Below, one piece after another: positions 1 through 64,000 of a DNA stretch of 64,000 nucleotides (positions within the stretch are counted from its first letter, which is position 1; each line of letters begins with the position of its first letter). Source of the stretch: Prochlorococcus sp. AG-402-I21 (lineage in GTDB: Bacteria; Cyanobacteriota; Cyanobacteriia; PCC-6307; Cyanobiaceae); assembly GCA_003216955.1 (NCBI GenBank), contig QCHZ01000001.1, positions 124,001-188,000 on the forward strand. Direction: 5' to 3'. Under the pieces are notes generated by a model. It was not told where the DNA came from and did no database searches. It saw only the letters and a list, made by a program, of their open reading frames with translations. Both the position numbers and the translations under genes were made by a program.

Positions 1-12
1 AATTCGCTAAGA

Positions 13-150
13 ATGGCTAACCCTATTAAAAAGTGGTTTTTTGAATTAATCGAAGATGCAATAGGCAGTAAAGCTATGAAGCAATTCAAGAAAGAAGAAG
101 AAGAAGACAAAAAGAAACTAGAATCAAATAGCAATCAAAAACAAAATTAA
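13..150 (+). CDS. small hypothetical protein, 45 aa
   Basis: An open frame runs from ATG at 13 to TAA at 148. It has an amphipathic start (MANPIKKWFFELIEDAIG) and a Lys/Glu-rich tail with five acidic residues in a row. I recognise no family. The charged tail and the absence of a membrane segment suggest a soluble helical peptide. Upstream sequence lies outside the window, so operon context is unknown. Confidence 0.5.
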   Translation: MANPIKKWFFELIEDAIGSKAMKQFKKEEEEDKKKLESNSNQKQN

Positions 151-184
151 AAGTTAAAAACTCATAAATTTTCTGGCTACAGAA

Positions 185-355
185 TCAATCCCATTCAGCC
201 GCTACGGCTCTTAACCCACTAGCAATGATCTCGTTAGGACAATCAGTATCTTCTTTCAAGGCCTTGGCTGCAAGATGAACTTTCTCCCAAAATACTGACA
301 CTGCTCCTGTTTTTTGATCCTCAGAGAATTTAAACTCCTCAAAAGCTTTTGGCAT
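185..355 (-). CDS. small hypothetical protein, 56 aa
   Basis: ATG at 355 and TGA ending at 185. The protein begins MPKAFEEFKFSEDQKTG and ends with an Ala-rich segment and AAEWD. It has one Cys and no signal peptide or membrane segment, and looks like a soluble helical protein. Codon use matches the neighbours. Family not recognised. Confidence 0.55.
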   Translation of the reverse strand: MPKAFEEFKFSEDQKTGAVSVFWEKVHLAAKALKEDTDCPNEIIASGLRAVAAEWD

Positions 356-386
356 TTTTCTATTTTTTCATGTTCTAGCAAATAAT

Positions 387-539
387 TTATTCATCAACTT
401 TTATTTTCACGGCTTCAATGTAATTATCTTTTTTATTATCTAAAAAAAGTTTTCTGGAGATAAAAGCAACCAAGAATAGAAGAAATATAAAGCCAATACT
501 TTGAATAAGATCTATATATGTTGCCAAAAGATGATTCAT
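387..539 (-). CDS. single-pass membrane peptide, 50 aa
   Basis: ATG at 539, TAA ending at 387. Residues about 5-27 form one hydrophobic segment (IGFIFLLFLVAFIS core) followed by a basic, lysine-rich tail, which suggests a type of anchor with the tail in the cytoplasm. No family recognised. It is transcribed in the same direction as the genes at 185-355 and 619-759. Confidence 0.5.
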   Translation of the reverse strand: MNHLLATYIDLIQSIGFIFLLFLVAFISRKLFLDNKKDNYIEAVKIKVDE

Positions 540-618
540 TAGAAACTTGAATTTTTACAAATGTAAAGGAAAAAAGGCAAATGACAAATTCAACAACACA
601 ACCGCAATAAATAGAAAT

Positions 619-759
619 CTAAGAATCTAATGAAGTTAAATAATTATCGCCCATTAGATTACCTGTACCTAAATCAAAAACATTATCCAGATCAGATAGG
701 ATTTCTCTTAATTCTTCTCCACTAATTCTTTTAATTTCTTGGTAAGTTTCTGTAGACAT
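619..759 (-). CDS. small acidic hypothetical protein, 46 aa
   Basis: ATG at 759, TAG ending at 619. Starts MSTETYQEIKRISGEELREI and is rich in Glu/Asp with no membrane segment. Short helical acidic proteins of this type are common in picocyanobacterial islands. Function unknown. Confidence 0.5.
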   Translation of the reverse strand: MSTETYQEIKRISGEELREILSDLDNVFDLGTGNLMGDNYLTSLDS

Positions 760-993
760 TAAATAAAATAAAATCAGATGCAAATTTAACCACTCCTAAT
801 TAGGGTTTGCGACCGTAAATACCGATAGGGGTAATTGCCTTCAGAATGATGAATTAAAAAATATAAACTTCCTACATAAAAAATTAAATTCAAATCGAGT
901 AAAAAAAATTATGCCTAGAAAATTTAGATAATAAGTAATTATTCTTACACAGCTGATACTGGTTTGTTCTTATATTTTTGAAACTTCTCAGGA

Positions 994-1027
994 CAACCTT
1001 CTTTTTATACTGAGCTTTAGAAGGTTG
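994..1027 (+). terminator. hairpin inside repeat copy 1
   Basis: CAACCTTCT pairs perfectly with AGAAGGTTG across a 16-nt loop and is followed by TTTCTTTG. It could be a weak intrinsic terminator or an RNA stem. The same hairpin occurs in copy 2 at 12365-12398. Confidence 0.5.
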
Positions 1028-1211
1028 TTTCTTTGAATAAAAAACGTCAGTGCTCCCCCCCAGAAGCCAATCAATTGATGACCAATTCAATTGACTGCCT
1101 GACGTACATTTATCCTAAATTTTCCTTTTCTTCAATGCTTCTGTAGGACCGTACGTATTAGGTTGGGAAACCGTAGAAATATCAAATCTCTTTTAAATAG
1201 ACATTTAAAAA

Positions 1212-1233
1212 GGGCCCTAGGGGGCCCTTTTTC
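1212..1233 (+). terminator. GC-rich intrinsic terminator in repeat copy 1
   Basis: GGGCCC-TAG-GGGGCCC is followed by a T run and preceded by an A run, so it can act on both strands. The duplicate is at 12583-12604. It may end a short non-coding transcript starting in the preceding 200 bases. Confidence 0.75.
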
Positions 1234-1351
1234 TTTACCGATTCTTTGGAAGCTTCTGGATATTGGTGGCCTGGGGCCAAGTGACTAGTAGAAAGGCTTT
1301 TGTACTCCGTTAGGGCACCTAAACGATGCAGAGGAGTTTCGACTGAATTGA

Positions 1352-1540
1352 CGCACCTATATCATTGATCCTTGTCGCATCAGACGAATAGCCTACTTAT
1401 TCATTGAGAATGTTGGAGCAGGAACCAGAATTCAGTTCGCTTCTCTTAAATACTCAGGTGGAGTGTCGACCATTAATGGTGCCTCTGAGCTCAACAAACG
1501 TATCTTTGCTCTATTCGCACCTCAACGCAATCAGCCTTAA
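1352..1540 (+). pseudogene. 3' remnant of an unidentified gene (repeat copy 1)
   Basis: Sixty-two sense codons, from just after an in-frame TGA to TAA at 1538, read like real protein (segments such as ENVGAGTRIQFASLKYS and LNKRIFALFAPQ). No start codon or upstream frame is present, so this looks like the C-terminus of a lost gene. The identical remnant is at 12723-12911. I could not assign the parent family. Confidence 0.45.
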
Positions 1541-1620
1541 TGCCCATTGCATTTCCACTTAACCTGTTCAAAAATAGTAAGTTTGGGGAATAGAATTTTA
1601 TCTCAAATCAAACCATCAAT

Positions 1621-1965
1621 ATGTCGAGGGAACAAACAAGCAAACAAGACCAAATAAGCATTTTCGGTGAAATAGCAAAAGGATGTAGATCTGATCATCA
1701 AAAAATTGAATTTTTCAATTCATCTAAGGAAGCATTTTTCACTGATGTAAATGAATCAACAAGCTCGGTTAATGAAGATATCCCTAAAGACTTAGACGAT
1801 GGGTTTTACGTATACGCAAATATGAAAAAACTTAGCGAAACGGAGCTTGAAGAGTTAAAAAGTCTGCCATGGAAAGAATACCCAGAAAACTTTAAGATAT
1901 TTTTATTCGATTTTTGCATCTTAAATGGTGATGCCTATTCAAAACACTTCCCCAATTCAAAGTAG
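1621..1965 (+). CDS. hypothetical protein, 114 aa
   Basis: ATG at 1621 lies about 30 bases after the end of repeat copy 1. The product is soluble, acidic and has no signal peptide. Notable parts are a Ser/Thr-rich middle and the segment SETELEELKSLPWKEYPENF near residues 75-95. I recognise no domain. Immediately outside the duplicated unit, it is the first gene of the bracketed segment. Confidence 0.6.
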   Translation: MSREQTSKQDQISIFGEIAKGCRSDHQKIEFFNSSKEAFFTDVNESTSSVNEDIPKDLDDGFYVYANMKKLSETELEELKSLPWKEYPENFKIFLFDFCILNGDAYSKHFPNSK

Positions 1966-2153
1966 TTTTAGCAATTTTCTAATACGATCCGCTTAACGAA
2001 TGAACGCGATAATTTGCTTGTGTAGCATACGGAAAATTCCTCTAGCAAAGACATCCGATAATATATTTATTGAATTCAGGCCACAAAAATGATGCGTTAT
2101 TGCAAGCAAGGTGGAAGCTTTTAAATTGAAGAAATAACATTATTTCTCACCTA

Positions 2154-2420
2154 ATGCTTGAAACAACTGTATGTACATTTGATGTGAATGTACCTTACGA
2201 TGAATGGGTGAAAAAGTTTGACAACGATGAGGCACCAGCTAGATCAGCCAAAGGTATAAAGGTGATTTTCAGAGGTGTCAGCAAAGACAATCCTGAAAAA
2301 GCGATCGTTGTAGTTCAAGCTTTAGAGGGTGTCTTAGGGAAACATATACAAGAGAACATTGAAATATTTGAAAAAAATGGTGCAGTCATGAGTACTGCAG
2401 AACCTAGTCTCTGGTCTTGA
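2154..2420 (+). CDS. DUF3764 family protein
   Basis: 88 aa. It has the DUF3764 layout: a beta strand ETTVCTFDVNV, the Y/FDEW-x4-FD motif at about 16-24, a central RGVSKDNPEKAIVVVQA, and a short C-terminal helix. The family is a small ferredoxin-like-fold protein of marine picocyanobacteria with no known function. Three paralogs lie in this window at 25134, 39889 and 61424, showing local family expansion. Confidence 0.85.
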   Translation: MLETTVCTFDVNVPYDEWVKKFDNDEAPARSAKGIKVIFRGVSKDNPEKAIVVVQALEGVLGKHIQENIEIFEKNGAVMSTAEPSLWS

Positions 2421-2487
2421 GGATCCACATTGCTTAGGTATAAATAAAGAATCAAGTCAAAAGATTAGTCTCAATTAAATCTGAACA

Positions 2488-2757
2488 ATGGTTAGAAATC
2501 TGTTTTTCTTAATTCTCGGAGCATTTAGCGGTCTCTGGTTTATATGGCCTCAAATCATTACGACCAAAGGTTGGGAATGCACGAAAGATGTGGTTGCATC
2601 TTCTAATGAAGATCTAACAGATATGGAATCATTAATTGAATCATTGCCAAACAGAATCAAATTAGGCTTGGCTGTTTCGCCTAGAACATTGTTAAAGAGA
2701 GAGAACCTTACTCGTATCGAGAAGCTCAGAATTGTTGGAGATGCTTGCTTTAGATAA
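2488..2757 (+). CDS. membrane-anchored hypothetical protein, 89 aa
   Basis: Residues 3-20 are a hydrophobic anchor (NLFFLILGAFSGLWFIWP), then a soluble domain with single Cys residues at about 30 and 87 that could form a disulfide outside the membrane. No known domain seen. It follows the DUF3764 gene on the same strand by 67 bases. Confidence 0.6.
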   Translation: MVRNLFFLILGAFSGLWFIWPQIITTKGWECTKDVVASSNEDLTDMESLIESLPNRIKLGLAVSPRTLLKRENLTRIEKLRIVGDACFR

Positions 2758-2812
2758 TTTAAAAAACTCAAAGAAAAATTATCATTATTATCATCAACAA
2801 AAAGTTGGCGTC

Positions 2813-3316
2813 TTAACTTATCAAAGCAATTGCTTCTTTTAATTCGTTCGCATGATTGATCTCATCCTGAGCAATTTCACGTATCCTCTGATCGTTTGGA
2901 TTAACGGTTAGATACTTTGCATAAGTTTCATACGCATGCTCTTCAATTTTTATATTGATATCGTATGCATTTGATGGAGATAGAAAGTAATAAAAAACCA
3001 TTACCCAGTAATAGAAGAGCACTAAATGCCTAGCAAGAAATCGATCAACCCAATATCTATTGCCGCTTCTTGATTCCATCTCCTCTAAATGCTCCGTCTC
3101 ATTGATTGCTTGGTAAAAATGAGCCTTCATAAGCATGTTGCTTAAAGGAGTCTTTAGACCAAGCGATTCTTGTAAATGCAAAACTGATAAGAATGCAAAA
3201 TAAGGTGCTCTAGCAATTACCTCAAGAACCCAAAAACGTTGTATCGGTCTACCTTCGTAGATCCGATCAAGAATACTTACACTAAAATCTAAAACAAATG
3301 AATTAAAAACTTTCAT
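2813..3316 (-). CDS. ptox: plastid terminal oxidase (alternative oxidase family)
   Basis: 167 aa di-iron carboxylate protein, close to the length of other picocyanobacterial PTOX. The motifs are in order: LEVIARAPYF (ligand E32), NETEH (E73 and H76), IEEHAYETY (E125/E126) and DEINH (E152, H155), giving the two ExxH di-iron motifs. The family oxidises plastoquinol and reduces O2 to water at the thylakoid, relieving over-reduction of the chain under high light or low iron. It lies in the same bracketed segment as two hli genes, consistent with a photoprotection cargo. Confidence 0.93.
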   Translation of the reverse strand: MKVFNSFVLDFSVSILDRIYEGRPIQRFWVLEVIARAPYFAFLSVLHLQESLGLKTPLSNMLMKAHFYQAINETEHLEEMESRSGNRYWVDRFLARHLVLFYYWVMVFYYFLSPSNAYDINIKIEEHAYETYAKYLTVNPNDQRIREIAQDEINHANELKEAIALIS

Positions 3317-3432
3317 GACCCAAGACCTACTCCTTAAGTATAAATACTCAACCGATAAATATGGATAATGGCTTATTTATTTAATTATTAATATCAACTG
3401 TAACTGAATAGCAAGTAGATCAATAACAAAAT

Positions 3433-3609
3433 CTATCTTGCTCGGACAGGCTGGTAAGCAGGAATCATCTTTCCACCACCGAAATCGTCATCATCATCTG
3501 GAAGCGCTCTTGAAATTAGTTCTACGAGAACTAGAGCAGCCATAGGATAGAAGCACCATAAAACAGCTTTCCAGATGGGAAATGAGTCAACTAGCTGAAG
3601 CTCAGACAT
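3433..3609 (-). CDS. membrane peptide with Asp-rich/Gly tail (family D5G3), 58 aa
   Basis: ATG at 3609. One membrane segment at about residues 11-33 (WKAVLWCFYPMAALVLVELI) is followed by PDDDDDFGGGKMIP and a basic end. Two other genes here, 6038-6214 and 13398-13532, have the same plan: short helix, four or five Asp, Gly-Gly, Met and an Arg-containing tail. The acidic cluster could bind cations. Function unknown. Confidence 0.7.
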   Translation of the reverse strand: MSELQLVDSFPIWKAVLWCFYPMAALVLVELISRALPDDDDDFGGGKMIPAYQPVRAR

Positions 3610-3727
3610 GTATCAGAAAATTGTTTGCACAAACCTAACTGATCTAAAAATATTTAGTGTTACGGTTAGCACGAAGTGAATGTTTATCTAATCGATAGTT
3701 GTGTAAAAAACACTTCAAGTTGTCTAT

Positions 3728-3792
3728 GTTTTCCACAGCCTCAGAGTCCTTAAATAACTCCAAGTTCTAAATAAAAAGCAATTCCAATAAAA
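3728..3792 (+). promoter_or_regulatory. conserved promoter block of small RNA copy A
   Basis: GTTTTCCACAG at 3728-3738 lies about 49 bases before CCAATAAAAAAG. The same pair of blocks precedes copy B (21181 down to 21124) and, with one change (GTTCTCCACAG), copy C (60430 down to 60374), spaced 46-49 bases each time. The sequence between them is not conserved. I read it as an activator site plus core promoter; this is inference. Confidence 0.6.
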
Positions 3793-4030
3793 AAGACCCT
3801 AGGTATGGTGTCCTACGGGCCTGGGTGATGGGGATCTTATTTTTAACTGTTTTTCATCCAAATTGCAACCCCTACCATATCTGGTGTTAGAAAGATTAAA
3901 AAAACAGAAAAAAAGTCCCATATCTGGAATTATTAGCTTGCGTAATATATACAAAGCGAGTAGTATTTTTGAATTACTGGGTGATGGGGATCTCTCAGTA
4001 TCTTCTCCCTCAAATTTGAGGGTTTTTTTA
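3793..4030 (+). ncRNA. repeated small RNA, copy A (about 235 nt)
   Basis: The 5' end carries GACCCTAGG...CCTACGGGCC, which folds as a hairpin with loop TATGGTGT, followed at 3821-3836 by CTGGGTGATGGGGATC. The same 16-mer returns at 3977-3992 inside a hairpin closed by ACTG/CAGT, followed by a terminator (CCCTC-AAATTT-GAGGG plus T7, 4007-4029). The centre is not conserved with the other copies and no plausible protein is encoded, so the element is an RNA. Related copies lie at 20884-21117 and 60165-60370. Confidence 0.75.
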
Positions 4031-4123
4031 TGCCATGAATTTCTGCACGTAAGTTCTATGATGGATTTAGGCAAAATTAGTAAAAAACTGTTGTGATGCT
4101 TATGTTTTTCTCAAATCGAACAG

Positions 4124-4336
4124 ATGGAACAATTAACTGATGCAATTGGTAATCCCACCGCACTCTTAGTAGAGAGAATTTTTTGGTTGGGGTTAGGAGC
4201 ATTTTTAGGACTGGCAATAATTACTTCTTTACTAAGAGGACTAAAAGAAGGGAAAAACAAAACGACACCAGTTTCACCTGATCAATTAGAGAATCTTGCT
4301 AAAAAAGCGATCCAACAAAACAGTAATAGCAATTGA
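4124..4336 (+). CDS. membrane-anchored hypothetical protein, 70 aa
   Basis: A hydrophobic helix at about 19-38 (FWLGLGAFLGLAIITSLL) is followed by a Lys-rich linker and a C-terminal helix rich in Asn/Gln. It is the first gene after small RNA copy A on the same strand, 94 bases downstream of its terminator. No family recognised. Confidence 0.6.
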   Translation: MEQLTDAIGNPTALLVERIFWLGLGAFLGLAIITSLLRGLKEGKNKTTPVSPDQLENLAKKAIQQNSNSN

Positions 4337-4463
4337 TATTGCTTATCAGATATTTTTATAGCCACAAACAAATTTGCTTATGGTAGTTGGGGCGAGAACC
4401 GTACAATCAGCTACCACTAATTAGATGATGGGCAAATATACTTAATACATATTCACAAAAACA

Positions 4464-4544
4464 ATGAAATTAGTTCCTTACATATTCATGGCTGTTGCTA
4501 TCTTCTCAGAGGTTTCAACAATTGCCACAACACCTATTATCTAA
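4464..4544 (+). pseudogene. 26-codon remnant resembling an SMR-type transporter N-terminus
   Basis: The short frame reads like the first transmembrane helix of a small multidrug resistance protein (YIFMAVAIFSEVSTIATT, with the Glu at the position of the essential SMR glutamate) and then stops. SMR proteins are about 105 aa, so this would be a truncated relic or a chance peptide. No continuation in another frame was found. Confidence 0.3.
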
Positions 4545-4626
4545 CTGAATTTCATTAATTGAGTAATCAGACCTAACACGTTCGGGGGAATACCGACGTT
4601 AGATTGGATATAACTGTTTTATATTC

Positions 4627-4887
4627 ATGCTCAAAAAGATATTTAGGGCTGCTAGTTTTTTAGCTTTGTCTATTTTTATAGCTTCATCAACTTTTTTATC
4701 AGGAATTAACCCTGTAGAGTCGGCCCAAATGGGCTCTGATATGAATGAAGACAACTCTATGGGTATCGTGATCGAAGAATCAAGTAATGCCATGGATGGC
4801 TCGAAAACTAGTGCTGCCCCAGATCTTGGAGATGATCAAGCATTTCCTTTTATTCCAGGTTTTGGTAAAAATTCTGGTAAAGACTGA
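4627..4887 (+). CDS. secreted acidic peptide with FPF-x-PG-x-G motif, 86 aa
   Basis: It has a signal peptide (charged start, hydrophobic residues 10-27, cleavage near VESA-Q at 33-35), an acidic Ser/Met-rich middle, and LGDDQAFPFIPGFGKN near the C-terminus. The same plan and motif recur in the genes at 13662-13907 and 17037-17297. I do not know the family. The conserved tail after a variable spacer suggests a binding or processing determinant in an exported peptide. Confidence 0.65.
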   Translation: MLKKIFRAASFLALSIFIASSTFLSGINPVESAQMGSDMNEDNSMGIVIEESSNAMDGSKTSAAPDLGDDQAFPFIPGFGKNSGKD

Positions 4888-4988
4888 TTATCTTTTTTTT
4901 GAAAGTATTGATTGATAGTAAATTACTAATTTTTTCGAAAGCTATAAAAAATCCACAGATATAAGTGCTAATTAGCTAAACCATTTTC

Positions 4989-5093
4989 ATGGAAAAATGG
5001 GAATCAAAAATAATCATTTTTGTTATGTTTGCAGTGCTTGCAATTGGTTCAATTGCGCCATTGATAAGGATGATCAGTGATCGTATTTCATAA
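4989..5093 (+). CDS. single-pass membrane peptide, 34 aa
   Basis: ATG at 4989, TAA at 5091. Almost the whole peptide is one membrane helix (IIIFVMFAVLAIGSIAPLI) with charged ends. No family recognised. It is of the size of small photosynthetic or respiratory subunits, but I see no signature of any of them. Confidence 0.45.
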   Translation: MEKWESKIIIFVMFAVLAIGSIAPLIRMISDRIS

Positions 5094-5226
5094 GAATGAA
5101 TTTGCTTGGACAAGACGAGATGATCGAAGGAATTATTCCTAACAAGATTAGTTTTAACATTTTTGCTAGTAAATTTCTTATTTAAAAAAAACTGAAAGAT
5201 GGATTAATTTATTGGGTGCAACAAAA

Positions 5227-5252
5227 AAATCTAGAGAAAAATCTCTAGATTT
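5227..5252 (-). terminator. intrinsic terminator of the hli pair
   Basis: AAATCTAGAGA and TCTCTAGATTT are perfect inverted repeats around AAAA. On the minus strand the stem is followed by a T run, placing it about 30 bases after the stop of the hli gene at 5281. Confidence 0.75.
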
Positions 5253-5280
5253 ATATAAAATTGATTTAATTTAGAGCTAT

Positions 5281-5577
5281 TTAAAATATGCCAGGGATTA
5301 TTTGACCAGTAGTGATATAAGCGCCAAGTAAAGCAATCATTCCAATCATTGCCCAACGGCCATTGGTCTTTTCTGCTTCTTCAGGATAGTTGGAATAGTT
5401 TTCAACTAATTGGGTTTGTACCTGGGTCGCAAACATATTTTGCTTACCGTATTCAGTAATGATCTGGTTAGAAGCAGAACTGTAAGCTGGGATTCCTGTT
5501 GGATCAACTGATTGACCATCTGATTTATTATCAGTTGGATCAATTGATTGATCAGAAACTGGGTTACTAGAAGTCAT
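5281..5577 (-). CDS. hli: high-light-inducible protein, long N-terminus
   Basis: 98 aa. The C-terminal half is a one-helix chlorophyll-binding Hlip: EEAEKTNGRWAMIGMIALLGAY with the ExxNGRxAMIG signature, ending TTGQIIPGIF. The roughly 55-residue N-terminal part is Asp/Ser-rich and includes the segment ITEYGKQNMF, shared with the hli at 46973-47179. Hlips bind chlorophyll and carotenoid and dissipate energy or help photosystem II assembly in the thylakoid. It is co-directional with the hli 8 bases upstream. Confidence 0.93.
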   Translation of the reverse strand: MTSSNPVSDQSIDPTDNKSDGQSVDPTGIPAYSSASNQIITEYGKQNMFATQVQTQLVENYSNYPEEAEKTNGRWAMIGMIALLGAYITTGQIIPGIF

Positions 5578-5585
5578 TTATAAAC

Positions 5586-5693
5586 CTAAAAAATGCCTGG
5601 AATGATTTGACCTGTTGTTGCGTAAGCACCGAAAGCAGCAATAAAGCCGATCATTGCCATCCAACCATTAAACTTTTCTGCTTCTGGAGTCAC
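5586..5693 (-). CDS. hli: high-light-inducible protein, minimal 35 aa form
   Basis: I chose GTG at 5693 because homology to the 35-aa hli at 57075 starts there (TPEAEKFNGW against SPEAEKFNGW). A longer frame upstream reads through promoter sequence. It has the Hlip helix (EKFNGWMAMIGFIAAFGAYATTG) and ends QIIPGIF. The usual Arg of NGR is replaced by Trp. It sits just downstream of an HLR1-like element. Confidence 0.88.
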   Translation of the reverse strand: MTPEAEKFNGWMAMIGFIAAFGAYATTGQIIPGIF

Positions 5694-5720
5694 GAGATTA
5701 ATCTCAAATAATGTGCATGA

Positions 5721-5749
5721 ATGTAAAGGAAAAGTAAAGGAATGTAAAG
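5721..5749 (-). promoter_or_regulatory. HLR1-type RpaB site upstream of hli
   Basis: On the minus strand three direct repeats occur: CTTTACATTC, CTTTACTTTT and CCTTTACAT. These match the cyanobacterial HLR1 half-site (G/T)TTACA(T/A)(T/A) at 10-11-base spacing. RpaB binding to HLR1 controls hli and other light-stress genes. It lies 28 bases before the GTG start at 5693. A two-repeat version precedes the hli at 47179. Confidence 0.75.
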
Positions 5750-5858
5750 GGGGCGCCCGTACACAGCAAAAGTTATAAGGGTTATTAGCTGAAGCAATAT
5801 TTTTTATCCACGGTCTAAATAACAATTCCACTAACTTTGTTGCACTTAATTCAACTAG

Positions 5859-6035
5859 ATGGATTTAATACCAGGTGTAGTTCTTTTCTTTGGAGCCATT
5901 GGAACTGTGGCTTTACTTGGTTGGGATACTTTCCAAAATCGTAAGCCAATTACCAAAGCTGAAATGCAGCAGTCTCGTGGAACTAGAGCAGCTAAGCCAC
6001 AACAAAAGAGAAGAGGGTTGTTTAACAGAGGATAA
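5859..6035 (+). CDS. single-pass membrane protein, 58 aa
   Basis: One helix at about 5-21 (PGVVLFFGAIGTVALLGW) is followed by a strongly basic tail (QQKRRGLFNRG). It is divergent from the hli pair, so the two share the 165-base promoter region. Two bases separate its stop from the next ATG, so the two are probably co-translated. No family known to me. Confidence 0.65.
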   Translation: MDLIPGVVLFFGAIGTVALLGWDTFQNRKPITKAEMQQSRGTRAAKPQQKRRGLFNRG

Positions 6036-6037
6036 TT

Positions 6038-6214
6038 ATGGGTGAAATTCAAACATACGCTTCAAACTCAGGAGATTTTAATTTCCTTTTCGTTCTAATC
6101 ATTGTTGGGACTTATCTTCTTTATGAGGTTGGAAAGGCAATAATGGACAACAACGATGATGATGACATGGATGGAGGAATGACGATGCGTGTAGCAGATG
6201 GAGCACAGGCCTGA
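6038..6214 (+). CDS. membrane peptide with Asp-rich/Gly tail (family D5G3), 58 aa
   Basis: A helix at about 14-32 (FNFLFVLIIVGTYLLYEVG) is followed by NNDDDDDMDGGMTMRV. It shares the D-cluster, Gly-Gly, Met, Arg tail with the genes at 3433 and 13398. It begins two bases after the stop of the preceding basic-tailed membrane gene, an operon of two complementary-charge membrane peptides. Confidence 0.68.
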   Translation: MGEIQTYASNSGDFNFLFVLIIVGTYLLYEVGKAIMDNNDDDDMDGGMTMRVADGAQA

Positions 6215-6322
6215 ATTGACTACCAAAACAATATGTACTAATTGACAGCTAAAATTTGTCGTCTCTAAACAGGTTCAAGGGTGAATTGAATATATAATTA
6301 GTCATCTATTTAATTAAAAATT

Positions 6323-6460
6323 TTGAGCGAAGAAAATATCAAAAGAAAAATAGATGCTTTATTAAAAGAACTTCAGGAGAAAACAGGAGTTTCGGATGAA
6401 GAGATGGACGAATTTAAAAAAATAATGGAACTAGCAGATTTTTCACAAGACCAAGGATAA
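6323..6460 (+). CDS. small acidic helical protein, 45 aa, TTG start
   Basis: Reading from TTG at 6323 gives a Lys/Glu-rich helix-turn-helix-like peptide (SEENIKRKIDALLKELQEKTG, then SDEEMDEFKKIMEL). No ATG is available upstream in frame. The composition is typical of a real coding segment. Family unknown. Confidence 0.5.
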   Translation: MSEENIKRKIDALLKELQEKTGVSDEEMDEFKKIMELADFSQDQG

Positions 6461-6685
6461 TTTATGTATGAGTCGCGATGAATAAAGGTTTAGCGAGATG
6501 CGAGTTTTGACCAAATAAGCAGTACCAACACGTTAAACAATGCATATCCAATAGCAATTTGAAGTTGGCAAAAATAACCAACAATCGAAGAGGATCCCAA
6601 AATGATCAAACTAGTAATAAAAATATCTCTTGAAAAATTCACCTAAAAATATCAAGCACTATAAATATTCAGATTGAAAATTAAA

Positions 6686-6844
6686 TCATGAAAGTCGTAT
6701 TTGATTTTCAATCGAATAAGCATTACTTGTGCAGGCCTCATTGCCTGTAACTTGAGAAACAGCAATAACGAGAAGGCTTAGAGAACCAACTGCTAAAGAA
6801 ATTGTTCTAATAGCACTGGCTTTCTTAGAGATTTTCTTGCTCAT
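6686..6844 (-). CDS. small membrane protein, 52 aa
   Basis: I chose ATG at 6844 (MSKKISKKASAIRT) instead of the upstream in-frame ATG at 6904 because the peptide then has a clean basic N-terminus and one helix at about 15-32. The short C-terminal tail has a Cys. Unknown family. It lies upstream of arsR on the same strand but with a 151-base gap. Confidence 0.5.
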   Translation of the reverse strand: MSKKISKKASAIRTISLAVGSLSLLVIAVSQVTGNEACTSNAYSIENQIRLS

Positions 6845-6994
6845 ATCAAAAAATCTTGATGTAATAAGAATATGATTACTATCCAAGCATAAAAGAGTAT
6901 CCATTGATACCTAGTAGAAATAATTACCTAAAAATTATTAGAACAATTCTGAATAGAGCTAAATCAATTGGAAACTAGATTTAAATTAATTGCT

Positions 6995-7327
6995 TTATTT
7001 ACAAGCTTGCGATGGTTGCTGGGAGCTTTCTTTTAACAGTTCAATCCAATCTTGCAAAGAATTTAATGAGTCAATATTTAATTGGTAATAAACCCATCTA
7101 CCAGTTTGCCTATCGGTAATCAAACCTGCGTCTTTTAAAACTTTTAAATGAAAAGATATTTTCGATTGCGCCAATCCAATTTCATTAATCAAATCACAAA
7201 CACATCGCTCTCCGCCTGAAAGAGACTCAATGATTTGCAATCGCAATGGATCAGATAAAGCTTTTAGCAATTTCCTGGCCATTGCATTTTCAAGAACTAC
7301 TTCGTTCTTTATCGCTGTGGCCATCAC
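6995..7327 (-). CDS. arsR: ArsR/SmtB-family arsenic-responsive repressor
   Basis: 110 aa winged-helix repressor. The ERCVCDL motif places Cys42 and Cys44 in the CxC arsenite site of classical ArsR (ELCVCDL), and the recognition helix reads GLAQSKISFHLKVLKDAGLI with the usual YYQL wing end. A third Cys is in the C-terminal tail. It is divergent from gap-arsJ and shares a 135-base promoter with an ATCAA-N6-TTGAT operator, so autoregulation plus control of gap-arsJ is likely. Confidence 0.95.
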   Translation of the reverse strand: MMATAIKNEVVLENAMARKLLKALSDPLRLQIIESLSGGERCVCDLINEIGLAQSKISFHLKVLKDAGLITDRQTGRWVYYQLNIDSLNSLQDWIELLKESSQQPSQACK

Positions 7328-7395
7328 AGAATGAAAAATATAATCCCATGATAAAACAAACTTCAGAAAAGGCTTGCATCGACAAACCTCTTTAC

Positions 7396-7411
7396 ATCAA
7401 TATAAATTGAT
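7396..7411. promoter_or_regulatory. ArsR operator between arsR and gap
   Basis: ATCAATATAAATTGAT fits the ATCAA-N6-TTGAT dyad recognised by cyanobacterial ArsR/SmtB-type repressors. It is 69 bases from the arsR start and 52 bases from the gap start, positioned to block both divergent promoters. A longer dyad of the same type is at 11752-11775. Confidence 0.75.
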
Positions 7412-7462
7412 ATGAGGAATCCAGTCCTTCATTGATTAACTCAATTAACTCAATTACAGGTT

Positions 7463-8488
7463 ATGCGAATCGGTATTAATGGTTTCGGTCGAATAGGACG
7501 ACTTGCTCTAAGAGCGCTCTGGGGTAGAGAAAATATCGAGATTACACATATCAACGATCCATTGGGTGATGCAAAGGGAGCTGCGCATTTACTTGAATTT
7601 GATTCAGTACATGGTCGTTGGAACAAAGCAATAAGCAACGACCAAAACAACCTGAGTATTGAAAGTCAACCAATATCTTTTTCTCAAGAAAGTGATTTCA
7701 CAAAAGTGCCATGGAAGGAAAAAGGAATAGAACTAATTCTCGAATGTTCAGGAAAATTCAAAACCCCTCAAACATTAAATCCATATTTCGATACTCTTGG
7801 AATGAAAAGAGTTGTCGTTGCATGTCCTGTTAAAGGTGAAATACAGGGAGAGGATGCTCTAAATATCGTCTACGGTATTAATCATGATTTATATGAGCCC
7901 AATAAACATCGCTTAGTAACAGCAGCATCCTGCACAACTAATTGCTTAGCTCCAGTCGTGAAGGTCGTTAATCAAACCTTTGGTATTAAGCATGGAAGTA
8001 TCACTACACTCCATGACCTAACAAATACTCAGGTAATCGTTGATTCATTTAAGTCAGATTTAAGAAGAGCCAGAAGCGGATCACAAAGCTTAATTCCAAC
8101 AACGACAGGATCAGCAAAAGCGATAGGGATGATATTCCCTGAATTACAAGGAAAATTAAATGGTCATGCAGTTCGAGTTCCTCTCCTCAATGGATCTTTA
8201 ACTGATGCTGTATTTGAATTAGAGAAAGAGGTCACACAAGAAGAAGTCAATCATGTGTTCAAAAAAGCTTCCGAAGAAGAACTAAAAGGAATACTTGGTT
8301 ACGAAGAAAAACCACTTGTCTCAATTGATTATGTCAATGACTCAAGGAGTTCAATTATTGATGCGCCCTCAACCATGGTGATCAACAAAACTCAACTGAA
8401 AGTCTATATTTGGTATGACAATGAATGGGGTTATAGCTGTCGAATGGCAGATCTCGTTTGCCATGTCATAAATCTCGAAAAAGGCTAA
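7463..8488 (+). CDS. gap: type I glyceraldehyde-3-phosphate dehydrogenase, arsenate-linked
   Basis: 341 aa with the Rossmann motif [10 protein letters not shown] (5-14) and the catalytic [11 protein letters not shown] with Cys157. The usual HSYT(G/N)DQ segment is altered to HDLTNTQ around 183. In ars operons this GAPDH adds arsenate to glyceraldehyde-3-phosphate, giving 1-arseno-3-phosphoglycerate, which ArsJ exports. Ten bases separate it from arsJ, and it is divergent from arsR. It is therefore probably the resistance copy and not the main Calvin-cycle enzyme. Confidence 0.93.
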
Positions 8489-8498
8489 AAATAAAAAC

Positions 8499-9761
8499 AT
8501 GCGATTAACTGCATTGCAACAATATGGAATAGTAACGACCAACTATTGGGCATTCACACTGACAGATGGTGCTCTCAGGATGCTAGTGATTTTTCACTTT
8601 CATAGCCTTGGATATACAACATTAGAAATTGCATTCTTATTCCTTTTTTATGAGTTCTTTGGCGTCATCACTAATCTTTATGGAGGTTGGATAGGAGCTA
8701 GATATGGATTACGTCTAACACTATGGGTCGGGACTCTTTTACAAATCGGCGCCTTATTGATGTTGATACCAGTTTCGAGTGGTTGGTCGAAACTTTTGAG
8801 TGTCATTTATGTCATGGTTGCTCAAGCGATTAGTGGTATAGCAAAAGATCTCAATAAGATGAGTGCTAAAAGTGCCATCAAAACTGTCGTTCCAGACTCC
8901 TCAGAAGAAGATGGTGGAAATAATCAATTATTTAAATGGGTAGCCATCTTAACTGGTTCAAAAAATGCACTCAAAGGAGTTGGCTTCTTTCTTGGTGGAC
9001 TTTTGCTTACAAGTTTTGGATTTAATAAAGCAGTTGAATTAATGGCTATCGGTTTAGGTCTGTCATTTCTAATGACATTAATTTTGCCTGGAGATATTGG
9101 AAAGATGAAAAGCAAACCCATCTTTAAAGACTTATTTTCTAAATCTCAAGGGATCAATGTCCTCTCTTTTGCACGCTTTTTTCTCTTTGGGGCAAGAGAC
9201 GTATGGTTCGTCGTTGCACTACCTGTTTTTCTTGAAACGTATCTAAATTGGAATTTTTCTGAAATTGGAGCTTTTCTAGGATTGTGGGTTATTGGGTATG
9301 GTTTTATTCAAGCGTTTGCGCCGTCTTTAAGAAATTTATGGGGAAATAAAACAAGCCCAGGAGTTTCTTCTGTTCAATTCTGGAGCGCTGCCTTAACTGC
9401 AATACCAGCACTAATAGCAATAGCACTCTGGCGGCAAAGCAATCCAGAAATAGCAATTACAGCTGGATTGATATTATTTGGCTTCATTTTTGCAATGAAC
9501 TCATCAATACATTCATATATGGTTCTTGCTTATACGGACAAGGAAAACGTGAGCCTAAACGTAGGCTTCTATTACATGGCAAATGCGGCAGGAAGACTGA
9601 TTGGTACGCTCTTATCTGGTGTCCTATTTATGCTTGGGAGCAATGCCTCTATAGGAATGCAACTATGTTTATGGTGTTCAAGCCTATTTGTATTTATCTC
9701 ATTGTTGACTAGCTTACGACTACCACCAGTTTCAAGTGCTATAGCTATTGAAAAAGCCTAA
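8499..9761 (+). CDS. arsJ: organoarsenical efflux MFS permease ArsJ
   Basis: 420 aa, about 11-12 hydrophobic segments. It has the ArsJ-typical N-terminus (NYWAFTLTDGALRML), FLFYEFFG near 46-54 and the highly conserved cytoplasmic segment QAISGIAKDLNKMSAKSA around residue 110-127, with TGSKNALKGVGFF just after. The family exports 1-arseno-3-phosphoglycerate, which hydrolyses outside to arsenate. The operon position directly after gap supports the assignment over a generic MFS. Confidence 0.93.
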   Translation: MRLTALQQYGIVTTNYWAFTLTDGALRMLVIFHFHSLGYTTLEIAFLFLFYEFFGVITNLYGGWIGARYGLRLTLWVGTLLQIGALLMLIPVSSGWSKLLSVIYVMVAQAISGIAKDLNKMSAKSAIKTVVPDSSEEDGGNNQLFKWVAILTGSKNALKGVGFFLGGLLLTSFGFNKAVELMAIGLGLSFLMTLILPGDIGKMKSKPIFKDLFSKSQGINVLSFARFFLFGARDVWFVVALPVFLETYLNWNFSEIGAFLGLWVIGYGFIQAFAPSLRNLWGNKTSPGVSSVQFWSAALTAIPALIAIALWRQSNPEIAITAGLILFGFIFAMNSSIHSYMVLAYTDKENVSLNVGFYYMANAAGRLIGTLLSGVLFMLGSNASIGMQLCLWCSSLFVFISLLTSLRLPPVSSAIAIEKA

Positions 9762-9806
9762 GATCCAATATCAATTAAAAAAATTAAATATCAAGGGAAA
9801 GAAGGG

Positions 9807-10004
9807 CTACTGAACCTCTGATTCTCTGTCATATTCAAGTCCAACTTCATTCATCCAAGCTGATTTCGTTTTACAGTTTTTACCATGCTCGGCTAGATGT
9901 AATCCCTCAATCGAAATAAATAAAACTAGTAGTGAAACTGGAATCCACCAGATGGGTGATCCAACAATTTCCTTCCAATTATTCATTGATTCTTTTTTTT
10001 TCAT
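9807..10004 (-). CDS. single-pass membrane protein, 65 aa
   Basis: A helix at about 17-33 (PIWWIPVSLLVLFISIEG) is followed by HLAEHGKNCKTKSAW and an acidic end. The start may be ATG at 10004 or the in-frame ATG at 9986 (MNNWKE). It lies between convergent arsJ and pstS and is transcribed like pstS. Unknown family. Confidence 0.55.
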   Translation of the reverse strand: MKKKESMNNWKEIVGSPIWWIPVSLLVLFISIEGLHLAEHGKNCKTKSAWMNEVGLEYDRESEVQ

Positions 10005-10066
10005 ATTAAAGAGCTTTTTTTAAGCTTAAGTTAAGAAGTTACTAGCAAGCAAAAAAAGACAATAAA

Positions 10067-10091
10067 AAAAGGAGGCTATTGCCTCCTTTTT
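10067..10091 (-). terminator. pstS terminator
   Basis: AAAGGAGGC-TATT-GCCTCCTTT has A and T tracts on both sides. It sits about 20 bases downstream of the pstS stop on the minus strand and could terminate from either direction. Confidence 0.8.
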
Positions 10092-10109
10092 AATTTATAA
10101 GGAATTAAT

Positions 10110-11081
10110 TCACTTACCAATACGCTTTACAGCAGCGCGAGACTTGGAAAGAATATCACCTTTTAGAGGAACAAAGCCAAGAGAAGGAGCCTTAGCCTGG
10201 GCTTTATCACTTAGCAAGTAGTTAAGTGATTCTTGGACGGCTTTAGTATTTCTACCATTACCAGTCTCGTAAGCAAGAATCCATGTAAGCGTAGCGATTG
10301 GATATGCACCCTTAGCTTTTGGGTTAGGATTTTTACCAGCTAAATTTTTATCTAGTTTTATACCATTAAGAGCTTTTGCTCCTGCTTCTGTTGTTGGCTT
10401 TAAAAACTCACCAGATAAATTTTGAAGAGCGGCAGGTTTAATTACACCTCTAATATATGACTGGTTTACATAACCAATTGCACCAGGAGTATTACGAATT
10501 ACGCCTGCAACACCTGCGTTACCTTTTCCACCAACACCAGCAGGCCAAGCAATAGATTTACCTGTTCCTAAATTCCATGTCTTAGAGAAAGCTTGCATAG
10601 AGTTTGAAAAAGCCTTGGTTGTACCGGAGCCATCAGAGCGATGTGCCCATGTCATTTTTCCTGCAGGACAACCAACTTCTTTCCAATTTGAGATTTTACC
10701 CATAGCAACGCGAACAGCTTGCTCTTGAGTAAGTTTAAGATCACAGTCATAGTTGTATCCAAAGGCGATTGTTCCACCAACCATTGGGATTTGGACTAAT
10801 CCACGAGTAACTTTTGCAATATCTGTTGCTTTCATTGGATCATCAGAAGCACCGAAGTTAACGGTTTCATCAATGAAAGCTTTACGGCCAGAACCTGAAC
10901 CAACAGCTTGATAGTTGACTCGAGGTCCACCTTCTTTAGCTAAATCAGAAAACCAACGAGTGTAGATTTTAGCGGGAAAGGATGCACCTGCTCCACTAAG
11001 ACGACTAGCTGCATTTGCGGACATGCCTGCGCCCACTGCAAGCAAAGAAGTAAAGATGAGGGCCTTCTTAGCGAAGGTCAT
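10110..11081 (-). CDS. pstS: phosphate ABC transporter substrate-binding protein
   Basis: 323 aa with a signal peptide (cleavage after SANA, residue about 24). It has the PstS signatures LSGAGASFPAKIYTRWF, GSGSGRKAFI, FGASDDPM and HRSDGSGTT (phosphate-contacting Ser/Asp/Arg residues), and IGYVNQSY. It binds phosphate in the periplasm for PstCAB, which is not encoded here. Three TTAA repeats at about 11-base spacing upstream resemble a Pho box. Its location beside the arsenic operon fits a phosphate-scarcity/arsenate-stress unit. Confidence 0.95.
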   Translation of the reverse strand: MTFAKKALIFTSLLAVGAGMSANAASRLSGAGASFPAKIYTRWFSDLAKEGGPRVNYQAVGSGSGRKAFIDETVNFGASDDPMKATDIAKVTRGLVQIPMVGGTIAFGYNYDCDLKLTQEQAVRVAMGKISNWKEVGCPAGKMTWAHRSDGSGTTKAFSNSMQAFSKTWNLGTGKSIAWPAGVGGKGNAGVAGVIRNTPGAIGYVNQSYIRGVIKPAALQNLSGEFLKPTTEAGAKALNGIKLDKNLAGKNPNPKAKGAYPIATLTWILAYETGNGRNTKAVQESLNYLLSDKAQAKAPSLGFVPLKGDILSKSRAAVKRIGK

Positions 11082-11184
11082 GAGGCCTAATAAAAAACTT
11101 GCTCTTATTTCATAGCATCTAATTGATCAAAAAATTTGTCATTAGAAATCAAATTAGCAATTCATCAATTTTTCTTGATCTATT

Positions 11185-11214
11185 CTTAACCTTTCGATTA
11201 ACCAAGATTAATTT
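11185..11214. promoter_or_regulatory. candidate Pho box
   Basis: CTTAACC, ATTAACC and ATTAATT occur in the same direction with TTAA cores 12 and 10 bases apart, resembling tandem (C/T)TTAA(C/T)(C/T) PhoB/SphR boxes. It lies 104 bases upstream of the pstS start and about 180 bases before the porin fragment, so it could serve either. Confidence 0.55.
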
Positions 11215-11392
11215 ACTTTTTAAAAAAGAATGAACTTAAAATAACGCGAATTTTCAAGGAAATAATTTAAATAAAACTTTGCCAACATTTAATCATTTGT
11301 TTACGTATCTTTAGTCAGGTCTAAATGTACATCCTATAAATTTCATTTTGGATCTCATATCCAATTTTACTTTTATCCTGTGTGAGGACACG

Positions 11393-11613
11393 ATGAAATT
11401 ATTTAAGAGCTTATTAATAGCTCCAGCAGCATTCGGCCTTATGGCGCCAATAGCGGTAAATGCTGATACAGCATTTAGTCCTACTTCAAAATTAGGAAGC
11501 AGCGTTAATTTCACTATTGGTTCTAATACAGACTCAGCAGATGGAGACGAGCTTCACTCAACATATGAGATGAAGTTTAAATCAACTACTAGCTTTACTG
11601 GTGAAGACAAACT
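11393..11613 (+). pseudogene. 5' fragment of a porin gene (SLH/OprB-type)
   Basis: It begins MKLFKSLLIAPAAFGLMAPIA with a signal peptide ending in VNA, the usual start of picocyanobacterial outer-membrane porins (several hundred residues long). Homology-like sequence runs about 74 codons to the TTSFTGEDKL segment, then the frame enters a response-regulator gene fragment read antisense. The porin is thus truncated by a rearrangement. Given the position next to pstS, it was probably a phosphate-type porin (inference). Confidence 0.75.
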
Positions 11614-11729
11614 TCGACTGCATAACCTTCTGCAACAAGAGCTTCACGGAGTGTTTCACGAATGCTTTTATCGTCTTCAACAATTAAAATTCTTGACTTG
11701 GATGGATTCTTAGACAAGTGATCAACCAC
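11610..11729 (-). pseudogene. 5' fragment of a PhoB-like response regulator
   Basis: From a possible GTG at 11729 the minus strand reads SKNPSKSRILIVEDDKSIRE followed by TLREALVAEGYAVEV, the first beta strand, the acidic DD pair and helix 1 of an OmpR/PhoB-type receiver. After about 40 residues it runs into the antisense porin fragment and stops at 11595. Receivers are about 120 aa, so it lacks the phospho-Asp and the whole output domain. Adjacent to pstS, the lost gene was probably phoB (inference). Confidence 0.8.
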
Positions 11730-11751
11730 AAGGACGAACAAGCTTTGTATT

Positions 11752-11775
11752 ACATATCAATTATAGTTGATATGT
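11752..11775. promoter_or_regulatory. second, perfect ArsR-type operator
   Basis: ACATATCAA-N6-TTGATATGT is a dyad with 9-bp perfect arms and contains the ATCAA-N6-TTGAT core seen at 7396. It lies 23 bases from the start of the response-regulator fragment and 30 bases before the gene at 11805. The original target was probably one of these or a lost gene. Confidence 0.7.
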
Positions 11776-11804
11776 CCTAATATGCCTTGATAGCTAAATC
11801 CAGT

Positions 11805-11948
11805 ATGCAAATTAATTTTCATAAGAAATTAATTAGAACAGTGGTTTTTACTTGCTCAATTATTTTTTGCATGGGTTATTATTTCGATCAATATCCAAAC
11901 CATGAAATCCGGAAACAGATATCAACAGATGGATTATTAATGGATTAA
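11805..11948 (+). CDS. membrane-anchored hypothetical peptide, 47 aa
   Basis: ATG at 11805, TAA at 11946. A helix at about 10-26 (IRTVVFTCSIIFCMGYYF) is followed by a short polar tail. It starts 30 bases after the ArsR-type dyad, so it may be arsenic-regulated. Family not recognised. Confidence 0.45.
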   Translation: MQINFHKKLIRTVVFTCSIIFCMGYYFDQYPNHEIRKQISTDGLLMD

Positions 11949-12044
11949 ATATAGGTATGGAGAAATAAAACGACTTAAAGATATTAGAGAAAGTATCAAC
12001 TAAAATTTTATAAGTGCAAATTAATACCTCTACAAAGAAAGAAG

Positions 12045-12275
12045 ATGAGATGGCCACCGAATGCAGCTTGGACCTCAGCCGTAAAAAGAGAAGGTTATCG
12101 ACACTTTGAAGTTAAAAGCTATGGAGGCAAAAAAGATGAACGGTGGGTAGAACTATTTCCAGTTAACAACAACGAAATTCTTATAAAAGTTCCATGGTCG
12201 GAATTAAAAACATACTCAAAGTGGACGAGTGGATGGCTTCAGTTGCCAAAAGATGAAGACTGCGATGGAAACTAA
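12045..12275 (+). CDS. TIGR02450 family tryptophan-rich protein
   Basis: 76 aa. It contains the family pattern of spaced Trp residues and WTSAVKREGYRHFEVKSYGG near the start, then RWVELFPV and VPWSELKTYSKWTSGWLQLP. TIGR02450 proteins are short, uncharacterised and widespread in cyanobacteria and proteobacteria. The gene ends 29 bases before repeat copy 2. Confidence 0.8.
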   Translation: MRWPPNAAWTSAVKREGYRHFEVKSYGGKKDERWVELFPVNNNEILIKVPWSELKTYSKWTSGWLQLPKDEDCDGN

Positions 12276-12304
12276 TCTTAAAGAAAATAAAACCAGAATT
12301 TTTG

Positions 12305-12958
12305 AGTAATTATTCTTACACAGCTGATACTGGTTTGTTCTTATATTTTTGAAACTTCTCAGGACAACCTTCTTTTTATACTGAGCTTTAGAAGGTTGTT
12401 TCTTTGAATAAAAAACGTCAGTGCTCCCCCCCAGAAGCCAATCAATTGATGACCAATTCAATTGACTGCCTGACGTACATTTATCCTAAATTTTCCTTTT
12501 CTTCAATGCTTCTGTAGGACCGTACGTATTAGGTTGGGAAACCGTAGAAATATCAAATCTCTTTTAAATAGACATTTAAAAAGGGCCCTAGGGGGCCCTT
12601 TTTCTTTACCGATTCTTTGGAAGCTTCTGGATATTGGTGGCCTGGGGCCAAGTGACTAGTAGAAAGGCTTTTGTACTCCGTTAGGGCACCTAAACGATGC
12701 AGAGGAGTTTCGACTGAATTGACGCACCTATATCATTGATCCTTGTCGCATCAGACGAATAGCCTACTTATTCATTGAGAATGTTGGAGCAGGAACCAGA
12801 ATTCAGTTCGCTTCTCTTAAATACTCAGGTGGAGTGTCGACCATTAATGGTGCCTCTGAGCTCAACAAACGTATCTTTGCTCTATTCGCACCTCAACGCA
12901 ATCAGCCTTAATGCCCATTGCATTTCCACTTAACCTGTTCAAAAATAGTAAGTTTGGG
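12305..12958. repeat. 654-bp direct repeat, copy 2
   Basis: Apparently identical to 934-1587 (constant offset 11,371). It carries the same two hairpins (12365-12398; 12583-12604) and the same gene remnant (12723-12911). The unique DNA on each side of the two copies differs immediately at the boundaries, so the unit is precise. Confidence 0.93.
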
Positions 12959-12991
12959 CTCTAGCTAAGATCTAATCAATAAATCAAAAAC

Positions 12992-13186
12992 ATGAATCAG
13001 ACTCCAGAGAAAGAGAAGGGAATGAGCTTTATTAAAAAAGCTGGTAAATGGGCTCCATTAGTTGGAGGAGCATGGATTGTTCTGAATATTGTTGTTCCAT
13101 TAGCTCTTCTTCGTATTCCAGCAGTCCAAAAATACTTAGTAGTACTGGAGGACAAACTCCCTTTTGACATTCCAGGTATTGGTTAG
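12992..13186 (+). CDS. small membrane protein, 64 aa
   Basis: After a Lys/Glu-rich start, one helix at about 24-42 (LVGGAWIVLNIVVPLALL) and a soluble tail ending LPFDIPGIG. It starts 34 bases after repeat copy 2. Its stop is immediately followed by the ATG of the next plus-strand frame. Unknown family. Confidence 0.65.
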   Translation: MNQTPEKEKGMSFIKKAGKWAPLVGGAWIVLNIVVPLALLRIPAVQKYLVVLEDKLPFDIPGIG

Positions 13187-13363
13187 ATGGCAACAGAGAT
13201 TATTTGTTTTTTCTTGCTTGGTATTGCAGCACTGCTTCTAAATGCTGGACTCGACGCTCAAGTTCTTCCACTCTTTTGGCTAATTCTTCCATTAGTAATC
13301 AAATTAAGTTTCGACAATATAACCAGAAAGAAAGCACTCCTCATCAACAAAAAAACAAAATAG
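13187..13363 (+). CDS. possible two-helix membrane protein, 58 aa
   Basis: ATG directly abuts the TAG of the previous gene and gives MATEIICFFLLGIAALLLNAG, a second hydrophobic segment and a basic end. The hydrophobicity could be an artefact, because the opposite strand (13200-13292) encodes a Leu/Glu heptad coiled coil whose antisense is expected to be hydrophobic. One of the two is real and I cannot decide. Confidence 0.35.
   Translation: MATEIICFFLLGIAALLLNAGLDAQVLPLFWLILPLVIKLSFDNITRKKALLINKKTK
13200..13292 (-). CDS. possible 30-aa coiled-coil peptide (alternative to 13187)
   Basis: From ATG at 13292 the peptide reads MEELAKRVEELERRVQHLEA and continues as a heptad-regular coiled coil to TAA at 13200. 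Regular heptads are unlikely by chance. It lies fully antisense to the plus-strand frame 13187-13363. Confidence 0.4.
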   Translation of the reverse strand: MEELAKRVEELERRVQHLEAVLQYQARKNK

Positions 13364-13397
13364 GGGCTAAGGTCTTGAAAAATTTAGCCGCAAAGCT

Positions 13398-13532
13398 GTG
13401 AACGAGTTACAAGCATTGACGCTATCAGGGGCATTAGCAGTATTTGCTATCACCTGGCTATTTTTTGGTTTTGGGGACGACGACGATGATGGAGGCGGAA
13501 TGATGAGACCTGTTAGACAAAATGCCGATTAA
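13398..13532 (+). CDS. membrane peptide with Asp-rich/Gly tail (family D5G3), 44 aa, GTG start
   Basis: GTG at 13398 gives a helix (LSGALAVFAITWLFFGFG) followed by DDDDDGGGMMRPVRQ. It is the third member of the set with 3433 and 6038 and the shortest. No ATG is available in frame upstream. Its conserved tail makes the GTG start credible. Confidence 0.65.
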   Translation: MNELQALTLSGALAVFAITWLFFGFGDDDDDGGGMMRPVRQNAD

Positions 13533-13661
13533 ACATCAGTAGGGAATAAGGAAGAGAAAAACCTCAATTTAGAGAAGACAATCCAAAAGGTATTTTTACA
13601 AGTCCTAAAGCTAAACACGCTTCTGATCAAGCATTAGCCTAAGTAATGAGAGCATGGTTAT

Positions 13662-13907
13662 ATGAAAAATTTTCTAATCAAATTAGTTTTATTCGTATTC
13701 ATTGTTTTCTCAGGATTGAATAGTGCTGAGGCTGTAATACAAGGCTGGGTTCCACCAGAGGATTATGGAGAAGGTGACTCATATGAAATGGGAATGGAAT
13801 CCGAAGAAAAAGCTTTAGGAATAGATTCACAAAGTGAAGAGTTGAGTATGGAAGATATTTTTGGGGATGAACAAGTTTTTCCTTTTCCACCAGGCCTAGG
13901 CAATTAA
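13662..13907 (+). CDS. secreted acidic peptide with FPF-x-PG-x-G motif, 81 aa
   Basis: A signal peptide (hydrophobic residues 5-20, cleavage near SAEA-V at 22-25), an acidic Met/Glu-rich body, then DIFGDEQVFPFPPGLGN at the very C-terminus. Paralogous in layout to 4627 and 17037. The final 14 residues are the best conserved part of the family. Confidence 0.65.
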   Translation: MKNFLIKLVLFVFIVFSGLNSAEAVIQGWVPPEDYGEGDSYEMGMESEEKALGIDSQSEELSMEDIFGDEQVFPFPPGLGN

Positions 13908-13976
13908 TCAAACGCAAACATTCTCTTTAGTAATGTAGATGCAGATAACCATCTAACTTTTAAGTTTGTTGAACTA

Positions 13977-14390
13977 ATGGCAACAATAAAAAAAGACTCT
14001 GAGCCTCTAGATAACTTATCCAGTCAAGAGATAGAGGATATTGTCAGATCAAATGAAATCTTAGATCAAGAAAATGAAAAACTAATCAAAGAAGAAGAAG
14101 AAATAGAGGCTCAAAGATTCTCAAAGACAAAATCTACAAAAAGATTGCTTAGACGATTAAGAAGATCACCGCTTGAAGTGATAAATCGATCACTCTTTTT
14201 TGTATTCATTGGTAGTTTTATATTCTCCTTTGTCTCTGTGTACTCAATCAACAAGTCGTGGTTTGTCTTTTATGTCATCAGTGCCTTCTCATGTGTTTTA
14301 TACACTCCAAATAGACAAGCCCTCAAGGAACTAATTGCAGCATGGCCAAATATCGAAGATCTCTTAAAAAAAAGAAGTCTATGGAAATAA
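13977..14390 (+). CDS. membrane protein with N-terminal coiled coil, 137 aa
   Basis: Residues 1-50 are acidic and probably coiled (ENEKLIKEEEEIEAQ). A basic Arg/Lys/Ser stretch follows at 51-66. Two membrane helices lie at about 73-92 and 95-113, then NRQALKELIAAWPNIEDLL at the C-terminus. The overall plan fits a thylakoid or inner-membrane accessory protein. No domain recognised. Confidence 0.7.
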   Translation: MATIKKDSEPLDNLSSQEIEDIVRSNEILDQENEKLIKEEEEIEAQRFSKTKSTKRLLRRLRRSPLEVINRSLFFVFIGSFIFSFVSVYSINKSWFVFYVISAFSCVLYTPNRQALKELIAAWPNIEDLLKKRSLWK

Positions 14391-14477
14391 ATTATTGAGA
14401 CTTATAGGCCATTGATTTGAAAATTATTTTTTGAGGTATGTCTGATCTATCCTAAATTCATAATTGATTAAAAGGTA

Positions 14478-14819
14478 ATGGATAAGAAAGGAGCCAAAGG
14501 GTACTGGATCTCAACTGCAAAGGTTATTAATCAAGAATTATTTAATGAATATGTCGAAAAAGTTGGGCCATGGCTCAAAGAAAATGGTGGGGAGGTATTT
14601 GCCAAAGATACAGACCCAATAGGGAAAGAAAAAACTGAAGATTCAAACCTAGCCGTCATTTGTGAATTCCCATCAATGCGAATAGCAGTAGAAGCTTATG
14701 AATCCAGTGAATATCAAGAGCTATCAAAGCTACGTACAGCAGCGACAGTTAATTCTACTTTCACAATCATGGAGGGAATGGACGAGGCGACAAAACTTAG
14801 AAGAGCAATGGGAATGTAG
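14478..14819 (+). CDS. DUF1330 family protein
   Basis: 113 aa ferredoxin-like (dimeric alpha-beta barrel) protein. It begins GYWISTAKVINQELFNEYV, with the family's central AVICEFPSMRIAVEAYESSEYQ segment, equivalent to the usual EFPS-x3-A-x3-Y-S-x2-Y motif. It is longer at the C-terminus than classical members. Function unknown; stress or small-molecule binding is usually proposed. Confidence 0.85.
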   Translation: MDKKGAKGYWISTAKVINQELFNEYVEKVGPWLKENGGEVFAKDTDPIGKEKTEDSNLAVICEFPSMRIAVEAYESSEYQELSKLRTAATVNSTFTIMEGMDEATKLRRAMGM

Positions 14820-14909
14820 ATAATGGCATCAGCCACTTCTGCATTCATTTCAAATGGATGGATGAATTGATCTAATTCCTTACAGCATTAAAACCCAAGG
14901 AGGCATATT

Positions 14910-15761
14910 TTGATGAGTACTCAAAATAGAAGTGACGATCCAGAACTAGTAAGGAAAAATCTTGAATTAATTATTAGTTCAAACAATTACCAATTAGCCC
15001 ATGAAGATAGAGAGTTACTCAATAGTGATGAAATGAGAGGAGTGCGAATGCTTCTAGAAATTAATAAACCAGAAAAAATCCTAGAAGAACAAAATATTTT
15101 ATCAACCATCATCGTCTTTGGAGGAGCGAGCCTTACCGATAAAAGCTCAATAGATAAAAGACTTGTACTAGCGAAGAACTCTCTCACCAAAGATCCAAGC
15201 TCATCTAATTTACAGAGAGAAATAACACGTCTAAAGAATTTACAATCGATATCTCATTACTACGATTCGGCCAGAGAATTCGCAAAGATTGTCTCAAGAC
15301 AAAACCAAAAAGAACACTGCAATTCTCATGTAATTGTCACTGGTGGCGGCCCAGGGATTATGGAGGCTGCCAATAGAGGCGCTTTTGATGCCGACTGTAA
15401 ATCCATAGGTTTAAATATAAGTCTCCCAAACGAACAACATCCCAATTCATTTATCACGCCTGGACTTTGCTTTAAATTTAATTATTTCGCCTTACGAAAA
15501 TTTCATTTTGTAATGAGATCAGTTGCAGCAGTATTTTTCCCAGGTGGTTTTGGAACATTTGATGAACTATTTGAATTACTGACTCTTCGTCAAACAGGAA
15601 TGAAAACACAAATTCCAATTATTCTATTTGGTCGAGATTATTGGTCGAAAGTGATCAACTTTCAATTCCTTTCAGACCACGGACTTATCTCAGATGAGCA
15701 CATGAATCTCTTTGAATACGCCGATAGTGCTTCAGAAGCATGGGACATTATCAAACAATAG
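14910..15761 (+). CDS. LOG family protein (cytokinin-riboside phosphoribohydrolase-like)
   Basis: 283 aa Rossmann-like protein with the nucleotide motif TGGGPGIMEAANRGA (144-158) and the LOG signature PGGFGTFDELFE (211-222). LOG enzymes cleave nucleoside 5'-monophosphates to base and ribose phosphate. The N-terminal 60 residues are an extension seen in the longer bacterial LOG group. A strong ribosome site (AAGGAGG) precedes ATG-ATG at 14910. Confidence 0.9.
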   Translation: MMSTQNRSDDPELVRKNLELIISSNNYQLAHEDRELLNSDEMRGVRMLLEINKPEKILEEQNILSTIIVFGGASLTDKSSIDKRLVLAKNSLTKDPSSSNLQREITRLKNLQSISHYYDSAREFAKIVSRQNQKEHCNSHVIVTGGGPGIMEAANRGAFDADCKSIGLNISLPNEQHPNSFITPGLCFKFNYFALRKFHFVMRSVAAVFFPGGFGTFDELFELLTLRQTGMKTQIPIILFGRDYWSKVINFQFLSDHGLISDEHMNLFEYADSASEAWDIIKQ

Positions 15762-15776
15762 ACGTATCATCTGATA

Positions 15777-16058
15777 ATGGATTGGAAAACATCACTAGAT
15801 TGGTATTGTTCAGGCAACATTCTCGAGAAAGAGGATCTTGAGCTTTTAGAAAAACATTATCAACAGGTAATCAAAGAAATAGATACGAATCTCTCCCTTG
15901 AACTAGCTCCAAAACATATTTGTAATCAAACCAATATTCCAGAGGGAAGTTCTTGGTTGACAGCAGTAGCAGTTGTACTTGATCGATTAAATCCTGTTAA
16001 GACTGGCAAGCCAAGAAGTTTAATCGTTGATCAATTAAGAAGAAAGCAAAGCAGTTAA
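15777..16058 (+). CDS. EGSSW-family hypothetical protein
   Basis: 93 aa. Paralogs at 27976-28278 and 19116-19412 share the frame: a helical N-terminus, PKHIC near the middle, then EGSSWLT with a helix containing LDRLNP and GKPRSLIVDQL. The Cys and the GSSW block are the most conserved parts. No assigned domain; soluble. It follows the LOG gene by 15 bases and overlaps the convergent MAPEG gene by 24 bases. Confidence 0.7.
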   Translation: MDWKTSLDWYCSGNILEKEDLELLEKHYQQVIKEIDTNLSLELAPKHICNQTNIPEGSSWLTAVAVVLDRLNPVKTGKPRSLIVDQLRRKQSS

Positions 16059-16445
16059 GCCCTCTTTATACAAAAGAGTTGAACATAAAAGGCCCGAGGC
16101 CCAACAAAGTCCCCTAGCAGGAGGAATATCACCAACATAAGCACCGATATAAATAAACCTAACGAATGGGTGAACCCACGCAGCTATCACTGCTACAGGA
16201 GAGACAACACCCGCAATCAGACATAGTAAACACGCAGGAGCGTGAAGAGTTATGCTTTCCCAGCAATTTTGATGGCACCAAACAGCTCTTTTGCCAAAAT
16301 CGGGGAGCTCATCAAACAAAGCTCTTGGAGCACTCATATTCTCGGCCGAATATCCAGCTTTGACTCGGCCATAAGTTAGCGGCCCAATTGAAAGCAAAAC
16401 AACAACGGCAGACAGGCAAAGGCTCCAAGCAAAAGCTGTTTCCAT
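16035..16445 (-). CDS. MAPEG family membrane protein
   Basis: 136 aa with four hydrophobic segments. It has the MAPEG pattern: an Arg-containing N-terminal segment (GPLTYGRVKAGYS), RAxWCHQNCWES in place of the usual RAxxAHxNxxE, and VHPFVRFIYIGAYVGDIPPARG matching R-x2-Y-x2-Y/L-x5-x2-R. MAPEG proteins include glutathione- and eicosanoid-linked enzymes; the bacterial role is unclear. Confidence 0.87.
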   Translation of the reverse strand: METAFAWSLCLSAVVVLLSIGPLTYGRVKAGYSAENMSAPRALFDELPDFGKRAVWCHQNCWESITLHAPACLLCLIAGVVSPVAVIAAWVHPFVRFIYIGAYVGDIPPARGLCWASGLLCSTLLYKEGLTALLSS

Positions 16446-16653
16446 GGAATAAAAAATGATATTTCGAGCTTAAATGAGGCAGAGTCAAAATGAGGATCAA
16501 AGGTTGGGTGTAAATTGATAAGCCCAAAGTTAATACAAATAAAGTTTTCAAAGAGAAGATAAAAACACAATATTTAGTTCATAAACTTGTTATCCTCTTG
16601 GAGTCATAAGAGTTCTGCTCGACTAAATCATCCATCATTAAAGCAATCCAACC

Positions 16654-16818
16654 ATGGACTGGGATTCTGCGAAACAACATTGCAACGAGCGAAACTGGCA
16701 ATGGTCATTGGAATTAATCAATCAGGCTCAAAAAGAGATGGAAGAGTTAGAAACGAAACTAAAAAAATGTGAGGATCAACAGAAAGCTAATCGTTTATAT
16801 AACGCCTGTAATTACTAA
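16654..16818 (+). CDS. small helical protein, 54 aa
   Basis: ATG at 16654. It begins MDWDSAKQHCNERNWQWSLE and continues as a Lys/Glu coiled helix with three Cys overall. The TAA overlaps the next ATG (TAATG), so it is translationally coupled to 16818-17024. Soluble, unknown; the Cys/Trp-rich start looks structured. Confidence 0.65.
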   Translation: MDWDSAKQHCNERNWQWSLELINQAQKEMEELETKLKKCEDQQKANRLYNACNY

Positions 16819-17024
16819 TGGAAGAAATGAGCGCAACAATAGTTCCATTGGGTTCACTTGCACTTCTATTTGCTGTGATTTCAATCCTTGTCTTCCTTAG
16901 GAAAGCAACTATCGCAAGACAAGCTGAGGAATCAATAAAAAATAGAATGGAAGCAAAAAGAAATGAAAAAACCGATTCTCTTGAAGAACAAAAAAAACGT
17001 TTAGAACTTTTGCTTAGAAAATAA
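16818..17024 (+). CDS. membrane-anchored coiled-coil protein, 68 aa
   Basis: A helix at about 10-28 (PLGSLALLFAVISILVFL) is followed by a long Arg/Lys/Glu-rich coiled coil ending LEEQKKRLELLLRK. It shares a start/stop overlap with the preceding gene. The plan resembles the WW-type anchor proteins at 17716 and 27755. Confidence 0.65.
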   Translation: MEEMSATIVPLGSLALLFAVISILVFLRKATIARQAEESIKNRMEAKRNEKTDSLEEQKKRLELLLRK

Positions 17025-17036
17025 AAAGATACTTAC

Positions 17037-17297
17037 TTACAAATTATCTTCGCTTATTTTGCCAATTCTTTTGATCGGATTAGACCCGTCTCTATGATTT
17101 GCTGGATCAAAGGGAAAATTTGTATCTGGGCCTAAAAGATCATCAATACTTTTTGTATCCATTGAGCCTTGATCATTTTCAATATCAACATCCGTTGTCA
17201 TTAAAACCGGCTGTGCTTCAACTGACTGGAAGCAAAAACTAATTACTAAAAACAGGGACAGAAATAATCCAAACCAAGTTTTTATAACACTTTTCAT
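17037..17297 (-). CDS. secreted acidic peptide with FPFDPA motif, 86 aa
   Basis: A signal peptide (hydrophobic 9-25, cleavage near SVEA-Q at 26-29) and an acidic body, then DLLGPDTNFPFDPANHRDGS. It is the divergent third member of the FPF set with 4627 and 13662: the aromatic-Pro core is kept, but PG-x-G becomes PA and the C-terminus is extended. Convergent with 16818-17024. Confidence 0.6.
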   Translation of the reverse strand: MKSVIKTWFGLFLSLFLVISFCFQSVEAQPVLMTTDVDIENDQGSMDTKSIDDLLGPDTNFPFDPANHRDGSNPIKRIGKISEDNL

Positions 17298-17359
17298 TGA
17301 GAAGTAAAAGATTAACTATTTGCTCAAGGAAAGTATATATCCCTATTTCCTTTCAAATA

Positions 17360-17521
17360 CTAGTCCTCAAAAATCAGACATGCAGGTGAGGAAGGATTTA
17401 AAGAACACTCTCTTTCCCAGTATGAAGCGATCGCTGTCATTCCTCTTTTGACTGCCTCGTGTTTTCTACCTATGTCACCCATATTTTCTCTGGGGACACT
17501 AAATGAAGTTTGAAGTTTCAT
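17360..17521 (-). CDS. CP12-like tail protein, 53 aa
   Basis: ATG at 17521. After a Lys/Arg-containing helix the protein ends WERECSLNPSSPACLIFED. This matches the C-terminal half of CP12 (C-x8-C with NP after the first Cys and an acidic end), the part that enters the GAPDH active site. The N-terminal CP12 Cys pair and AWD core are absent. A paralog is at 34469. A role in GAPDH binding is inference. Confidence 0.6.
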   Translation of the reverse strand: MKLQTSFSVPRENMGDIGRKHEAVKRGMTAIASYWERECSLNPSSPACLIFED

Positions 17522-17715
17522 AGTTTTCCTCTTCAATTAATCTCGGTATAAACCATCAAGAAGGCTTATTGCAAGTGAATTTATCCTCATCTTTCTCTTA
17601 AATTATTTTAGAGTCATCATTTAAAATATTTTTAATTTGGAAAAATCAATTTTTGACATCTGATGACTTGCTCAAAAAAAGAAAACTCAACTCAAGTAAT
17701 TAAGGGTTATGACAA

Positions 17716-17850
17716 GTGACTTCAACAATAATTTCAATAATGACATTAGGTATCGCTATTACAGGAATTTCAGTTTGGTGGGTCAGAACGACCATCAAAG
17801 AAGGTAATAAGGCACTTGAAGAAAGCCAAAAAGAGAATCTAGATAATTAA
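17716..17850 (+). CDS. single-pass membrane protein, 44 aa (WW-R-T anchor)
   Basis: GTG at 17716 (or ATG at 17740, 36 aa) gives one helix ending GISVWWVRTTIKEG and an acidic tail. The helix-end motif WW(V/I)R-x-TIK-x-G also occurs in 27755-27946, so the two are probably paralogs. Confidence 0.5.
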   Translation: MTSTIISIMTLGIAITGISVWWVRTTIKEGNKALEESQKENLDN

Positions 17851-17913
17851 CACTTTCATAGATTTAGGTACAAAAAAATACTTTGAGAAAATAATTTGGA
17901 CATATAGTAAAAA

Positions 17914-17940
17914 GCTCCTCCACTTTGTTAGTGGAGGAGC
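17914..17940 (-). terminator. intrinsic terminator
   Basis: GCTCCTCCACT and AGTGGAGGAGC pair around TTGTT. On the minus strand the stem ends in TTTTT. It lies about 30 bases after the stop of the coiled-coil gene at 17972. Confidence 0.8.
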
Positions 17941-17971
17941 TAAGAAACACATTCTTCAGACCAACTAACAG

Positions 17972-18238
17972 CTACTTCTTATTAAGGGCAGCCTTAACCT
18001 TTGTGGGAGACAAAGCCTTAAGTTCCTCTTTTATCTCATTTTGACGTTCATCAAGAACTTTAATACGAGCTTGATAGCGCTCTTCTATTCTTTTTCTGGA
18101 GTCCTCAATGTCATCGAGTTCCTCTTGACGTTGATTACGCTTAAGCTCTTCAAGCTGACTATCAGAAACCACATAAACAGTTCTGGTAGGTGCAATTAAA
18201 GAATCAGAGAAAAAAGTGTCGAAGAGTGAAGTGTACAT
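17972..18238 (-). CDS. coiled-coil protein, 88 aa
   Basis: After a short hydrophobic/aromatic N-terminus (MYTSLFDTFFSDSLIAP), residues 28-75 form a continuous charged coiled coil (QLEELKRNQRQEELDDIED and following), with a basic end. It resembles cyanobacterial proteins with an Hsp20-like FDTFF start but carries no Hsp20 domain. It has its own terminator. Confidence 0.65.
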   Translation of the reverse strand: MYTSLFDTFFSDSLIAPTRTVYVVSDSQLEELKRNQRQEELDDIEDSRKRIEERYQARIKVLDERQNEIKEELKALSPTKVKAALNKK

Positions 18239-18415
18239 AACTTTTCATTCAAAGTACACAACTACTCTGTCCTAAAGTAATTCAGTTAGGGATGAGGCAT
18301 ACCGTAGAAATTGATTCGGTAAATACAACTCACTTCGGTTGCTACTACTCAAAAGATAGGTATACCGACCTCTAAAGTTTTTCACAAAGCGTCTCTTGAA
18401 AGAGATAACAAAATA

Positions 18416-18574
18416 ATGGCTACATATTCACTCTTACTTGGAATCCTCGTGATAATCATTTCATGGAAATTCTTCAATGACTGGTCTTCTGGCCTGGCAG
18501 GATTTATTTATGGTGGCATCTTCTTTTGGAGTATCAAATTATTTGTTCAACTCATTAAAACTTTATTTGGATAA
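18416..18574 (+). CDS. two-helix membrane peptide, 52 aa
   Basis: ATG at 18416. Helices at about 4-20 (YSLLLGILVIIISWKFF) and 25-50 (GLAGFIYGGIFFWSIKLFV) are joined by a short polar loop. No family recognised. Confidence 0.55.
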   Translation: MATYSLLLGILVIIISWKFFNDWSSGLAGFIYGGIFFWSIKLFVQLIKTLFG

Positions 18575-18594
18575 AAAATGATGTCTCCATTAAA

Positions 18595-18750
18595 TCAAAT
18601 GAAACTACTGAAACCATGTTTTAAGCCCCAAAAGATAGTCACCAAAATTGCTGACAAAGGTAGTGCGATGGCAAGTGTGATATTGATTGTTCTAAAAATC
18701 TTCCCAACTCCATTACTCGTATCTTTAGAAGGATCTACGATAAGTGGCAT
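18595..18750 (-). CDS. single-pass membrane peptide, 51 aa
   Basis: On the minus strand ATG at 18750 gives MPLIVDPSKDTSNGVGK, one helix (TINITLAIALPLSAILVTIFW) and a short tail. A 66-codon plus-strand frame overlaps it. I prefer the minus reading because its composition (polar start, single clean helix) looks more natural. Confidence 0.45.
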   Translation of the reverse strand: MPLIVDPSKDTSNGVGKIFRTINITLAIALPLSAILVTIFWGLKHGFSSFI

Positions 18751-18829
18751 AGCGAATACGTATTTTTTTTATTTATAGGCGTAATTTCCATTCAATTGGT
18801 TAGATTGTCGTAATTATCGAGACAGTCTC

Positions 18830-19045
18830 ATGTATTTATTAGGTCTTGGACTATTAGTTTTAAGCACTTGGTATCTGATGAAGCTATACACAAATTTCAA
18901 TAACGATCCGATAGCAAAGAAAGAAATCGACAATGCATGGCAAGAAGCAAAGAAAGAAGTAAAAGGTAAAAATCCTTTTGCACCAGGAAGAATTAAAGAG
19001 GCTCTCAATGCATATAAAGCCGATATGAATAAAAAAGACAACTAA
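18830..19045 (+). CDS. membrane-anchored protein, 71 aa
   Basis: An N-terminal helix (YLLGLGLLVLSTWYLMKLY) is followed by a soluble Lys-rich segment with PIAKKEIDNAWQEAKKEVKG and FAPGRIKEAL. Probably anchored with a helical cytoplasmic domain. Unknown family. Confidence 0.6.
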   Translation: MYLLGLGLLVLSTWYLMKLYTNFNNDPIAKKEIDNAWQEAKKEVKGKNPFAPGRIKEALNAYKADMNKKDN

Positions 19046-19115
19046 AAGATAGAAAATCCAAAGGGATCAAAATATTTCTAAAAAGTAGTTAAATTAGTAT
19101 TTTGTTGATTTAGTA

Positions 19116-19412
19116 GTGAAGCCCTCATTAGTTCTAATGGATTATGTAGACAGAAAGACATTGAATAACGAACAACAAGAATATCTCGAGCAAGTTTTAA
19201 AAGCATCAATTCAGAAATTGAAATTCACTGGTATCGAACCCGTAATTGCTAATAATGAAATATGTGATGCAGCTCTCATTTCCCAGGGTTCCTATGAAAT
19301 AAGTTGTATTGCGTCCATACTTGATACGCTTCAGCCAACAGGAAAAACAATGGAGCGCAAAAAAAAGGTATTCAACGCTCTATGCAATGCAGGTTTAATA
19401 GTTACTGATTAA
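19116..19412 (+). CDS. EGSSW-family hypothetical protein, divergent
   Basis: 98 aa. It aligns in layout with 15777 and 27976: C near the middle, then SQGSYEISCIASILDTLQPTGK in place of EGSSW-x-T-x4-LD-x-NP-x3-GK, and a C-terminal VFNALCNAGL helix. The Trp is lost. Soluble and uncharacterised. Confidence 0.6.
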   Translation: MKPSLVLMDYVDRKTLNNEQQEYLEQVLKASIQKLKFTGIEPVIANNEICDAALISQGSYEISCIASILDTLQPTGKTMERKKKVFNALCNAGLIVTD

Positions 19413-19474
19413 AGAAAGAGACCGAAATCGGCAAAACAGATCCAAACAAATATCAACAAGATATCTACAAAAAA

Positions 19475-19522
19475 TACCAGTGAGAGGCATTGAACCTCTC
19501 ATGCCGCCTGACGGTCTGGGTA
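19475..19522 (-). ncRNA. three-way-junction RNA after H1-like gene 1
   Basis: On the minus strand, starting five bases after the stop, TACC-CAG...CTGGTA closes two inner hairpins: CCG-TCAGG-CGG and TGAGAGG-TTCAATG-CCTCTCA, followed by TTTTTT. The same architecture with compensating changes follows the paralogous gene at 30446. It probably works as a structured terminator or 3' stability element. Confidence 0.6.
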
Positions 19523-19526
19523 AGCT

Positions 19527-20045
19527 TTATTTAGCAGCTTCAGGTGCTTTTCTCGCTTTGCGTGCACGTCTAGCAGGTCTACCAGCACTTGGCTTAACAA
19601 CTGCAGAAACCTCAGCTTTAGCTTTGGCTGCAGCCTTTTTAGCTACAGGCTTTTTAGCTACTGCTTTCTTTGCTGTTGCCTTTTTAGCAACTGTTTTTTT
19701 TGCGACAGCTTTTTTAGCTGTAGCTTTTTTTGCTGCTGCAGCTTTTGGAGCAGAGCCTTTACGTGTGCGATGAGAAAGAATTAAAGCCCATTCATCAGCG
19801 CTAATATTTGCTGGCTTATTTCCATGAACCTCAGAAACTTTAGCTGCTTTTTCGATATCTTTAATTAGGTTTTTCCAAGAAGCTGCGTAACGCTTATCAG
19901 ACTGAGATTTAGCACCGCTTTCAACAAGGGTTTCAACGACTTGAGAAGCAGAAACCTTCTTACGACGTCTGTTAAAGATCTCCTTTTGCAAGGTAGCAAT
20001 CAAGGCATCACCTTTAGCACTAACTTTGATGGATAACTGAGACAT
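19527..20045 (-). CDS. histone-H1-like basic DNA-binding protein, copy 1
   Basis: 172 aa. Residues 1-92 form a conserved N-terminal domain (MSQLSIKVSAKGDALIATLQ... FNRRRKKVSASQVVETLVESG) followed by SWKNLIKDIEKAAKV. The C-terminal 75 residues are Ala/Lys repeats (AKKATAKKAVAKK) like eukaryotic H1 and bacterial H1-like proteins. The N-domain has the look of a small ribbon-helix-helix or coiled DNA-binding unit; this is inference. The paralog at 30446 shares the N-domain almost exactly but has a different tail. Confidence 0.75.
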   Translation of the reverse strand: MSQLSIKVSAKGDALIATLQKEIFNRRRKKVSASQVVETLVESGAKSQSDKRYAASWKNLIKDIEKAAKVSEVHGNKPANISADEWALILSHRTRKGSAPKAAAAKKATAKKAVAKKTVAKKATAKKAVAKKPVAKKAAAKAKAEVSAVVKPSAGRPARRARKARKAPEAAK

Positions 20046-20320
20046 AACTCAATAATTACTTTCTTAATACATCTATCACATATAGGGTATTTAATTCAAT
20101 AGTCAATGCTTAATCGACAACTAAATTTTCATATATCTATCAATATCACTTAAAGTGATACCTTCAAATAATTCGATCTTAACTATAAAGCCATATCTAG
20201 TGGGCGAGAGAAAAGCCAAAAACTAATACAAAACCAATGCTAGTCAATAAAGCTAATAGACCTCATATGCTGATCAATGATGGCATGAGAACACTAATAA
20301 CAAATTGACCTATTAAAGTG

Positions 20321-20602
20321 TCAGGCTACCTCTGGACACCAACCAATCTCTTTCTCTCGTTGCCGAATCCAAAGAAGACAACGTGAAATCAAATGGTCTC
20401 AATGAGGAATAAGACGACGATGAACAAGACAAGAAAGAATTATTCTGCAATGCTTGTCGCTGGAATAATTGAAATGTTGACATGTCATGCAAACGCAAGC
20501 TGAACATGTTTTTTTGAGAATCCCTTTCTCAAGGAATTGCAACTCTTCTTCTTGACCGAAGATCTGATCGGTGCAAGTTTCTTTGGTGTGAGTCGTAGAC
20601 AT
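20321..20602 (-). pseudogene. Cys-rich small protein interrupted by one in-frame TGA
   Basis: ATG at 20602 opens a Cys-rich frame (KKTCSACVCMTCQHFNYSS then HCRIILSCLVHRRLIPH). TGA at 20399-20401 follows, and the same frame continues as DHLISRCLLWIRQREKEIGW to a stop at 20321. The Cys/His spacing across the TGA (C-x2-C ... C-x2-H ... H-x3-RC) looks like one zinc-finger-like protein, so the stop is probably a point mutation or a recoded codon. A LexA-type box lies 95 bases upstream. Confidence 0.55.
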
Positions 20603-20696
20603 TGACCAATTCCTATAGGTTGGGCTACGGCAGATACCCATTCTTCAGCCTTAAAGACAGCATACGGAGAAGCGGATAAAGTCATTGACCTTTAGC

Positions 20697-20710
20697 AGTA
20701 CACATGTACT
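20697..20710. promoter_or_regulatory. LexA (SOS) box
   Basis: AGTACACATGTACT matches the cyanobacterial LexA consensus RGTAC-N3-D-GTWCB exactly. The nearest downstream gene is the Cys-rich frame at 20602 on the minus strand. On the plus side no clear gene follows for about 690 bases. Confidence 0.6.
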
Positions 20711-20883
20711 AGCAAGAATCAATAGGTAATGTCAAGTCATATATTTCAAAACATCTAATACATGTCGCCTGCAATACCAAAAATCGAACAAACAAAATGC
20801 TCAAACACGATGAATATTTCAAGGATATAAAGGCTAATTAAAAATAATTAAACGGATAGGTCCACCACAAAAAAAATAAGCAA

Positions 20884-21117
20884 TAAAAAAGCCCTCATCT
20901 CATGAGGGCAAAATAAAATGCTGAAGGATCCCCATCACCCAGCTTTTCAAAAATAATAATCAAATCAATCAGATTAGGCAACATTAAAGCACCATATGTT
21001 TTATCTCAGGCTTAAATGAACACCATCTGTAGGGGGGGGGTTGATTTATATGGGAAATAGGGTTAGAAATAGTATCCCCATCACCCAGACCCGTAGGACA
21101 CCATACCTAGGGTCTTT
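20884..21117 (-). ncRNA. repeated small RNA, copy B (about 234 nt)
   Basis: Reading on the minus strand: GACCCTAGG-loop-CCTACGGGTC hairpin, CTGGGTGATGGGGAT, a non-conserved middle of about 120 nt, then GCTG-GGTGATGGGGATCCTT-CAGC and a terminator (GCCCTCATGAGATGAGGGC plus T6). The closing stem GCTG/CAGC covaries with ACTG/CAGT of copy A. No reading frame is shared between the copies. Confidence 0.78.
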
Positions 21118-21123
21118 TTTATT

Positions 21124-21181
21124 GGAAAACCTTTTATAGAGGGATTTCGTCAAGATTAAGAATGCAGGAGCTGTGGAAAAC
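21124..21181 (-). promoter_or_regulatory. conserved promoter block of small RNA copy B
   Basis: On the minus strand GTTTTCCACAG (21181-21171) lies about 47 bases before CCAATAAAAAAGACCC. The arrangement equals that of copies A and C. Confidence 0.6.
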
Positions 21182-21399
21182 TTTTGTTATTTGAATGAAT
21201 TTGCGAGCTACAAAAATATGTCCTTACCTAAATCTTCGGAAAAGTAGCTTATAAAGGTTTAAAAACGATTAATTGAAAAATCCTTCTCAATTAAGTAAAA
21301 AGGTTCTAAATCTTTTAATTGATAGGAAAAAGACAATTGCGCTAAAGAAATTAAATCTATCGAATAAATCCAGTTGAAATCTTTATGTGATTACACAAA

Positions 21400-22260
21400 A
21401 TGATTGACCTCAAAAGAAATAGCAAAAAAGAACCAATTGAAGCCACAGGCCTTCGAAGTCGTAAGTCTTCTCTATATAAGCCAAATCAACAAGAAGATTT
21501 CAAAATTAGTAGAGGTCGTTTCTCAAATTTTCTGACGTGTCAAAGGTGCTTTTATCTCGATAGGGTAAGAGGTCTTGATCCTCCTGGGACACCAGGTTGG
21601 ACTCTTAATGAAACCACTGACCTATTACTAAAAAAAGAATTTGACGATTGCAGACAAAAGCAGGTTCCACACAGAATATTTGCATCTAATGGACTATCTC
21701 ATGTTGTTCCATTTGATCATCCTGAAATGGATAACTGGAGAAACTCACTTCATCGGGGACTAATGCATCGTTACAAGGATACCGGAATAATTTTGACTGG
21801 AGGTGTAGACGATATTTGGCAAGACACTATTACAAGACAACTAATAATTGTGGATTACAAATCACAAGCAAAAAACGGACGAGTTGATAAGAAAGATTAT
21901 TTAGAGGATCCTTTTCACGAGGCCTATAAAATTCAAATGGACTTTTATGCTTACTTACTCTCGGGGATGGGTTTTAGTGTTCATCCAATATCTTATTTTC
22001 TAGTTTGCAATGCAAAAAGAGATGAAGATGAATTTAATAAGACCATGCGTTTTGATGAATATCTTGTTCCCTACAAATGGAGCAATGATTGGATAGAGAG
22101 TCGACTAGATGAAATGGTCACACTAATGAATCAATCAGAGATTCCAGAATCAAATCCTTCATGCAAGAACTGCGCCTATGCAGATCAATATTCGAAAATA
22201 CTATTTTCAGGAAATTCAAGTAAAAAAGAAAGTACACAAGGAACTTTGCCATTATTTTAA
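21400..22260 (+). CDS. PD-(D/E)XK nuclease of Cas4/RecB type
   Basis: 286 aa. The nuclease core is GGVDDIW-x9-IIVDYKS (Asp137/138, Asp152, Lys154) followed by the QMDFYAYLL motif (Gln179, Tyr183) typical of RecB-family domains. CQRC (Cys47, Cys50) near the N-terminus and CKNC (Cys255, Cys258) near the C-terminus are placed as in iron-sulfur Cas4/AddB-type nucleases. No CRISPR array or cas gene is nearby, so a DNA-repair role is more likely than adaptation. The SRAP gene follows 57 bases later. Confidence 0.85.
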   Translation: MIDLKRNSKKEPIEATGLRSRKSSLYKPNQQEDFKISRGRFSNFLTCQRCFYLDRVRGLDPPGTPGWTLNETTDLLLKKEFDDCRQKQVPHRIFASNGLSHVVPFDHPEMDNWRNSLHRGLMHRYKDTGIILTGGVDDIWQDTITRQLIIVDYKSQAKNGRVDKKDYLEDPFHEAYKIQMDFYAYLLSGMGFSVHPISYFLVCNAKRDEDEFNKTMRFDEYLVPYKWSNDWIESRLDEMVTLMNQSEIPESNPSCKNCAYADQYSKILFSGNSSKKESTQGTLPLF

Positions 22261-22317
22261 AAACGCTAATAGTTTTAAAAATGATTCTGATCAAAAAGCG
22301 TCTAAAGGATTAATGGG

Positions 22318-22956
22318 ATGTGCGGAAGATATCAGCTATTAACAAAATTTATAAATTTACCAGATCTTTTAAAAAAAGATGTGCCAAGGGGATTGAGTCA
22401 AAATTATGAACCACAAATATTAATCAAACCAGGTTCTCCAATTCTTGTTCTTAAGAATGAAGGCAAGACACAAACATCCATAATGCTATGGGGGTTTATA
22501 TCTGAGTGGAGTAAAGACCCTTTTGACAACACAAGGCCAAAGCCATTTAACGCGAGATCAGAAAGTGTTGAAGAGAAGAAGCTTTTTCGTGCAAGCTGGA
22601 GGCATAAGAGATGTTTGATACCAGCCAGTGGGTTTCTAGAAAAAGGTCACCTAATAGGTAGAAAAGATTCCCAAACTTTCTGGTTAGGTGGACTTTGGAA
22701 TAGATGGATGTCTAAAGAAGGATGTGAACTAGAAAGCTGCTGCGTTCTAACGACCGAGCCAAATGATTTAGTCAAACAATTTCATAACCGTATGCCCGTA
22801 ATTATTCCAAATGGGCTAGAAGAAGAATGGATCTCTTCGGTCAAAAATGCTCAAGACCTTAAAGCTTTAAAACCTCTAATGAGTAAATGGGACCCAAAAG
22901 AATGGACGGCCGAACCAATGAACCAACCTAATGCCGACCAATTATCCTTCCTATAA
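22318..22956 (+). CDS. SRAP domain protein (YedK/HMCES type)
   Basis: 212 aa. Cys2 follows the initiator Met (MCGRYQ) and becomes the N-terminal catalytic Cys. Other active-site elements are PFNARSE (Asn), PASGFLEKG (Glu) and FHNRMPVII (His). The family forms a thiazolidine cross-link with abasic sites in single-stranded DNA, protecting them. Co-directional with a RecB-type nuclease, it suggests a small repair pair. Confidence 0.95.
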   Translation: MCGRYQLLTKFINLPDLLKKDVPRGLSQNYEPQILIKPGSPILVLKNEGKTQTSIMLWGFISEWSKDPFDNTRPKPFNARSESVEEKKLFRASWRHKRCLIPASGFLEKGHLIGRKDSQTFWLGGLWNRWMSKEGCELESCCVLTTEPNDLVKQFHNRMPVIIPNGLEEEWISSVKNAQDLKALKPLMSKWDPKEWTAEPMNQPNADQLSFL

Positions 22957-22970
22957 AATCAAGACAAAAA

Positions 22971-22992
22971 AAGGGCTTATACAAGCCCTTTT
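22971..22992 (+). terminator. intrinsic terminator after SRAP gene
   Basis: AAGGGCTT-ATAC-AAGCCCTT followed by TTAT, 15 bases after the stop; also usable from the convergent gene at 23016. Confidence 0.75.
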
Positions 22993-23015
22993 ATACATTT
23001 TATAAGATCAGGACT

Positions 23016-23189
23016 TCAATGATCGTGATGCACTTCTGCCGAGTTAGGCATTTCATGGGCAGAAGACAATTTCTTCAATGATTGAGATCCACAAATAGCA
23101 GACAGAGCAATCACAACCAAGGATGCAGTGCTTAACAATTGAAGCACTATCGGGAGATGTGAATTAATTCTTTCTCTAAAGGTAGTCAT
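23016..23189 (-). CDS. membrane-anchored His-tailed peptide, 57 aa
   Basis: ATG at 23189. One helix at about 13-34 (IVLQLLSTASLVVIALSAICG) and a tail ending SAEVHHDH. The terminal His/Asp cluster could bind a metal. Convergent with the SRAP gene. Family unknown. Confidence 0.55.
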   Translation of the reverse strand: MTTFRERINSHLPIVLQLLSTASLVVIALSAICGSQSLKKLSSAHEMPNSAEVHHDH

Positions 23190-23258
23190 TTGGGAAGTTA
23201 ATTAACACTCCATTCAAACAAAAAGAATAAGCACCGTCCATAGGTTGAATATTATGAA

Positions 23259-23345
23259 CTAAATAGCTAAAAGCAAAAAAATAAGCATAAATAAATTTAG
23301 TCCTACTGTTAAGAGTGATGTACTTGGTTTAAATTCATTAGCCAA
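23259..23345 (-). CDS. possible 28-aa membrane peptide, TTG start
   Basis: From TTG at 23345: ANEFKPSTSLLTVGLNLFM followed by a Leu/Ile-rich helix to TAG at 23259. It has the size and shape of a single-helix photosynthetic subunit, but matches none I know. Only the unusual start codon and composition support it. Confidence 0.3.
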   Translation of the reverse strand: MANEFKPSTSLLTVGLNLFMLIFLLLAI

Positions 23346-23569
23346 AACTAGGGACTCACGCTCTTATTAATTTCTAATTATGACCTAAATATATAAAAGT
23401 CTCATAATATACATAATGAAAATTAGATATTGAAAGAAAACACATAAATAAAAATTGTACAATTAAGCCAATAATCAACTCAAAACTACTCATGAATAAA
23501 AAATTAAAAAAGGCTAAAACAACTCGACGTCAGATATCTAATTAAAATTATCTAAACAAATTTATTGAA

Positions 23570-24073
23570 ATGGTCGGAAATAGAATGGATCTTCCTTCTC
23601 TAGACAAACTGAAAGAATTAGAAAAAAACGCAAGAGTAGAAGGGAGTGGTATTGAATTTGAATCTCTATTAGGGCTCTGGAAATTTAATTCAGTTTGGAA
23701 GCAGGGATCAGATACAGAAGACTCGATTTCAAGCACTTTGCTACAAGTTCTTTCAGCCAGTCTAGAGTTGAAGAAGGATATACGTAATCCTGAAGAAGAG
23801 AAATTTACTATCGCCAACGCAATTAAATTTGGATTATTAACTTTGAGGTTTAGCGGCTATGCAAATTTAGAAAGGAAGCAGCCATTATTACCCTTTTCTT
23901 TTGATTGCATTCATATAAAACTAGCTTCATTGACTATTTTAAAGAGATCTCTACCGGCAACGGATCAAAAGAAGAGACCGTTTTTTGCATTAATAGCTAT
24001 CGATCCAAATGGTAAGTGGTTGTCAGCAAGGGGGAAGGGTGGAGGACTTGCTCTTTGGATACAAGAAAAATGA
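23570..24073 (+). CDS. conserved cyanobacterial protein, fibrillin-like C-terminus, 167 aa
   Basis: The C-terminal third reads KKRPFFALIAIDPNGKWLSA then RGKGGGLALWIQ, reminiscent of the end of PAP/fibrillin proteins. The N-terminal part contains LLGLWKFNSVWKQG, like the fibrillin GxWxLxYTS strand. It is short for the family. Lipid or carotenoid association at the thylakoid is inferred from this resemblance only. Confidence 0.65.
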   Translation: MVGNRMDLPSLDKLKELEKNARVEGSGIEFESLLGLWKFNSVWKQGSDTEDSISSTLLQVLSASLELKKDIRNPEEEKFTIANAIKFGLLTLRFSGYANLERKQPLLPFSFDCIHIKLASLTILKRSLPATDQKKRPFFALIAIDPNGKWLSARGKGGGLALWIQEK

Positions 24074-24198
24074 GCTACTTCTTGTAAAATTCCTCTTAAA
24101 TATTTTTTGGAGAAATACTTCTAAGAATATTTTTCATATGACAAATATTGCCGGACATTTATTAATATTTAGCCAAATATCAGGCAAAAGTGGTGACA

Positions 24199-24396
24199 TC
24201 AAGCGATAACTTTATTTCTGAGAGAAATCCTATCAATAGAATTAGGATGCTCACGAACAAATTTGTTGAACTCAATTGCTAGCTGTCTTGCTTCAAAAGC
24301 ATCAATAGCATAAAACCCTAACTCATGTCTTTTGTTAGCCAAATCTCTGTAGCTAACAGCATATCTTTTACAGGATGTAATCGGTCTTGAGGACAT
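24199..24396 (-). CDS. small basic protein, 65 aa
   Basis: It reads MSSRPITSCKRYAVSYRDLA, then HELGFYAIDAFEARQLAIEF and a polar tail. No membrane segment. The YAVSYRD..GFYA-x-DAFEARQLA pattern looks like a compact alpha-beta domain. I do not recognise a named family. Confidence 0.6.
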   Translation of the reverse strand: MSSRPITSCKRYAVSYRDLANKRHELGFYAIDAFEARQLAIEFNKFVREHPNSIDRISLRNKVIA

Positions 24397-24733
24397 TTCT
24401 AAAAATTAAACTAGATGAATGCTAAAAACAAAAAAATATTTCTGAAAGAAATCTACCGAACAATTATTGGACAGGAAACCGAATCTAATTCTATTAATGC
24501 TTAAGACCCTTAGATCTTAGATAACATCAGAGCTAAATTCTTGATAAAAGTAAGCATTATAAGAATGTAAGCTAGACTATGTTTATAGATTTTACATAAT
24601 TTTTTAAGACTTAAAAATAACGAGGTCAATAAATAATCAATTATAAGAAAAACTAATTACATGAATAATTTTTACTTTATAAATTTGGTATTTCTCCCTA
24701 CATACAGTCAGTGATAAGAAAGGTAAGTTAAAA
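24397..24733. other. 337-bp AT-rich gap
   Basis: I see no credible gene, RNA hairpin with U-tract or repeat here. It contains the divergent promoters of 24199 (minus) and 24734 (plus). Confidence 0.5.
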
Positions 24734-24838
24734 ATGTTATTCGACTTAATTAAAGTTATGACTTTAGATATTTACAAAGCGATTGTAAAAGCGTCAGAGC
24801 AAGGAAATTTATGGGGACTCAAGCGTACCGATTACTAG
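24734..24838 (+). CDS. small amphipathic peptide, 34 aa
   Basis: MLFDLIKVMTLDIYKAIVKA then SEQGNLWGLKRTDY. It precedes the ATG of the next membrane peptide by two bases, suggesting one transcript. No family known. Confidence 0.45.
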   Translation: MLFDLIKVMTLDIYKAIVKASEQGNLWGLKRTDY

Positions 24839-24840
24839 CT

Positions 24841-24957
24841 ATGTTTAAATTCACCAAGTTTAAGTTTATTCAGTTAATTATATTGTGGAACCTCCCGATT
24901 CTAATTTTATTTATTGGAATAATATCAATACCCATAGAGTTTTCTAATTCAATTTAA
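24841..24957 (+). CDS. LWNLP-type membrane peptide, 38 aa
   Basis: A basic start (MFKFTKFKFIQ), then LIILWNLPILILFIGIIS. The L-x-LWNLP-x-LxL-x2-G core is shared with 52359-52472, so these are paralogs. Single-pass membrane peptide of unknown role. Confidence 0.5.
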   Translation: MFKFTKFKFIQLIILWNLPILILFIGIISIPIEFSNSI

Positions 24958-25133
24958 ATTTTTACTAACTCAAGATATCTATACAAAAAATTCTATTAAG
25001 TAGAGAACTATTTTTCAATATGGTAAATCATTAAAATTTAGATATGCATAACTATTAATGAATTTGAAGGCTAAAAAAATAAAACTCTGGAATAGATATA
25101 TGGCTATTACATAAAGACACAGCACGAATTTTA

Positions 25134-25445
25134 TTAAGCGGCTTTAAGCTGAAGACTCCTATTATCGGTCCAAGTCCAAGCAGACTTCTCCATTGTAGAT
25201 AAATCGACTCTGTGGCTAGCCATCCAGTCTCCATTGGCTTCTATAAATTTCTCAATATTTCCCTCTGGGTGCTGATGGATAACAATTATTTTTTGAGGGT
25301 CTTCATCACTACACCCTCTGTACAAAGGCTGAATATCAAACTCTCTATGCCTTCTGGTAGCTTCATTGCTGTCGAAGATTGCAGCCCACTCATCAAAGGT
25401 GCTTTCAACCTTAAAAGTAAAAACTGAGGTGACAGTAGAAGACAT
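25134..25445 (-). CDS. DUF3764 family protein
   Basis: 103 aa. VFTFKVESTFDEWAAIFDSN at the N-terminus, LYRGCSDEDPQKIIVIHQHP in the centre and a C-terminal extension with WTWTDNR. It is the longest of the four DUF3764 copies in this window. Cytoplasmic, function unknown. Confidence 0.85.
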   Translation of the reverse strand: MSSTVTSVFTFKVESTFDEWAAIFDSNEATRRHREFDIQPLYRGCSDEDPQKIIVIHQHPEGNIEKFIEANGDWMASHRVDLSTMEKSAWTWTDNRSLQLKAA

Positions 25446-25549
25446 CGATAATCTTTAAATATGCGCAAACGATACCAAACAAAACACAACTGACTAACAG
25501 TTGTTGTAAAAACTAGATAAAAAAGAAAAGTATCTGCTAGAAATAGCTG

Positions 25550-25771
25550 ATGCAGATAACAAGAAAAGACCTCAAGCGAATCATCAACTTGATTGTTGTT
25601 TTATTCGTTGCCACTGTTGGGTTCATCAAAGTAAAACACCCATTTAGTTATTTAGTTGGTGTTCCTGTTGCCAGTTGGGTCGTTTATCTTTTATGTAATG
25701 CAATGTGCACAGATATTCTTTTTGGAGAAACATTTGGCTGTTCAGAAAAAAGTATTTACAAGGAGAAATAA
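25550..25771 (+). CDS. membrane protein with Cys cluster, 73 aa
   Basis: Two hydrophobic segments at about 11-28 and 33-52 are followed by CNAMCTDILFGETFGCSEKS, giving three Cys in the exposed tail that could bind a metal or form disulfides. No family recognised. Confidence 0.6.
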   Translation: MQITRKDLKRIINLIVVLFVATVGFIKVKHPFSYLVGVPVASWVVYLLCNAMCTDILFGETFGCSEKSIYKEK

Positions 25772-25931
25772 GGTGATTACGAATTAAAACTTTCTCAATC
25801 AGTGAAAAAGAAAAATATGACCAAAACGTAAAAAGTACTGGCAAAGATAAGCTAAAGTTGAAATAAAGAAATAAATCAATAAAACTACTCTTAAATTCTC
25901 ATAAAAACAAGATGCTATTTGCTTTATTCAG

Positions 25932-26849
25932 TTGGAAATAATCTTTCTATTAGCTGAATTGATACCTTGTCTTTCAATAGGCTATTTACTCGGACGATTT
26001 AAAAAAGATTTATCCCTAACGATTTCTCGTCCTCTTATTAGCTATGGGATTCCTATCAGCTTGATGGGAATATTACTTAAGTCTGGCCTTGAATTACCTT
26101 TAATAGAATCCGCTGCATTAGCATTGGTAGCTATTGGTTCATTAATGGCTATATTAAATGGTTTTTCTGCTATAAAAAACTTTATACCAAACAGAACTCT
26201 TCAATTAGGTAGTGCATTTGGAAATACTGGGTATTTCGGAATACCAGCTTCACTAGCACTACTTCCAAATCATGCTTTGATTTACAGTATAGGTTTTGAC
26301 CTTGGTGCGACATTAGTAATTTGGAGTATCGGACCAATACTGCTAACAGATCCTTCAAATGTTTTAAGTTCTAATAGGTATTGGAAGAATTTCATAAAAG
26401 CAATATTTAGCAGCCCTGCTGTAAAAGGATTAATTGGCGCATTAATTGTTCATTCATCACCATGGGATAAACAAATAACAGACTTACTATGGATACCTTC
26501 AAGGGTTGTAATTGTTTTAGCACTGGTAATCGTTGGAATGCGTTTAAGTTGGCTGAGGAAAGCAAATCTCTCAAGAATAAAAATCCAAATAATATCCATA
26601 AAAAATGCTTTAGTCATGAAACTGGTTGGATTGCCAGTCATTATGTTGATCATTTCCGCTGCTATCAGATTACCCAACGTCATGCGAGAGGCTTTAGTAC
26701 TTCAATCAGCTGCGCCAACAGCAATATCTGTCTTACTAATATCGCAAGCAGCGTCAAGAGATGAGGAGGAAGCCACTTCTCTTGTTGTATTAAGTACGAT
26801 CATCGCACTCATATCAATCCCTGTTTGGTTGATGATTTTAAGATTGTAA
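25932..26849 (+). CDS. AEC family (auxin efflux carrier-like) transporter, TTG start
   Basis: 305 aa with about 9-10 membrane segments arranged as two five-helix halves. LGSAFGNTGYFGIPASLAL near residues 96-114 is the AEC crossover motif (N-x-G-x2-G-x-P), and QSAAPTAISVLLI is the second-half crossover. The start is TTG at 25932; no ATG precedes the first helix. The substrate is unknown; bacterial AEC proteins move organic anions. Confidence 0.88.
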   Translation: MEIIFLLAELIPCLSIGYLLGRFKKDLSLTISRPLISYGIPISLMGILLKSGLELPLIESAALALVAIGSLMAILNGFSAIKNFIPNRTLQLGSAFGNTGYFGIPASLALLPNHALIYSIGFDLGATLVIWSIGPILLTDPSNVLSSNRYWKNFIKAIFSSPAVKGLIGALIVHSSPWDKQITDLLWIPSRVVIVLALVIVGMRLSWLRKANLSRIKIQIISIKNALVMKLVGLPVIMLIISAAIRLPNVMREALVLQSAAPTAISVLLISQAASRDEEEATSLVVLSTIIALISIPVWLMILRL

Positions 26850-26912
26850 AAAGTTAACAACTATCGTCTTTTAACTCAGTTTGTCTAAGTTATAAGAAAT
26901 ACAATTTTTTTA

Positions 26913-27113
26913 ATGACTTCAGCTACAGCAACAAAAACGACAGCAAAGAAAACAGCGGCAGTAAAATCATCAGCAGTAAAATCTCAATCAATTTATTCAT
27001 CAAGTCAATCAAGATTTGCCAGTTCAAAGCTAATTCAAAACCTAGGTTCATCTAATGATGGTGTTCAATTCGATTTTTCAAGTTCTTTAAGAACTGCTTT
27101 TGGGAGAGACTAA
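26913..27113 (+). CDS. small basic Ser/Thr/Ala/Lys-rich protein, 66 aa
   Basis: The N-terminal 25 residues are a low-complexity Thr/Ala/Lys stretch (KTTAKKTAAVKSSAVKSQ), like an H1 tail. The remainder (SSQSRFASSKLIQNLGSSND) is Ser-rich. Possible nucleic-acid binder by composition only. Confidence 0.55.
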   Translation: MTSATATKTTAKKTAAVKSSAVKSQSIYSSSQSRFASSKLIQNLGSSNDGVQFDFSSSLRTAFGRD

Positions 27114-27119
27114 AAGAAT

Positions 27120-27215
27120 ATGGACCTTTTAAAAACACTTTTTACAGTTGTCATATGTCTAGGTATTGGATGGGCAATCTCTAAAGGGATCATGTTTGGT
27201 TTGACTCATATTTAA
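27120..27215 (+). CDS. single-helix membrane peptide, 31 aa
   Basis: ATG at 27120. LLKTLFTVVICLGIGWAISKGIM is one helix. It starts five bases after the preceding stop, so probably in the same transcript. It has the size of small photosystem/cytochrome subunits but matches none. Confidence 0.4.
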   Translation: MDLLKTLFTVVICLGIGWAISKGIMFGLTHI

Positions 27216-27216
27216 T

Positions 27217-27303
27217 ATGCCTCAAGAATGGCATCCTACAAAGGAGAACTTGAAGAGATATAAAGTGCATAGCTCCAAGTTAAGGTCGCATGCGAAAAAA
27301 TAA
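27217..27303 (+). CDS. tiny basic peptide, 28 aa
   Basis: MPQEWHPTKENLKRYKVHSS then KLRSHAKK; starts one base after the previous stop. Strongly basic, soluble. The tight packing supports it; function unknown. Confidence 0.35.
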   Translation: MPQEWHPTKENLKRYKVHSSKLRSHAKK

Positions 27304-27378
27304 AAGAGCAAACAACTGCAAGTGAAAAATATATTTCAAATTACTTAACAAAATAGCAGCTCATTATCAAGAAAATTA

Positions 27379-27570
27379 ATGACTAAAGAATGGGAACCAA
27401 AAGAAGAACATCAAGCAGTTATTGCAAGGAGTATAGAGTTTATTTCTGATGAATTAGCTGAGTTACAAGAGGCTTTACACTGTCCAAATTCATTTATTAT
27501 TGAAATAGCTAATAGGGTAGTATCTGAATATAAATCAAATCAAATCATCATTAGAAGAGATGAAGAATAA
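27379..27570 (+). CDS. small helical protein, 63 aa
   Basis: MTKEWEPKEEHQAVIARSIE then FISDELAELQEALHCPNSFI and a helical tail. Soluble with a single Cys. Its stop is directly followed by the ATG of 27571. Unknown family. Confidence 0.6.
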   Translation: MTKEWEPKEEHQAVIARSIEFISDELAELQEALHCPNSFIIEIANRVVSEYKSNQIIIRRDEE

Positions 27571-27690
27571 ATGGAATTTCTGCAATCACAAGATTTAAAC
27601 CAATTGGGTCTTTGGACACCTCTTATTGGAGGTATTCTTCTCTACGTTGGGTTAAATCTAAAAATCACAGAAGTTGATCCTAATGAGTAA
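27571..27690 (+). CDS. single-helix membrane peptide, 39 aa
   Basis: ATG abuts the TAA of the preceding gene. LGLWTPLIGGILLYVGLNL forms one helix and the tail is acidic. Probably co-translated with 27379. No family known. Confidence 0.5.
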   Translation: MEFLQSQDLNQLGLWTPLIGGILLYVGLNLKITEVDPNE

Positions 27691-27754
27691 TAAAGAAATG
27701 AAAAATCAGTACAACGATAAGAAAAAGTTCAATTTGTAAGAATTATAGTTTGAA

Positions 27755-27946
27755 ATGAAACAAGGAACTATTGAACTAGTTTTTTTTGCTCTGATTTTCT
27801 TGAGTCTTCAATTGTGGTGGATAAGGATGACAATTAAAAATGGTCGAACTGGAGAAGTAGATAAATGGGGGCAAAAAACAAACAAACAGAAACCAAATGA
27901 CCTGGAGAAAGCGAAGCAAGATTTAGAAAAACTATTTCGATCTTAA
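27755..27946 (+). CDS. single-pass membrane protein, 63 aa (WW-R-T anchor)
   Basis: A helix at about 6-22 ends in LQLWWIRMTIKNGRTGE, followed by a Lys-rich coiled tail (NDLEKAKQDLEKLFRS). The WW(I/V)R-x-TIK-x-G motif is shared with 17716-17850 and the coiled end resembles 16818-17024. Confidence 0.6.
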   Translation: MKQGTIELVFFALIFLSLQLWWIRMTIKNGRTGEVDKWGQKTNKQKPNDLEKAKQDLEKLFRS

Positions 27947-27975
27947 TTTTCAATAGTACGAAAACTCATTAAATA

Positions 27976-28278
27976 ATGAACTATCAAATCTTGCTTGAAA
28001 GCTACGCTGCTGGTGAATGTATTAATAAATACGAGCTATCATTACTAGAATTAGAACTTGATTCTCAACTAGAATCTATTAAATTTTCTCGAACACAAGG
28101 TTGCACAGAAAAAGCACCAAAGCACATTTGCGAGGCAGCTCAAGTATGCGAAGGTAGTAGTTGGATCACATGCTTTGCTTCAATACTAGATAAGGCCAAT
28201 CCCCTTTCTCTTGGGAAGAAATCAAGAGGAGCAAAAGTCATTGATGCACTTCTAGATAACAATTATTTAATGAATTAA
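27976..28278 (+). CDS. EGSSW-family hypothetical protein
   Basis: 100 aa. Contains KAPKHICEAAQVCEGSSWIT followed by CFASILDKANPLSLGKKSRG and VIDALLDNNYL. It is most similar to 15777-16058 (APKHIC, EGSSW(I/L)T, LD+-NP, GK). Soluble, Cys-containing, no known domain. Confidence 0.7.
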   Translation: MNYQILLESYAAGECINKYELSLLELELDSQLESIKFSRTQGCTEKAPKHICEAAQVCEGSSWITCFASILDKANPLSLGKKSRGAKVIDALLDNNYLMN

Positions 28279-28337
28279 ACTAGGAAAAACAATTATCAAT
28301 TCATTATTAATAGACAAATTATTATTAAACAAATCCA

Positions 28338-28547
28338 ATGAAAAATAGTGAAAGTCGTGAAGAGAGGAAAAAACGTTTTAAAAGTCTTTCAAGTGCAGAA
28401 AGAAAAATGTTGATTAGAAAGAAACTAGAACAACAGGGTTTAAAAGAGGGGAGCGGTGTGAGGGAAAAGGATCAATCTTCTTACGACAAGGAAGAAATGA
28501 TAGATTTAATTCTATTAACAAGTTGTTTTCAAAAGAATAACTTTTAA
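28338..28547 (+). CDS. small basic protein, 69 aa
   Basis: Charged start (SESREERKKRFKSLSSAERK), a basic helix, and a C-terminal EEMIDLILLTSCFQ segment. No membrane segment. Unknown; the RKKRF/SSAERKMLIRKK part could touch nucleic acid. Confidence 0.5.
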   Translation: MKNSESREERKKRFKSLSSAERKMLIRKKLEQQGLKEGSGVREKDQSSYDKEEMIDLILLTSCFQKNNF

Positions 28548-28601
28548 TAACTCATCCAATCAAAGTTTGTTTTACGAAATTAGTGCCTGCAAAATGGACC
28601 T

Positions 28602-28805
28602 ATGGATAAACCTATTAAAAAAAAGAAAATTACCTTTGCAAGGTTTGCTGTTCGTACTCTTGCTATTTCTGCAAGCACCCTCGGTTTATTTGATTTTCTT
28701 AAAGGAGACTATCAAGCTGGAGGGCTTCTGGCACTTGGATGGTTAACAATCGTGATCGGAGAGAAAAGGATGTTTAATGGGGAAAAAACAAATGAAGAAG
28801 CCTAA
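28602..28805 (+). CDS. two-helix membrane protein, 67 aa
   Basis: Basic start (MDKPIKKKKITFARFAV), helices at about 16-31 (RTLAISASTLGLFDFL) and 37-53 (GGLLALGWLTIVIG), acidic end. Positive-inside rule puts both ends in the cytoplasm. Unknown family. Confidence 0.6.
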   Translation: MDKPIKKKKITFARFAVRTLAISASTLGLFDFLKGDYQAGGLLALGWLTIVIGEKRMFNGEKTNEEA

Positions 28806-28943
28806 GAAAATTGCCAACTGTTAACTATCAATAAATAGATCTATAAAATTCATTCTGCTTTTATTCGCTATGCCACCATAAAAAAGGTAACTGTATAAAA
28901 GTCTTTAAATATTGAGGCATTTTATTCCAACCCATTAAGTTCT

Positions 28944-29204
28944 ATGAGTGAGACCAAGAAAAATAAGAACTTCAATCTGACAGAAATGAAGTTCAAGTTT
29001 AATGATCTGTTTACTGGTATTGCATTGATGTTGTGTGCATTTTTATGTGCGTTTAGCCTTGCACTAATTGCAATAAGGTTAGGGCCAATAGCTAAATGGG
29101 CTAATTATCAGACTATTTGCGTGGAACAAGAAAGTTTAAAATCTCCAATCGAGTGGGCGGTGCGTAAATGCAATGGAAGATCAAAAGTTTATCAAGTGAA
29201 GTGA
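28944..29204 (+). CDS. single-pass membrane protein, 86 aa
   Basis: A polar N-terminal 25 residues, one long helix (ALMLCAFLCAFSLALIAIRL) and an exposed C-terminus with two Cys (TICVEQES and VRKCNGRS) that could form a disulfide. Unknown family. Confidence 0.6.
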   Translation: MSETKKNKNFNLTEMKFKFNDLFTGIALMLCAFLCAFSLALIAIRLGPIAKWANYQTICVEQESLKSPIEWAVRKCNGRSKVYQVK

Positions 29205-29295
29205 AGGCAACTCAATTAAAGTTGCGTTGAGAATTTTCACCATTGAGATGACCACGTTTTTCTTAAGAAGCAATAACATTAAATCAATTTTTTAG

Positions 29296-29883
29296 TTAGA
29301 GCCAAAACAATAGAAATCCCGCAAAAAGTCCAGACATATGACCTAACAAACTAATTCCAGGTAGGAATGACCAAACAATTCCAATACCTGTGAGAACAGA
29401 AATAGATTTAAGTAATCTTGGATCTTTCTTTAGCTCGCATCCAATGGAAACAAATTTTTTCTTACCATAAATTGTAGTCATGAGAATAAACGCGTCGATA
29501 CCAAATAAAACTCCACTAAATCCAATAGCTAGAGACATTGGATTTCTATAAACCAAAATATCAACGCACCAACAAATGAACGCTTGGAGAGGCATGATCA
29601 ATACAATAAAAGCCAGGAAGAAATAGTCACTTTGAAGGCTTAAAGATTTAAGAAAATATCTAACTACTATGATTCCAGAGATATTTGCCAATAAATGATT
29701 AAAATCACCATGAAAAAAATGGGATGTAATAATCCTGTATGGCTCATAAAACAAACGTCCAGACCAATAAGCAATAGAAGTTTTATCAATTATTCCTAAG
29801 AAATCTGTTGCAAAGAAACAAATAGCGCAAGCCAAGAAGGGGACAAAATATTGCCAATCATCTTTTGAAATTTTCTCAAGCAT
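29296..29883 (-). CDS. rhomboid family intramembrane serine protease
   Basis: 195 aa, about six helices. Catalytic Ser123 is in GFSGVLFG and His182 in LLGHMSG; HFFHGDFNHLLAN (55-67) supplies the oxyanion His/Asn. This is a compact bacterial rhomboid without an N-terminal cytoplasmic domain. It cleaves membrane proteins near their membrane entry; the substrate is unknown. Confidence 0.9.
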   Translation of the reverse strand: MLEKISKDDWQYFVPFLACAICFFATDFLGIIDKTSIAYWSGRLFYEPYRIITSHFFHGDFNHLLANISGIIVVRYFLKSLSLQSDYFFLAFIVLIMPLQAFICWCVDILVYRNPMSLAIGFSGVLFGIDAFILMTTIYGKKKFVSIGCELKKDPRLLKSISVLTGIGIVWSFLPGISLLGHMSGLFAGFLLFWL

Positions 29884-30045
29884 TCCTAAATAGATTTTTC
29901 AATAATCCAATCGTACTTGGTGAATATGATCAATTGAAAAGCGAATAGGGTTAATTCTTTAAGTATGTGTATAAGCTAAAATGAGGACTTCATCAATAAA
30001 GAAAAGGACTAAAGCCTAAGGTGAACAAATCTATTATTGATATAA

Positions 30046-30372
30046 ATGAACATTGATTTAAAAAAGAGACTAAATCTCAATAGTTATGAATGGTGGAGAA
30101 ACCACCGAAGATTTGTAACCCTTGGATTATTTCTGGCATTTTTTGCTGGCTATGTCAGAGCTCCCTCAGCGAAAGACTTCAAAGTTAATGATATTTGCGG
30201 ACGCCTTAGCGCTGATTTAATTACAGGGGAAGAGGCTGCAAGAGAATTAAAATTAGGAAAGAGAAGAATCGAGGGGCTAGAAGGAGAGAATGCTGATATT
30301 ACTAATCACTACTACCATGCCAAGTACTACTGCCAAGGCTACACAAAAGGCAATGTAGGCTTGGGATACTAA
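30046..30372 (+). CDS. membrane-anchored protein, 108 aa
   Basis: One helix at about 21-37 (RRFVTLGLFLAFFAGYVRAP), then a soluble domain with DICGRLSADLITGEEAAREL and two Cys (about 50 and 98). It resembles a periplasmic domain tethered by an N-terminal anchor. No family recognised. Confidence 0.6.
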   Translation: MNIDLKKRLNLNSYEWWRNHRRFVTLGLFLAFFAGYVRAPSAKDFKVNDICGRLSADLITGEEAARELKLGKRRIEGLEGENADITNHYYHAKYYCQGYTKGNVGLGY

Positions 30373-30390
30373 TTAACACATTTACAAAAT

Positions 30391-30439
30391 AGCCAGAGAA
30401 AAGCATTGCACTTTTCACGCCGCTTTGACGGCTCTGGCT
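30391..30439 (-). ncRNA. three-way-junction RNA after H1-like gene 2
   Basis: On the minus strand AGCCAGAG/CTCTGGCT closes two hairpins: GCCG-TCAAAG-CGGC and GAAAAG-TGCAATG-CTTTTC. It starts seven bases after the stop. Compared with 19475-19522 the loops TCA(A/G)(A/G) and CAATG are kept while stem bases change in compensating pairs. A weak T tract follows. Confidence 0.6.
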
Positions 30440-30445
30440 TTTTAA

Positions 30446-31063
30446 CTAAGCTTTTACGGCTTTAGAACTAGCTTTTCTTGCACGCCTCGCAGGCCTGCCT
30501 GCTACAGGCTTAGATATTCTTTTAGAAACTGACTTAGCGGTTGAAGTTACTTTTTTAGTTTGAGCAGAAGCTACTTTCTTAACTGCGGTCTTAACTTTAG
30601 AAGTCTTAACTTTTGCCTTTGAAACACTCTTGGCAGGACCAGCTTTAGTTACTGCTCTCTTGGAAATTGCTTTTTTAGCTGCGGTTTTATTGACAGCAGC
30701 CTTTTTAGTAAGGGTTTTCTTGACGGTTGTCTTTTTAGCGGAGGGCTTTGCTGATACCTTCTTGGCACTCTTAGCGTTACGAGTACGATGAGAAAGAATC
30801 AAAGCCCACTCATCAGCACTAACATTTGCAGGCTTATTACCATGGATCTCAGAAACTTTTGCAGCTTTCTCAATATCCTTTATTAAGTTTTTCCAAGAAG
30901 CCGCATATCGCTTATCAGATTGTGATTTAGCACCGCTCTCTACAAGAGTTTCAACAACTTGTGATGCAGTTACTTTTTTTCTTCTCCGGTTAAAGATTTC
31001 CTTTTGAAGAGTAGCGATCATTGCTTCGCCTTTAGCGCTAACTTTGATACTTAATTGAGACAT
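30446..31063 (-). CDS. histone-H1-like basic DNA-binding protein, copy 2
   Basis: 205 aa. The first about 95 residues are nearly identical to 19527-20045 (differences such as GDAL to GEAM and VSAS to VTAS). The tail is longer and uses mixed Lys/Ser/Thr/Ala/Val repeats (KKTTVKKTLTKKAAVNKTAA). A perfect 10-bp dyad, CTATTTACAT-GTAG-ATGTAAATAG, lies 61 bases upstream and may be an operator. Likely nucleoid-associated. Confidence 0.75.
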   Translation of the reverse strand: MSQLSIKVSAKGEAMIATLQKEIFNRRRKKVTASQVVETLVESGAKSQSDKRYAASWKNLIKDIEKAAKVSEIHGNKPANVSADEWALILSHRTRNAKSAKKVSAKPSAKKTTVKKTLTKKAAVNKTAAKKAISKRAVTKAGPAKSVSKAKVKTSKVKTAVKKVASAQTKKVTSTAKSVSKRISKPVAGRPARRARKASSKAVKA

Positions 31064-31123
31064 TGAATTAAGAATTACCTATATACAACATCTAGCACAT
31101 TGTGGGTATCCAAACCGAACAAT

Positions 31124-31147
31124 CTATTTACATGTAGATGTAAATAG
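31124..31147. promoter_or_regulatory. perfect inverted repeat upstream of H1-like gene 2
   Basis: CTATTTACAT and ATGTAAATAG flank GTAG with no mismatch. It sits 61 bases before the start at 31063 and has no T tract, so it is an operator candidate, not a terminator. It is not present upstream of the paralog at 20045. A GTTTACAT-like half resembles HLR1 but is inverted, not direct. Confidence 0.5.
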
Positions 31148-31358
31148 CATTTGCATCTTATTAATTTACATAAAAAACCATTCATAAAAAGGCATAAGGA
31201 GTAGCAAGAACAAGTCACAGCAACGTTTTGGTATAGATAGAAAAAGTCTCTCTTATGGCGAAAATGACTATCAAGAAGGAATTGAAGATTTATTCATTTT
31301 CTAAAAAGTAAGCAATAATCGCTATAAAAAACAAAACACAAAAATTCGACCAAACAGC

Positions 31359-31511
31359 CTAGCTATCTATTGAAAATGTTCTTTCTAATTTTGCTTTTAT
31401 TTGCTTTAAAGACGGTTCTGAGACCTTGAGAATTTTTTTATAGAAGCCAAAAAGTTTAAGACAAGCCAAGGGAACAAATATTGTTAGAAGTAAGGTTTTA
31501 GTTGTAATCAT
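31359..31511 (-). CDS. small membrane-anchored basic protein, 50 aa
   Basis: ATG at 31511. N-terminal helix (KTLLLTIFVPLACLKLFGFY) then a Lys-rich amphipathic helix ending FSIDS. Unknown family. Confidence 0.5.
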   Translation of the reverse strand: MITTKTLLLTIFVPLACLKLFGFYKKILKVSEPSLKQIKAKLERTFSIDS

Positions 31512-31641
31512 ATAAATGTTATAAGCCAAATCGATGAGAAACGCTCAAATATTACTTGTTAAACCTATATATAAACTTAATGTCTTGAAGAAATTTTAGT
31601 TAAGGTCAAGGTGTTAAAAACGAATTAATCAATTCAATAAA

Positions 31642-32403
31642 ATGCAAGACAGGAAGGATCTCAAAACCCTTATTTACCAGGTAGCAGCAGCAACAGATAG
31701 AGGTCAAAGGATGAACGCGATGATCGCTCCTATGTACAAAAACAAATTAGTAGAGATGAATAAACTAGTTGAAGATCTACTGCCCTTATCAGATGAAATA
31801 ACTCAGAGTTCTATTGAAGGTGAATGGGAGCTTATTTACTCATCAGTTGAATTATTTAGAAGCTCTCCATTTTTCTTAGCCATTGAAAAGGCTTTAAACG
31901 ACAAATCAAAAAGCGATTTATTTTTCAAGCTTCATCTTTTACAAGTTGGTTCATTTGGTTTATCGACAGTAGGAAGAGTCGGTCAATATCTCAATTTTAA
32001 TAAAGGGGAAATGATTTCCACCTTTGATACCACTATCTTTGGACTTACAACCATCCCAATCCTTGGGTGGTTCAAGCTTTTGCCTACCTTTGGTGGTCGC
32101 GTCATAACTCTGGCTAAGGGGCTTCAACTAAAAAACAACATTCTTTCAATGGAGTTGGAGAAGACTAAAGTATCAGAGGTAGATGGACTGGGAAGAATTC
32201 CATTATTAGATAGTATTCTCATGGAAAGGTGGTATCCAGTAAAGACCGTATGGAAACTTTTGCCATGGAACAAAGAAGATCCAAATTGTGAGATTAACGT
32301 GATCTATGTAGACGAAGATTTAAGAATCATTAGAGATATGCACGGAGCAATGTTTGTTTACATACGTCCATCAATTCCTCTTCTAGACCAAACAAAAATT
32401 TAA
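31642..32403 (+). CDS. PAP/fibrillin family protein
   Basis: 253 aa. The PAP_fibrillin domain is marked by IEGEWELIYSSVELFRSSPF near 58-77, FDTTIFGLTTIPILGWF in the centre and YVDEDLRIIRDMHGAMFVYI at the C-terminus. Fibrillins associate with plastoglobules or thylakoids and with lipid/carotenoid homeostasis. It precedes a CRTISO-like oxidoreductase on the same strand, which fits a carotenoid-related setting. Confidence 0.88.
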   Translation: MQDRKDLKTLIYQVAAATDRGQRMNAMIAPMYKNKLVEMNKLVEDLLPLSDEITQSSIEGEWELIYSSVELFRSSPFFLAIEKALNDKSKSDLFFKLHLLQVGSFGLSTVGRVGQYLNFNKGEMISTFDTTIFGLTTIPILGWFKLLPTFGGRVITLAKGLQLKNNILSMELEKTKVSEVDGLGRIPLLDSILMERWYPVKTVWKLLPWNKEDPNCEINVIYVDEDLRIIRDMHGAMFVYIRPSIPLLDQTKI

Positions 32404-32497
32404 GTAAATTCCCTTCTTAAATACTGAATTCACTGAAGCAATTCTGAAGAATTTGTAGTAGAAAATCTAAAGAAAAAAATTTTTTACAAAAAAATAA

Positions 32498-34027
32498 ATG
32501 AAAAATCCAGAAATAATAGTAATTGGAAGTGGTATAGGAGGATTATGCTGCGCAGGATTACTCGCAAAAGCTGGCAAAAAAGTCCTAATTCTTGAGGCTC
32601 ACACAAAACCAGGAGGAGCCGCTCATGGCTTTGAGAAAAGTGGTTATAAATTTGAATCTGGTCCCTCTCTTTGGAGTGGAATAGGTACTTGGCCTACGAC
32701 AAATCCTTTAGGTCAAGTACTTAAAGCTCTAAACCAAAAAGTTGAATTAATTAAATATCAGGATTGGAATGTTCAAATTCCTGAGGGTGACTACACAATT
32801 GGAGTTGGAGATAAACGATTCCTTGATCAGATCAATTCAATTAGCGGAAATGATGCCATTAAAGAATGGGAACATTTTATTAAAGTGATTAAACCAATTG
32901 GTGCAGCAGCTAATTCAATTCCCCTAATAGCACTAAATCAAAACAAGGAAACTATCTATCAGCTCTTAAGACGTAGTAAAACACTCCTCACCCACTTGAA
33001 ATCATTTAAATACCTAGGAGGTACTTTTGGAAATTTAGTTGATGAACATCTTAAAGATCCATTTTTACGAAATTGGGTTGATTTACTTTGCTTTCTAATA
33101 AGCGGTTTGTCCAAGGACGAAACAAATGCAGCTGCAATGGCAACCCTTTTTGATGATTGGTTTAAACAAGATGCCTACCTGGAATATCCAAAGGGAGGAA
33201 GTGAATCTATCGTTAAGGCTCTATTAAATGGAATTTACTTATTTGGAGGGAATCTTAGAATTAATTCAAAGGTAAGTCAGATAATTATAAAAAGGAATAA
33301 AGCAATCGGAATTGAGTTAAAAAATGGTGAGAAAATATTTGCAGATCATATTGTTAGCAACGCAGATATTTGGAACACACTTGATTTAATCCCAAAAGAA
33401 ATATCTCAAAAATGGAGAGAAGAAAGATCCATGACTCCAAAATGTAAGTCATTTCTTCATGTACATCTTGGATTTAATGCAGAAGGACTAGAAAATATTC
33501 CACTTCATTCAATATGGGTTGATGATTGGGCTAAGGGTATTACTGCTGAAAGGAATGTAGTAGTTCTCTCTATTCCATCGGCATTGGATCCAACAATGTC
33601 TCCTCCCAACAAGCACATTCTTCACGGATATACGCCTGCTAATGAGCCTTGGGAGAAATGGGAAAATCTTAAAGTTGGTACTAAAGAATATGAAAAGACA
33701 AAAGAGGATCGCTGCTCAGTCTTCTGGCAACCAATAAAAAACTTAATACCTGATATTCAGGAAAGAATCGAAATAAAAATGCTAGGGACACCACTTACTC
33801 ATCAAAGATTTTTAAATACAAAACATGGAAGTTATGGTCCAGCCTTGTCAGCAGCAGAAGGGTTTTTCCCAGGGAATAAAACTCCTATTAAGAATCTATT
33901 ATTGTGTGGCTCAAGTACATTCCCAGGAATCGGCATACCACCTGTAGCCGCTAGTGGTGCTATGGCCGCCAATACAATTCTTGGTTCTAAATTTCAAAGA
34001 AATCTAATCGAAGAGCTAGATATATAA
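32498..34027 (+). CDS. CRTISO-like FAD-dependent oxidoreductase
   Basis: 509 aa. The FAD motif IVIGSGIGGLCCAGLLAKAG is followed by the acidic ILEAH-x3-GGAAHGF signature of the phytoene desaturase/carotenoid isomerase group. LLLCGSSTFPGIGIPPVAASG at the C-terminus is the second nucleotide-binding segment. It could be carotenoid isomerase (crtH/crtISO) or the related all-trans-retinol saturase-type enzyme; I cannot separate these by eye. Confidence 0.88.
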   Translation: MKNPEIIVIGSGIGGLCCAGLLAKAGKKVLILEAHTKPGGAAHGFEKSGYKFESGPSLWSGIGTWPTTNPLGQVLKALNQKVELIKYQDWNVQIPEGDYTIGVGDKRFLDQINSISGNDAIKEWEHFIKVIKPIGAAANSIPLIALNQNKETIYQLLRRSKTLLTHLKSFKYLGGTFGNLVDEHLKDPFLRNWVDLLCFLISGLSKDETNAAAMATLFDDWFKQDAYLEYPKGGSESIVKALLNGIYLFGGNLRINSKVSQIIIKRNKAIGIELKNGEKIFADHIVSNADIWNTLDLIPKEISQKWREERSMTPKCKSFLHVHLGFNAEGLENIPLHSIWVDDWAKGITAERNVVVLSIPSALDPTMSPPNKHILHGYTPANEPWEKWENLKVGTKEYEKTKEDRCSVFWQPIKNLIPDIQERIEIKMLGTPLTHQRFLNTKHGSYGPALSAAEGFFPGNKTPIKNLLLCGSSTFPGIGIPPVAASGAMAANTILGSKFQRNLIEELDI

Positions 34028-34069
34028 AAAAAGACTATTCTTGCTAGACAAAATGAAAATACAAATCAA

Positions 34070-34333
34070 ATGACTCACTCACTCAACAAAGCTTTTACAG
34101 GAGTAATAGCTCTAGCTCTGATAGTGATAGCTGTAGGCCGTATCCCCTTTTCCAGAGAAAAAGAGCTCTCAAATCTATGCAGAGAATACTACACAATGTA
34201 CCTTAATCAGAATGACTATTCACTAAAAGAAAAAAACGCGAAGATCAAAGTGATTGCAAAGAAAACAGGTCTTAAAGCTGAGACAAATAATGTTGGTAAT
34301 TTTTGTAATTCGTTCTATTTCAACCAAAGATAG
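34070..34333 (+). CDS. membrane-anchored protein with Cys, 87 aa
   Basis: N-terminal helix (FTGVIALALIVIAVGRIPF), then a soluble Lys/Asn-rich domain with Cys in NLCREYYTMYL and NFCNSFYF, probably a disulfide pair outside. It begins 43 bases after the CRTISO-like gene on the same strand. Unknown family. Confidence 0.6.
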   Translation: MTHSLNKAFTGVIALALIVIAVGRIPFSREKELSNLCREYYTMYLNQNDYSLKEKNAKIKVIAKKTGLKAETNNVGNFCNSFYFNQR

Positions 34334-34468
34334 ATTTTAAATAAGAAAATAGAATAGTTTTCTGAAAACATTTATTCAGTTTCTAATAGGAACAAATACA
34401 TCCGTAATTATATCGATAGATTTAATATCAATTTAGTAGTTAAATAAGGATAGTAACGAGGAATAATC

Positions 34469-34642
34469 ATGAAGAAAGAAACTTCATCAAATCTCCTTGA
34501 AAAAATTGATGTCGCCAAAGAAAGAATCAAGGAATTAGAAACAATGATTAATCATTGGGAAGGTATCGAAGTTGAAGGCTTTTGGGATACTGAATGCTCT
34601 ATAAATCCATCATCTCCGGCATGCCTTCTCTTTAATAATTGA
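34469..34642 (+). CDS. CP12-like tail protein, 57 aa
   Basis: An N-terminal coiled helix (EKIDVAKERIKELETMINHW) is followed by FWDTECSINPSSPACLLFNN. The ECS-x-NPSSPAC core is the same as in 17360-17521 and reproduces the CP12 C-terminal loop (C-x8-C). Only the last acidic residues differ. It may bind GAPDH; untested inference. Confidence 0.6.
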   Translation: MKKETSSNLLEKIDVAKERIKELETMINHWEGIEVEGFWDTECSINPSSPACLLFNN

Positions 34643-34855
34643 CCTTTAATCGGTAAAACTTTATGCCAACTCAAGCAAATCAACTCAGATCAAAAGCTAT
34701 TCTAATAACCTTATTAGTGATTAGAATTACCTCAAAGACCATAAGAATCACTTGATGAGGCGCAAAGGTATTTTTCTTTAACTGGTGAAATCTACATTTT
34801 TAAACTCATGATTCACAAAAAAATTTTATAGAGTTAAAAAAATTGTCGATAAAAA

Positions 34856-35416
34856 ATGACGGAGCTATCCAAAGTCGTTTCATCAAGTGACTTTGATGAT
34901 TGGTTTTCTTTGAACGACACTGTTATGGGAGGTTCAAGTAAGGCAGTTTGTAGATCTTCCTCAAAAGGCCTCTCCCTGGAAGGTGTTGTAGTTGAGGAAA
35001 AAGGAGGTTTTGTTAGTTGCAAATCTCCAATATTTTCACCCGTTCTAAATTTATCCAATTATCAAGGTTTTGAATTAAAAATTGAAGGTAAAGGTCGAAC
35101 TTTAAAATTTGGAGTGTCATGTAAATATAGAATTTTTGGATTAAGAGGATTTTTCTTAGACAAATCACCGGGGGGGCTCAGATGGGTAGCAGAAATACAA
35201 ACAAAAAGATTTGGAACAACTACTATCAAAGTACCTTTTGAAAGCCTTGAACCAACTGTTCTAGCAAAAAAAATTTCATTACCAATTATTTTCAAATCAG
35301 AATCTATAACCCAATTTCAATTACTACATTCCAAATTTGGCAAACCAGGAGAATTGAATCCTGACTTTAAGCCTGGCAAAATAAATTTTGTATTACAATC
35401 GATTAGTGTCTATTAG
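34856..35416 (+). CDS. CIA30/NDUFAF1 family protein
   Basis: 186 aa beta-sandwich of the CIA30 family. WFSLNDTVMGGSSKAVCRSS is the diagnostic N-terminal motif (W-x-x-xND-x-VMGG-x-S). Then LEGVVVEEKGGFVSCKSP and a C-terminal strand GKINFVLQSISVY. In mitochondria the family assists complex I assembly; in cyanobacteria it is uncharacterised, and an NDH-1-linked role is possible. Confidence 0.92.
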   Translation: MTELSKVVSSSDFDDWFSLNDTVMGGSSKAVCRSSSKGLSLEGVVVEEKGGFVSCKSPIFSPVLNLSNYQGFELKIEGKGRTLKFGVSCKYRIFGLRGFFLDKSPGGLRWVAEIQTKRFGTTTIKVPFESLEPTVLAKKISLPIIFKSESITQFQLLHSKFGKPGELNPDFKPGKINFVLQSISVY

Positions 35417-35615
35417 CACAATTAGAAAAATAAATATATTTATATTGTTCTGATTTCATAGGTAATAAAAACACAATGAATAGTAAAAGTATTTTCAAAG
35501 GATTGAACCTAAAAACAAATTAAATGTATGAAAAACATTTTTTATTGTATATACTCCTATTAATTCAGAAAACACCCTATCAATGGGATTACTTTAAATA
35601 TACAACCTCAATAAG

Positions 35616-37091
35616 ATGAAGAAGAAAGACTTACCACCGATATGTGGTTTTGAATTTGAAATTAATAAGTTAGTAAATAAGGAAAGAGATAGTAGACAAA
35701 TCCAAGAAAAGTCAAATTTTGAGAATGTCAATTCAGGGTTTGCATGTGCCCTCCATATGCATCAACCAACTATTCCAGCAGGTAAAAATGGAGAGCTCAT
35801 TTCACATTTGCAATATATGTTTGAACACACTTCAGAAGGAGATAATCACAACGCTGAACCATTTGCTCAATGCTATAAACGTCTAGCTGAAATCATTCCA
35901 AACTTGATAGAAGAAGGATATGATCCCAAAATAATGCTTGATTACTCAGGAAATCTTCTTTGGGGAATCGAACAAATGGGGCGAAAGGATATTCTTACAT
36001 CGTTAAAGCTCCTAACGTGTAATGAGACCGTTCGTCCACACGTTGAATGGCTAGGCACTTTTTGGAGTCATGCAGTAGCCTCTTCGACTCCACCTTCAGA
36101 CTTTAAATTACAGATAACAGCCTGGCAGCACCATTTTTCATCATTATTTGGAGAAGATGCATTGCGTCGAGTAAATGGGTTTTCTCTTCCTGAGATGCAT
36201 CTTCCAAACCATCCGGATGTTCTATTTCAATTAATCAAAGCTCTTAAGGAATGTGGATATCGTTGGGTAATGGTTCAAGAACATAGTGTTCAAAATGTAG
36301 ATGGCTCTAATCTAAGAGACGAGCAAAAATATATTCCCAATATGCTCAAAGCTCAAAGTAGTAATGGAGAGACCATCTCTATTCTTTCACTAATAAAAAC
36401 TCAAGGATCAGATACAAAGCTTGTTGGACAAATGCAACCATACTACGAGGCACTAGGATTATCTAAAAAGAATTTAGGGCAACAGATTATTCCCACTCTT
36501 GTTACCCAAATAGCTGACGGAGAAAATGGCGGAGTAATGATGAACGAATTTCCTCAAGCATTCATTCAAGCATATAAAAAAATTGGTCCAAAAACGAATA
36601 CAAGTCCCACAATTGCTATGAACGGATCTGAATACCTCGACTTCCTAGAGACATTAAATATAGATGAAGATAGTTATCCATTGATACAAGCAATCAATCA
36701 ACACAAAATATGGGAAAAAATATCAGGGCCAATAACACCAATTTCGTTTAAAAAGGCAATTGATGAATTAGAAGAAGAAGACCAATCTTTTTCTTTGAGT
36801 GGATCCAGCTGGACTAACGATTTGAGTTGGGAAGATGGATATAAAAATGTTTTAGAACCAATTTCAAAACTTAGTTCCTATTTTCACCAAATATTTGACC
36901 ATTTGATAGTTCAAAATCCATCGTTAACCAAAAACCATAGCTATCAAGAAGCGCTACTATACCTTTTGCTATTAGAAACTAGCTGCTTCCGTTATTGGGG
37001 ACAGGGCGCTTGGACTGAATACGCTAAAACGATCTTCAAAAAAGGTGAAGAAGTTCTTAGAAACTTAGAAATATCAGCAGAGACAATTTAA
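35616..37091 (+). CDS. glycoside hydrolase family 57 protein
   Basis: 491 aa. GH57 motif 1 ALHMHQPTIPAGKN, motif 3 NGFSLPEMHLP with the Glu, and YRWVMVQEHSVQ are visible, with DYSGNLLWGIEQMG and EWLGTFWSHA between. GH57 enzymes act on alpha-glucans (alpha-amylase, branching or 4-alpha-glucanotransferase). Its exact activity cannot be read from the sequence. It is probably involved in glycogen handling in the cytoplasm. Confidence 0.9.
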   Translation: MKKKDLPPICGFEFEINKLVNKERDSRQIQEKSNFENVNSGFACALHMHQPTIPAGKNGELISHLQYMFEHTSEGDNHNAEPFAQCYKRLAEIIPNLIEEGYDPKIMLDYSGNLLWGIEQMGRKDILTSLKLLTCNETVRPHVEWLGTFWSHAVASSTPPSDFKLQITAWQHHFSSLFGEDALRRVNGFSLPEMHLPNHPDVLFQLIKALKECGYRWVMVQEHSVQNVDGSNLRDEQKYIPNMLKAQSSNGETISILSLIKTQGSDTKLVGQMQPYYEALGLSKKNLGQQIIPTLVTQIADGENGGVMMNEFPQAFIQAYKKIGPKTNTSPTIAMNGSEYLDFLETLNIDEDSYPLIQAINQHKIWEKISGPITPISFKKAIDELEEEDQSFSLSGSSWTNDLSWEDGYKNVLEPISKLSSYFHQIFDHLIVQNPSLTKNHSYQEALLYLLLLETSCFRYWGQGAWTEYAKTIFKKGEEVLRNLEISAETI

Positions 37092-37181
37092 TCAATTTTG
37101 TAAAGGCATCAAACAAGAAAAAGAATTAACTAGCAAAAAATAAATTTTTGCGTTAAGGTCACCGACCAAAGCTTTAGTAAA

Positions 37182-37373
37182 ATGACTAGTACAAGTTTTG
37201 ACAAAAATGGACTCGATAAAGCAGGTATTCATTGGATGCAATATCTTTCAATGACATCAATGTCATTGCTTATATTTCTTATAGCATTAGACAAAGCAGT
37301 TCCTAGCTTTCATCATTTTGTCTTACTTTCAATGGCCCAAGCAGGAATTATTTGTAATGGGATGGCTGGATAA
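37182..37373 (+). CDS. membrane protein with GIHWMQY motif, 63 aa
   Basis: A polar start, LDKAGIHWMQYLSMTSMSLL entering a helix, then LDKAVPSFHHFVLL and a second short helix. The paralog at 51987-52187 keeps GLD-x-L/AGIHWMQY and LDKA(V/L)PSFHHFVL. His residues near the membrane surface could bind a cofactor. Unknown family. Confidence 0.65.
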   Translation: MTSTSFDKNGLDKAGIHWMQYLSMTSMSLLIFLIALDKAVPSFHHFVLLSMAQAGIICNGMAG

Positions 37374-37420
37374 ACACTTTTTACAGATCCACTGATCATG
37401 CCAAAGAAAAATATTAAAAT

Positions 37421-37555
37421 ATGAAAGAGAAAATCAATCCAGACAACGATGGTTGCGATCCATCAGAGGAATACTTCAAAAAGAAAGACGACACATATGA
37501 AAATGAAACTGAAGAATATTTTCCTCAAGAGACTTCTAAGCCCCCCCACTATTAA
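37421..37555 (+). CDS. small acidic protein, 44 aa
   Basis: ATG at 37421. Very acidic (NDGCDPSEEYF, TYENETEEYFPQE) with a C-terminal TSKPPHY. Probably intrinsically disordered. Starts 48 bases after the preceding membrane gene. Unknown. Confidence 0.5.
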   Translation: MKEKINPDNDGCDPSEEYFKKKDDTYENETEEYFPQETSKPPHY

Positions 37556-37601
37556 AGCAACTAAAAAGGGCTGAAGATAATATGAAATCAACTAATGATT
37601 A

Positions 37602-37772
37602 TTATCTATGTGAAATGTATGTGCCTTCTGGATAGAGCTTTGAAATTGCATTAAATCGCTTTGAGATTTGTCGTTCTTTGTCAATCTTGACTTTACGATT
37701 AAGAACCAAAACGTTGTGAACAATCCATAGAAAAAAGGCAACAAGCCAATACCAAGATATAGGATGAGCCAA
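37602..37772 (-). CDS. membrane-anchored basic protein, 56 aa, TTG start
   Basis: From TTG at 37772: AHPISWYWLVAFFLWIVHNV forms the anchor, then a Lys/Arg-rich tail ending KLYPEGTYISHR. No ATG is present in frame upstream. The composition supports coding. Confidence 0.5.
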   Translation of the reverse strand: MAHPISWYWLVAFFLWIVHNVLVLNRKVKIDKERQISKRFNAISKLYPEGTYISHR

Positions 37773-37959
37773 AATTTTTATATATCATTTAATTTAAGAT
37801 GGCAATCTTGAAAGTTTTTTTCATAAGTATTTAAACCCTTTGTTATTACCTCAACATCAAAATTAGATTTTTAGAGACAATAATTCAAGATTGTTGCCCT
37901 ATTCACTAGATCATCAACTTTGTGGGATTAGCTGAAAATACGCTAGTCATTCATTAAAT

Positions 37960-38058
37960 ATGGAAACATTTAGTGTAAATCAAGAAACACTTTTCCCAAA
38001 TATACATATTCCTCCTGGGTTATTCATAGGATTTTCTACCATTTTTTTCTCAGGATAA
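37960..38058 (+). CDS. tiny peptide, 32 aa
   Basis: METFSVNQETLFPNIHIPPG then a hydrophobic end. LFPNIHIPPG faintly recalls the FPF-x-PG tail of the secreted family, but there is no signal peptide, so it might be a remnant. Low support. Confidence 0.3.
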   Translation: METFSVNQETLFPNIHIPPGLFIGFSTIFFSG

Positions 38059-38158
38059 GGCAGTGTATTTAGGCCTCTAATTTGAGATAAAGATTAGAAG
38101 ATTTAATGAATTATTGAGAGAGCCGTAACTTATCTGGTTTGATTTTATGATAGATATT

Positions 38159-38317
38159 CTAAAAATATGAGCTTTTCAAATGCCTTTCCATGCATATAGT
38201 TTGGCAATCGTTCTCTTCCGCACTGCTAGATATTGAACAATATGTAACACACTCAAGATAATCTTCAATTGGATCCACTTGTCCTTGGGACATTTTCTTA
38301 GTATCTATTGTATTCAT
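38159..38317 (-). CDS. small twin-Cys protein, 52 aa
   Basis: ATG at 38317. DPIEDYLECVTYCSIS followed by DCQTICMERHLK gives two C-x3-C pairs about 13 residues apart, the geometry of CHCH-like/twin CX3C small proteins or a metal site. The DPI(E/Q)-x-Y-x-EC start is shared in outline with 38893 (DPIQDINEC). No signal peptide. Function unknown. Confidence 0.6.
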   Translation of the reverse strand: MNTIDTKKMSQGQVDPIEDYLECVTYCSISSSAEENDCQTICMERHLKSSYF

Positions 38318-38445
38318 AAAAGTCTCCAATAATTGACTTTAATTTATCCTTTCTTTTTATTTTTTTCTATCGGTATTACTTACTAACTTATAAGCATAAG
38401 AAATACTGATACATAAATTAAATTTACATTAAAATGATTTTTTAG

Positions 38446-38625
38446 CTACTTTCTCAATTTTATTCTGATTCCTATTCTTTCTCTAATAGCTTTTATCGGA
38501 ATCATATCTTTCATTTGATCATCAATTTGCTTTCTAATTAAATTCCTAAATAATTGGGAAAGCAAAACCAAAATCAAAAGTGACACTACAAGGGTGAGCA
38601 ATGCGATTAATGAATAAGTATCCAT
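38446..38625 (-). CDS. membrane-anchored basic protein, 59 aa
   Basis: I use ATG at 38625 (MDTYSLIALLTLVVSLLI), which starts directly before the helix. An upstream ATG at 38688 would overlap the neighbouring gene. The tail is basic (IRERIGIRIKLRK). Unknown family. Confidence 0.5.
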   Translation of the reverse strand: MDTYSLIALLTLVVSLLILVLLSQLFRNLIRKQIDDQMKDMIPIKAIRERIGIRIKLRK

Positions 38626-38626
38626 C

Positions 38627-38887
38627 TTAAAGCTCTCTATATATTGCCCATTCATCACCATCAGCAGTAACTTCAGACAGTAAAGCAACAGCTATATCGG
38701 ACTGATCAGAGCGTTTAACAATAATCTCTTTACCACCAATATACGGATCATTGAACTCTGATTTTGAACGGCTAGCCTCCAACTGTTCAGATGGTGTCAA
38801 AAGATCAAGAATTTTAATCCATATCTCATCATCTGAAGCAAAAGGATGAACAGAAAACTTACTCGGACTATTTCTTTTTTTATCCAT
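38627..38887 (-). CDS. hypothetical protein, 86 aa
   Basis: Soluble. WIKILDLLTPSEQLEASRSK is helical, followed by a strand-rich end (EIIVKRSDQSDIAVALLSE, then DEWAIYREL). It lies between two co-directional genes with gaps of 1 and 5 bases, so a three-gene unit 39099-38446 is likely. No known domain. Confidence 0.6.
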   Translation of the reverse strand: MDKKRNSPSKFSVHPFASDDEIWIKILDLLTPSEQLEASRSKSEFNDPYIGGKEIIVKRSDQSDIAVALLSEVTADGDEWAIYREL

Positions 38888-38892
38888 ATTAT

Positions 38893-39099
38893 TTAATTTC
38901 CAGCATTAAGCTCTTTTACTTCATTAACTAACCGCTCTTGTCGTTCAGGCGTAATAAATCCATGAGATGCACACTCATTAATGTCTTGAATTGGATCTGA
39001 TAGTCCATCGTGTTTTTCTAGCCATCCCTCAGTGCAACCTTTACATGCTAATTCATTTAATTCATTAGCCAAAGACTTTGCTTTCAAGCTATCCATCAA
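38893..39099 (-). CDS. small Cys-containing protein, 68 aa
   Basis: Helical start (LKAKSLANELNELACKGCTE), then GLSDPIQDINECASHGFITPERQERL. Three Cys (CKGC plus C about 27 residues later) suggest a metal site. First gene of a probable three-gene unit. Unknown family. Confidence 0.6.
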   Translation of the reverse strand: MMDSLKAKSLANELNELACKGCTEGWLEKHDGLSDPIQDINECASHGFITPERQERLVNEVKELNAGN

Positions 39100-39264
39100 T
39101 AAAATTTTAAAAACTTCTTTCTTTCTACTTTACTGTCATTCAATAACTCAAGGAAAAATTAATAAGCCTTATTCAACAAAATTGCCAAGTTGTAAAGTTT
39201 TTACCCTATCAAAAGATAAATGGAATCAAAGAAAATAAGAACTAGAAAAAATTAGGCTAGGAGA

Positions 39265-39375
39265 TCATGCAGCTTCCTTTTTGAATTCACGGTAAATAGA
39301 AATATCTATAGGTCTATTCACATCAGATTGAAAATCAACTATGTCTTGATAAATTTCATTAGGTAAAGGTTCCAT
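39265..39375 (-). CDS. small acidic peptide, 36 aa
   Basis: From ATG at 39375: MEPLPNEIYQDIVDFQSDVN, then RPIDISIYREFKKEAA. The frame is open further upstream to ATG at 39510, but that part is low-quality Ser/Lys sequence, so I prefer the internal start. Unknown. Confidence 0.45.
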   Translation of the reverse strand: MEPLPNEIYQDIVDFQSDVNRPIDISIYREFKKEAA

Positions 39376-39612
39376 TTCGCATCTTGAATAACATTTGCTG
39401 TTGTCGATCTTTTTCAATGAAAACCTTTTGCTTAAGCGCTTAAAGATAAACAATGTCACAATGCAACTTGAGTTAGTTATATCGTTTGAAGCTATAGATG
39501 CAATATGCAAAACTACCAGGCTTCTCTATTAATTGAGTGAGTAGTTATTACTAATAATGTTTTTTTGTAGTAGTTGCCACTTCATATCAATTTGAATAAA
39601 CAGCAAGATTAA

Positions 39613-39792
39613 ATGAGAATTAAAAAAAAAATGACTTTATCACCAAATGAGATGACTCCGTACATAAGAAAAATACAACAAAAATTTGATAAAGCTCAAA
39701 TGTTTTTAATGAAAAATGGTTTTCATCAAGCCACAAAAAGTCTTTTACAAGACATCGAAAATGCTAACGGTATAAATAAAAAAACTAACTAA
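39613..39792 (+). CDS. small basic helical protein, 59 aa
   Basis: ATG at 39613. Reads MTLSPNEMTPYIRKIQQKFD from its second Met, then AQMFLMKNGFHQATKSLLQD. A soluble two-helix basic protein. Unknown family. Confidence 0.55.
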   Translation: MRIKKKMTLSPNEMTPYIRKIQQKFDKAQMFLMKNGFHQATKSLLQDIENANGINKKTN

Positions 39793-39888
39793 CATCCCCC
39801 CAGACGATGGAAGCGAAAACAACAAAGTCTGTAGTGACAAAAGTAAAGTAGTAAACATATACATCCTCTAATATTCACTTACCTTTCC

Positions 39889-40185
39889 ATGGCAACTGAA
39901 ATCACTGTTTTAGACTTCAAGCTTAGTAATACTTTTTCAGAGTATTGCACTCATATGAATGCCCCAGAGCAGCAGGCGATGTTTAAAGAGATGGGTGTTA
40001 AAACTTTTTATATCGGTGAATGTGTAGGAGACTCTAAAAGAGCAACTGTTATGTTTGAAGGACCAGAGAATGTTTTATATAACATTTTCATTAGTCCGGA
40101 AACAAAGCCTATTGTTGAAGCCTCTGGTCATATTTATGAAGGAACAAAAATCACAAGATGGAAAAACAATTGTCCTAACTGCTAA
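39889..40185 (+). CDS. DUF3764 family protein
   Basis: 98 aa. EITVLDFKLSNTFSEYCTHM at the start, a core FYIGECVGDSKRATVMFEGP, and a C-terminal extension ending NNCPNC. Extra Cys residues, including a C-terminal C-x2-C, distinguish it from the other three paralogs. The stop overlaps the convergent gene at 40182 by four bases. Confidence 0.82.
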   Translation: MATEITVLDFKLSNTFSEYCTHMNAPEQQAMFKEMGVKTFYIGECVGDSKRATVMFEGPENVLYNIFISPETKPIVEASGHIYEGTKITRWKNNCPNC

Positions 40186-40355
40186 TTTTCACGTGTTGAA
40201 CTTCCTAAAGAAATCGCATTTGGAATCATAGGTATTGAATGTTTTTTTCCGTCTGGGCTTACATATATATTCTCTTTCCCATATTCTGTATCTATGATTT
40301 TTTCAAAATGAGTCCCCTTTGGAAGATGTAAAAAATATTTTTGTGCTCTGTTCAT
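40182..40355 (-). CDS. hypothetical protein, 57 aa
   Basis: ATG at 40355. RAQKYFLHLPKGTHFEKIID then YVSPDGKKHSIPMIPNAISL. Soluble beta-rich small domain. It overlaps the convergent DUF3764 gene by four bases. Family unknown. Confidence 0.55.
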   Translation of the reverse strand: MNRAQKYFLHLPKGTHFEKIIDTEYGKENIYVSPDGKKHSIPMIPNAISLGSSTREN

Positions 40356-40435
40356 ATTTTTTATACAGCTATTTAAAAATAACTAGGATATTCCCCAACG
40401 ACAACAAATTGATTGTTTTATGAAAGTTTTGGTAG

Positions 40436-40768
40436 CTAACTATTGAATTTTTCTAAAGCAGTTAATAATCTTCCCACTCTAGTTCCATTAACTCCAAGAT
40501 CGCCACCACCATATCTTGAAGCGGATTTGATTTGAATCTTCTTATCTACTTTTAAAATCTCCAAGTCATCTGGAAATCTGAAAATCAAACTACGACAAAC
40601 CCCTTTCCAATAATGGTCATTACTCACTAAAACCTTGGTTCTAGGGATTTTCTGCGTAATCGTGACAAGTTGATCAAAGGTCTTGTCAACATCTTCAAAT
40701 TCTTTTTGAAAGAAAACGCAATTTAGTGGATTTAAGCAGGGACTAAGACCTGATTTAGGATCTGGCAT
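40436..40768 (-). CDS. DUF1499 family protein
   Basis: 110 aa. The start (LSPCLNPLNCVFFQ, matching the family's L-x-PC-x-x-PNCV) is followed by VSNDHYWKGVCRSLIFRFPDDLEIL, and RSASRYGGGDLGVN-type KSASRYGGGDLGVNGTRV is the family's diagnostic C-terminal motif (R/S-x-S-R-x-G-x-x-DLG-x-NRxRV). Function unknown; common in cyanobacteria and plastids. Confidence 0.9.
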   Translation of the reverse strand: MPDPKSGLSPCLNPLNCVFFQKEFEDVDKTFDQLVTITQKIPRTKVLVSNDHYWKGVCRSLIFRFPDDLEILKVDKKIQIKSASRYGGGDLGVNGTRVGRLLTALEKFNS

Positions 40769-40928
40769 ATTTTCTATTAGTTCATATATTGATCATGACA
40801 AAAAGTTTATTCCCCCTGGTCTTGTTTTTCATTAACTTATTAATCAGTTATGTCTAGTTCTCCCTACCTAAAATTACTCATGGGAAAAAGAATTTTCAAT
40901 TAGGTTAAAATCAAAAGCCTTTTTGAAC

Positions 40929-41024
40929 GTGAAACGATTAGATAAGACAGGGATGATGCTAATTGTTTTCAGTGTGGCATCAACACTACCTTATCAGTTT
41001 CATTATCTCTCTTCTATGAGTTAA
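40929..41024 (+). CDS. possible membrane peptide, 31 aa, GTG start
   Basis: KRLDKTGMMLIVFSVASTLP followed by YQFHYLSSMS. One short hydrophobic segment. It ends six bases before the convergent nitroreductase stop. Weak support. Confidence 0.3.
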   Translation: MKRLDKTGMMLIVFSVASTLPYQFHYLSSMS

Positions 41025-41030
41025 ATAAAA

Positions 41031-41582
41031 TTATTCCCTCTCTCGATAGATAGTGCTAATTAAAGGTCTTTTGATTAAAGGCGGCTCAGTCCCATACCCA
41101 ATCCATATAAAACCAATAATTTCTTCCTCGCTTGGGTTTATTTGTGCAATTTTATAGGTATTAGGTTCTTTAGTGATTTGTCCTGTTGACCACTTGCACC
41201 CAACATCATCAGCAACAAGTGAAAGCGACAGGTTTTGAATCGCGCAAGCACAAGCAGCATAATCTTCGAGTTTTTGAACTTTATTATTAGTACATACTTG
41301 AGTGGCAATAAGCAAATGAGAAGGGTTTAGCATTTTGTCTCTTATCTTTTTCAAACTAGATTCATCTATTGTCATATCACCAAACTTCAGAGTCAGCTGG
41401 AATTGATATAGAAGTTCCCTTTTTTTTATCCCAATGCTGGTAAAACGCCATGGGAAAGTCCTTCTGTGGCAGGGTGCCTGATTAGCTGCAAATATTGATT
41501 TTTCAATTACTCCTCTAGGAACACGTTTTTTAGAAAAGATATGAAGTGTCCTTCTTTTTTTAATTGCTTCAGCTATATCCAT
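41031..41582 (-). CDS. nitroreductase family protein
   Basis: 183 aa FMN-dependent fold. AIKKRRTLHIFSKKRVPRGV carries the RRS/T-R-x-F start, NQAPCHRRTFPWRFTSIG matches the A-P-S-x-x-N-x-x-P-W-x-F motif with substitutions, and EEEIIGFIWIGYGTEPP matches the C-terminal I-G-x-G segment. Substrate unknown; such enzymes reduce nitro- or flavin-like compounds with NAD(P)H. Confidence 0.88.
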   Translation of the reverse strand: MDIAEAIKKRRTLHIFSKKRVPRGVIEKSIFAANQAPCHRRTFPWRFTSIGIKKRELLYQFQLTLKFGDMTIDESSLKKIRDKMLNPSHLLIATQVCTNNKVQKLEDYAACACAIQNLSLSLVADDVGCKWSTGQITKEPNTYKIAQINPSEEEIIGFIWIGYGTEPPLIKRPLISTIYRERE

Positions 41583-41734
41583 GATTTTTTCTTGACGTTA
41601 TTAACTAGACTATTAGCCATAGTGAAAATTTTACAAAAAGTTAGTTTAGAGACCTGTATAAATAAAAAGCGTTTAAATCATCTCCAGATTGAATCTCACA
41701 TCTAAAAAAACCATGATTAGTTGAAAATCACTTA

Positions 41735-42004
41735 TTAAGCAACTTTGTCAAGAATTACATTTGATGGTTTTGAAAATAACGAGACGACTTGGCCCATGGG
41801 CGTCTTGAATACGCGTTCGACAATTTCTCCATCATTGATAATTACCTTCGTATTCAAGGAACCAGAAGGTAGATTTACAGATCTTTTTTTTAGAAGAATC
41901 TCTAGCTCTGGATACTGATCATTAGGTTTAAGAACCTCTTTTAACTCAGGATGCAGATCTAAGATTGCGTCATCAAAGGCCTTAAACTTTTTCGTTAAAA
42001 CCAT
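41735..42004 (-). CDS. LPSGS-MNTKVI family protein, 89 aa
   Basis: The C-terminal half NLPSGSLNTKVIINDGEIVE then RVFKTPMGQVVSLFS is nearly collinear with 45373-45588 (LPSGSMNTKVIVTKGEIVERVYKTPKGE). The N-terminal half is a helical FDDAILDLHPELKEVLKP. A small beta-hairpin domain of unknown function, paralogous pair. Confidence 0.7.
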   Translation of the reverse strand: MVLTKKFKAFDDAILDLHPELKEVLKPNDQYPELEILLKKRSVNLPSGSLNTKVIINDGEIVERVFKTPMGQVVSLFSKPSNVILDKVA

Positions 42005-42173
42005 ACTTTGAGAAAGCTGTTACTTATGACTTGTAACCTACTGATCTCATTACGTAAAGAGTATTTAAACAAAGACTGAGATAAAATTAATAAGACTTTA
42101 AATAAAGCTTTAATGAGCAAAGAATAAATTCATATAATAAATTTTACTGGTAGCTCAAAGTGCAAACTAGTCA

Positions 42174-42350
42174 TTAATATCTAGTAACATCAACCACTCG
42201 CTGTTCATGATGAGAAATAGACGTTACCTCAGAACTTCTTTCACTTAAAACTGACTGTGTGAAAACAGTAATAGCTGCAATACTTGGTGTAATAGGTAAG
42301 AACATAAACAAGGCGAAAACACTACCGTTAGGTTTAAATAATCTTTGCAT
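42174..42350 (-). CDS. membrane-anchored protein, 58 aa
   Basis: ATG at 42350. NGSVFALFMFLPITPSIAAI is a helix or signal segment, followed by a soluble Ser/His/Val tail. Unknown family. Confidence 0.5.
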   Translation of the reverse strand: MQRLFKPNGSVFALFMFLPITPSIAAITVFTQSVLSERSSEVTSISHHEQRVVDVTRY

Positions 42351-42428
42351 TAATTAATTAAGGGTTTAATAATTATTCTCAACAACTTTTAAGTGATTTG
42401 CGTGTTCGGTTTCCCTTTAAAAAAGGTA

Positions 42429-42641
42429 TTAGTTTGACCTGTAATACCATCTAAACACCTTTGGTCTTTTCCAGAGCATTGAATAAATAGCTTCAAGTGC
42501 CTTTTCAGTTTTAGGCAACTTGCAACTAGGCCATGACTGTTGAGTAATCATTGTGATTATTTCGGAGTCATTCTTATTTCTACATCGGAAGCTACCCATA
42601 AAACCAGAGTAATAGAACTCAGGCAAAAATACATAGAACAA
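42429..42641 (-). CDS. possible small basic protein
   Basis: The frame gives 70 aa from ATG at 42641, or 56 aa from ATG at 42599 (MGSFRCRNKNDSEI). It contains WPSCKLPKTEKALEAIYSML and a basic aromatic end KVFRWYYRSN. It looks moderately protein-like. No family. Confidence 0.4.
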   Translation of the reverse strand: MFYVFLPEFYYSGFMGSFRCRNKNDSEIITMITQQSWPSCKLPKTEKALEAIYSMLWKRPKVFRWYYRSN

Positions 42642-42686
42642 AAAATATTATTCTGCTAGTTAATTATTGGGAAAATAAGCATTAAA

Positions 42687-42713
42687 AAAAGGGGTAATTT
42701 ATCACCCCTTTTG
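42687..42713 (-). terminator. bidirectional intrinsic terminator
   Basis: AAAAGGGGTAA-TTTA-TCACCCCTTTT, followed by the end of the DUF4278 gene on the minus strand 14 bases away. Confidence 0.75.
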
Positions 42714-42726
42714 TATATCCTTTAAA

Positions 42727-42897
42727 TTACTTTTGGTAAGTATTACCTCTGTAAGTTAAGGATGCTTGCATCTGCTTTTTAGCTTCTGCTTGCCTAGATG
42801 TGTAGACGTTACTTCTGTAACTAAGTTCTACAACTTTTTTTGGAGTAGCTTCTTTATGTTGAAGGTACTCTTGGCCTCTGTAAGTAAGAACAGTCAT
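42727..42897 (-). CDS. DUF4278 family protein, 56 aa
   Basis: ATG at 42897. Three copies of a YRG-type repeat are present: LTYRGQEY at the start, LSYRSNVY in the middle and LTYRGNTY near the end. This is the DUF4278 signature of short cyanobacterial proteins of unknown role. A terminator follows. Confidence 0.85.
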   Translation of the reverse strand: MTVLTYRGQEYLQHKEATPKKVVELSYRSNVYTSRQAEAKKQMQASLTYRGNTYQK

Positions 42898-43193
42898 TGC
42901 TCTTTCTTGTAGCGCTCAAGACCCCGTTCCATGTCTCGAGTCTTACTGCAGCTTGTTATTTAGCTGAACGTGTATCAAAAATAACAGAAATTATCTTTAA
43001 ACGATGTTCCTCATGATACATAAAACAGTGAATTATGTAGTGTTAACCGAAATAGTTGTATTTCTTACTAAAAAGGCCCCTTACATCACTAAGAAAGTTA
43101 ATTATTTATCCTCTTTTTTTTTAAACTAAACCAACCTTCCCCTTTTACCCTCTTCTTGCAAAAGTTATAAAAGCACAGAAAAAGGATCCTAAT

Positions 43194-43424
43194 ATGGCAA
43201 AAATTATCAAAGTAATTAAAGACTTAAACCCAGATGAAGCAATATTTTGAAAAATTGAATCAAATGCTTTCATAACATTTCAAGAAGGTAAACCATTTAG
43301 TAACCACACAAAAGCCTCGTTATTGAATACCCAGTTTCTAAAAACTACTATCATTATTAAATTGATCAAAAGAAGAATGAACAAACGAAGTTTTGGATCC
43401 TCTATCCCCATAAATCTATTCTAA
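43194..43424 (+). pseudogene. small frame interrupted by one in-frame TGA
   Basis: ATG at 43194 opens MAKIIKVIKDLNPDEAIF. TGA at 43248-43250 interrupts, and the same frame continues for 57 codons (KIESNAFITFQEGKPFSNHT and on) to TAA at 43422. The continuation reads like protein with no further stop. TGG (Trp) at the TGA would make a 76-aa protein. Confidence 0.4.
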
Positions 43425-43516
43425 TTTAGTTTTTGTTAGGCAAGGCCAGTTATAAAAATGTTAACAATTATGGGCTACAGGAAGTTGGTAAGCAGTTAAA
43501 AGAATATGTATGATTT

Positions 43517-43774
43517 TCAATCCGATTTAAAAGGCCTACCACCTTTACTTAAATAATCCATATATTTATCAGACTCTTTGAGGTAATAATTCCTACTTTG
43601 ACCAATATATCTAGCTTCAATTAAGAGATCCGTAACTTCAGGCCAAAAAGATTCAGGGACCAACTCAAGAGGATTAATAGCATTTGGATTCCAATTTAAC
43701 TCAGTCAAAAATAGAAACCAAATCGACTTGCACTTAATGAAATAAGATAAACAATCTGAATTAAAATTATTCAT
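43517..43774 (-). CDS. hypothetical protein, 85 aa
   Basis: Its start overlaps the purT stop by eight bases, implying co-translation. Aromatic-rich start (FIKCKSIWFLFLTELNW), then NPLELVPESFWPEVTDLLIE and a basic end GGRPFKSD. Soluble; no domain recognised. A link to purine synthesis is suggested only by coupling. Confidence 0.6.
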   Translation of the reverse strand: MNNFNSDCLSYFIKCKSIWFLFLTELNWNPNAINPLELVPESFWPEVTDLLIEARYIGQSRNYYLKESDKYMDYLSKGGRPFKSD

Positions 43775-44936
43775 TTATAAATTGGACTGATTGAGCTGCT
43801 TTATCAGCTTTGATTCTTGCCTCATCGAGGGTTTGAGCTTTTGCTACAGCTACTCCCATTCGACGACCTTCAGTAGAGCTCGGTTTGCCAAAAATAAATA
43901 CACCTGTATTCGATTGACTTAAGGCATCATCAAGTCCCGTAAAAGCTATGTTTGAAGTTTTCTGGGAAGCCAAAATCACTCTGCTCGCAGAAGCTTCATG
44001 ACAAACTATTTCTGGAATTGGGATACCTAAGACAGCTCTAAGGTGTAATTCAAACTCATTTAGATTTTGGCTAATCAAAGTTACTAAGCCTGTGTCATGT
44101 GGTCTTGGTGACAGCTCTGAAAAAATCACCTCCTCGCCCTTAATAAAAAATTCAACGCCAAACAAACCAACTCCACCAAGATTATCAGTGACACATTTGG
44201 CTATCTTTTGAGCCTTATCTAAAACACTTTCACTTAATATAGCTGGTTGCCAACTACATTGATAATCTCCATTCTTTTGCTCGTGTCCTATCGGTGCACA
44301 AAATAATGTTTTACCATTAAATTGCCTAATAGTTAATAAAGTAATTTCTAAATCAAAATCAATAAATTCCTCTAATATAATTTTATTTGATTTACCTCTT
44401 GATTTTTCAATAGCCAAATCCCAAGCCTGGACTAAATCATTTTTATTATTAACTAAACTTTGTCCTTTACCTGAAGAACTCATAACTGGCTTAATTAATA
44501 AAGGATAACCAATCTCCTCTGCAAGCAAATTAAGCTCGGATTTATTCATCGCATAACTAAATTTTGCAGTTCTTATATATAGTTCGTTAGCAGCTAAATC
44601 TCTGATTTTGTCTCTATTCATTGTTATTTCAGTAGCTCTAGCATTTGGTATTACTGTTATTTTCTGTTCGATTTCCTTTAATACATCTACTGCAAGAGCC
44701 TCAATTTCAGGAATAATTATATCAGGATTACATTTATATATCACTTCTTTTAATTGACTACCATCATTCATATTTAATACTTCGAATTGATCAGCTATCT
44801 GCATCGCTGGCGCATCATTATATCTATCACATGCAATAACATAACAACCTAATCTTTTTGCTGCTATTGCCACCTCTTTACCTAATTCTCCGCTACCTAA
44901 AAGCATTATTTTCTTTGGAAAAACGTTCATAATCAT
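43767..44936 (-). CDS. purT: formate-dependent phosphoribosylglycinamide formyltransferase
   Basis: 389 aa ATP-grasp enzyme, the usual PurT length. It has IMLLGSGELGKEVAIAAKRLG at the N-terminus, the central KPVMSSSGKGQS ATP loop, and the C-terminal ELSPRPHDTGLVTLISQ motif diagnostic of PurT/PurK. It converts GAR, formate and ATP to FGAR in purine synthesis without folate. ATG at 44936 is used; an in-frame ATG three codons later (MNVFPKK) is also possible. Confidence 0.95.
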   Translation of the reverse strand: MIMNVFPKKIMLLGSGELGKEVAIAAKRLGCYVIACDRYNDAPAMQIADQFEVLNMNDGSQLKEVIYKCNPDIIIPEIEALAVDVLKEIEQKITVIPNARATEITMNRDKIRDLAANELYIRTAKFSYAMNKSELNLLAEEIGYPLLIKPVMSSSGKGQSLVNNKNDLVQAWDLAIEKSRGKSNKIILEEFIDFDLEITLLTIRQFNGKTLFCAPIGHEQKNGDYQCSWQPAILSESVLDKAQKIAKCVTDNLGGVGLFGVEFFIKGEEVIFSELSPRPHDTGLVTLISQNLNEFELHLRAVLGIPIPEIVCHEASASRVILASQKTSNIAFTGLDDALSQSNTGVFIFGKPSSTEGRRMGVAVAKAQTLDEARIKADKAAQSVQFINE

Positions 44937-45372
44937 ATCTATAGGTCAAAAATATAAATTAATATAATATCTCTTAAACATAAATGAAAATAAAAAAAAG
45001 AAGTAGAAATTAACAGAGAAACTAAAAGGAAAAAATTATTCTTAGTACAAGAGAGCGATTGTTGTTGATAGATAAAATCAATTGATCATTCGCGATTGTT
45101 TTTCGACTCAATAAGATAGAAGAATGATATGTCCACCACAACATGTGATTTTTGGATAACTGCTTTTGAGTAAAGCAATGTTATTGATTTTGGACATTAG
45201 GTACAACCCTTTTGAAAACAATGAAAACAAGCTTATAAAACAATTCCTAATCCAAAAACTATATCTAATCTTTTCACGTTAGTCCTATAAAGAGCTGACT
45301 AGGTATACAAGCTCTTTACGAGTGGTGAAAAGTTAGTTAAAAGGAAGTGATAACTTCGGCTTATTTATTGGA
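44937..45372. other. 436-bp gap between divergent purT and 45373
   Basis: Only very short frames are present (34 codons at about 45179, 14 codons at about 45133). I see no clear terminator, repeat or known RNA. It must h the two divergent promoters. Confidence 0.4.
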
Positions 45373-45588
45373 ATGGTTGCTAAGAAGAAGATTAAAGACT
45401 TCAAGGATTTGGATCAGTTCCCAAATTTAAAAGAAGCTCTTGTGCCAGCTATTAAGACATTGCCCTCAGGTTCAATGAATACTAAAGTAATCGTTACTAA
45501 AGGGGAAATTGTAGAGAGAGTTTATAAAACACCAAAAGGTGAAATTATATCTCTTTTCGCAAATGACATATCCAAACAAGCTGCCTAA
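45373..45588 (+). CDS. LPSGS-MNTKVI family protein, 71 aa
   Basis: KKIKDFKDLDQFPNLKEALV then TLPSGSMNTKVIVTKGEIVE and RVYKTPKGEIISLF. It is the compact paralog of 41735-42004 and lacks that protein's longer linker. Likely a small beta domain; function unknown. Confidence 0.7.
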   Translation: MVAKKKIKDFKDLDQFPNLKEALVPAIKTLPSGSMNTKVIVTKGEIVERVYKTPKGEIISLFANDISKQAA

Positions 45589-45730
45589 ATTCTCTACTTA
45601 AAATCAATTACTTTAGTATTTTCTATAGAAAGGGCTGGATCATATTGTCAGCACAACAAGAAAAGAGGGCAAAGAGAACATCCAATATTGAGCAGATCTG
45701 TAAACCTAGTTTATAGTTTTTAATTGCTCA

Positions 45731-46123
45731 ATGTCTTCTAAAGAAGAAATCCTATCCATCCTAGAAGCCTTTGCCTCAACAGAGAGAATGGGATCATTCT
45801 TTTTAGACAATGCAACCCCCGACTTTTTATTTATAAGACCAAGCGGAAATCCCATTGACGCAAAAGGTTTTCAAGAGATGTGGTCCTCAGGAGATCTTGT
45901 ATTACAAACCGCAGAAGTTACAAAGGTGCACAAATTTGAACTCTTAGGTTCAAATGCTGCAATGTGCGTTTTCACCCTAGGCTCAAAATTTACTTATAAA
46001 GGGACTCAGAATGATGACCTCCCTACAGTCACTTCGATTTTTAAAAAAATTGATGAGAAATGGAAAGTAGCGTGGATGCAAAGATCTTCAGGCCAGTCAG
46101 ATATGAGCTTATGGAACGACTAA
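45731..46123 (+). CDS. NTF2-like (SnoaL/DUF4440-type) protein
   Basis: 130 aa. An N-terminal helix (KEEILSILEAFASTERMGSF), then IRPSGNPIDAKGFQEMWSSG and a four-strand end with TSIFKKIDEKWKVAWMQRSS. The cone-shaped NTF2-like fold is inferred from the strand pattern and the W-x-x-xWMQ ending. It could be an enzyme or a small-ligand binder. Confidence 0.8.
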   Translation: MSSKEEILSILEAFASTERMGSFFLDNATPDFLFIRPSGNPIDAKGFQEMWSSGDLVLQTAEVTKVHKFELLGSNAAMCVFTLGSKFTYKGTQNDDLPTVTSIFKKIDEKWKVAWMQRSSGQSDMSLWND

Positions 46124-46237
46124 TTTATATTTCCTTCTTAATGGTTAAGTATTCGTAAATTCTATTTATATCCTTACGTCTGAAGTAATCATTCAACAAG
46201 AAAGATAACTTAATAGAGAAAGAGTTAATAGTCGTAA

Positions 46238-46414
46238 ATGCAAGAAAAGCCAAATGTTGAAGAGTTGATTGCAGAATCAATGACATTGCTCTTAATTAGA
46301 GCGCAAAAACTACCTAGAAGAGAAAGGCTAGCAATTGCTCAAGAGTTTAAGGAATGGCTTAATGGTAGTTGCAAAGTGGAAGATATATTGATCCTAGATA
46401 CAAGAATCAAATAG
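46238..46414 (+). CDS. small helical protein, 58 aa
   Basis: ATG at 46238. NVEELIAESMTLLLIRAQKL then RRERLAIAQEFKEWLNGSCK, two helices and a short end. Soluble with one Cys. Unknown family. Confidence 0.55.
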   Translation: MQEKPNVEELIAESMTLLLIRAQKLPRRERLAIAQEFKEWLNGSCKVEDILILDTRIK

Positions 46415-46508
46415 AAATAACTACATAAAGTTGATAATCATCAATATTACTGAAATAATATGCATTGCGTTAATCACGAGCTAATCAAACAAAAAGCCAT
46501 TAAAAAAA

Positions 46509-46540
46509 GCCCCTTCCGTAATGACAGAGAAGGGGCTTTT
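46509..46540 (-). terminator. terminator of the hli cluster
   Basis: AGCCCCTT-N13-AAGGGGCT with A and T tracts outside. On the minus strand it ends the four-gene hli unit. A near copy is at 57418-57450. Confidence 0.85.
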
Positions 46541-46561
46541 TATTTGATTAGAAAATTAGGA

Positions 46562-46687
46562 CTAAACAATTCCTGGAATGATCCAGCCTGTAATTCCGTA
46601 GTTAATCACAGCTGCAAAGAAACCCATCATTGCTAGACGACCATTCATTTGTTCGGCTGTCTTCCAGTAGTTAATTTCTTTGTTCAT
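46562..46687 (-). CDS. hli: high-light-inducible protein, 41 aa
   Basis: MNKEINYWKTAEQMNGRLAM then MGFFAAVINYGITGWIIPGI. Hlip helix with ExxNGRxAMMG. It overlaps the upstream hli stop in TAATG, so it is translationally coupled. Last gene of the cluster before the terminator. Confidence 0.9.
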   Translation of the reverse strand: MNKEINYWKTAEQMNGRLAMMGFFAAVINYGITGWIIPGIV

Positions 46688-46833
46688 TACACGAAACCTG
46701 GAATGATTTGACCTGTTGTTAGATATGCACCGACAAGAGCCAAGCAGCCAACAGATGCAGCAAGACCATTAAGTCTTTCGGCAATTACTTTGCCTTCTTC
46801 GACACGTGGAGTTTCTGTAGTTTGGTTTTTCAT
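46687..46833 (-). CDS. hli: high-light-inducible-like protein, 48 aa
   Basis: EEGKVIAERLNGLAASVGCL then ALVGAYLTTGQIIPGFV. The chlorophyll-binding motif is ERLNGLAAS in place of ExxNGRxAM, a degenerate version, but the TTGQIIPG end is intact. The start overlaps the upstream gene's stop region and its own stop overlaps the next ATG. Confidence 0.85.
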   Translation of the reverse strand: MKNQTTETPRVEEGKVIAERLNGLAASVGCLALVGAYLTTGQIIPGFV

Positions 46834-46952
46834 TAAACGACACCTGGGATTAGTTGACCGGTTGTTAGGTAGATACCTGTTAGTAGAACGAATGCCATCA
46901 TGGCTGGTCTGCCGATGCTTCTTTCTAGGATTGTTTTGTTAGATGGTTGCAT
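46833..46952 (-). CDS. hli: high-light-inducible-like protein, 39 aa
   Basis: I use ATG at 46952 because Hlip homology starts there. NKTILERSIGRPAMMAFVLL then GIYLTTGQLIPGVV. The motif is ERSIGRPAMM (usual E-x-x-NGRxAM), again shifted from consensus. It overlaps the downstream hli by one base (TAATG). Confidence 0.85.
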   Translation of the reverse strand: MQPSNKTILERSIGRPAMMAFVLLTGIYLTTGQLIPGVV

Positions 46953-46972
46953 TGTGATGATTAAGTATTGGT

Positions 46973-47179
46973 TTAAAAAATTCCAGGAATGATTTGACCT
47001 GTTGAGAAGTATGAAACCAAAAGACTGATCATTCCGATCATTGCCCAACGGCCATTTGTCTTTTCAGCTTCTTCTGGATAGCTTGTGTAGTCCTCTACAA
47101 GCTGAGGCTGTGTTTCACGGCCAAAGATATTTTGCTTGCCGTACTCAGTGATTACTTGAGATGAGGATGAAGTGGTCAT
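46973..47179 (-). CDS. hli: high-light-inducible protein with ITEYGKQN N-terminus, 68 aa
   Basis: Ser-rich start, VITEYGKQNIFGRETQPQLV, then EEAEKTNGRWAMIGMISLLV and TGQIIPGIF. The first gene of the four-gene cluster, most similar to 5281-5577. Thylakoid chlorophyll/carotenoid-binding stress protein. An HLR1 site lies 17 bases upstream. Confidence 0.92.
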   Translation of the reverse strand: MTTSSSSQVITEYGKQNIFGRETQPQLVEDYTSYPEEAEKTNGRWAMIGMISLLVSYFSTGQIIPGIF

Positions 47180-47195
47180 TACTGGAATTGCGTTG

Positions 47196-47213
47196 ATGTA
47201 AAGTAATGTAAAG
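47196..47213 (-). promoter_or_regulatory. HLR1 (RpaB) site upstream of hli cluster
   Basis: On the minus strand CTTTACATTACTTTACAT provides two TTTACAT half-sites at 10-base spacing, matching HLR1. Same motif type as 5721-5749, supporting a shared RpaB-dependent high-light response. Confidence 0.75.
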
Positions 47214-47376
47214 CATGAGTTTTCTAGAAGAAAGATACGGTCGAGTACGGCTTCTTCTAATCATTAATTACTACGATGCCCAAACACTAAATACATCAAC
47301 TAATTAGAGAGATATCTATACTAATGATTAGATTTATTGATGGTCCTGATAAGGATAAATAGCCCGAACTGGTTAG

Positions 47377-47571
47377 CACTACTTCAAAAAGTCTGTAGTT
47401 GATACATCAGGAAAAGTTTTAACTATCTACGGTAATAGTGATGTATTTAATCGTGTAAACCTATACCTTGGTATGGAAGTAATGCATGAGCGTAGTGCTC
47501 ACAACTTCCCACTTGGACAAGCAGATGCTAATTTTACTTCTTTAGTTATTCTTGAACCTGTAATCAATTAA
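47377..47571 (+). pseudogene. psbA (D1 protein) 3'-end remnant
   Basis: Sixty-four sense codons read [20 protein letters not shown], then [20 protein letters not shown], the end of D1 (normally SVVD[34 protein letters not shown]). The frame is preceded by TAG and no upstream D1 sequence remains. LDLA, the D1 processing site, is changed to LGQA, so it is decayed. It lies divergent from the hli cluster. Confidence 0.85.
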
Positions 47572-47668
47572 GTCCTTAAACTAGTTTTTTAGACCCTCTT
47601 TTAGGGTATTTTAAACTTTTTTGATTTAGTAAAAGTTAAAAGAGAGTAACTAAAAAAACATTAAAACA

Positions 47669-47932
47669 TTATTCAAGCGGCTCAAGCTTGTAAACAATAT
47701 CTTTGCAGTTGTTTGCTTTGTCCCACTCCCTAGCAAATGGATTATCAAGTATTTTTATAAAAGCTTCTAAGCTTGTGACGTTATAAAAAGAATGGGATTT
47801 ATGGTCAGTGATTTTGTTTAAGTCATAATCAACGACTACTCCATCACCATATTCCTTGACGAACCTTTCAATCGTTTCTTCATAGTATTCAAACGAGCAA
47901 TCAAACGTACATACAATAAAAAGCTTTTCCAT
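47669..47932 (-). CDS. DHK/WDK-family hypothetical protein, 87 aa
   Basis: I use ATG at 47932 (MEKLFIVCTFDCSFEYYEET). The core is KITDHKSHSFYNV and the C-terminal EWDKANNCKDIVYKLEPLE. Paralogs: 49464-49727 (intact) and 61125-61384 (frameshifted). The layout (strand, helix, strand with DHK-x-H, helix, FDK/WDK-x-NNCKD) suggests a compact ferredoxin-like domain similar in size to DUF3764. Function unknown. Confidence 0.75.
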   Translation of the reverse strand: MEKLFIVCTFDCSFEYYEETIERFVKEYGDGVVVDYDLNKITDHKSHSFYNVTSLEAFIKILDNPFAREWDKANNCKDIVYKLEPLE

Positions 47933-47936
47933 TAAA

Positions 47937-48323
47937 TTAAACCCTGCTATAACCAAGCTTGCTCTCATAGATTTTCAATGGCAATCCAGTTTCTTCCATT
48001 ACGGCTTTACATTTATCTCCAACAGTTCCATAAACCTCAACACTGAAATTGTCGCCAAGTTCTGCATGACCCTGTAAATATTCCCTTACAGGTGGATTAG
48101 CTAGATGAGAGAGGAAAGCCTCGTCATTTTTATAAACTTCGGACCAAACGAAACAAAGAGAATTATCTGGATCCTGATCAAAAGTATGGTGCAACATTCC
48201 TGGTTCTGACTCCTCAACAGCCTTATCAGTTTTAGCAGCGAGTAATAAATATTCTTGAACTTTATCTGGCTTAACTTGAATACGAGCAAGAAGAATGAAA
48301 GGTGTTTTGGCTCCAAATGACAT
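47937..48323 (-). CDS. antibiotic biosynthesis monooxygenase (ABM) domain protein
   Basis: 128 aa. PFILLARIQVKPDKVQEYLL starts the dimeric alpha-beta barrel, EESEPGMLHHTFDQDPDN matches E-x-x-PGxLxxxxxxDxxD, and FVWSEVYKNDEAFLSHLAN matches the FVWxExYxD-x-xAxxxH motif. ABM-domain proteins include quinol monooxygenases and heme-degrading enzymes. The exact role cannot be read. Confidence 0.85.
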   Translation of the reverse strand: MSFGAKTPFILLARIQVKPDKVQEYLLLAAKTDKAVEESEPGMLHHTFDQDPDNSLCFVWSEVYKNDEAFLSHLANPPVREYLQGHAELGDNFSVEVYGTVGDKCKAVMEETGLPLKIYESKLGYSRV

Positions 48324-48658
48324 TAATTTTTCTCCGTTAGAACTAACAATTGCATATTTAATTTAAAGATGCTGTAGTGTTAGGTCATCTCTTCAGCTTC
48401 TTCTGACATAACCATTTTAATTTTCAAGAAATCTCGATATTCAAATTCAGGGCATTAAAAACAAAAAGAACAAAATCAAACTGTTCTGTTTCAATGGATG
48501 AGGCAGGAACAAGATAATTGATATATACGTTTTAGATCCATATTCAGGACATTTTCAATACCCACCGAACAGAACAGCGTTAATACTCAACTTTCTTTTT
48601 TATGTAGACAAAATCAGTATTTTATTACAACGCTGTTATGTGAGTGCCTACTACGACT

Positions 48659-48811
48659 ATGGATTCTTATACAAAAGAAACTCATAGGTACGCTTTTGAG
48701 CTCGTTAAATCGGCAAGATCAATGACAGTAGATATAGCCGAAAAGTTACAACATATCAAACAATTGAGATTTAACTATCAACTCAAAGCTTTAAGGAAAA
48801 GGATCAACTAA
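48659..48811 (+). CDS. small basic helical protein, 50 aa
   Basis: ATG at 48659. MDSYTKETHRYAFELVKSAR then SMTVDIAEKLQHIKQLRFNY and a basic end. Soluble two-helix peptide. Unknown family. Confidence 0.55.
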   Translation: MDSYTKETHRYAFELVKSARSMTVDIAEKLQHIKQLRFNYQLKALRKRIN

Positions 48812-48854
48812 GGAGGTGCTGAAACCTATTTTTTATTATTTTTCAGTCAAGGTT

Positions 48855-49214
48855 TTAAGAAGTCCTATCTTTAAATTGATCAGGTATTGGAAAATCATCT
48901 CGTATTTGTTTTAAACGTTTTTTATAAATATTTTCGTAATCTGGATCACGGCTTTTAAATGCGTTGTAATTTTGCCCTTCAAAATCTTCTTCTTTCATTA
49001 ATTCTTCTACCTGCTTAATTAGGTCTCTATAGATATCTGCTCCTACAATCTGTTCTTTAGTAAGTTCACTTCCATGAGAGTCAGCGTATTGAATAACTCC
49101 TTTGTATGTAAAAAGCCATTGCCTCCTTGCTAGTGGATCTAGTGCTATAACCTCTTTAACTATAAAGCTTGTACAAAGTTTGAACTTTAATTCTAAATCG
49201 TTAGTTTCAATCAC
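48855..49214 (-). CDS. hypothetical protein, 119 aa
   Basis: Soluble, mainly helical. Contains VIALDPLARRQWLFTYKGVI, ADIYRDLIKQVEELMKEEDF and a basic region YENIYKKRLKQIRDDFPIPD. No known domain. Part of a minus-strand run of small accessory genes. Confidence 0.6.
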   Translation of the reverse strand: MIETNDLELKFKLCTSFIVKEVIALDPLARRQWLFTYKGVIQYADSHGSELTKEQIVGADIYRDLIKQVEELMKEEDFEGQNYNAFKSRDPDYENIYKKRLKQIRDDFPIPDQFKDRTS

Positions 49215-49261
49215 AAAGGAAGGAGCTTATATCCCCTAAATTGTAGATAGCTTTTTGGAAT

Positions 49262-49417
49262 TCATTCATTCGGTTTGAATCCCTCAACAGGAATGGTTTT
49301 GATTTCAATATCAGTTGAGTAGTTTTGAATCATTTTTTTCTGCATCTCCGAATTACTCGCTAAGAAGAAAACCCCAAGTGCAGCGATAAATGGGAAAAGG
49401 GTATTTGTAGTTTTCAT
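49262..49417 (-). CDS. small secreted or anchored peptide, 51 aa
   Basis: With ATG at 49417 it starts MKTTNTLFPFIAALGVFFLA, a signal peptide or anchor with cleavage near ASN, then a short soluble tail. The upstream ATG at 49447 adds ten polar residues. Unknown. Confidence 0.5.
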   Translation of the reverse strand: MKTTNTLFPFIAALGVFFLASNSEMQKKMIQNYSTDIEIKTIPVEGFKPNE

Positions 49418-49463
49418 TAGTTTTTCCGGTAGAAACGATCTCTTCAACTTCCAAGAAATTTAC

Positions 49464-49727
49464 TTATTCAATAAGATCAAGAGTATAAACAGTGTCTTTG
49501 CAGTTATTTCTTTTATCGAACTCTTTAGCTTCATCGCTTTCTAATGATGCTCCAAATTTTTCCATATCAATAATATGAATTAAGGTATGAGCTTTATGGT
49601 CGTTTACTTTTACAAACTCATAATCACTCACATAATCCTTAACCAAGCAACCAAAAAAATTCTCAGTAATTTCCTTTTCAAATTCTTCAAAAGTACAGCT
49701 AAAGGATGAAATGATTAGGGTATTCAT
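49464..49727 (-). CDS. DHK/WDK-family hypothetical protein, 87 aa
   Basis: NTLIISSFSCTFEEFEKEIT, then VKVNDHKAHTLIHIIDMEKF and EFDKRNNCKDTVYTLDLIE. Same length and layout as 47669-47932, identical in NNCKD-x-VY-x-L. Cytoplasmic; unknown function. Confidence 0.75.
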   Translation of the reverse strand: MNTLIISSFSCTFEEFEKEITENFFGCLVKDYVSDYEFVKVNDHKAHTLIHIIDMEKFGASLESDEAKEFDKRNNCKDTVYTLDLIE

Positions 49728-49867
49728 AAAAAATGTTCAGAATATTAGTTAGTATTATATTTTTTCTATAGCTTTTCTGTAGGAGTAGATATCTCTTTAG
49801 GTTCCTCTGAAATATATGGACTTATCATACTTTCAGTTCTACTGGAGTATGACTGTGGAGAATTTAA

Positions 49868-50194
49868 TTAGCATTTCATAGCTTCTTCAATAATAGAAAT
49901 CTCTCTGGTGTTTTTTCTATTAAGTCCACGCAGTTCTAATTGAAAGCGAATTACTTCCAATGCAAGCTTATTAAACCGAAAAGTGGCTTGTACGTAACCA
50001 TGTGAGTAATCAGATTCAAAATATCCAAAACCTTTCAAGTCTTTTAAGAGTATATAGCTATCAAAAATTTTGCTATACCATCTGATCAGCATACTGTTAT
50101 CCATAATGTCAGCCATAGCTATACGGGCTATGGTCTTGGTTCTTACAGCAAAGTAATCATTAAGGTCTTGGTAAATAGGTAAAAAGAATTTCAT
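49868..50194 (-). CDS. hypothetical protein, 108 aa
   Basis: Soluble. FFLPIYQDLNDYFAVRTKTI, then YSKIFDSYILLKDLKGFGYF and a helical end FQLELRGLNRKNTREISIIE. No recognised domain. Confidence 0.55.
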   Translation of the reverse strand: MKFFLPIYQDLNDYFAVRTKTIARIAMADIMDNSMLIRWYSKIFDSYILLKDLKGFGYFESDYSHGYVQATFRFNKLALEVIRFQLELRGLNRKNTREISIIEEAMKC

Positions 50195-50491
50195 TAACCC
50201 TTTCTAGCTGATCTTTCCCAACTCATCTTCTTGCCCTAAGCAAAGTTACTTTAAAGAACCAAAGGCAACAAAAGGACCATATGAGTAAAAAAAAACAGGA
50301 AAATTCTCATCATCAATTGTATCTCCATCCATGCTGATCTTTATCTCATGACATATGTAATAGGTAATCTCTTTTTTAAGGCTATAAAAAATACAGGGAG
50401 CTAATCAGCTGCCACTACTTTTTAGGACTATTGATCGATGGTTTCATTTGCTAGAGCAAGAACAAGATCATTGCTATCAAGGCTATGGCCA

Positions 50492-50620
50492 ATGACAGCA
50501 AAACCTCACAACAATCAAAAACATGGGTTGCAAAAGTCCAAAAATTTGATTGAGGATATTGAGGAACAAAACAAGTGTTTCTTGGAAGCAAGCAAGAATG
50601 GTGGGATGTGGTTTTCTTAG
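50492..50620 (+). CDS. possible small protein, 42 aa
   Basis: From ATG at 50492: MTAKPHNNQKHGLQKSKNLI then EDIEEQNKCFLEASKNGGMW. The frame extends upstream to ATG at 50438 through Arg-rich sequence of lower quality. Moderately protein-like; no family. Confidence 0.35.
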   Translation: MTAKPHNNQKHGLQKSKNLIEDIEEQNKCFLEASKNGGMWFS

Positions 50621-50837
50621 GGCATTGCCTTGAAGGCAGAATGGGGACCTGTCTCTGAATGATAATTGTGGAAGGATTAGAAGCTCAGATCAAGTGCTCC
50701 AAAAACATGATAATAGTTATGGTGAAATATAATTAATTAGAAGATAAAAAATTATTTAGGTGATTCTCTAAATTAAGAAAAGCATTGAAACTAAAATATT
50801 GGAGTCTTTAAGAAGCAAATAAATTATTGAGCACCAA

Positions 50838-51380
50838 TTATTTATTTGCCTCTTCTTCAATGTATTTTTTAAGAGTATAACCATGACAATCAAATGGATA
50901 TTCTGCCCTAGTCATCTCGCTTGCCTGAGTCTTATCAGCATCATTACCTCTAAATTTTCGACAATCACATATAAAATCTATCTTACTCCCATCTTTATAA
51001 TCTTTTACTCTCGCATCAAGCCATTCTTTTGCTTGCTCTGGCATCTCATTACAAGCAATCCATGAACCCCAGAACAGTGCATCAAACATTTGTATTGCTT
51101 CTGCTCTTTTATTAGGCCCTGCCAGGTCCTCACAAAAATTTCTTACTGGACAGTCTTTTCTACTGATATAAAACTTTTTAGCTTGATTCTCATAACCTCT
51201 GAAATATGTTTTTTTATTGTTTACTGCGTCCAAAGCAGCATTTAATTGATCTCCTCCAAATGTATTGGTTATTCTCGCTTTATCAATTGATAACTGACCT
51301 GTCAGTTCCGTTTCACTTTCAGTAGCGACATCATCTCTTCTGAGATCAAATTGTCCAAGCACTTCAATTTGTTCAGTCAT
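50838..51380 (-). CDS. DUF4326-like protein, 180 aa
   Basis: N-terminal IEVLGQFDLRRDD, then KFYISRKDCPVRNFC, a helical middle (AIQMFDALFWGSWIACNEMP), and a C-terminal DCHGYTLKKYIEEE. The order R/N-D-CPV, a Y/F-x-x-yL helix, ARVK, C-x-C and CHG-x-x-L resembles DUF4326, a small fold often carried by phages. The paralog is at 53219-53650. The assignment is by motif order only. Confidence 0.6.
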   Translation of the reverse strand: MTEQIEVLGQFDLRRDDVATESETELTGQLSIDKARITNTFGGDQLNAALDAVNNKKTYFRGYENQAKKFYISRKDCPVRNFCEDLAGPNKRAEAIQMFDALFWGSWIACNEMPEQAKEWLDARVKDYKDGSKIDFICDCRKFRGNDADKTQASEMTRAEYPFDCHGYTLKKYIEEEANK

Positions 51381-51440
51381 CTAGGTGCGACTCATCTTCC
51401 ATTAGATTGATTGATTTTATTCTAAATTGTTCAAAACGAT

Positions 51441-51782
51441 CTATGGCTTAAAGAGAAAAGTTCTTTTAATTATTAATTCATGTCTCTTCCCAATTATCTC
51501 GTTTTTTGAAAGAACTTTTCCATTTCTGACTTGGTATTCTGATCCAATAAATTTATTGCTTAATTGTTCCATTTGACAGACTCTTTTGGAAACTCTCTTT
51601 ATTTTCCATTTCCTTTGCATTCCACCATCAACTTGTTTCCAATCTTTTTTCCGAATGATGTAAGTTCCTCCTTCATTAACCCATTTATCACATTCTCTTT
51701 TAGTCTCTATTTCATAAAAGTATCAGCAGTCGAAAGAAGGGAGAAGAATCCAAGATATGGAAAGTAATAATGAGCGTTTCAT
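51441..51782 (-). pseudogene. secreted-protein frame with one in-frame TGA after the signal peptide
   Basis: ATG at 51782 opens a signal peptide MKRSLLLSISWILLPSFDC. TGA at 51723-51725 follows, then the same frame continues YFYEIETKRECDKWVNEGGT and about 92 codons in all to TAG at 51441. Without the TGA it would be a 113-aa exported basic protein. Either a nonsense mutation or a readthrough site. Confidence 0.5.
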
Positions 51783-51986
51783 AAAGCAATCATGATTTGA
51801 AAGTTCTTATCTCAAACAAAATTAAGTCGTGTAGTTCAATTCCCAAATAAAAGAAAGAGTGTTAGCGCAACCATGTATTAACTAAATATCTCAAGATAAG
51901 TCAATTTACTTCCGAAGGTTATATCAAATTAACTATATAATTTCTAGCTGACTGTTGATGCTGCAATTACAACTAAAAAGGTTTGA

Positions 51987-52187
51987 CTAATTGATTTTCA
52001 CACCATTAAAGTTGAGACCACTGCACTGGAGCTTGTATAAGAGAGCTAAAACGAAATGATGGAAACTTGGAAGAGCCTTATCTAGGCCAAAAAAAATCAA
52101 AAAAGAAATTAACGTTATTGAGAAGTATTGCATCCAATGAATCCCAAGAGTATCTAATCCATGATTATTAAATTCTTTGATCTGCAT
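51987..52187 (-). CDS. membrane protein with GIHWMQY motif, 66 aa
   Basis: NHGLDTLGIHWMQYFSITLI, then FGLDKALPSFHHFVLALLYK. Paralog of 37182-37373. The last 18 residues differ entirely (LQCSGLNFNGVKIN) from the hydrophobic end of the paralog, so a frameshift near residue 48 is possible. Confidence 0.6.
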   Translation of the reverse strand: MQIKEFNNHGLDTLGIHWMQYFSITLISFLIFFGLDKALPSFHHFVLALLYKLQCSGLNFNGVKIN

Positions 52188-52358
52188 TGAATTTTTGAAA
52201 AATCCTAACCTAAAAAATTATGTAGTGACTTTGGTTAAAAGGAACTTTAGATAAAATTTGTTTATCGGATAATTTATCAAAAGAATTTTTCCATAAAATT
52301 CCTCTAAATGTTGAATTATCGGCTTAAAAGGGTTCATATCCATTGTATTGTCCTAAAG

Positions 52359-52472
52359 CTAAACGATTACTGAAGTGCCAATTTGGAATGCACCAGCCAG
52401 AAGAAGTAACGTAGGAAGGTTCCAAAGGACTAAAACTTTCAAAGCAGTCTTTTTATAAGATGCAGCAGTCAT
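52359..52472 (-). CDS. LWNLP-type membrane peptide, 37 aa
   Basis: ATG at 52472. TAASYKKTALKVLVLWNLPT then LLLLAGAFQIGTSVIV. Shares L-K-x-L-x-LWNLP-x-LxL with 24841-24957. Single membrane helix. Confidence 0.5.
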   Translation of the reverse strand: MTAASYKKTALKVLVLWNLPTLLLLAGAFQIGTSVIV

Positions 52473-52616
52473 TTTGATTAAGAAGGAAATGGTTTCAGAG
52501 GAACTCAGACTTGAATATCTGTTCAAATAAAGATAAGAAATTATGTTGTTTGAGTGAGGTTCGGTCGGGGTAGGGCTAACCGTGGAATTAATTTTTCTTA
52601 TGAATTTGGAGAATTA

Positions 52617-52733
52617 CTAGCTCTGCATCATGTAAACAAGAAATCCAGTAAAAACAGCTAGTTTACCTAATACAAAATAAGGAATAAGCTTTCTAATTCT
52701 TGCTTCAGATATTGCTTTAGTGGTTGAAGTCAT
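52617..52733 (-). CDS. single-helix membrane peptide, 38 aa
   Basis: ATG at 52733 overlaps the upstream stop (ATGA). SEARIRKLIPYFVLGKLAVF then TGFLVYMMQS. Coupled to 52730-52846. Unknown. Confidence 0.5.
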   Translation of the reverse strand: MTSTTKAISEARIRKLIPYFVLGKLAVFTGFLVYMMQS

Positions 52734-52846
52734 ATGAGACCTAAGCTCCCAAAAGTAAAACCAATGCCGCAGAAGAAGGCGAATTCAACTAGATCTCTGC
52801 ATCCTGATGGGATTGAATTTAAAGCAACGTTAATTCGTTGAGCCAT
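52730..52846 (-). CDS. single-helix peptide, 38 aa
   Basis: ATG at 52846. QRINVALNSIPSGCRDLVEF then AFFCGIGFTFGSLGLI. Stop TGA shares ATGA with the next gene. The two form a translationally coupled pair of membrane peptides. Unknown family. Confidence 0.45.
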   Translation of the reverse strand: MAQRINVALNSIPSGCRDLVEFAFFCGIGFTFGSLGLI

Positions 52847-52970
52847 TTGACCTTGTACTCGCAGGTGAATGTGGAAGGATACTTCAAAATTAAGAACAAA
52901 TACCCAGAGACGTGACAGTTCAAAGGTGGGGTTATCAAGAATTAGTTAAACTTATGATTCAGAATCTCTT

Positions 52971-53069
52971 TCACTTCAAAGTAATTGAAAAAACCAGCAA
53001 AGAAAGTGCTCCAAAAATAATTACCCATAGAACAGCATCCTTTAAAAGCTCTTTCCCATTATTTTTCAT
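52971..53069 (-). CDS. single-helix membrane peptide, 32 aa
   Basis: ATG at 53069. NNGKELLKDAVLWVIIFGAL then SLLVFSITLK. One helix with charged ends. Unknown. Confidence 0.45.
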   Translation of the reverse strand: MKNNGKELLKDAVLWVIIFGALSLLVFSITLK

Positions 53070-53218
53070 TAAATAACCAAACCGAAATAGCAATAGCTTC
53101 ATAAGCCCAATCATGCAGATTAGAAGTTTAGTTCTTTTGACATATAAGAGAGCAGTTATAACTAAAAGAGTAGATCATGTATTTTTGGTAAGTAATTAAA
53201 AGTTCTGAGTTGCTTTCT

Positions 53219-53650
53219 TCACTTGAGTTCTTTAGCTAAATATTCAATATAATTTTTCAAAGTAAAACCGTGGGAATCATCATTCCCTTTTACACAATCA
53301 ATATCATCAATAAGGTCTAAATTATGTCCCGCCATTAACTCCTTTACTCTGGCATTAAACCAATCTTTAAGGGGTTTTTCTATTGCATCTTTTTGATGTT
53401 GGGACCATAGATAAGTATCAAAAGCTTTTACAGCATCTTCTCTACTCCACTTTGGTAAACCAAAAAAATGATTTTTAACAGGACAATCTTTCCGGCTAAT
53501 GTAATGCTTTTTAGCAGTCTTAGAGATTCCTCTTATATACCGTTCTCCTGCATGTGTATTTTTAACTAACAGCTGACCTGCCGTATTCTCATCTTTAACT
53601 TTAATCTCTCTCCTAAGATCCTTTTTGCCTAAGACTTGTATTGGATCCAT
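53219..53650 (-). CDS. DUF4326-like protein, 143 aa
   Basis: PIQVLGKKDLRREIKVKDEN, then AKKHYISRKDCPVKNHFFGL, WSREDAVKAFDTYLWSQHQK, LKDWFNARVKELMAGHNLDL and DSHGFTLKNYIEYL. Same block order as 50838-51380, but the CHG is SHG and the C-x-C is lost. It lies in the same accessory strip. Confidence 0.6.
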   Translation of the reverse strand: MDPIQVLGKKDLRREIKVKDENTAGQLLVKNTHAGERYIRGISKTAKKHYISRKDCPVKNHFFGLPKWSREDAVKAFDTYLWSQHQKDAIEKPLKDWFNARVKELMAGHNLDLIDDIDCVKGNDDSHGFTLKNYIEYLAKELK

Positions 53651-53652
53651 AA

Positions 53653-53754
53653 CTAGTTGGCTTTTTTAAGATTACTAAATTTCGACCGAAAATTATTGAA
53701 TACATTTTCCCAGTAATTAAGAACAGAATCAGGAATAGGTCTATTTAGAGGCAT
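53653..53754 (-). CDS. tiny basic peptide, 33 aa
   Basis: ATG at 53754. MPLNRPIPDSVLNYWENVFN then NFRSKFSNLKKAN. It starts 102 bases before, and ends two bases after, the ATG side of the DUF4326-like gene, on the same strand. The MPLNRP-x-PDSV-x-NYW start looks like a conserved picocyanobacterial mini-protein. Confidence 0.45.
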   Translation of the reverse strand: MPLNRPIPDSVLNYWENVFNNFRSKFSNLKKAN

Positions 53755-53798
53755 TTTGGAAAGAGAGCTTCAAACATTATTTTTAGCCGTTATTCGCG

Positions 53799-53993
53799 CT
53801 AAGACAGAATTTGTTTCACTTCCTCACCATGAACAAATTTGATTTCTACTGAATCAACGTTAACAACTTGAAAAAGTGAAGGGGCATATGTATCTCTTGC
53901 AGCTCAAACAAATGAGAGAACTTTCGTAATCTCATCTTCTCCAACAAGAACACTATCTCCAGGTTCAACTCAAAGAAATTCAGGCTCATTCAT
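53799..53993 (-). pseudogene. 64-codon frame interrupted by two in-frame TGA codons
   Basis: ATG at 53993 opens MNEPEFL, TGA (53970-53972), VEPGDSVLVGEDEITKVLSF V, TGA (53904-53906), AARDTYAPSLFQVVNVDSVE and IKFVHGEEVKQILS to TAG at 53799. The three parts together read as one beta-rich domain and no TAA/TAG interrupts. It contains no TGG codon, so reading TGA as Trp would supply its only Trp residues. Confidence 0.45.
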
Positions 53994-54045
53994 CTTTTTC
54001 TTTTTGTCGTTTCTAATTAATGGTTTTTTGGATAAAAGAACGTGA

Positions 54046-54144
54046 CTAATCGGCCAAAGAAAAACTACCTACTAGAACACAGCCACCGCTGCCAACATAG
54101 ATAACTAGGTTCGCTTGTGTAGAGAATGTGAGGATTGAAATCAT
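54046..54144 (-). CDS. possible membrane peptide, 32 aa
   Basis: ATG at 54144. ISILTFSTQANLVIYVGSGG then CVLVGSFSLAD. Mildly hydrophobic. Weak support. Confidence 0.3.
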   Translation of the reverse strand: MISILTFSTQANLVIYVGSGGCVLVGSFSLAD

Positions 54145-54238
54145 TCTTTTTTAATTTCCTTGCAAATAAGAAAAAAGACATAGTCTCTAATACAAGAACA
54201 GTATCAATAAGCAAGTGATAGTTAATTAATATCCATGC

Positions 54239-54370
54239 TTATTTAAGAAAAGGAAGAAATTTACTGAAGGTTGAAGGAAATGATCCAATGATCAGAGCAA
54301 ACAAGCCAAGAACAACAGTCACAATCGCAGCATCTACTAAAGATCTTTCAAGTTGTATTTCATAAAACAA
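54239..54370 (-). CDS. single-helix membrane peptide, 43 aa, TTG start
   Basis: From TTG at 54370: FYEIQLERSLVDAAIVTVVL then GLFALIIGSFPSTFSKFLPF. One clear membrane helix. The frame is open a little further upstream without an ATG. Unknown family. Confidence 0.45.
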   Translation of the reverse strand: MFYEIQLERSLVDAAIVTVVLGLFALIIGSFPSTFSKFLPFLK

Positions 54371-54484
54371 TTGTATTGCTTTTACTGTTGAATTTTTATT
54401 GACTTAAAGACAAGTTGTACGGACTGAGTAAAATCTTGCCTCACTGACTAACTCACCCTCGATTCTGCAATCTAAAGTGATTTT

Positions 54485-54625
54485 TCAAAGCAAGAACCTA
54501 TAATGATCGCCCATCCCATCAAGTGGGTAGTCGTTTTCAAACTGTTCAACAACTTTAGATGAAACATTAAATTTACTAATTAAGTTAGAGATCCTTTTGT
54601 TAATCAACCGAGAAATGAAAGCCAT
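54485..54625 (-). CDS. small basic protein, 46 aa
   Basis: ATG at 54625. AFISRLINKRISNLISKFNV then SSKVVEQFENDYPLDGMGDH. Soluble, helical start and an acidic end. Unknown family. Confidence 0.5.
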   Translation of the reverse strand: MAFISRLINKRISNLISKFNVSSKVVEQFENDYPLDGMGDHYRFLL

Positions 54626-54778
54626 AAAACTTTTCAAGTTGTGCTCGTTATAACTACAGACCAGACACTTTCAAGTGATTAATACGGAAAAGAAGTTATA
54701 TTTAGGTACAAGAAAAAATATGGTTAACGTTTTCCAACCACTGTTATGCAATGGCTCATTTGTTGGACGAGTGTTTAT

Positions 54779-55000
54779 ATGTGTGGACGAGCTTCGACAC
54801 TCTTGCGAAATTTACTTTTTCTCTCTCTCACAGTATTAGTTACAGGTTGCACTAATACAGGAGGTGGAGGAGATTTTCCATCTGGGTGGAATCCATCTTT
54901 TCCTGGTCAGCCAGGAACTTTCACTTGTGATGGTGCTTCTGGCCAATATGCTGAATTTTATTGCGAGACAGGTGAACACCCCAACATGTGTGATTGCTAG
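54779..55000 (+). CDS. small lipoprotein, 73 aa
   Basis: From ATG at 54779: MCGRASTLLRNLLFLSLTVL then VTGC, a lipobox with Cys24, followed by a Gly/Pro/aromatic-rich mature part with several Cys (TFTCDGASGQ, YCETGEHPNMCDC). The Cys-rich tail probably forms disulfides on the outer face. The upstream ATG at 54746 would displace the signal sequence. Confidence 0.65.
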   Translation: MCGRASTLLRNLLFLSLTVLVTGCTNTGGGGDFPSGWNPSFPGQPGTFTCDGASGQYAEFYCETGEHPNMCDC

Positions 55001-55008
55001 TGAGTGGT

Positions 55009-55230
55009 CTATGACTTAATTAATTGATAGCCTTTCACGAGGTTATATAGCCCCCAACCAAAAGCTCCAAGTACAAAGCCATAAAAAGCAAACGGAACAA
55101 TTGGATTTTTATACAAAAAAGACCTAACTTTTTTTTGAATATTTTCTTTATCAAGCACAGGTAACTTTAACTCAACTGATTTTTCTCTTGGAGGGAGTCC
55201 CAATTCTTTTCTTCTTTTAGCTTCTCCCAT
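55009..55230 (-). CDS. DUF2839 family protein, 73 aa
   Basis: It starts with the diagnostic MGEAKRRKELGLPPREKSVE and has one helix at about 46-64 (IVPFAFYGFVLGAFGWGL). DUF2839 is a short cyanobacterial membrane family of unknown role. The paralog is at 58372-58554. Convergent with the lipoprotein gene. Confidence 0.88.
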   Translation of the reverse strand: MGEAKRRKELGLPPREKSVELKLPVLDKENIQKKVRSFLYKNPIVPFAFYGFVLGAFGWGLYNLVKGYQLIKS

Positions 55231-55324
55231 AAAAAAGAGGACGTAATCCTCTAAAGATAAATCGGAGTTGGACTTTGGCTTAAAAAGATTTAGACGGTTT
55301 AATAAAAAAAATCATTCATTGAGC

Positions 55325-55518
55325 ATGGCTGAAAAAGTGGACCCAAAAGAATATGAGGCAGCATTCAATCTGTTTTAGATTGCGTGGATGGGATGAAAGA
55401 AGAGTTCAGTTGGTCAAAAGATGTAATTGCCAAGATGCTTAGAGAACTTGCTGAGAAAGTAGAAAGAGAAGAGGAAGAAAAAATAGACTATACTGATTTC
55501 ATCAAATTAATGACTTAG
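55325..55518 (+). pseudogene. small acidic helical gene with a frameshift
   Basis: MAEKVDPKEYEAAFN from ATG at 55325 meets TAG at 55376. One base later in phase the continuation VLDCVDGMKEEFSWSKDVIA then KMLRELAEKVEREEEEKIDY runs to TAG at 55516. A single-base loss near 55370 (a run of AA) explains the break. The rejoined protein would be about 63 aa. Confidence 0.6.
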
Positions 55519-55558
55519 CTCTGCTAGCATCTCCTAGCTCAGGTCTAAGAAGTAAAAG

Positions 55559-55585
55559 ACCTCCCCTAAAAAGGAGGTTTTTTGT
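55559..55585 (+). terminator. intrinsic terminator
   Basis: ACCTCC-CCTAAAAA-GGAGGT followed by T6, about 40 bases after the frameshifted gene. Confidence 0.75.
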
Positions 55586-55817
55586 GTATCTTGCTTTATA
55601 TGCTGATATAAATTGACAATCTTTTTAATTTCTGATGCATGTATCCATCATTTTTGCCATTATCCAAATTTGATAGTCTTGGGTACGTATTGATCTTTAG
55701 AGCCACCAACTCCTTTAATTAGAAAATTTGATTCATGCTAAATACTTTTTGTGAATACTGTCGAAGTAAAACAAATAATTAATTCTAGAAAGGGATGATT
55801 AAATTTAATCTGAACAA

Positions 55818-55982
55818 ATGGTACAGGAGCTTAATCATCAAGAGATAGCCAGAAATTTAGCAAAGGCAATAGCAGACAAAGCAAATGAGAAGGAACTTAG
55901 AAGGTTGTACGAAGAAGCGAAGTTTCAGCAGTTCATCTCAATGGAAAAAAGTGAATTATCTGAGCTTTTATGGCACGGCTAA
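55818..55982 (+). CDS. small acidic helical protein, 54 aa
   Basis: ATG at 55818. NHQEIARNLAKAIADKANEK then ELRRLYEEAKFQQFISMEKS, a single long charged helix ending LLWHG. Unknown family. Confidence 0.55.
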   Translation: MVQELNHQEIARNLAKAIADKANEKELRRLYEEAKFQQFISMEKSELSELLWHG

Positions 55983-56039
55983 TCAAACTCACTCACTTAA
56001 GTTTTAGAATTTAAAGAAAAAATTTTGTATTCACAAATC

Positions 56040-56228
56040 ATGCAATATCTTTTTGGTCTAACCCTTTCGGAAATGGGTGTAAGTCCTTTATTAATCGCCA
56101 TAATAATTTCCTTTAGCATTTTATTTATCGTTGCCTTTGGCCTTAGCTCAAAAAATATGGATAGTGAGGGAATTATGAATTGGATGATGAAAAAGCCTGA
56201 AGACTGGATAGGGAATAGAAAGTCATAA
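56040..56228 (+). CDS. membrane protein, 62 aa
   Basis: I prefer ATG at 56040 to an upstream TTG at 56025. QYLFGLTLSEMGVSPLLIAI runs into a helix IIISFSILFIVAFGL, then an acidic, Met/Trp-rich tail (GIMNWMMKKPEDWIGN). Unknown family. Confidence 0.55.
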   Translation: MQYLFGLTLSEMGVSPLLIAIIISFSILFIVAFGLSSKNMDSEGIMNWMMKKPEDWIGNRKS

Positions 56229-56236
56229 AGCATTAT

Positions 56237-56431
56237 TCAAACTTTTTCTTCAATTTCCTTTAACTTCAAGTTGATATCTTTCAATCTATTTTCAGCCATA
56301 GAAATATATTCTTCTGCACCATATCTACCTTCAAAAGTTTTAGTTTCACCTTGAAGAAAATCCTTGTACATTTTTATATCACTTTGCCATTGATTTCTCG
56401 CCTCAATTAAAGATTTATATTGACTACCCAT
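56237..56431 (-). CDS. coiled-coil protein, 64 aa
   Basis: SQYKSLIEARNQWQSDIKMY then KDFLQGETKTFEGRYGAEEY and a coiled end LKDINLKLKEIEEKV. Helical hairpin, soluble. Convergent with 56040-56228 (eight-base gap). Confidence 0.6.
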   Translation of the reverse strand: MGSQYKSLIEARNQWQSDIKMYKDFLQGETKTFEGRYGAEEYISMAENRLKDINLKLKEIEEKV

Positions 56432-56440
56432 TTTTGATAT

Positions 56441-56752
56441 TTATAAATTAGTTTGATTAGCCTTAGGAATAACAAAACATGAAATAAGTGAAATTATTTT
56501 TGCACTAAAACGACCCAAAGGGTTTGAGATTGATAAAGATCTTTCAAAATTCCTAACTAAATCTAATCTTGACTGCTTAATAGTTTTTTCACCTCTGGAT
56601 ATTAAAATATTTTCAATTATTTCATGCATTTGCTTATGCATAGGGTGTGAATTGGTAATACTCCAATATCTATCTAAAGCATGAAGCTTACTATTACTAA
56701 AACATTCCGCACGACTCTTGAAGAAAATAGAATCAACAGATGACAAAAACAT
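56441..56752 (-). CDS. hypothetical protein, 103 aa
   Basis: It contains DRYWSITNSHPMHKQMHEII then a basic helix GEKTIKQSRLDLVRNFERSL and a short hydrophobic segment IISLISCFVIPKA at the C-terminus. Not clearly assigned; codon composition is acceptable. Confidence 0.5.
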   Translation of the reverse strand: MFLSSVDSIFFKSRAECFSNSKLHALDRYWSITNSHPMHKQMHEIIENILISRGEKTIKQSRLDLVRNFERSLSISNPLGRFSAKIISLISCFVIPKANQTNL

Positions 56753-57074
56753 ATAATTTCTTAGTCTTGAAAATATGTATTACATTTTCGCTCCGATATC
56801 CCAAAAAAGTCTAGAAGAAATGAAACAAACTCTTGTTTCTTATTTTCATTAAGGCATTTAAGATTTTTTATCTATAATATTCTCTCTTATGAATAAGAAC
56901 ACTAATTAAAAGATGTTGAGGGCACTAAGATTAATTCCAATCAGCACAAATCTTTTCAATAATTAATAAGCTTGTCTTATGAATAAAATTAGCTACCATA
57001 ATAAAGAAGAGTGAGCAAAAACTCACAGTCCAGCAATTTATTCTTTATATTTACTTCATATTTTTAATAAAACC

Positions 57075-57182
57075 ATGTCTCCTGAAGCAGAAAAGTTTAA
57101 CGGTTGGGCCGCCATGCTCGGTTTCGTTGCAGCCTTTGGCGCGTATGCAACAACAGGTCAAATTATTCCTGGAATTTTCTAA
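57075..57182 (+). CDS. hli: high-light-inducible protein, minimal 35 aa form
   Basis: ATG at 57075. SPEAEKFNGWAAMLGFVAAF then GAYATTGQIIPGIF, differing from the 5586-5693 protein at only a few positions. It has the Arg-to-Trp change (NGW) as well. A terminator follows 66 bases later. No HLR1-like repeat is visible just upstream, so its control may differ. Confidence 0.9.
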   Translation: MSPEAEKFNGWAAMLGFVAAFGAYATTGQIIPGIF

Positions 57183-57248
57183 ATGGAGCTCAATCCGTTT
57201 AAGCCTTATCAACAGTTTTTCCAAAATTTACTGAAAAGATCTAACAAA

Positions 57249-57281
57249 AGTTCTTAACGGTCTGGTTAAGAACTTTTTTTT
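57249..57281 (+). terminator. hli terminator
   Basis: AGTTCTTAAC-GGTCTG-GTTAAGAACT followed by T8. Confidence 0.85.
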
Positions 57282-57414
57282 TAAATAATTAAAAGTTCTT
57301 AAGAACACCTACTACTCATAGTTATCAACATAGATGACCACTATGAGTATTCTTTAAAAAATAAAGTAATTAAAATTCAAAACTAGCAAGTCTTTAAATA
57401 GCCAAAAAAGCCCC

Positions 57415-57485
57415 TTCCGTAATGACACAGAAGGGGCTTTTTATTTGATTAAAAAATTAGGACTAACCAATTCTTGGAATGATCT
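57415..57485. repeat. partial copy of the hli-cluster terminator and 3' end
   Basis: This segment repeats 46506-46578 with few changes: the AGCCCCTT/AAGGGGCT terminator, TTTTTATTTGATTA, and the start of the last hli gene's 3' end read on the minus strand (up to the IIP codons). Homology then stops. It is a truncated hli relic left by a duplication or deletion. Confidence 0.75.
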
Positions 57486-57769
57486 ATTAAGTCTGACAAT
57501 GGAACTACTTCTTTATCAATTTAACTTTTACTAAGGAAGGGTGGGAGAAGCAAAAGAAGAGAGGACATCAAAGACTAACGACTATAATTTCTCATGGTCT
57601 CAAGTCTCGATCAACAAATAAAAGAGTCATTACCCAGGAGATCCCTTAGTAACAACTACATTAGTTTTATAGTTTTATGATTAGGATTCTCGCTTAAGAG
57701 ACATGGCTTTTACCATCCGTAACAGATAAAAATTTAGTTACTACTAAAAAAGAATTGTCTATCAACTAA

Positions 57770-58126
57770 TTAACTCTCTTTGCTTGAGGTGGTTCCCCAT
57801 TCACAAGAAAGTTCACATTCAGTCAAATTGTTTTTCTCAAGACGACTTAATATCCTAGTCATGTCTATAGAGGAGAGACTTCCATCAGAATTCCATTTAA
57901 GAGTTGTTTTACGTTGATATGGAATATCAACCTTCTTTATTGCAGAAGGTAGAAATTTAACGCTATTGTTTTCGATAAAGTCTAAATAAGATTTTGCACT
58001 ATGAAGATCCCCAGTGTAAGTGCAATGATTTGCAGAACAAGCCCTAAAGATTCTGCCAGATAAGCCTTCTATACAATGAATCGATCCACCTTGGTCAGTT
58101 ACGTGGAATGGTTGTCTAAGGGGCAT
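57770..58126 (-). CDS. hypothetical protein with Cys pairs, 118 aa
   Basis: QPFHVTDQGGSIHCIEGLSG then FRACSANHCTYTGDLHSAKS and a C-terminal LERNNLTECELSCEW-like segment (KNNLTECELSCEWGTTSS). Five Cys in pairs (C-x4-C, C-x3-C) point to a metal site or disulfides. No signal peptide. Unknown family. Confidence 0.6.
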   Translation of the reverse strand: MPLRQPFHVTDQGGSIHCIEGLSGRIFRACSANHCTYTGDLHSAKSYLDFIENNSVKFLPSAIKKVDIPYQRKTTLKWNSDGSLSSIDMTRILSRLEKNNLTECELSCEWGTTSSKES

Positions 58127-58371
58127 AGCTTATACTCCATTTCTGGAATGAGAAGCATTTTTGTATCAACTACTACAAAAATGCAATAAGTCTTAATGCC
58201 TAATATCAAGCCTAATAAAGTTAACTTAATCTCTAGTCGCTTTTATTCAGTTTATTTAAATTGAATGCTTAACCGTGATATGTTCCATCTCTTTTGAGCT
58301 GTACCAAAAAACATACGTGGCTTTTAATAATGCTCCGCTAATCGCATATAAAAACTAATTCAATGCATCCT

Positions 58372-58554
58372 TTATTTGTAATAATTAACAAGATCAACAA
58401 TAAGGACAATCAAAAGGACACCTCCAAGGATAAAGGGCAAAAAAGGATATTTGGCTGAGAGATTGCTTATAAAGCCAGCTTTCTTTTCATCTTTTTTTTT
58501 CTTTTTTTCCCTTGGAGGTAATCCCAAATCTTTTCTTCTTTTGGCTTCTCCCAT
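58372..58554 (-). CDS. DUF2839 family protein, 60 aa
   Basis: MGEAKRRKDLGLPPREKKKK then a helix FLPFILGGVLLIVLIVDLV. Shorter paralog of 55009-55230, with a Lys-only linker after the conserved start. Confidence 0.88.
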   Translation of the reverse strand: MGEAKRRKDLGLPPREKKKKKDEKKAGFISNLSAKYPFLPFILGGVLLIVLIVDLVNYYK

Positions 58555-58757
58555 ATTTCGTATAAAAGGCTAATGCTTCCAAGATAAATCGAGTATCAAC
58601 CAAAATTCAACTGTATAAATAACTCTAATTTATTCGTGCATTCAATCAACATACATATTGCTTAGATTGGTATAAGTTGAACAAGAATCCAAATAAATAC
58701 TGATTGCCAGATGAGTTGTTTTTGTAAGAATAGATACAAAATAAGAGAAATACTAAC

Positions 58758-59051
58758 TTGGCCCTCAAAAGAAAATTCATTTCAAAGTCATTCAAAGTCC
58801 AAGTAGGGACGGAAGAGGCGAGAACAAGAAATGATCGTCAAGCAGTTTTTCAGCTTGTACGAGATTTAGTGCAGGCTCAGTTTGACAGAGGCGATGAAGA
58901 GTTAACCAAAAGACTTTGGCAGGATGTTGCAGACAGAAATATTGATCTAGACCGTGTAATAAATCTTATGTACACCTGTTCTTTTCATGAAGACGATTAT
59001 GAAATGACCAAAGTTGATGAAACTTATCAAAAAACAGGTTTAGTTGGTTGA
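58758..59051 (+). CDS. conserved hypothetical protein, 97 aa, TTG start
   Basis: TTG at 58758 gives ALKRKFISKSFKVQVGTEEA, then NDRQAVFQLVRDLVQAQFDR and LWQDVADRNIDLDRVINLMY. A soluble helical protein. Homology to known families is not apparent; a start codon farther in is possible but no ATG occurs before residue 70. Confidence 0.65.
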   Translation: MALKRKFISKSFKVQVGTEEARTRNDRQAVFQLVRDLVQAQFDRGDEELTKRLWQDVADRNIDLDRVINLMYTCSFHEDDYEMTKVDETYQKTGLVG

Positions 59052-59090
59052 ATTAATTACAATCTAAAAGCCTCTTACTAACAGATTCAA

Positions 59091-59117
59091 GGTACTGACT
59101 TAGGTCAGTTCTTTTTT
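59091..59117 (+). terminator. short intrinsic terminator
   Basis: ACTGAC-TTA-GGTCAGT-like stem (GTACTGACTTAGGTCAGT) followed by TCTTTTTT. Confidence 0.65.
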
Positions 59118-59173
59118 ATTTGATGTCTGATTGAGTAAGATCAGCTATAAAGAGTTGGTATTTATATAGCTTT

Positions 59174-59605
59174 ATGCGCCGTTTTTTACTTCTTGCACTA
59201 ACTGTTGGAGTTTCCATCCCAATAGTTGCTTGCAGTCCAAAGAAGAAAACATCTATTGATCCCGTGGTGGTAGAAACTCTTATTAGTGCAACTGAATCAT
59301 GGAATGGAGATTCTTTTAAATATCCAAGAGGACAAGCTGAAATGAAACTCGAAAAAATAACTGCTCAACCTGGTTTTAAAACACCTCTTCATTTACATCC
59401 ACAGCCTGGGATTATTTATGTACAAAAAGGAACTCTTTACTGTGAAACAAGTGACGCACAATCCTTGATAGTAGATGCTGGTGAAAGCTTCGCTTCATCC
59501 CAGGACACTATTCATTACTGTGAAAACAATGGTGATGAAGAGATGGTGGTTTTTGTTGCCTCAGCAGGTGCTAAAGGGAAGAAAACGACAGTGCCGACCG
59601 AATAA
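59174..59605 (+). CDS. cupin-domain lipoprotein
   Basis: 143 aa. Signal peptide with lipobox IVAC (Cys20). The cupin barrel shows PGFKTPLHLHPQPGIIYVQKG (motif 1, His-x-His with Gly) and YCENNGDEEMVVFVASAG (motif 2 region) with SSQDTIHYCEN. The metal-binding His cluster looks kept. Probably an outer-leaflet or periplasmic sensor or enzyme; substrate unknown. Confidence 0.9.
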   Translation: MRRFLLLALTVGVSIPIVACSPKKKTSIDPVVVETLISATESWNGDSFKYPRGQAEMKLEKITAQPGFKTPLHLHPQPGIIYVQKGTLYCETSDAQSLIVDAGESFASSQDTIHYCENNGDEEMVVFVASAGAKGKKTTVPTE

Positions 59606-59650
59606 ATAAAAGGTTTTACTTGAATAAAACGTATGAAGAGATGCTCATTA

Positions 59651-59675
59651 GGGGGCAATTAGCCCCCCCTTTATT
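59651..59675 (+). terminator. terminator after the cupin gene
   Basis: GGGGGC-AATTA-GCCCCC followed by CTTTATTT. Confidence 0.75.
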
Positions 59676-59914
59676 TAAATATTGCATAACTAAAATAAGA
59701 CAAATATGAAAAATCAAATTAAAAAAGTTGTTTGTCTAACAAAATATTTCTTTAATAAAATACCTTCATTGTAAAAAGATCGAAACTTTAGATAAGTAAC
59801 CCCAATGATGCAAAATGCTAGCACGGTTATAATTAAAATTAATTTAGTAAATAACTCAGGTCTAATCCAAAAGCTTATCTGATTTTTACTCTATCTTTAT
59901 AGTCGAATAAATAC

Positions 59915-60097
59915 TTAATTGATACCAATACGACAACCAATTTGAATTAAGCCTCGATCTAGTAGTCGACCAAGCTTCAAAGCGGTAGCTTCCTCAACTC
60001 GTGAAAAATGAGACTGATTTGAAGTCACCCAATTCATTTCATCTGAAGTGATAACTCCAGTTGAAATTGATTCAAGAAAAAGCAATCCAAGATTCAT
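59915..60097 (-). CDS. conserved small protein, 60 aa
   Basis: MNLGLLFLESISTGVITSDE then WVTSNQSHFSRVEEATALKL and GRLLDRGLIQIGCRIG. Soluble, helical; the ITSDEMNWV-x6-FSRVEEATALKLGRL pattern is like a conserved picocyanobacterial family. No function known. Confidence 0.6.
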   Translation of the reverse strand: MNLGLLFLESISTGVITSDEMNWVTSNQSHFSRVEEATALKLGRLLDRGLIQIGCRIGIN

Positions 60098-60164
60098 AAA
60101 ATTTACTCCAAAGAATTAAAGATCAAGCCTCAATTTGAATAACGATGCTTAGACCTTTACGAAC

Positions 60165-60370
60165 CAAAAGACTGAGACCCATCACCCAGTCATAAAAACC
60201 TTAATGGGGACTCCAAAACTTTCAAATTCTCATAACACCATATATAGATTTATTTAACATAACTTCATCAAGAAGGCCTAGATATAGCATTATTGACTCA
60301 TAGAAGAGATTTTGGTAGAGATAAAATCCCCATAAACTAGGTCGGCAAGACACTATCCCTAGGATCTTAT
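60165..60370 (-). ncRNA. repeated small RNA, copy C (diverged, about 205 nt)
   Basis: On the minus strand it starts ATCCTAGGGATAGTGTCTTG, a looser version of the 5' hairpin of copies A and B, followed by a degraded GTTTATGGGGAT box. The 3' end is better kept: GACTG-GGTGATGGGTCT-CAGTC and TTTTGG. The stem GACTG/CAGTC covaries with the other copies. It may be a decaying or functionally shifted member. Confidence 0.6.
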
Positions 60371-60688
60371 TATTGAGAAACCTGCAAAAGAAAATCTAAT
60401 CAATAGTTTTTATGTCCTTCTGTGGAGAACTTTTTATCTCTTCAAGCGAAAATAAAAAAAGCGCTGCTTTTTGGTATTCAACAAACTACTTTATAACTAT
60501 ACCTTTGCTCAATTGACCAATGTGTTCAAAGAAGTAAGGGCCCATAAAAGGTTGGGACTGTCAATGAAGATTTCTTTCTAGGGCGTATAAATAACACTTC
60601 CTGTTGCTGCATATTCCAGCAATATTTGAAATGAGTCAACACTAGAAGTAGTTCATACATATTTGACATAGCTAGAATCTCCGTTCAA

Positions 60689-61063
60689 TCAACTCATAAA
60701 TACAACTCTTATAAATTTGCAAAGCACCTGAATTATCACCCTCGCGTATACAGAGGTAATTGCAAATAACCAATAAATCAATGGGATAAAAAGTAGAATC
60801 AACCATAACTTGAAAATATTTGACCAAATAAAATTTAAAGTTGGAATAACTCCAACAAATAACAAGCTAAAAATCAGAGCTAAAAAAAGAACAAACCTCT
60901 TACCACCATTCGTTTTGATAAATTTAATTAAAGGTTTTAAGGATTTTTCAGGTAGCAAACTGCCCCAACGAGAAGGTCGATATTTAATCCAAAAGTCCAT
61001 ATCTCTTCTTATTTGTCTGTTATAGGTTGCAAGAATCTCTCTTGCTGTCTTCTTATAACTCAT
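60689..61063 (-). CDS. two-helix membrane protein, 124 aa
   Basis: A basic N-terminus (SYKKTAREILATYNRQIRRD), helices at about 57-75 (KRFVLFLALIFSLLFVGVIP) and 83-105 (NIFKLWLILLFIPLIYWLFA), then a basic end. No enzyme motif. Topology suggests both termini in the cytoplasm. Unknown family. Confidence 0.65.
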   Translation of the reverse strand: MSYKKTAREILATYNRQIRRDMDFWIKYRPSRWGSLLPEKSLKPLIKFIKTNGGKRFVLFLALIFSLLFVGVIPTLNFIWSNIFKLWLILLFIPLIYWLFAITSVYARVIIQVLCKFIRVVFMS

Positions 61064-61124
61064 CAGTATTTATTAAATCGTAAGAGCAGAAATTACTCAT
61101 CTAACTTGCCATTAAAGCATTTAC

Positions 61125-61384
61125 TTATTCAATAAGCTCAAGAGAATAGACATTATCTTTGTATCCATTGACCTTATCCCACTCTTTCATCTCTTGAGTA
61201 CTAGTAGCAGCACCAAAGTATTCGGGATCTATGACTTCAAGTATTAAGTGACTATTATGATCATTTACATTGATGAGTTCATATTCTTTTACGTATTTTT
61301 GGCCTTCCTCTTCATGGAAATCAGCAAAAATTAATCGAAAAAATCATAAGAACAATCAAAAGTGGGCACAATAAGAGTGTTCAT
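61125..61384 (-). pseudogene. DHK/WDK-family gene with a frameshift in a T run
   Basis: ATG at 61384 opens NTLIVPTFDCSYDFFD then TAA. One extra T in the six-T run (minus strand) would restore the frame RLIFADFHEEEGQKYVKEYE, continuing LINVNDHNSHLILEVIDPEY and WDKVNGYKDNVYSLELIE to TAA at 61125. All family landmarks (DHxxH, WDK-x-N-x-YKD) remain. It is either recently inactivated or phase-variable. Confidence 0.75.
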
Positions 61385-61423
61385 TTTTTAATCTGCGAAG
61401 TAACTGGTAATAACAGTTGAATC

Positions 61424-61666
61424 TCATATATATCCACCAGCTTTTATTGGTTCTCTTGCACCTTCAAATATTGCTTTTGCAACCCACTTTTCTGCTTGAT
61501 GAGCTACTACTACAGATTGAGGGTCATCTTTACTAACACCTCTGTATAGAGATGTAACTGCATTAGCCTTATGCAATTCGTCAACGTCTGGACTATCAAA
61601 AGCTTTTGCCCATCCTTCAAAGGGAACTGAAATCTTAAAAGTGAAAATTGTTATTTCTACGGACAT
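61424..61666 (-). CDS. DUF3764 family protein, 80 aa
   Basis: EITIFTFKISVPFEGWAKAF then LYRGVSKDDPQSVVVAHQAE. The fourth DUF3764 copy and the most compact. It is transcribed directly upstream of the frameshifted DHK/WDK gene (39-base gap), linking the two families. Confidence 0.85.
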   Translation of the reverse strand: MSVEITIFTFKISVPFEGWAKAFDSPDVDELHKANAVTSLYRGVSKDDPQSVVVAHQAEKWVAKAIFEGAREPIKAGGYI

Positions 61667-61702
61667 AAGATAATTGGAAGTAGGGAGAGCATTGCCTCTT
61701 TC

Positions 61703-61861
61703 TTAGAAAGTTTCTGTATAGGAGGTAATTCCTTCAGGCTCTTCTGACAAAAGTACTTCCAAATCATATCTTTCAAATGCGTCTTGAAATAGATATGCGC
61801 TGTGCTTATGTTTCCACAAATTCGTGATAATTGGGTATTGGGCCAAGAGAACAAGAATCAA
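61703..61861 (-). CDS. possible membrane-anchored peptide, 52 aa, TTG start
   Basis: From TTG at 61861: ILVLLAQYPIITNLWKHKHS then YDLEVLLSEEPEGITSYTET. The frame is open upstream to 61950 without an ATG. The end (SEEPEGIT-x-x-TE) resembles a 20-aa frame just upstream of the gene at 49464 (SEEPKEISTPTE), so a short conserved leader-like protein may accompany these families. Confidence 0.35.
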   Translation of the reverse strand: MILVLLAQYPIITNLWKHKHSAYLFQDAFERYDLEVLLSEEPEGITSYTETF

Positions 61862-62021
61862 AATAAAAAGGTAAAATGTAACTACTCGAGTTGAAAAAAT
61901 ATTACTGATGGTTATGGCATAATTCCAACCGCTATGAATCGATGGGTTTTATCTTGATCCCACTTGACTAGTAATAAGAATTTCTTATTCTTATTATATA
62001 ATTCTTGATGATTTTCAAAGG

Positions 62022-62240
62022 ATGACTTTTGCGACGTCATATAGCTATAGCAAAAGAGAAATTTTCGATCTTAAAACTTTATTAAAAGCAATTAGATTTA
62101 TTATTGTTAATTCTATTTTGGCCTTTATCTTTTTATTTCTTACTGTTGAAGAATTTGAATGGGCACTATTTTCATCTAGAGAGGGAATTACAGATAAAGT
62201 TATTGATGAAACATCATGGAATATCAAAACATTAATTTAA
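62022..62240 (+). CDS. single-pass membrane protein, 72 aa
   Basis: MTFATSYSYSKREIFDLKTL then a helix IIVNSILAFIFLFLTVEEF and an acidic tail. Unknown family. Confidence 0.6.
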   Translation: MTFATSYSYSKREIFDLKTLLKAIRFIIVNSILAFIFLFLTVEEFEWALFSSREGITDKVIDETSWNIKTLI

Positions 62241-62378
62241 AGGAAGTTTTGTGTGAAGCTGGAGAGAGATTGCTGATGCTAATGCAGATATGTATGAAAG
62301 GCACAAAATCCTGGGCGGATAAATAACGATGAAACACTTAAGAAAAGTGTCTAGGATCTTTTTATTGATAAATTTCTA

Positions 62379-62567
62379 ATGCTTTCTCCATTATTTGCAA
62401 TACCTCTCAACATGGGTACAGGCACATGGATTGTGACGATTATTGCTAGCTTAGGTTTTGTTATGATGTTTGCTATTGCCTCAGCAGGTGGAGACTATCA
62501 AGGTTTGATAAAAACAACTCTAGAAAATGATGCACTTGCGCGAGAAAAGAGAAAAGGTAATAGATAA
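62379..62567 (+). CDS. single-pass membrane protein, 62 aa
   Basis: A helix or two (MLSPLFAIPLNMG, then GTWIVTIIASLGFVMMFAIA) followed by SAGGDYQGLIKTTLENDALA and a basic end. Just upstream (62338-62372) is a fragment resembling the 5' end of the repeated small RNA in inverse orientation. Confidence 0.6.
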   Translation: MLSPLFAIPLNMGTGTWIVTIIASLGFVMMFAIASAGGDYQGLIKTTLENDALAREKRKGNR

Positions 62568-62756
62568 TAGATACTAAGAACGAAAGTTTGAAGGTTCATA
62601 TATTCAGATATCGCTACTGTCTTATCGCTATCCCTGGTCGATAGATAGTGCTTCTATTTATTTTTACATTTACAAAAAACAAAATCATTAGAACAGGATT
62701 AATTAACTGAAAATCGTATTTTAAGATAAAAAGAATCTGCTAAATAAATTCTCAAT

Positions 62757-62937
62757 GGCTTCTAACTTTTATATCGTTCATCCGAATTCAGAGCTGGTAC
62801 TTCATCTACGTAGTGGGAAAAACTTAATTAGGTGGAGTATGGGATGAGGCTGTCGTAGCCAACAAAGAAAAAGGCTTTTTTAACCATTCAGATAATGCTG
62901 TAACTTCCGATGGATCTACTTACTATGGTTAGGAAGT
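62757..62937 (+). pseudogene. frameshifted small gene
   Basis: MASNFYIVHPNSELVLHLRS then GKNLI from ATG at 62757. The frame then runs to TGA, but one shift around 62835 gives GGVWDEAVVANKEKGFFNHS and DNAVTSDGSTYYG before TAG. The two halves together resemble a single short protein with a W-x-x-AV motif. Family not certain. Confidence 0.45.
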
Positions 62938-63298
62938 TTAGGAGAGAGTTGCCTTGGAGAATTTTCAGGAATTCATTGATGTGCCAACAGGTCCTTGATT
63001 TGGTCTGAACGCATTAATGAATATCCGCGAACCAATAGATACATCATTAATGAATGAACAAACACCAACCATACCCAAGAGTTTTGCCCTAGACCTATCA
63101 AAATAAAGACGCTTGACAGCCGATTGCCATGGAACAAAGGATGATCTATTTCATCCTTTTTAATATCTCGATAAAGTCCTCTTTATCAGCATCCGAGATT
63201 CCTTATTAATTCAGTTTCTGTTTTCTAGAATAAGTGTAAATTCCGATTCCATTCAGGATAAATACCACCATATTTAGTGTAAGCTGCTGCCTTATTGA
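62938..63298. other. 361-bp gap with only tiny frames
   Basis: A 29-codon frame (63017-63106; MNIREPIDTSLMNEQTPTIP start) is the only candidate; it continues upstream in phase across a TGA at about 62997. Otherwise I see no gene, terminator or repeat. Confidence 0.35.
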
Positions 63299-63466
63299 AT
63301 GTCCGCCACACTACATTCGCCGTCAATTTACCCAGAGATCATCACTCATACAACTCTCGACCTTATGACCAAGCTGACTGAATACACTTCTCCAGCAAAA
63401 CAAGAAGCAAAGATTGAAGCTCAAAGAAGCAACGCAGAAGTACGTTTGCTACAAAAGCAACTTTGA
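63299..63466 (+). CDS. small helical protein, 55 aa
   Basis: ATG at 63299. SATLHSPSIYPEIITHTTLD then LMTKLTEYTSPAKQEAKIEA and QRSNAEVRLLQKQL. Soluble amphipathic helix at the end. Convergent with the ferredoxin gene. Unknown family. Confidence 0.5.
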   Translation: MSATLHSPSIYPEIITHTTLDLMTKLTEYTSPAKQEAKIEAQRSNAEVRLLQKQL

Positions 63467-63490
63467 ATTCAGTTATAAATTTTTTGTAAT

Positions 63491-63805
63491 TTATCGTTGA
63501 TCCCAAACAGCATCAAATTGATTCGCAATTATTTTTAAATCTGATTTGGGATACGCCTGACATAAAAGAACATAACCCTCATCTTGCAATTCACTCTTCA
63601 AACCCATTGCATCCATATCGACAGAACCTTCTTTGAGAAAGGCAGCACAAGTGCAACACATGCCTACAAGGCAAGAACTTGGTAACTCTACATTTGCATC
63701 TGCAGCAGCCTCCAATACGGTCTGGTCTGACTTGCAGTTAAAACTTTTCTGAACTTGATCAATCTCGATATTTATCCTGAATAGGAGATCAGACACTTTA
63801 GCCAA
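63491..63805 (-). CDS. [2Fe-2S] plant-type ferredoxin
   Basis: 104 aa. The four cluster ligands are Cys45, Cys50, Cys53 and Cys82 (C-x4-C-x2-C-x28-C): LPSSCLVGMCCTC and LLCQAYPKSDL. An extra Cys51 lies inside the loop. It carries low-potential electrons from photosystem I or in accessory redox reactions. The loop differs from photosynthetic PetF (CRAGACSTCAG), so this is probably an accessory ferredoxin. Confidence 0.92.
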   Translation of the reverse strand: MAKVSDLLFRINIEIDQVQKSFNCKSDQTVLEAAADANVELPSSCLVGMCCTCAAFLKEGSVDMDAMGLKSELQDEGYVLLCQAYPKSDLKIIANQFDAVWDQR

Positions 63806-64000
63806 GACGAACCTTCGCTTATTATGTCTTATTTATTACACAAAAGAAAATCTTTTTATACCGCAGTAATCTTATAATTTAGTGAAAGACTTGAAGAGTA
63901 AAGAAGAAAGTAACGTCAAAATCTTGGCACTTTAATGTTCTTGGGATTTTCAACTCATAATTTCAAAATCACTGGCAAGATAGAGCTTGTTTCCGAAGAA

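Follow-up and report, generated by a model that had tools for sequence, protein, structure and literature searches.

The perfect inverted repeat at positions 11752-11775 of the window (the whole 64,000-nucleotide stretch of Prochlorococcus DNA that was analyzed) raises the question of why an operator of the arsenic-responsive ArsR type should lie between a broken phosphate-regulator gene and a small gene for a 47-aa protein. The letters of the window read ACATATCAATTATAGTTGATATGT at this place, with two perfectly matching inverted arms of 9 nt around a 6-nt spacer (ACATATCAA-N6-TTGATATGT), as the initial annotation had described. Its inner core is identical to the reported ArsR consensus ATCAA-N6-TTGAT (PMC4585019 and PMC9137774, in the portions available), and one of these two sources reports the core from DNase I footprinting of Synechocystis ArsR. 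The neighboring phoB-like fragment is indeed a broken phoB of which about 30 PhoB residues remain. The description of the site as far from the ars genes did not hold, as arsJ ends 2.0 kb from it and the core between arsR and gap is 4.3 kb away. The features of this ars-pst-pho island are as follows.

6686-6844, minus strand: 52-aa small ORF (MSKKISKKASA...) downstream of arsR, 88-98% identity in relatives; 72 aa if a more upstream ATG is used
6845-6860, no strand: ArsR core before the 52-aa ORF, adjoining its ATG; relatives have one too
6995-7327, minus strand: arsR, by family-model match, with a CVCDL motif
7396-7411, no strand: ArsR core between arsR and gap-arsJ
7463-8488, plus strand: ArsJ-associated glyceraldehyde-3-phosphate dehydrogenase, gap (NF033735, 555.7 bits)
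8499-9761, plus strand: arsJ, organoarsenical efflux MFS transporter (NF033734, 574.8 bits)
10110-11081, minus strand: pstS, phosphate-binding protein (TIGR00975, 229 bits), the only PstS found in the genome
11164-11179, no strand: ArsR core ATCAATTTTTCTTGAT on the upstream side of pstS, at 83 to 98 nt from its ATG
11393-11595, plus strand: porin-like N-terminal remnant abutting the phoB remnant, matching porin-like N-termini beside phoB in relatives and weakly matching the NCBIfam iron-uptake porin (E=0.036)
11595-11741, minus strand: phoB remnant, in which 11607-11696 aligns with PhoB residues 2-31 (90%)
11752-11775, no strand: the dyad, with its ArsR core at 11756-11771, ending 29 nt before the 47-aa ORF
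11805-11948, plus strand: 47-aa small protein (sm47; MQINFHKKL...STDGLLMD) that has a single hydrophobic stretch
12045-12275, plus strand: Trp-rich DUF2389 protein, a syntenic neighbor (family-model match and synteny)

No match to phoR was found in the window, and no PhoB match at E<=1e-70 in the genome to which it belongs (assembly 96% complete).

The dyad by itself proves little, because this AT-rich window contains several perfect 9+9 dyads with a 6-nt spacer (9, against 0.9 expected), and such forms are thus no rarity here. Allowing up to three mismatches, the dyad word occurs once in the window, and 100 dinucleotide shuffles gave a mean of 0.04 occurrences (four shuffles had one). The form ATATCAA-N6-TTGATAT is found without mismatch at one place in the 1,729,312-base assembly, the dyad itself, and with one mismatch at five more, two of which are in the window at the start of the small ORF after arsR (6843-6862) and in the arsR/gap promoter (7394-7413). 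Scans of the surroundings found no convincing sigma-70 match and no terminator-like site near the dyad. The weight of the argument rests on the specific core and its conservation rather than on the dyad form.

The core occurs at 28 places in the assembly, and four of these are clustered within 4.9 kb (window 6845-11771, with starts at 6845, 7396, 11164, and 11756), for which the Poisson probability is about 1.6e-6, or 7e-5 when the arsR site is left out. Two cores are therefore additional to the dyad and the arsR operator, namely those before the 52-aa ORF and before pstS, and neither is mentioned in the initial annotation. Among the 18 cores that were inspected, 11 are inside ORFs, 4 form the window cluster, 1 lies 110 bp upstream of a lipoprotein-like gene, and 2 are ambiguous. 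Within the genome, the ArsR with the CVCDL arsenite motif is the sole HTH_5 protein detected, and a single regulator would therefore serve all four sites of the window; likewise, one ArsR-type regulator is counted in MED4 in the accessible part of the MED4 sRNA paper. The core is located within 200 nt upstream of arsR at 28 of 30 loci of the same genus (the exceptions being L080 and L081), and the CVCD arsenite motif is present in ArsR at all 30 loci, as well as at all 30 loci fetched from a second Prochlorococcus genus. The site has two features of a cyanobacterial ArsR operator: the core, together with an ArsR in the same genome that carries the Cys motif and has the core in its own promoter region.

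Conservation of the core upstream of phoB and pstS

The synteny comparison with relatives that retain an intact phoB, which the initial annotation had proposed, was run in both genera. Intact phoB was recognized by match ranking in 6 of the 41 genomes of the window's genus, and all six genes have an ArsR core upstream, starting about 75-79 nt before the PhoB receiver domain. The second genus (GC 0.30-0.33) presumably fits the high-light clades of Prochlorococcus. Here, 68 phoB loci were tested and 4 were dropped for too little upstream sequence; a perfect core precedes phoB in 62 of the remaining 64, at 80-82 nt, and the other two have one mismatch, although the 62/64 does not equal 64 independent events because the genomes are phylogenetically related. 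Across 12 stretches of this genus (233,562 bases), our tally assigned 29 cores to ars promoters (16), phoB (11), and places elsewhere (2).

The informative fact is, on this comparison, the conservation of the core across three diverged phoB promoter classes. When one class is compared with another, identical bases number 6-9 of 20 and 9-14 of 30 in the flanks and 1-5 of 6 in the spacer, yet the core is retained and ends 59-65 nt from the receiver domain. G033 and G020 belong to one class and are alike throughout. A common upstream region without the 47-aa ORF is found in five of the six genomes with intact phoB, and in G033 this region is formed by the last part of a Crp-type regulator gene. 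The sixth, G032, combines phoB, the dyad, and the 47-aa ORF, and is a less decayed form of the window's locus. At this locus (L035, 10729-12077) phoB is intact and phoR is truncated with an internal stop, so the kinase gene broke first there and the response regulator gene outlasted it. Because the core precedes intact phoB in both genera and because G032 links that arrangement to the window, the comparison gives good support to an ArsR-type operator in the phoB promoter; the initial annotation would have been contradicted by a dyad missing before phoB in every relative and left unbound by ArsR, and the first of these two conditions does not hold.

As a control, a paralogous response-regulator gene, which we take to be RpaB-like, has the core upstream in 0 of 21 cases. 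The core is also found in 0 of 23 usable phoB loci of GC-rich relatives (3 of 26 were dropped for shifted offsets), a weak control since a chance core is unlikely at GC 0.50-0.65. A wide PhoB scan, of which 80 loci were kept, yielded a single locus from Prochlorococcus (AG-424-E20) in this set.

The core also stands before pstS in the window's genus, where 26 of 32 genes have it, 12 with one copy and 14 with two. These cores begin 68-99 nt before the start, and paired cores are 18-19 nt apart. The six pstS genes without it are those of G009 and G033, both having phoB, and of G024, G008, G023, and G030. In the second genus, 0 of 12 pstS genes have the core. A single PstS was found in the window's genome; of the 30 genomes of its genus with a match, 27 likewise have one. 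A phage origin of the pstS site was rejected, as the core is upstream of 0 of 4 cyanophage pstS genes (of 61 matching records), and so was the idea that tandem cores straddle a pstS TATAAT, which lies on the other strand.

Two further arrangements were observed near pstS. G016 has an extra ArsR core (L135, 2312-2327 within 1655-2327) just upstream of a divergent Crp-type regulator gene, and this further regulator may therefore belong to the network. G020 has two ars-pst clusters (L043/L130 and L134) with two ArsR types, 68% and 97% identical to that of the window, and phoB was seen beside one of the two clusters.

Present state of the site beside the 47-aa gene

In the window, the site may still act on the 47-aa gene, or it may be a relic. 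Eight genomes were found that have the gene without an intact phoB (G000, G001, G003, G004, G011, G016, G034, and G060), and the core is kept in six of them. It is lost in G034 together with the 47-aa ATG, and half of it is left in G060, where the ORF is intact.

It is quite possible that the site now has no target after the decay of phoB and survives for want of time, a reading compatible with an ancestral role. The reduction of phoB to a stub is in line with this, as are the loss in G034, the half-site in G060, and the variation of the outer dyad bases in G003, G001, and G016. Pointing the other way, a deletion in G001 reached the operator but spared the core, and in five aligned genomes 0 of 10 half-site columns are variable, whereas the spacer has 2 of 6 and the 47-aa leader 7 of 29; yet the phoB-side flank has only 4 variable columns of 87, and the invariance of the half-sites is therefore too little to prove constraint.

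Somewhat more tentatively, the operator could control the 47-aa protein here, which would then be an arsenic-regulated small protein beside a phosphate transporter gene. The distance from the start of ATATCAA to the 47-aa ATG is a constant 51 bp in all four genomes with a mismatch-free site beside the gene, and the core is kept in seven of the nine genomes found with the gene when intact and decayed phoB are taken together. The ORF is moderately constrained (pN/pS 0.42 over 8 genomes), and similar frames of 46-47 aa with an alike C terminus were seen by eye at the same place in other genomes; comparison of the protein with family models gave no convincing match. Control of this gene fits less well with the halved site beside the intact ORF of G060, with the disappearance of site and ATG in G034, and with the presence of the core in phoB promoters that have no 47-aa gene.

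It is improbable that the dyad at phoB and pstS serves another regulator, for example PhoB or a protein of the Crp/Fnr type, and that the likeness to the ars operator is secondary. Such a regulator would find some encouragement in the Crp-type gene that ends just upstream of phoB in G033, and in six genomes of the second genus without detected ArsR that keep the phoB core; these cannot decide the matter because all are drafts at most 92% complete, and another binding protein would fit. The Fnr box is TTGAT-N4-ATCAA, and the order of the half-sites in the dyad is that of the reported ArsR site and not that of this box. The identical core also precedes arsR itself. The Pho box bound by PhoB is made of 8-bp direct repeats with 3-bp linkers, as described in the source material available; the two halves of the dyad are inverted. 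That the dyad arose as a palindrome by chance or marks a hairpin in a transcript is very unlikely indeed: nine perfect 9+6+9 dyads in one window make such forms unremarkable, but the shuffle expectation for this word, the conservation of core and position in diverged promoters, and the lack of any terminator-like site found nearby led us to reject both.

A predicted link between arsenic and phosphate uptake

We consider that the dyad is probably an ArsR operator of the phoB promoter left behind after the decay of phoB, and that ArsR would gate arsR/gap-arsJ, phoB, and pstS and be released by arsenite. The identity, position, and conservation of the operator and the decay of the gene are read from the sequence, and from these we infer the binding and repression by ArsR, its release by arsenite, and whatever influence the site may still have on the 47-aa gene. 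The predicted targets of ArsR, through ATCAA-N6-TTGAT, are arsR/gap-arsJ and phoB, joined by pstS in the window's genus, and ArsR would repress them all. Imported arsenate would give rise to arsenite inside the cell, ArsR would leave its operators, and arsenic load would thereby be coupled to phosphate uptake, a coupling expected because arsenate entry rises under phosphate scarcity. In the window's genome, with phoB now a stub and phoR not found beside it, the operator would be stranded between the stub and the 47-aa gene, and the single pstS keeps its putative ArsR site intact.

Arsenate is a phosphate analogue, and the arsenate-to-phosphate ratio rises on phosphate depletion (PMC6426599, available portion); arsenite could therefore be a cue. 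The same portion calls Prochlorococcus the commonest phytoplankton in P-poor oceans and says that arsenate there can be more abundant than phosphate. The presence of the core at the former phoB promoter and before phosphate genes of many relatives suggests that arsenic may tell these cells of phosphate scarcity. More speculatively, in Prochlorococcus lineages that lost PhoBR, ArsR might have taken over the single pstS, so that phosphate scarcity would be read via arsenite, while in lineages where phoB survives ArsR would gate the top of the Pho regulon; we regard this broader scheme as doubtful.

The operator of the Synechocystis ars operon is ATCAA-N6-TTGAT (Lopez-Maury 2003, as cited in the available part of PMC4585019). 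Its core is identical to that of the window, and it has two repeats, as do some promoters here; the target in Synechocystis is the ars operon, whereas in Prochlorococcus phoB and pstS bear the site too. A closer functional parallel is offered by Agrobacterium tumefaciens 5A, in which ArsR1 represses phoB1 and pstS1 and EMSA places its sites between them (Kang 2012, 2016, as cited in PMC7965956). According to the accessible text of PMC7965956, arsenite raises phoB1 9-15-fold and pstS1 9-14-fold, and a separate pho/pst2 system is unresponsive to it. In both organisms, ArsR-type sites are located at phoB and pstS within an ars/pho island, the Prochlorococcus side being known from sequence. The two differ in phylum and in motif, as the ArsR1 motifs are unlike the Prochlorococcus core. 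In addition, Agrobacterium has the arsenic-independent pho/pst2, while in the window's genome one PstS was found, phoB is a stub, and a second system is seemingly absent.

In some cyanobacteria, arsR is beside pstS, and co-regulation by arsenic was proposed from gene order (PMC4284471). The portion of that paper available mentions no phoB operators. Our search of the literature on ArsR with Prochlorococcus, phoB, pstS, or arsenate found, in the text accessible, no report that phoB or pstS of Prochlorococcus carries ArsR sites. If conserved at both genes, a site of the ArsR type offers a direct and testable answer to how phosphate uptake is regulated without PhoBR. If it holds, a toxic analogue becomes part of nutrient sensing, and where pstS and phoB transcripts serve to mark phosphate stress, part of their signal may reflect arsenic.

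Direct repeats flanking the island

The ars-pst-pho island is flanked by two identical 654-bp direct repeats (934-1587 and 12305-12958), the only two copies in the genome, which had no match in Rfam. When both copies were compared within each of 14 relatives, 12 pairs were 99.4-100% identical, and those of G033 and G060 were 97.4% and 95.0% identical, respectively. Identity to the window's copy is about 86-97%. The copies are closer within than between genomes and therefore show signs of concerted evolution. G027 (L412; 87% complete; no ArsR or PstS detected) has exactly one repeat copy with both outer flanks contiguous and thus an empty site. In the island-less G014 (L414; 54% complete), the two flanks likewise adjoin a single copy. 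The repeats could recombine and so delete the island or swap it for another. Elsewhere in the window, a Glutamine-II riboswitch aptamer was observed on the minus strand at 42915-42973.
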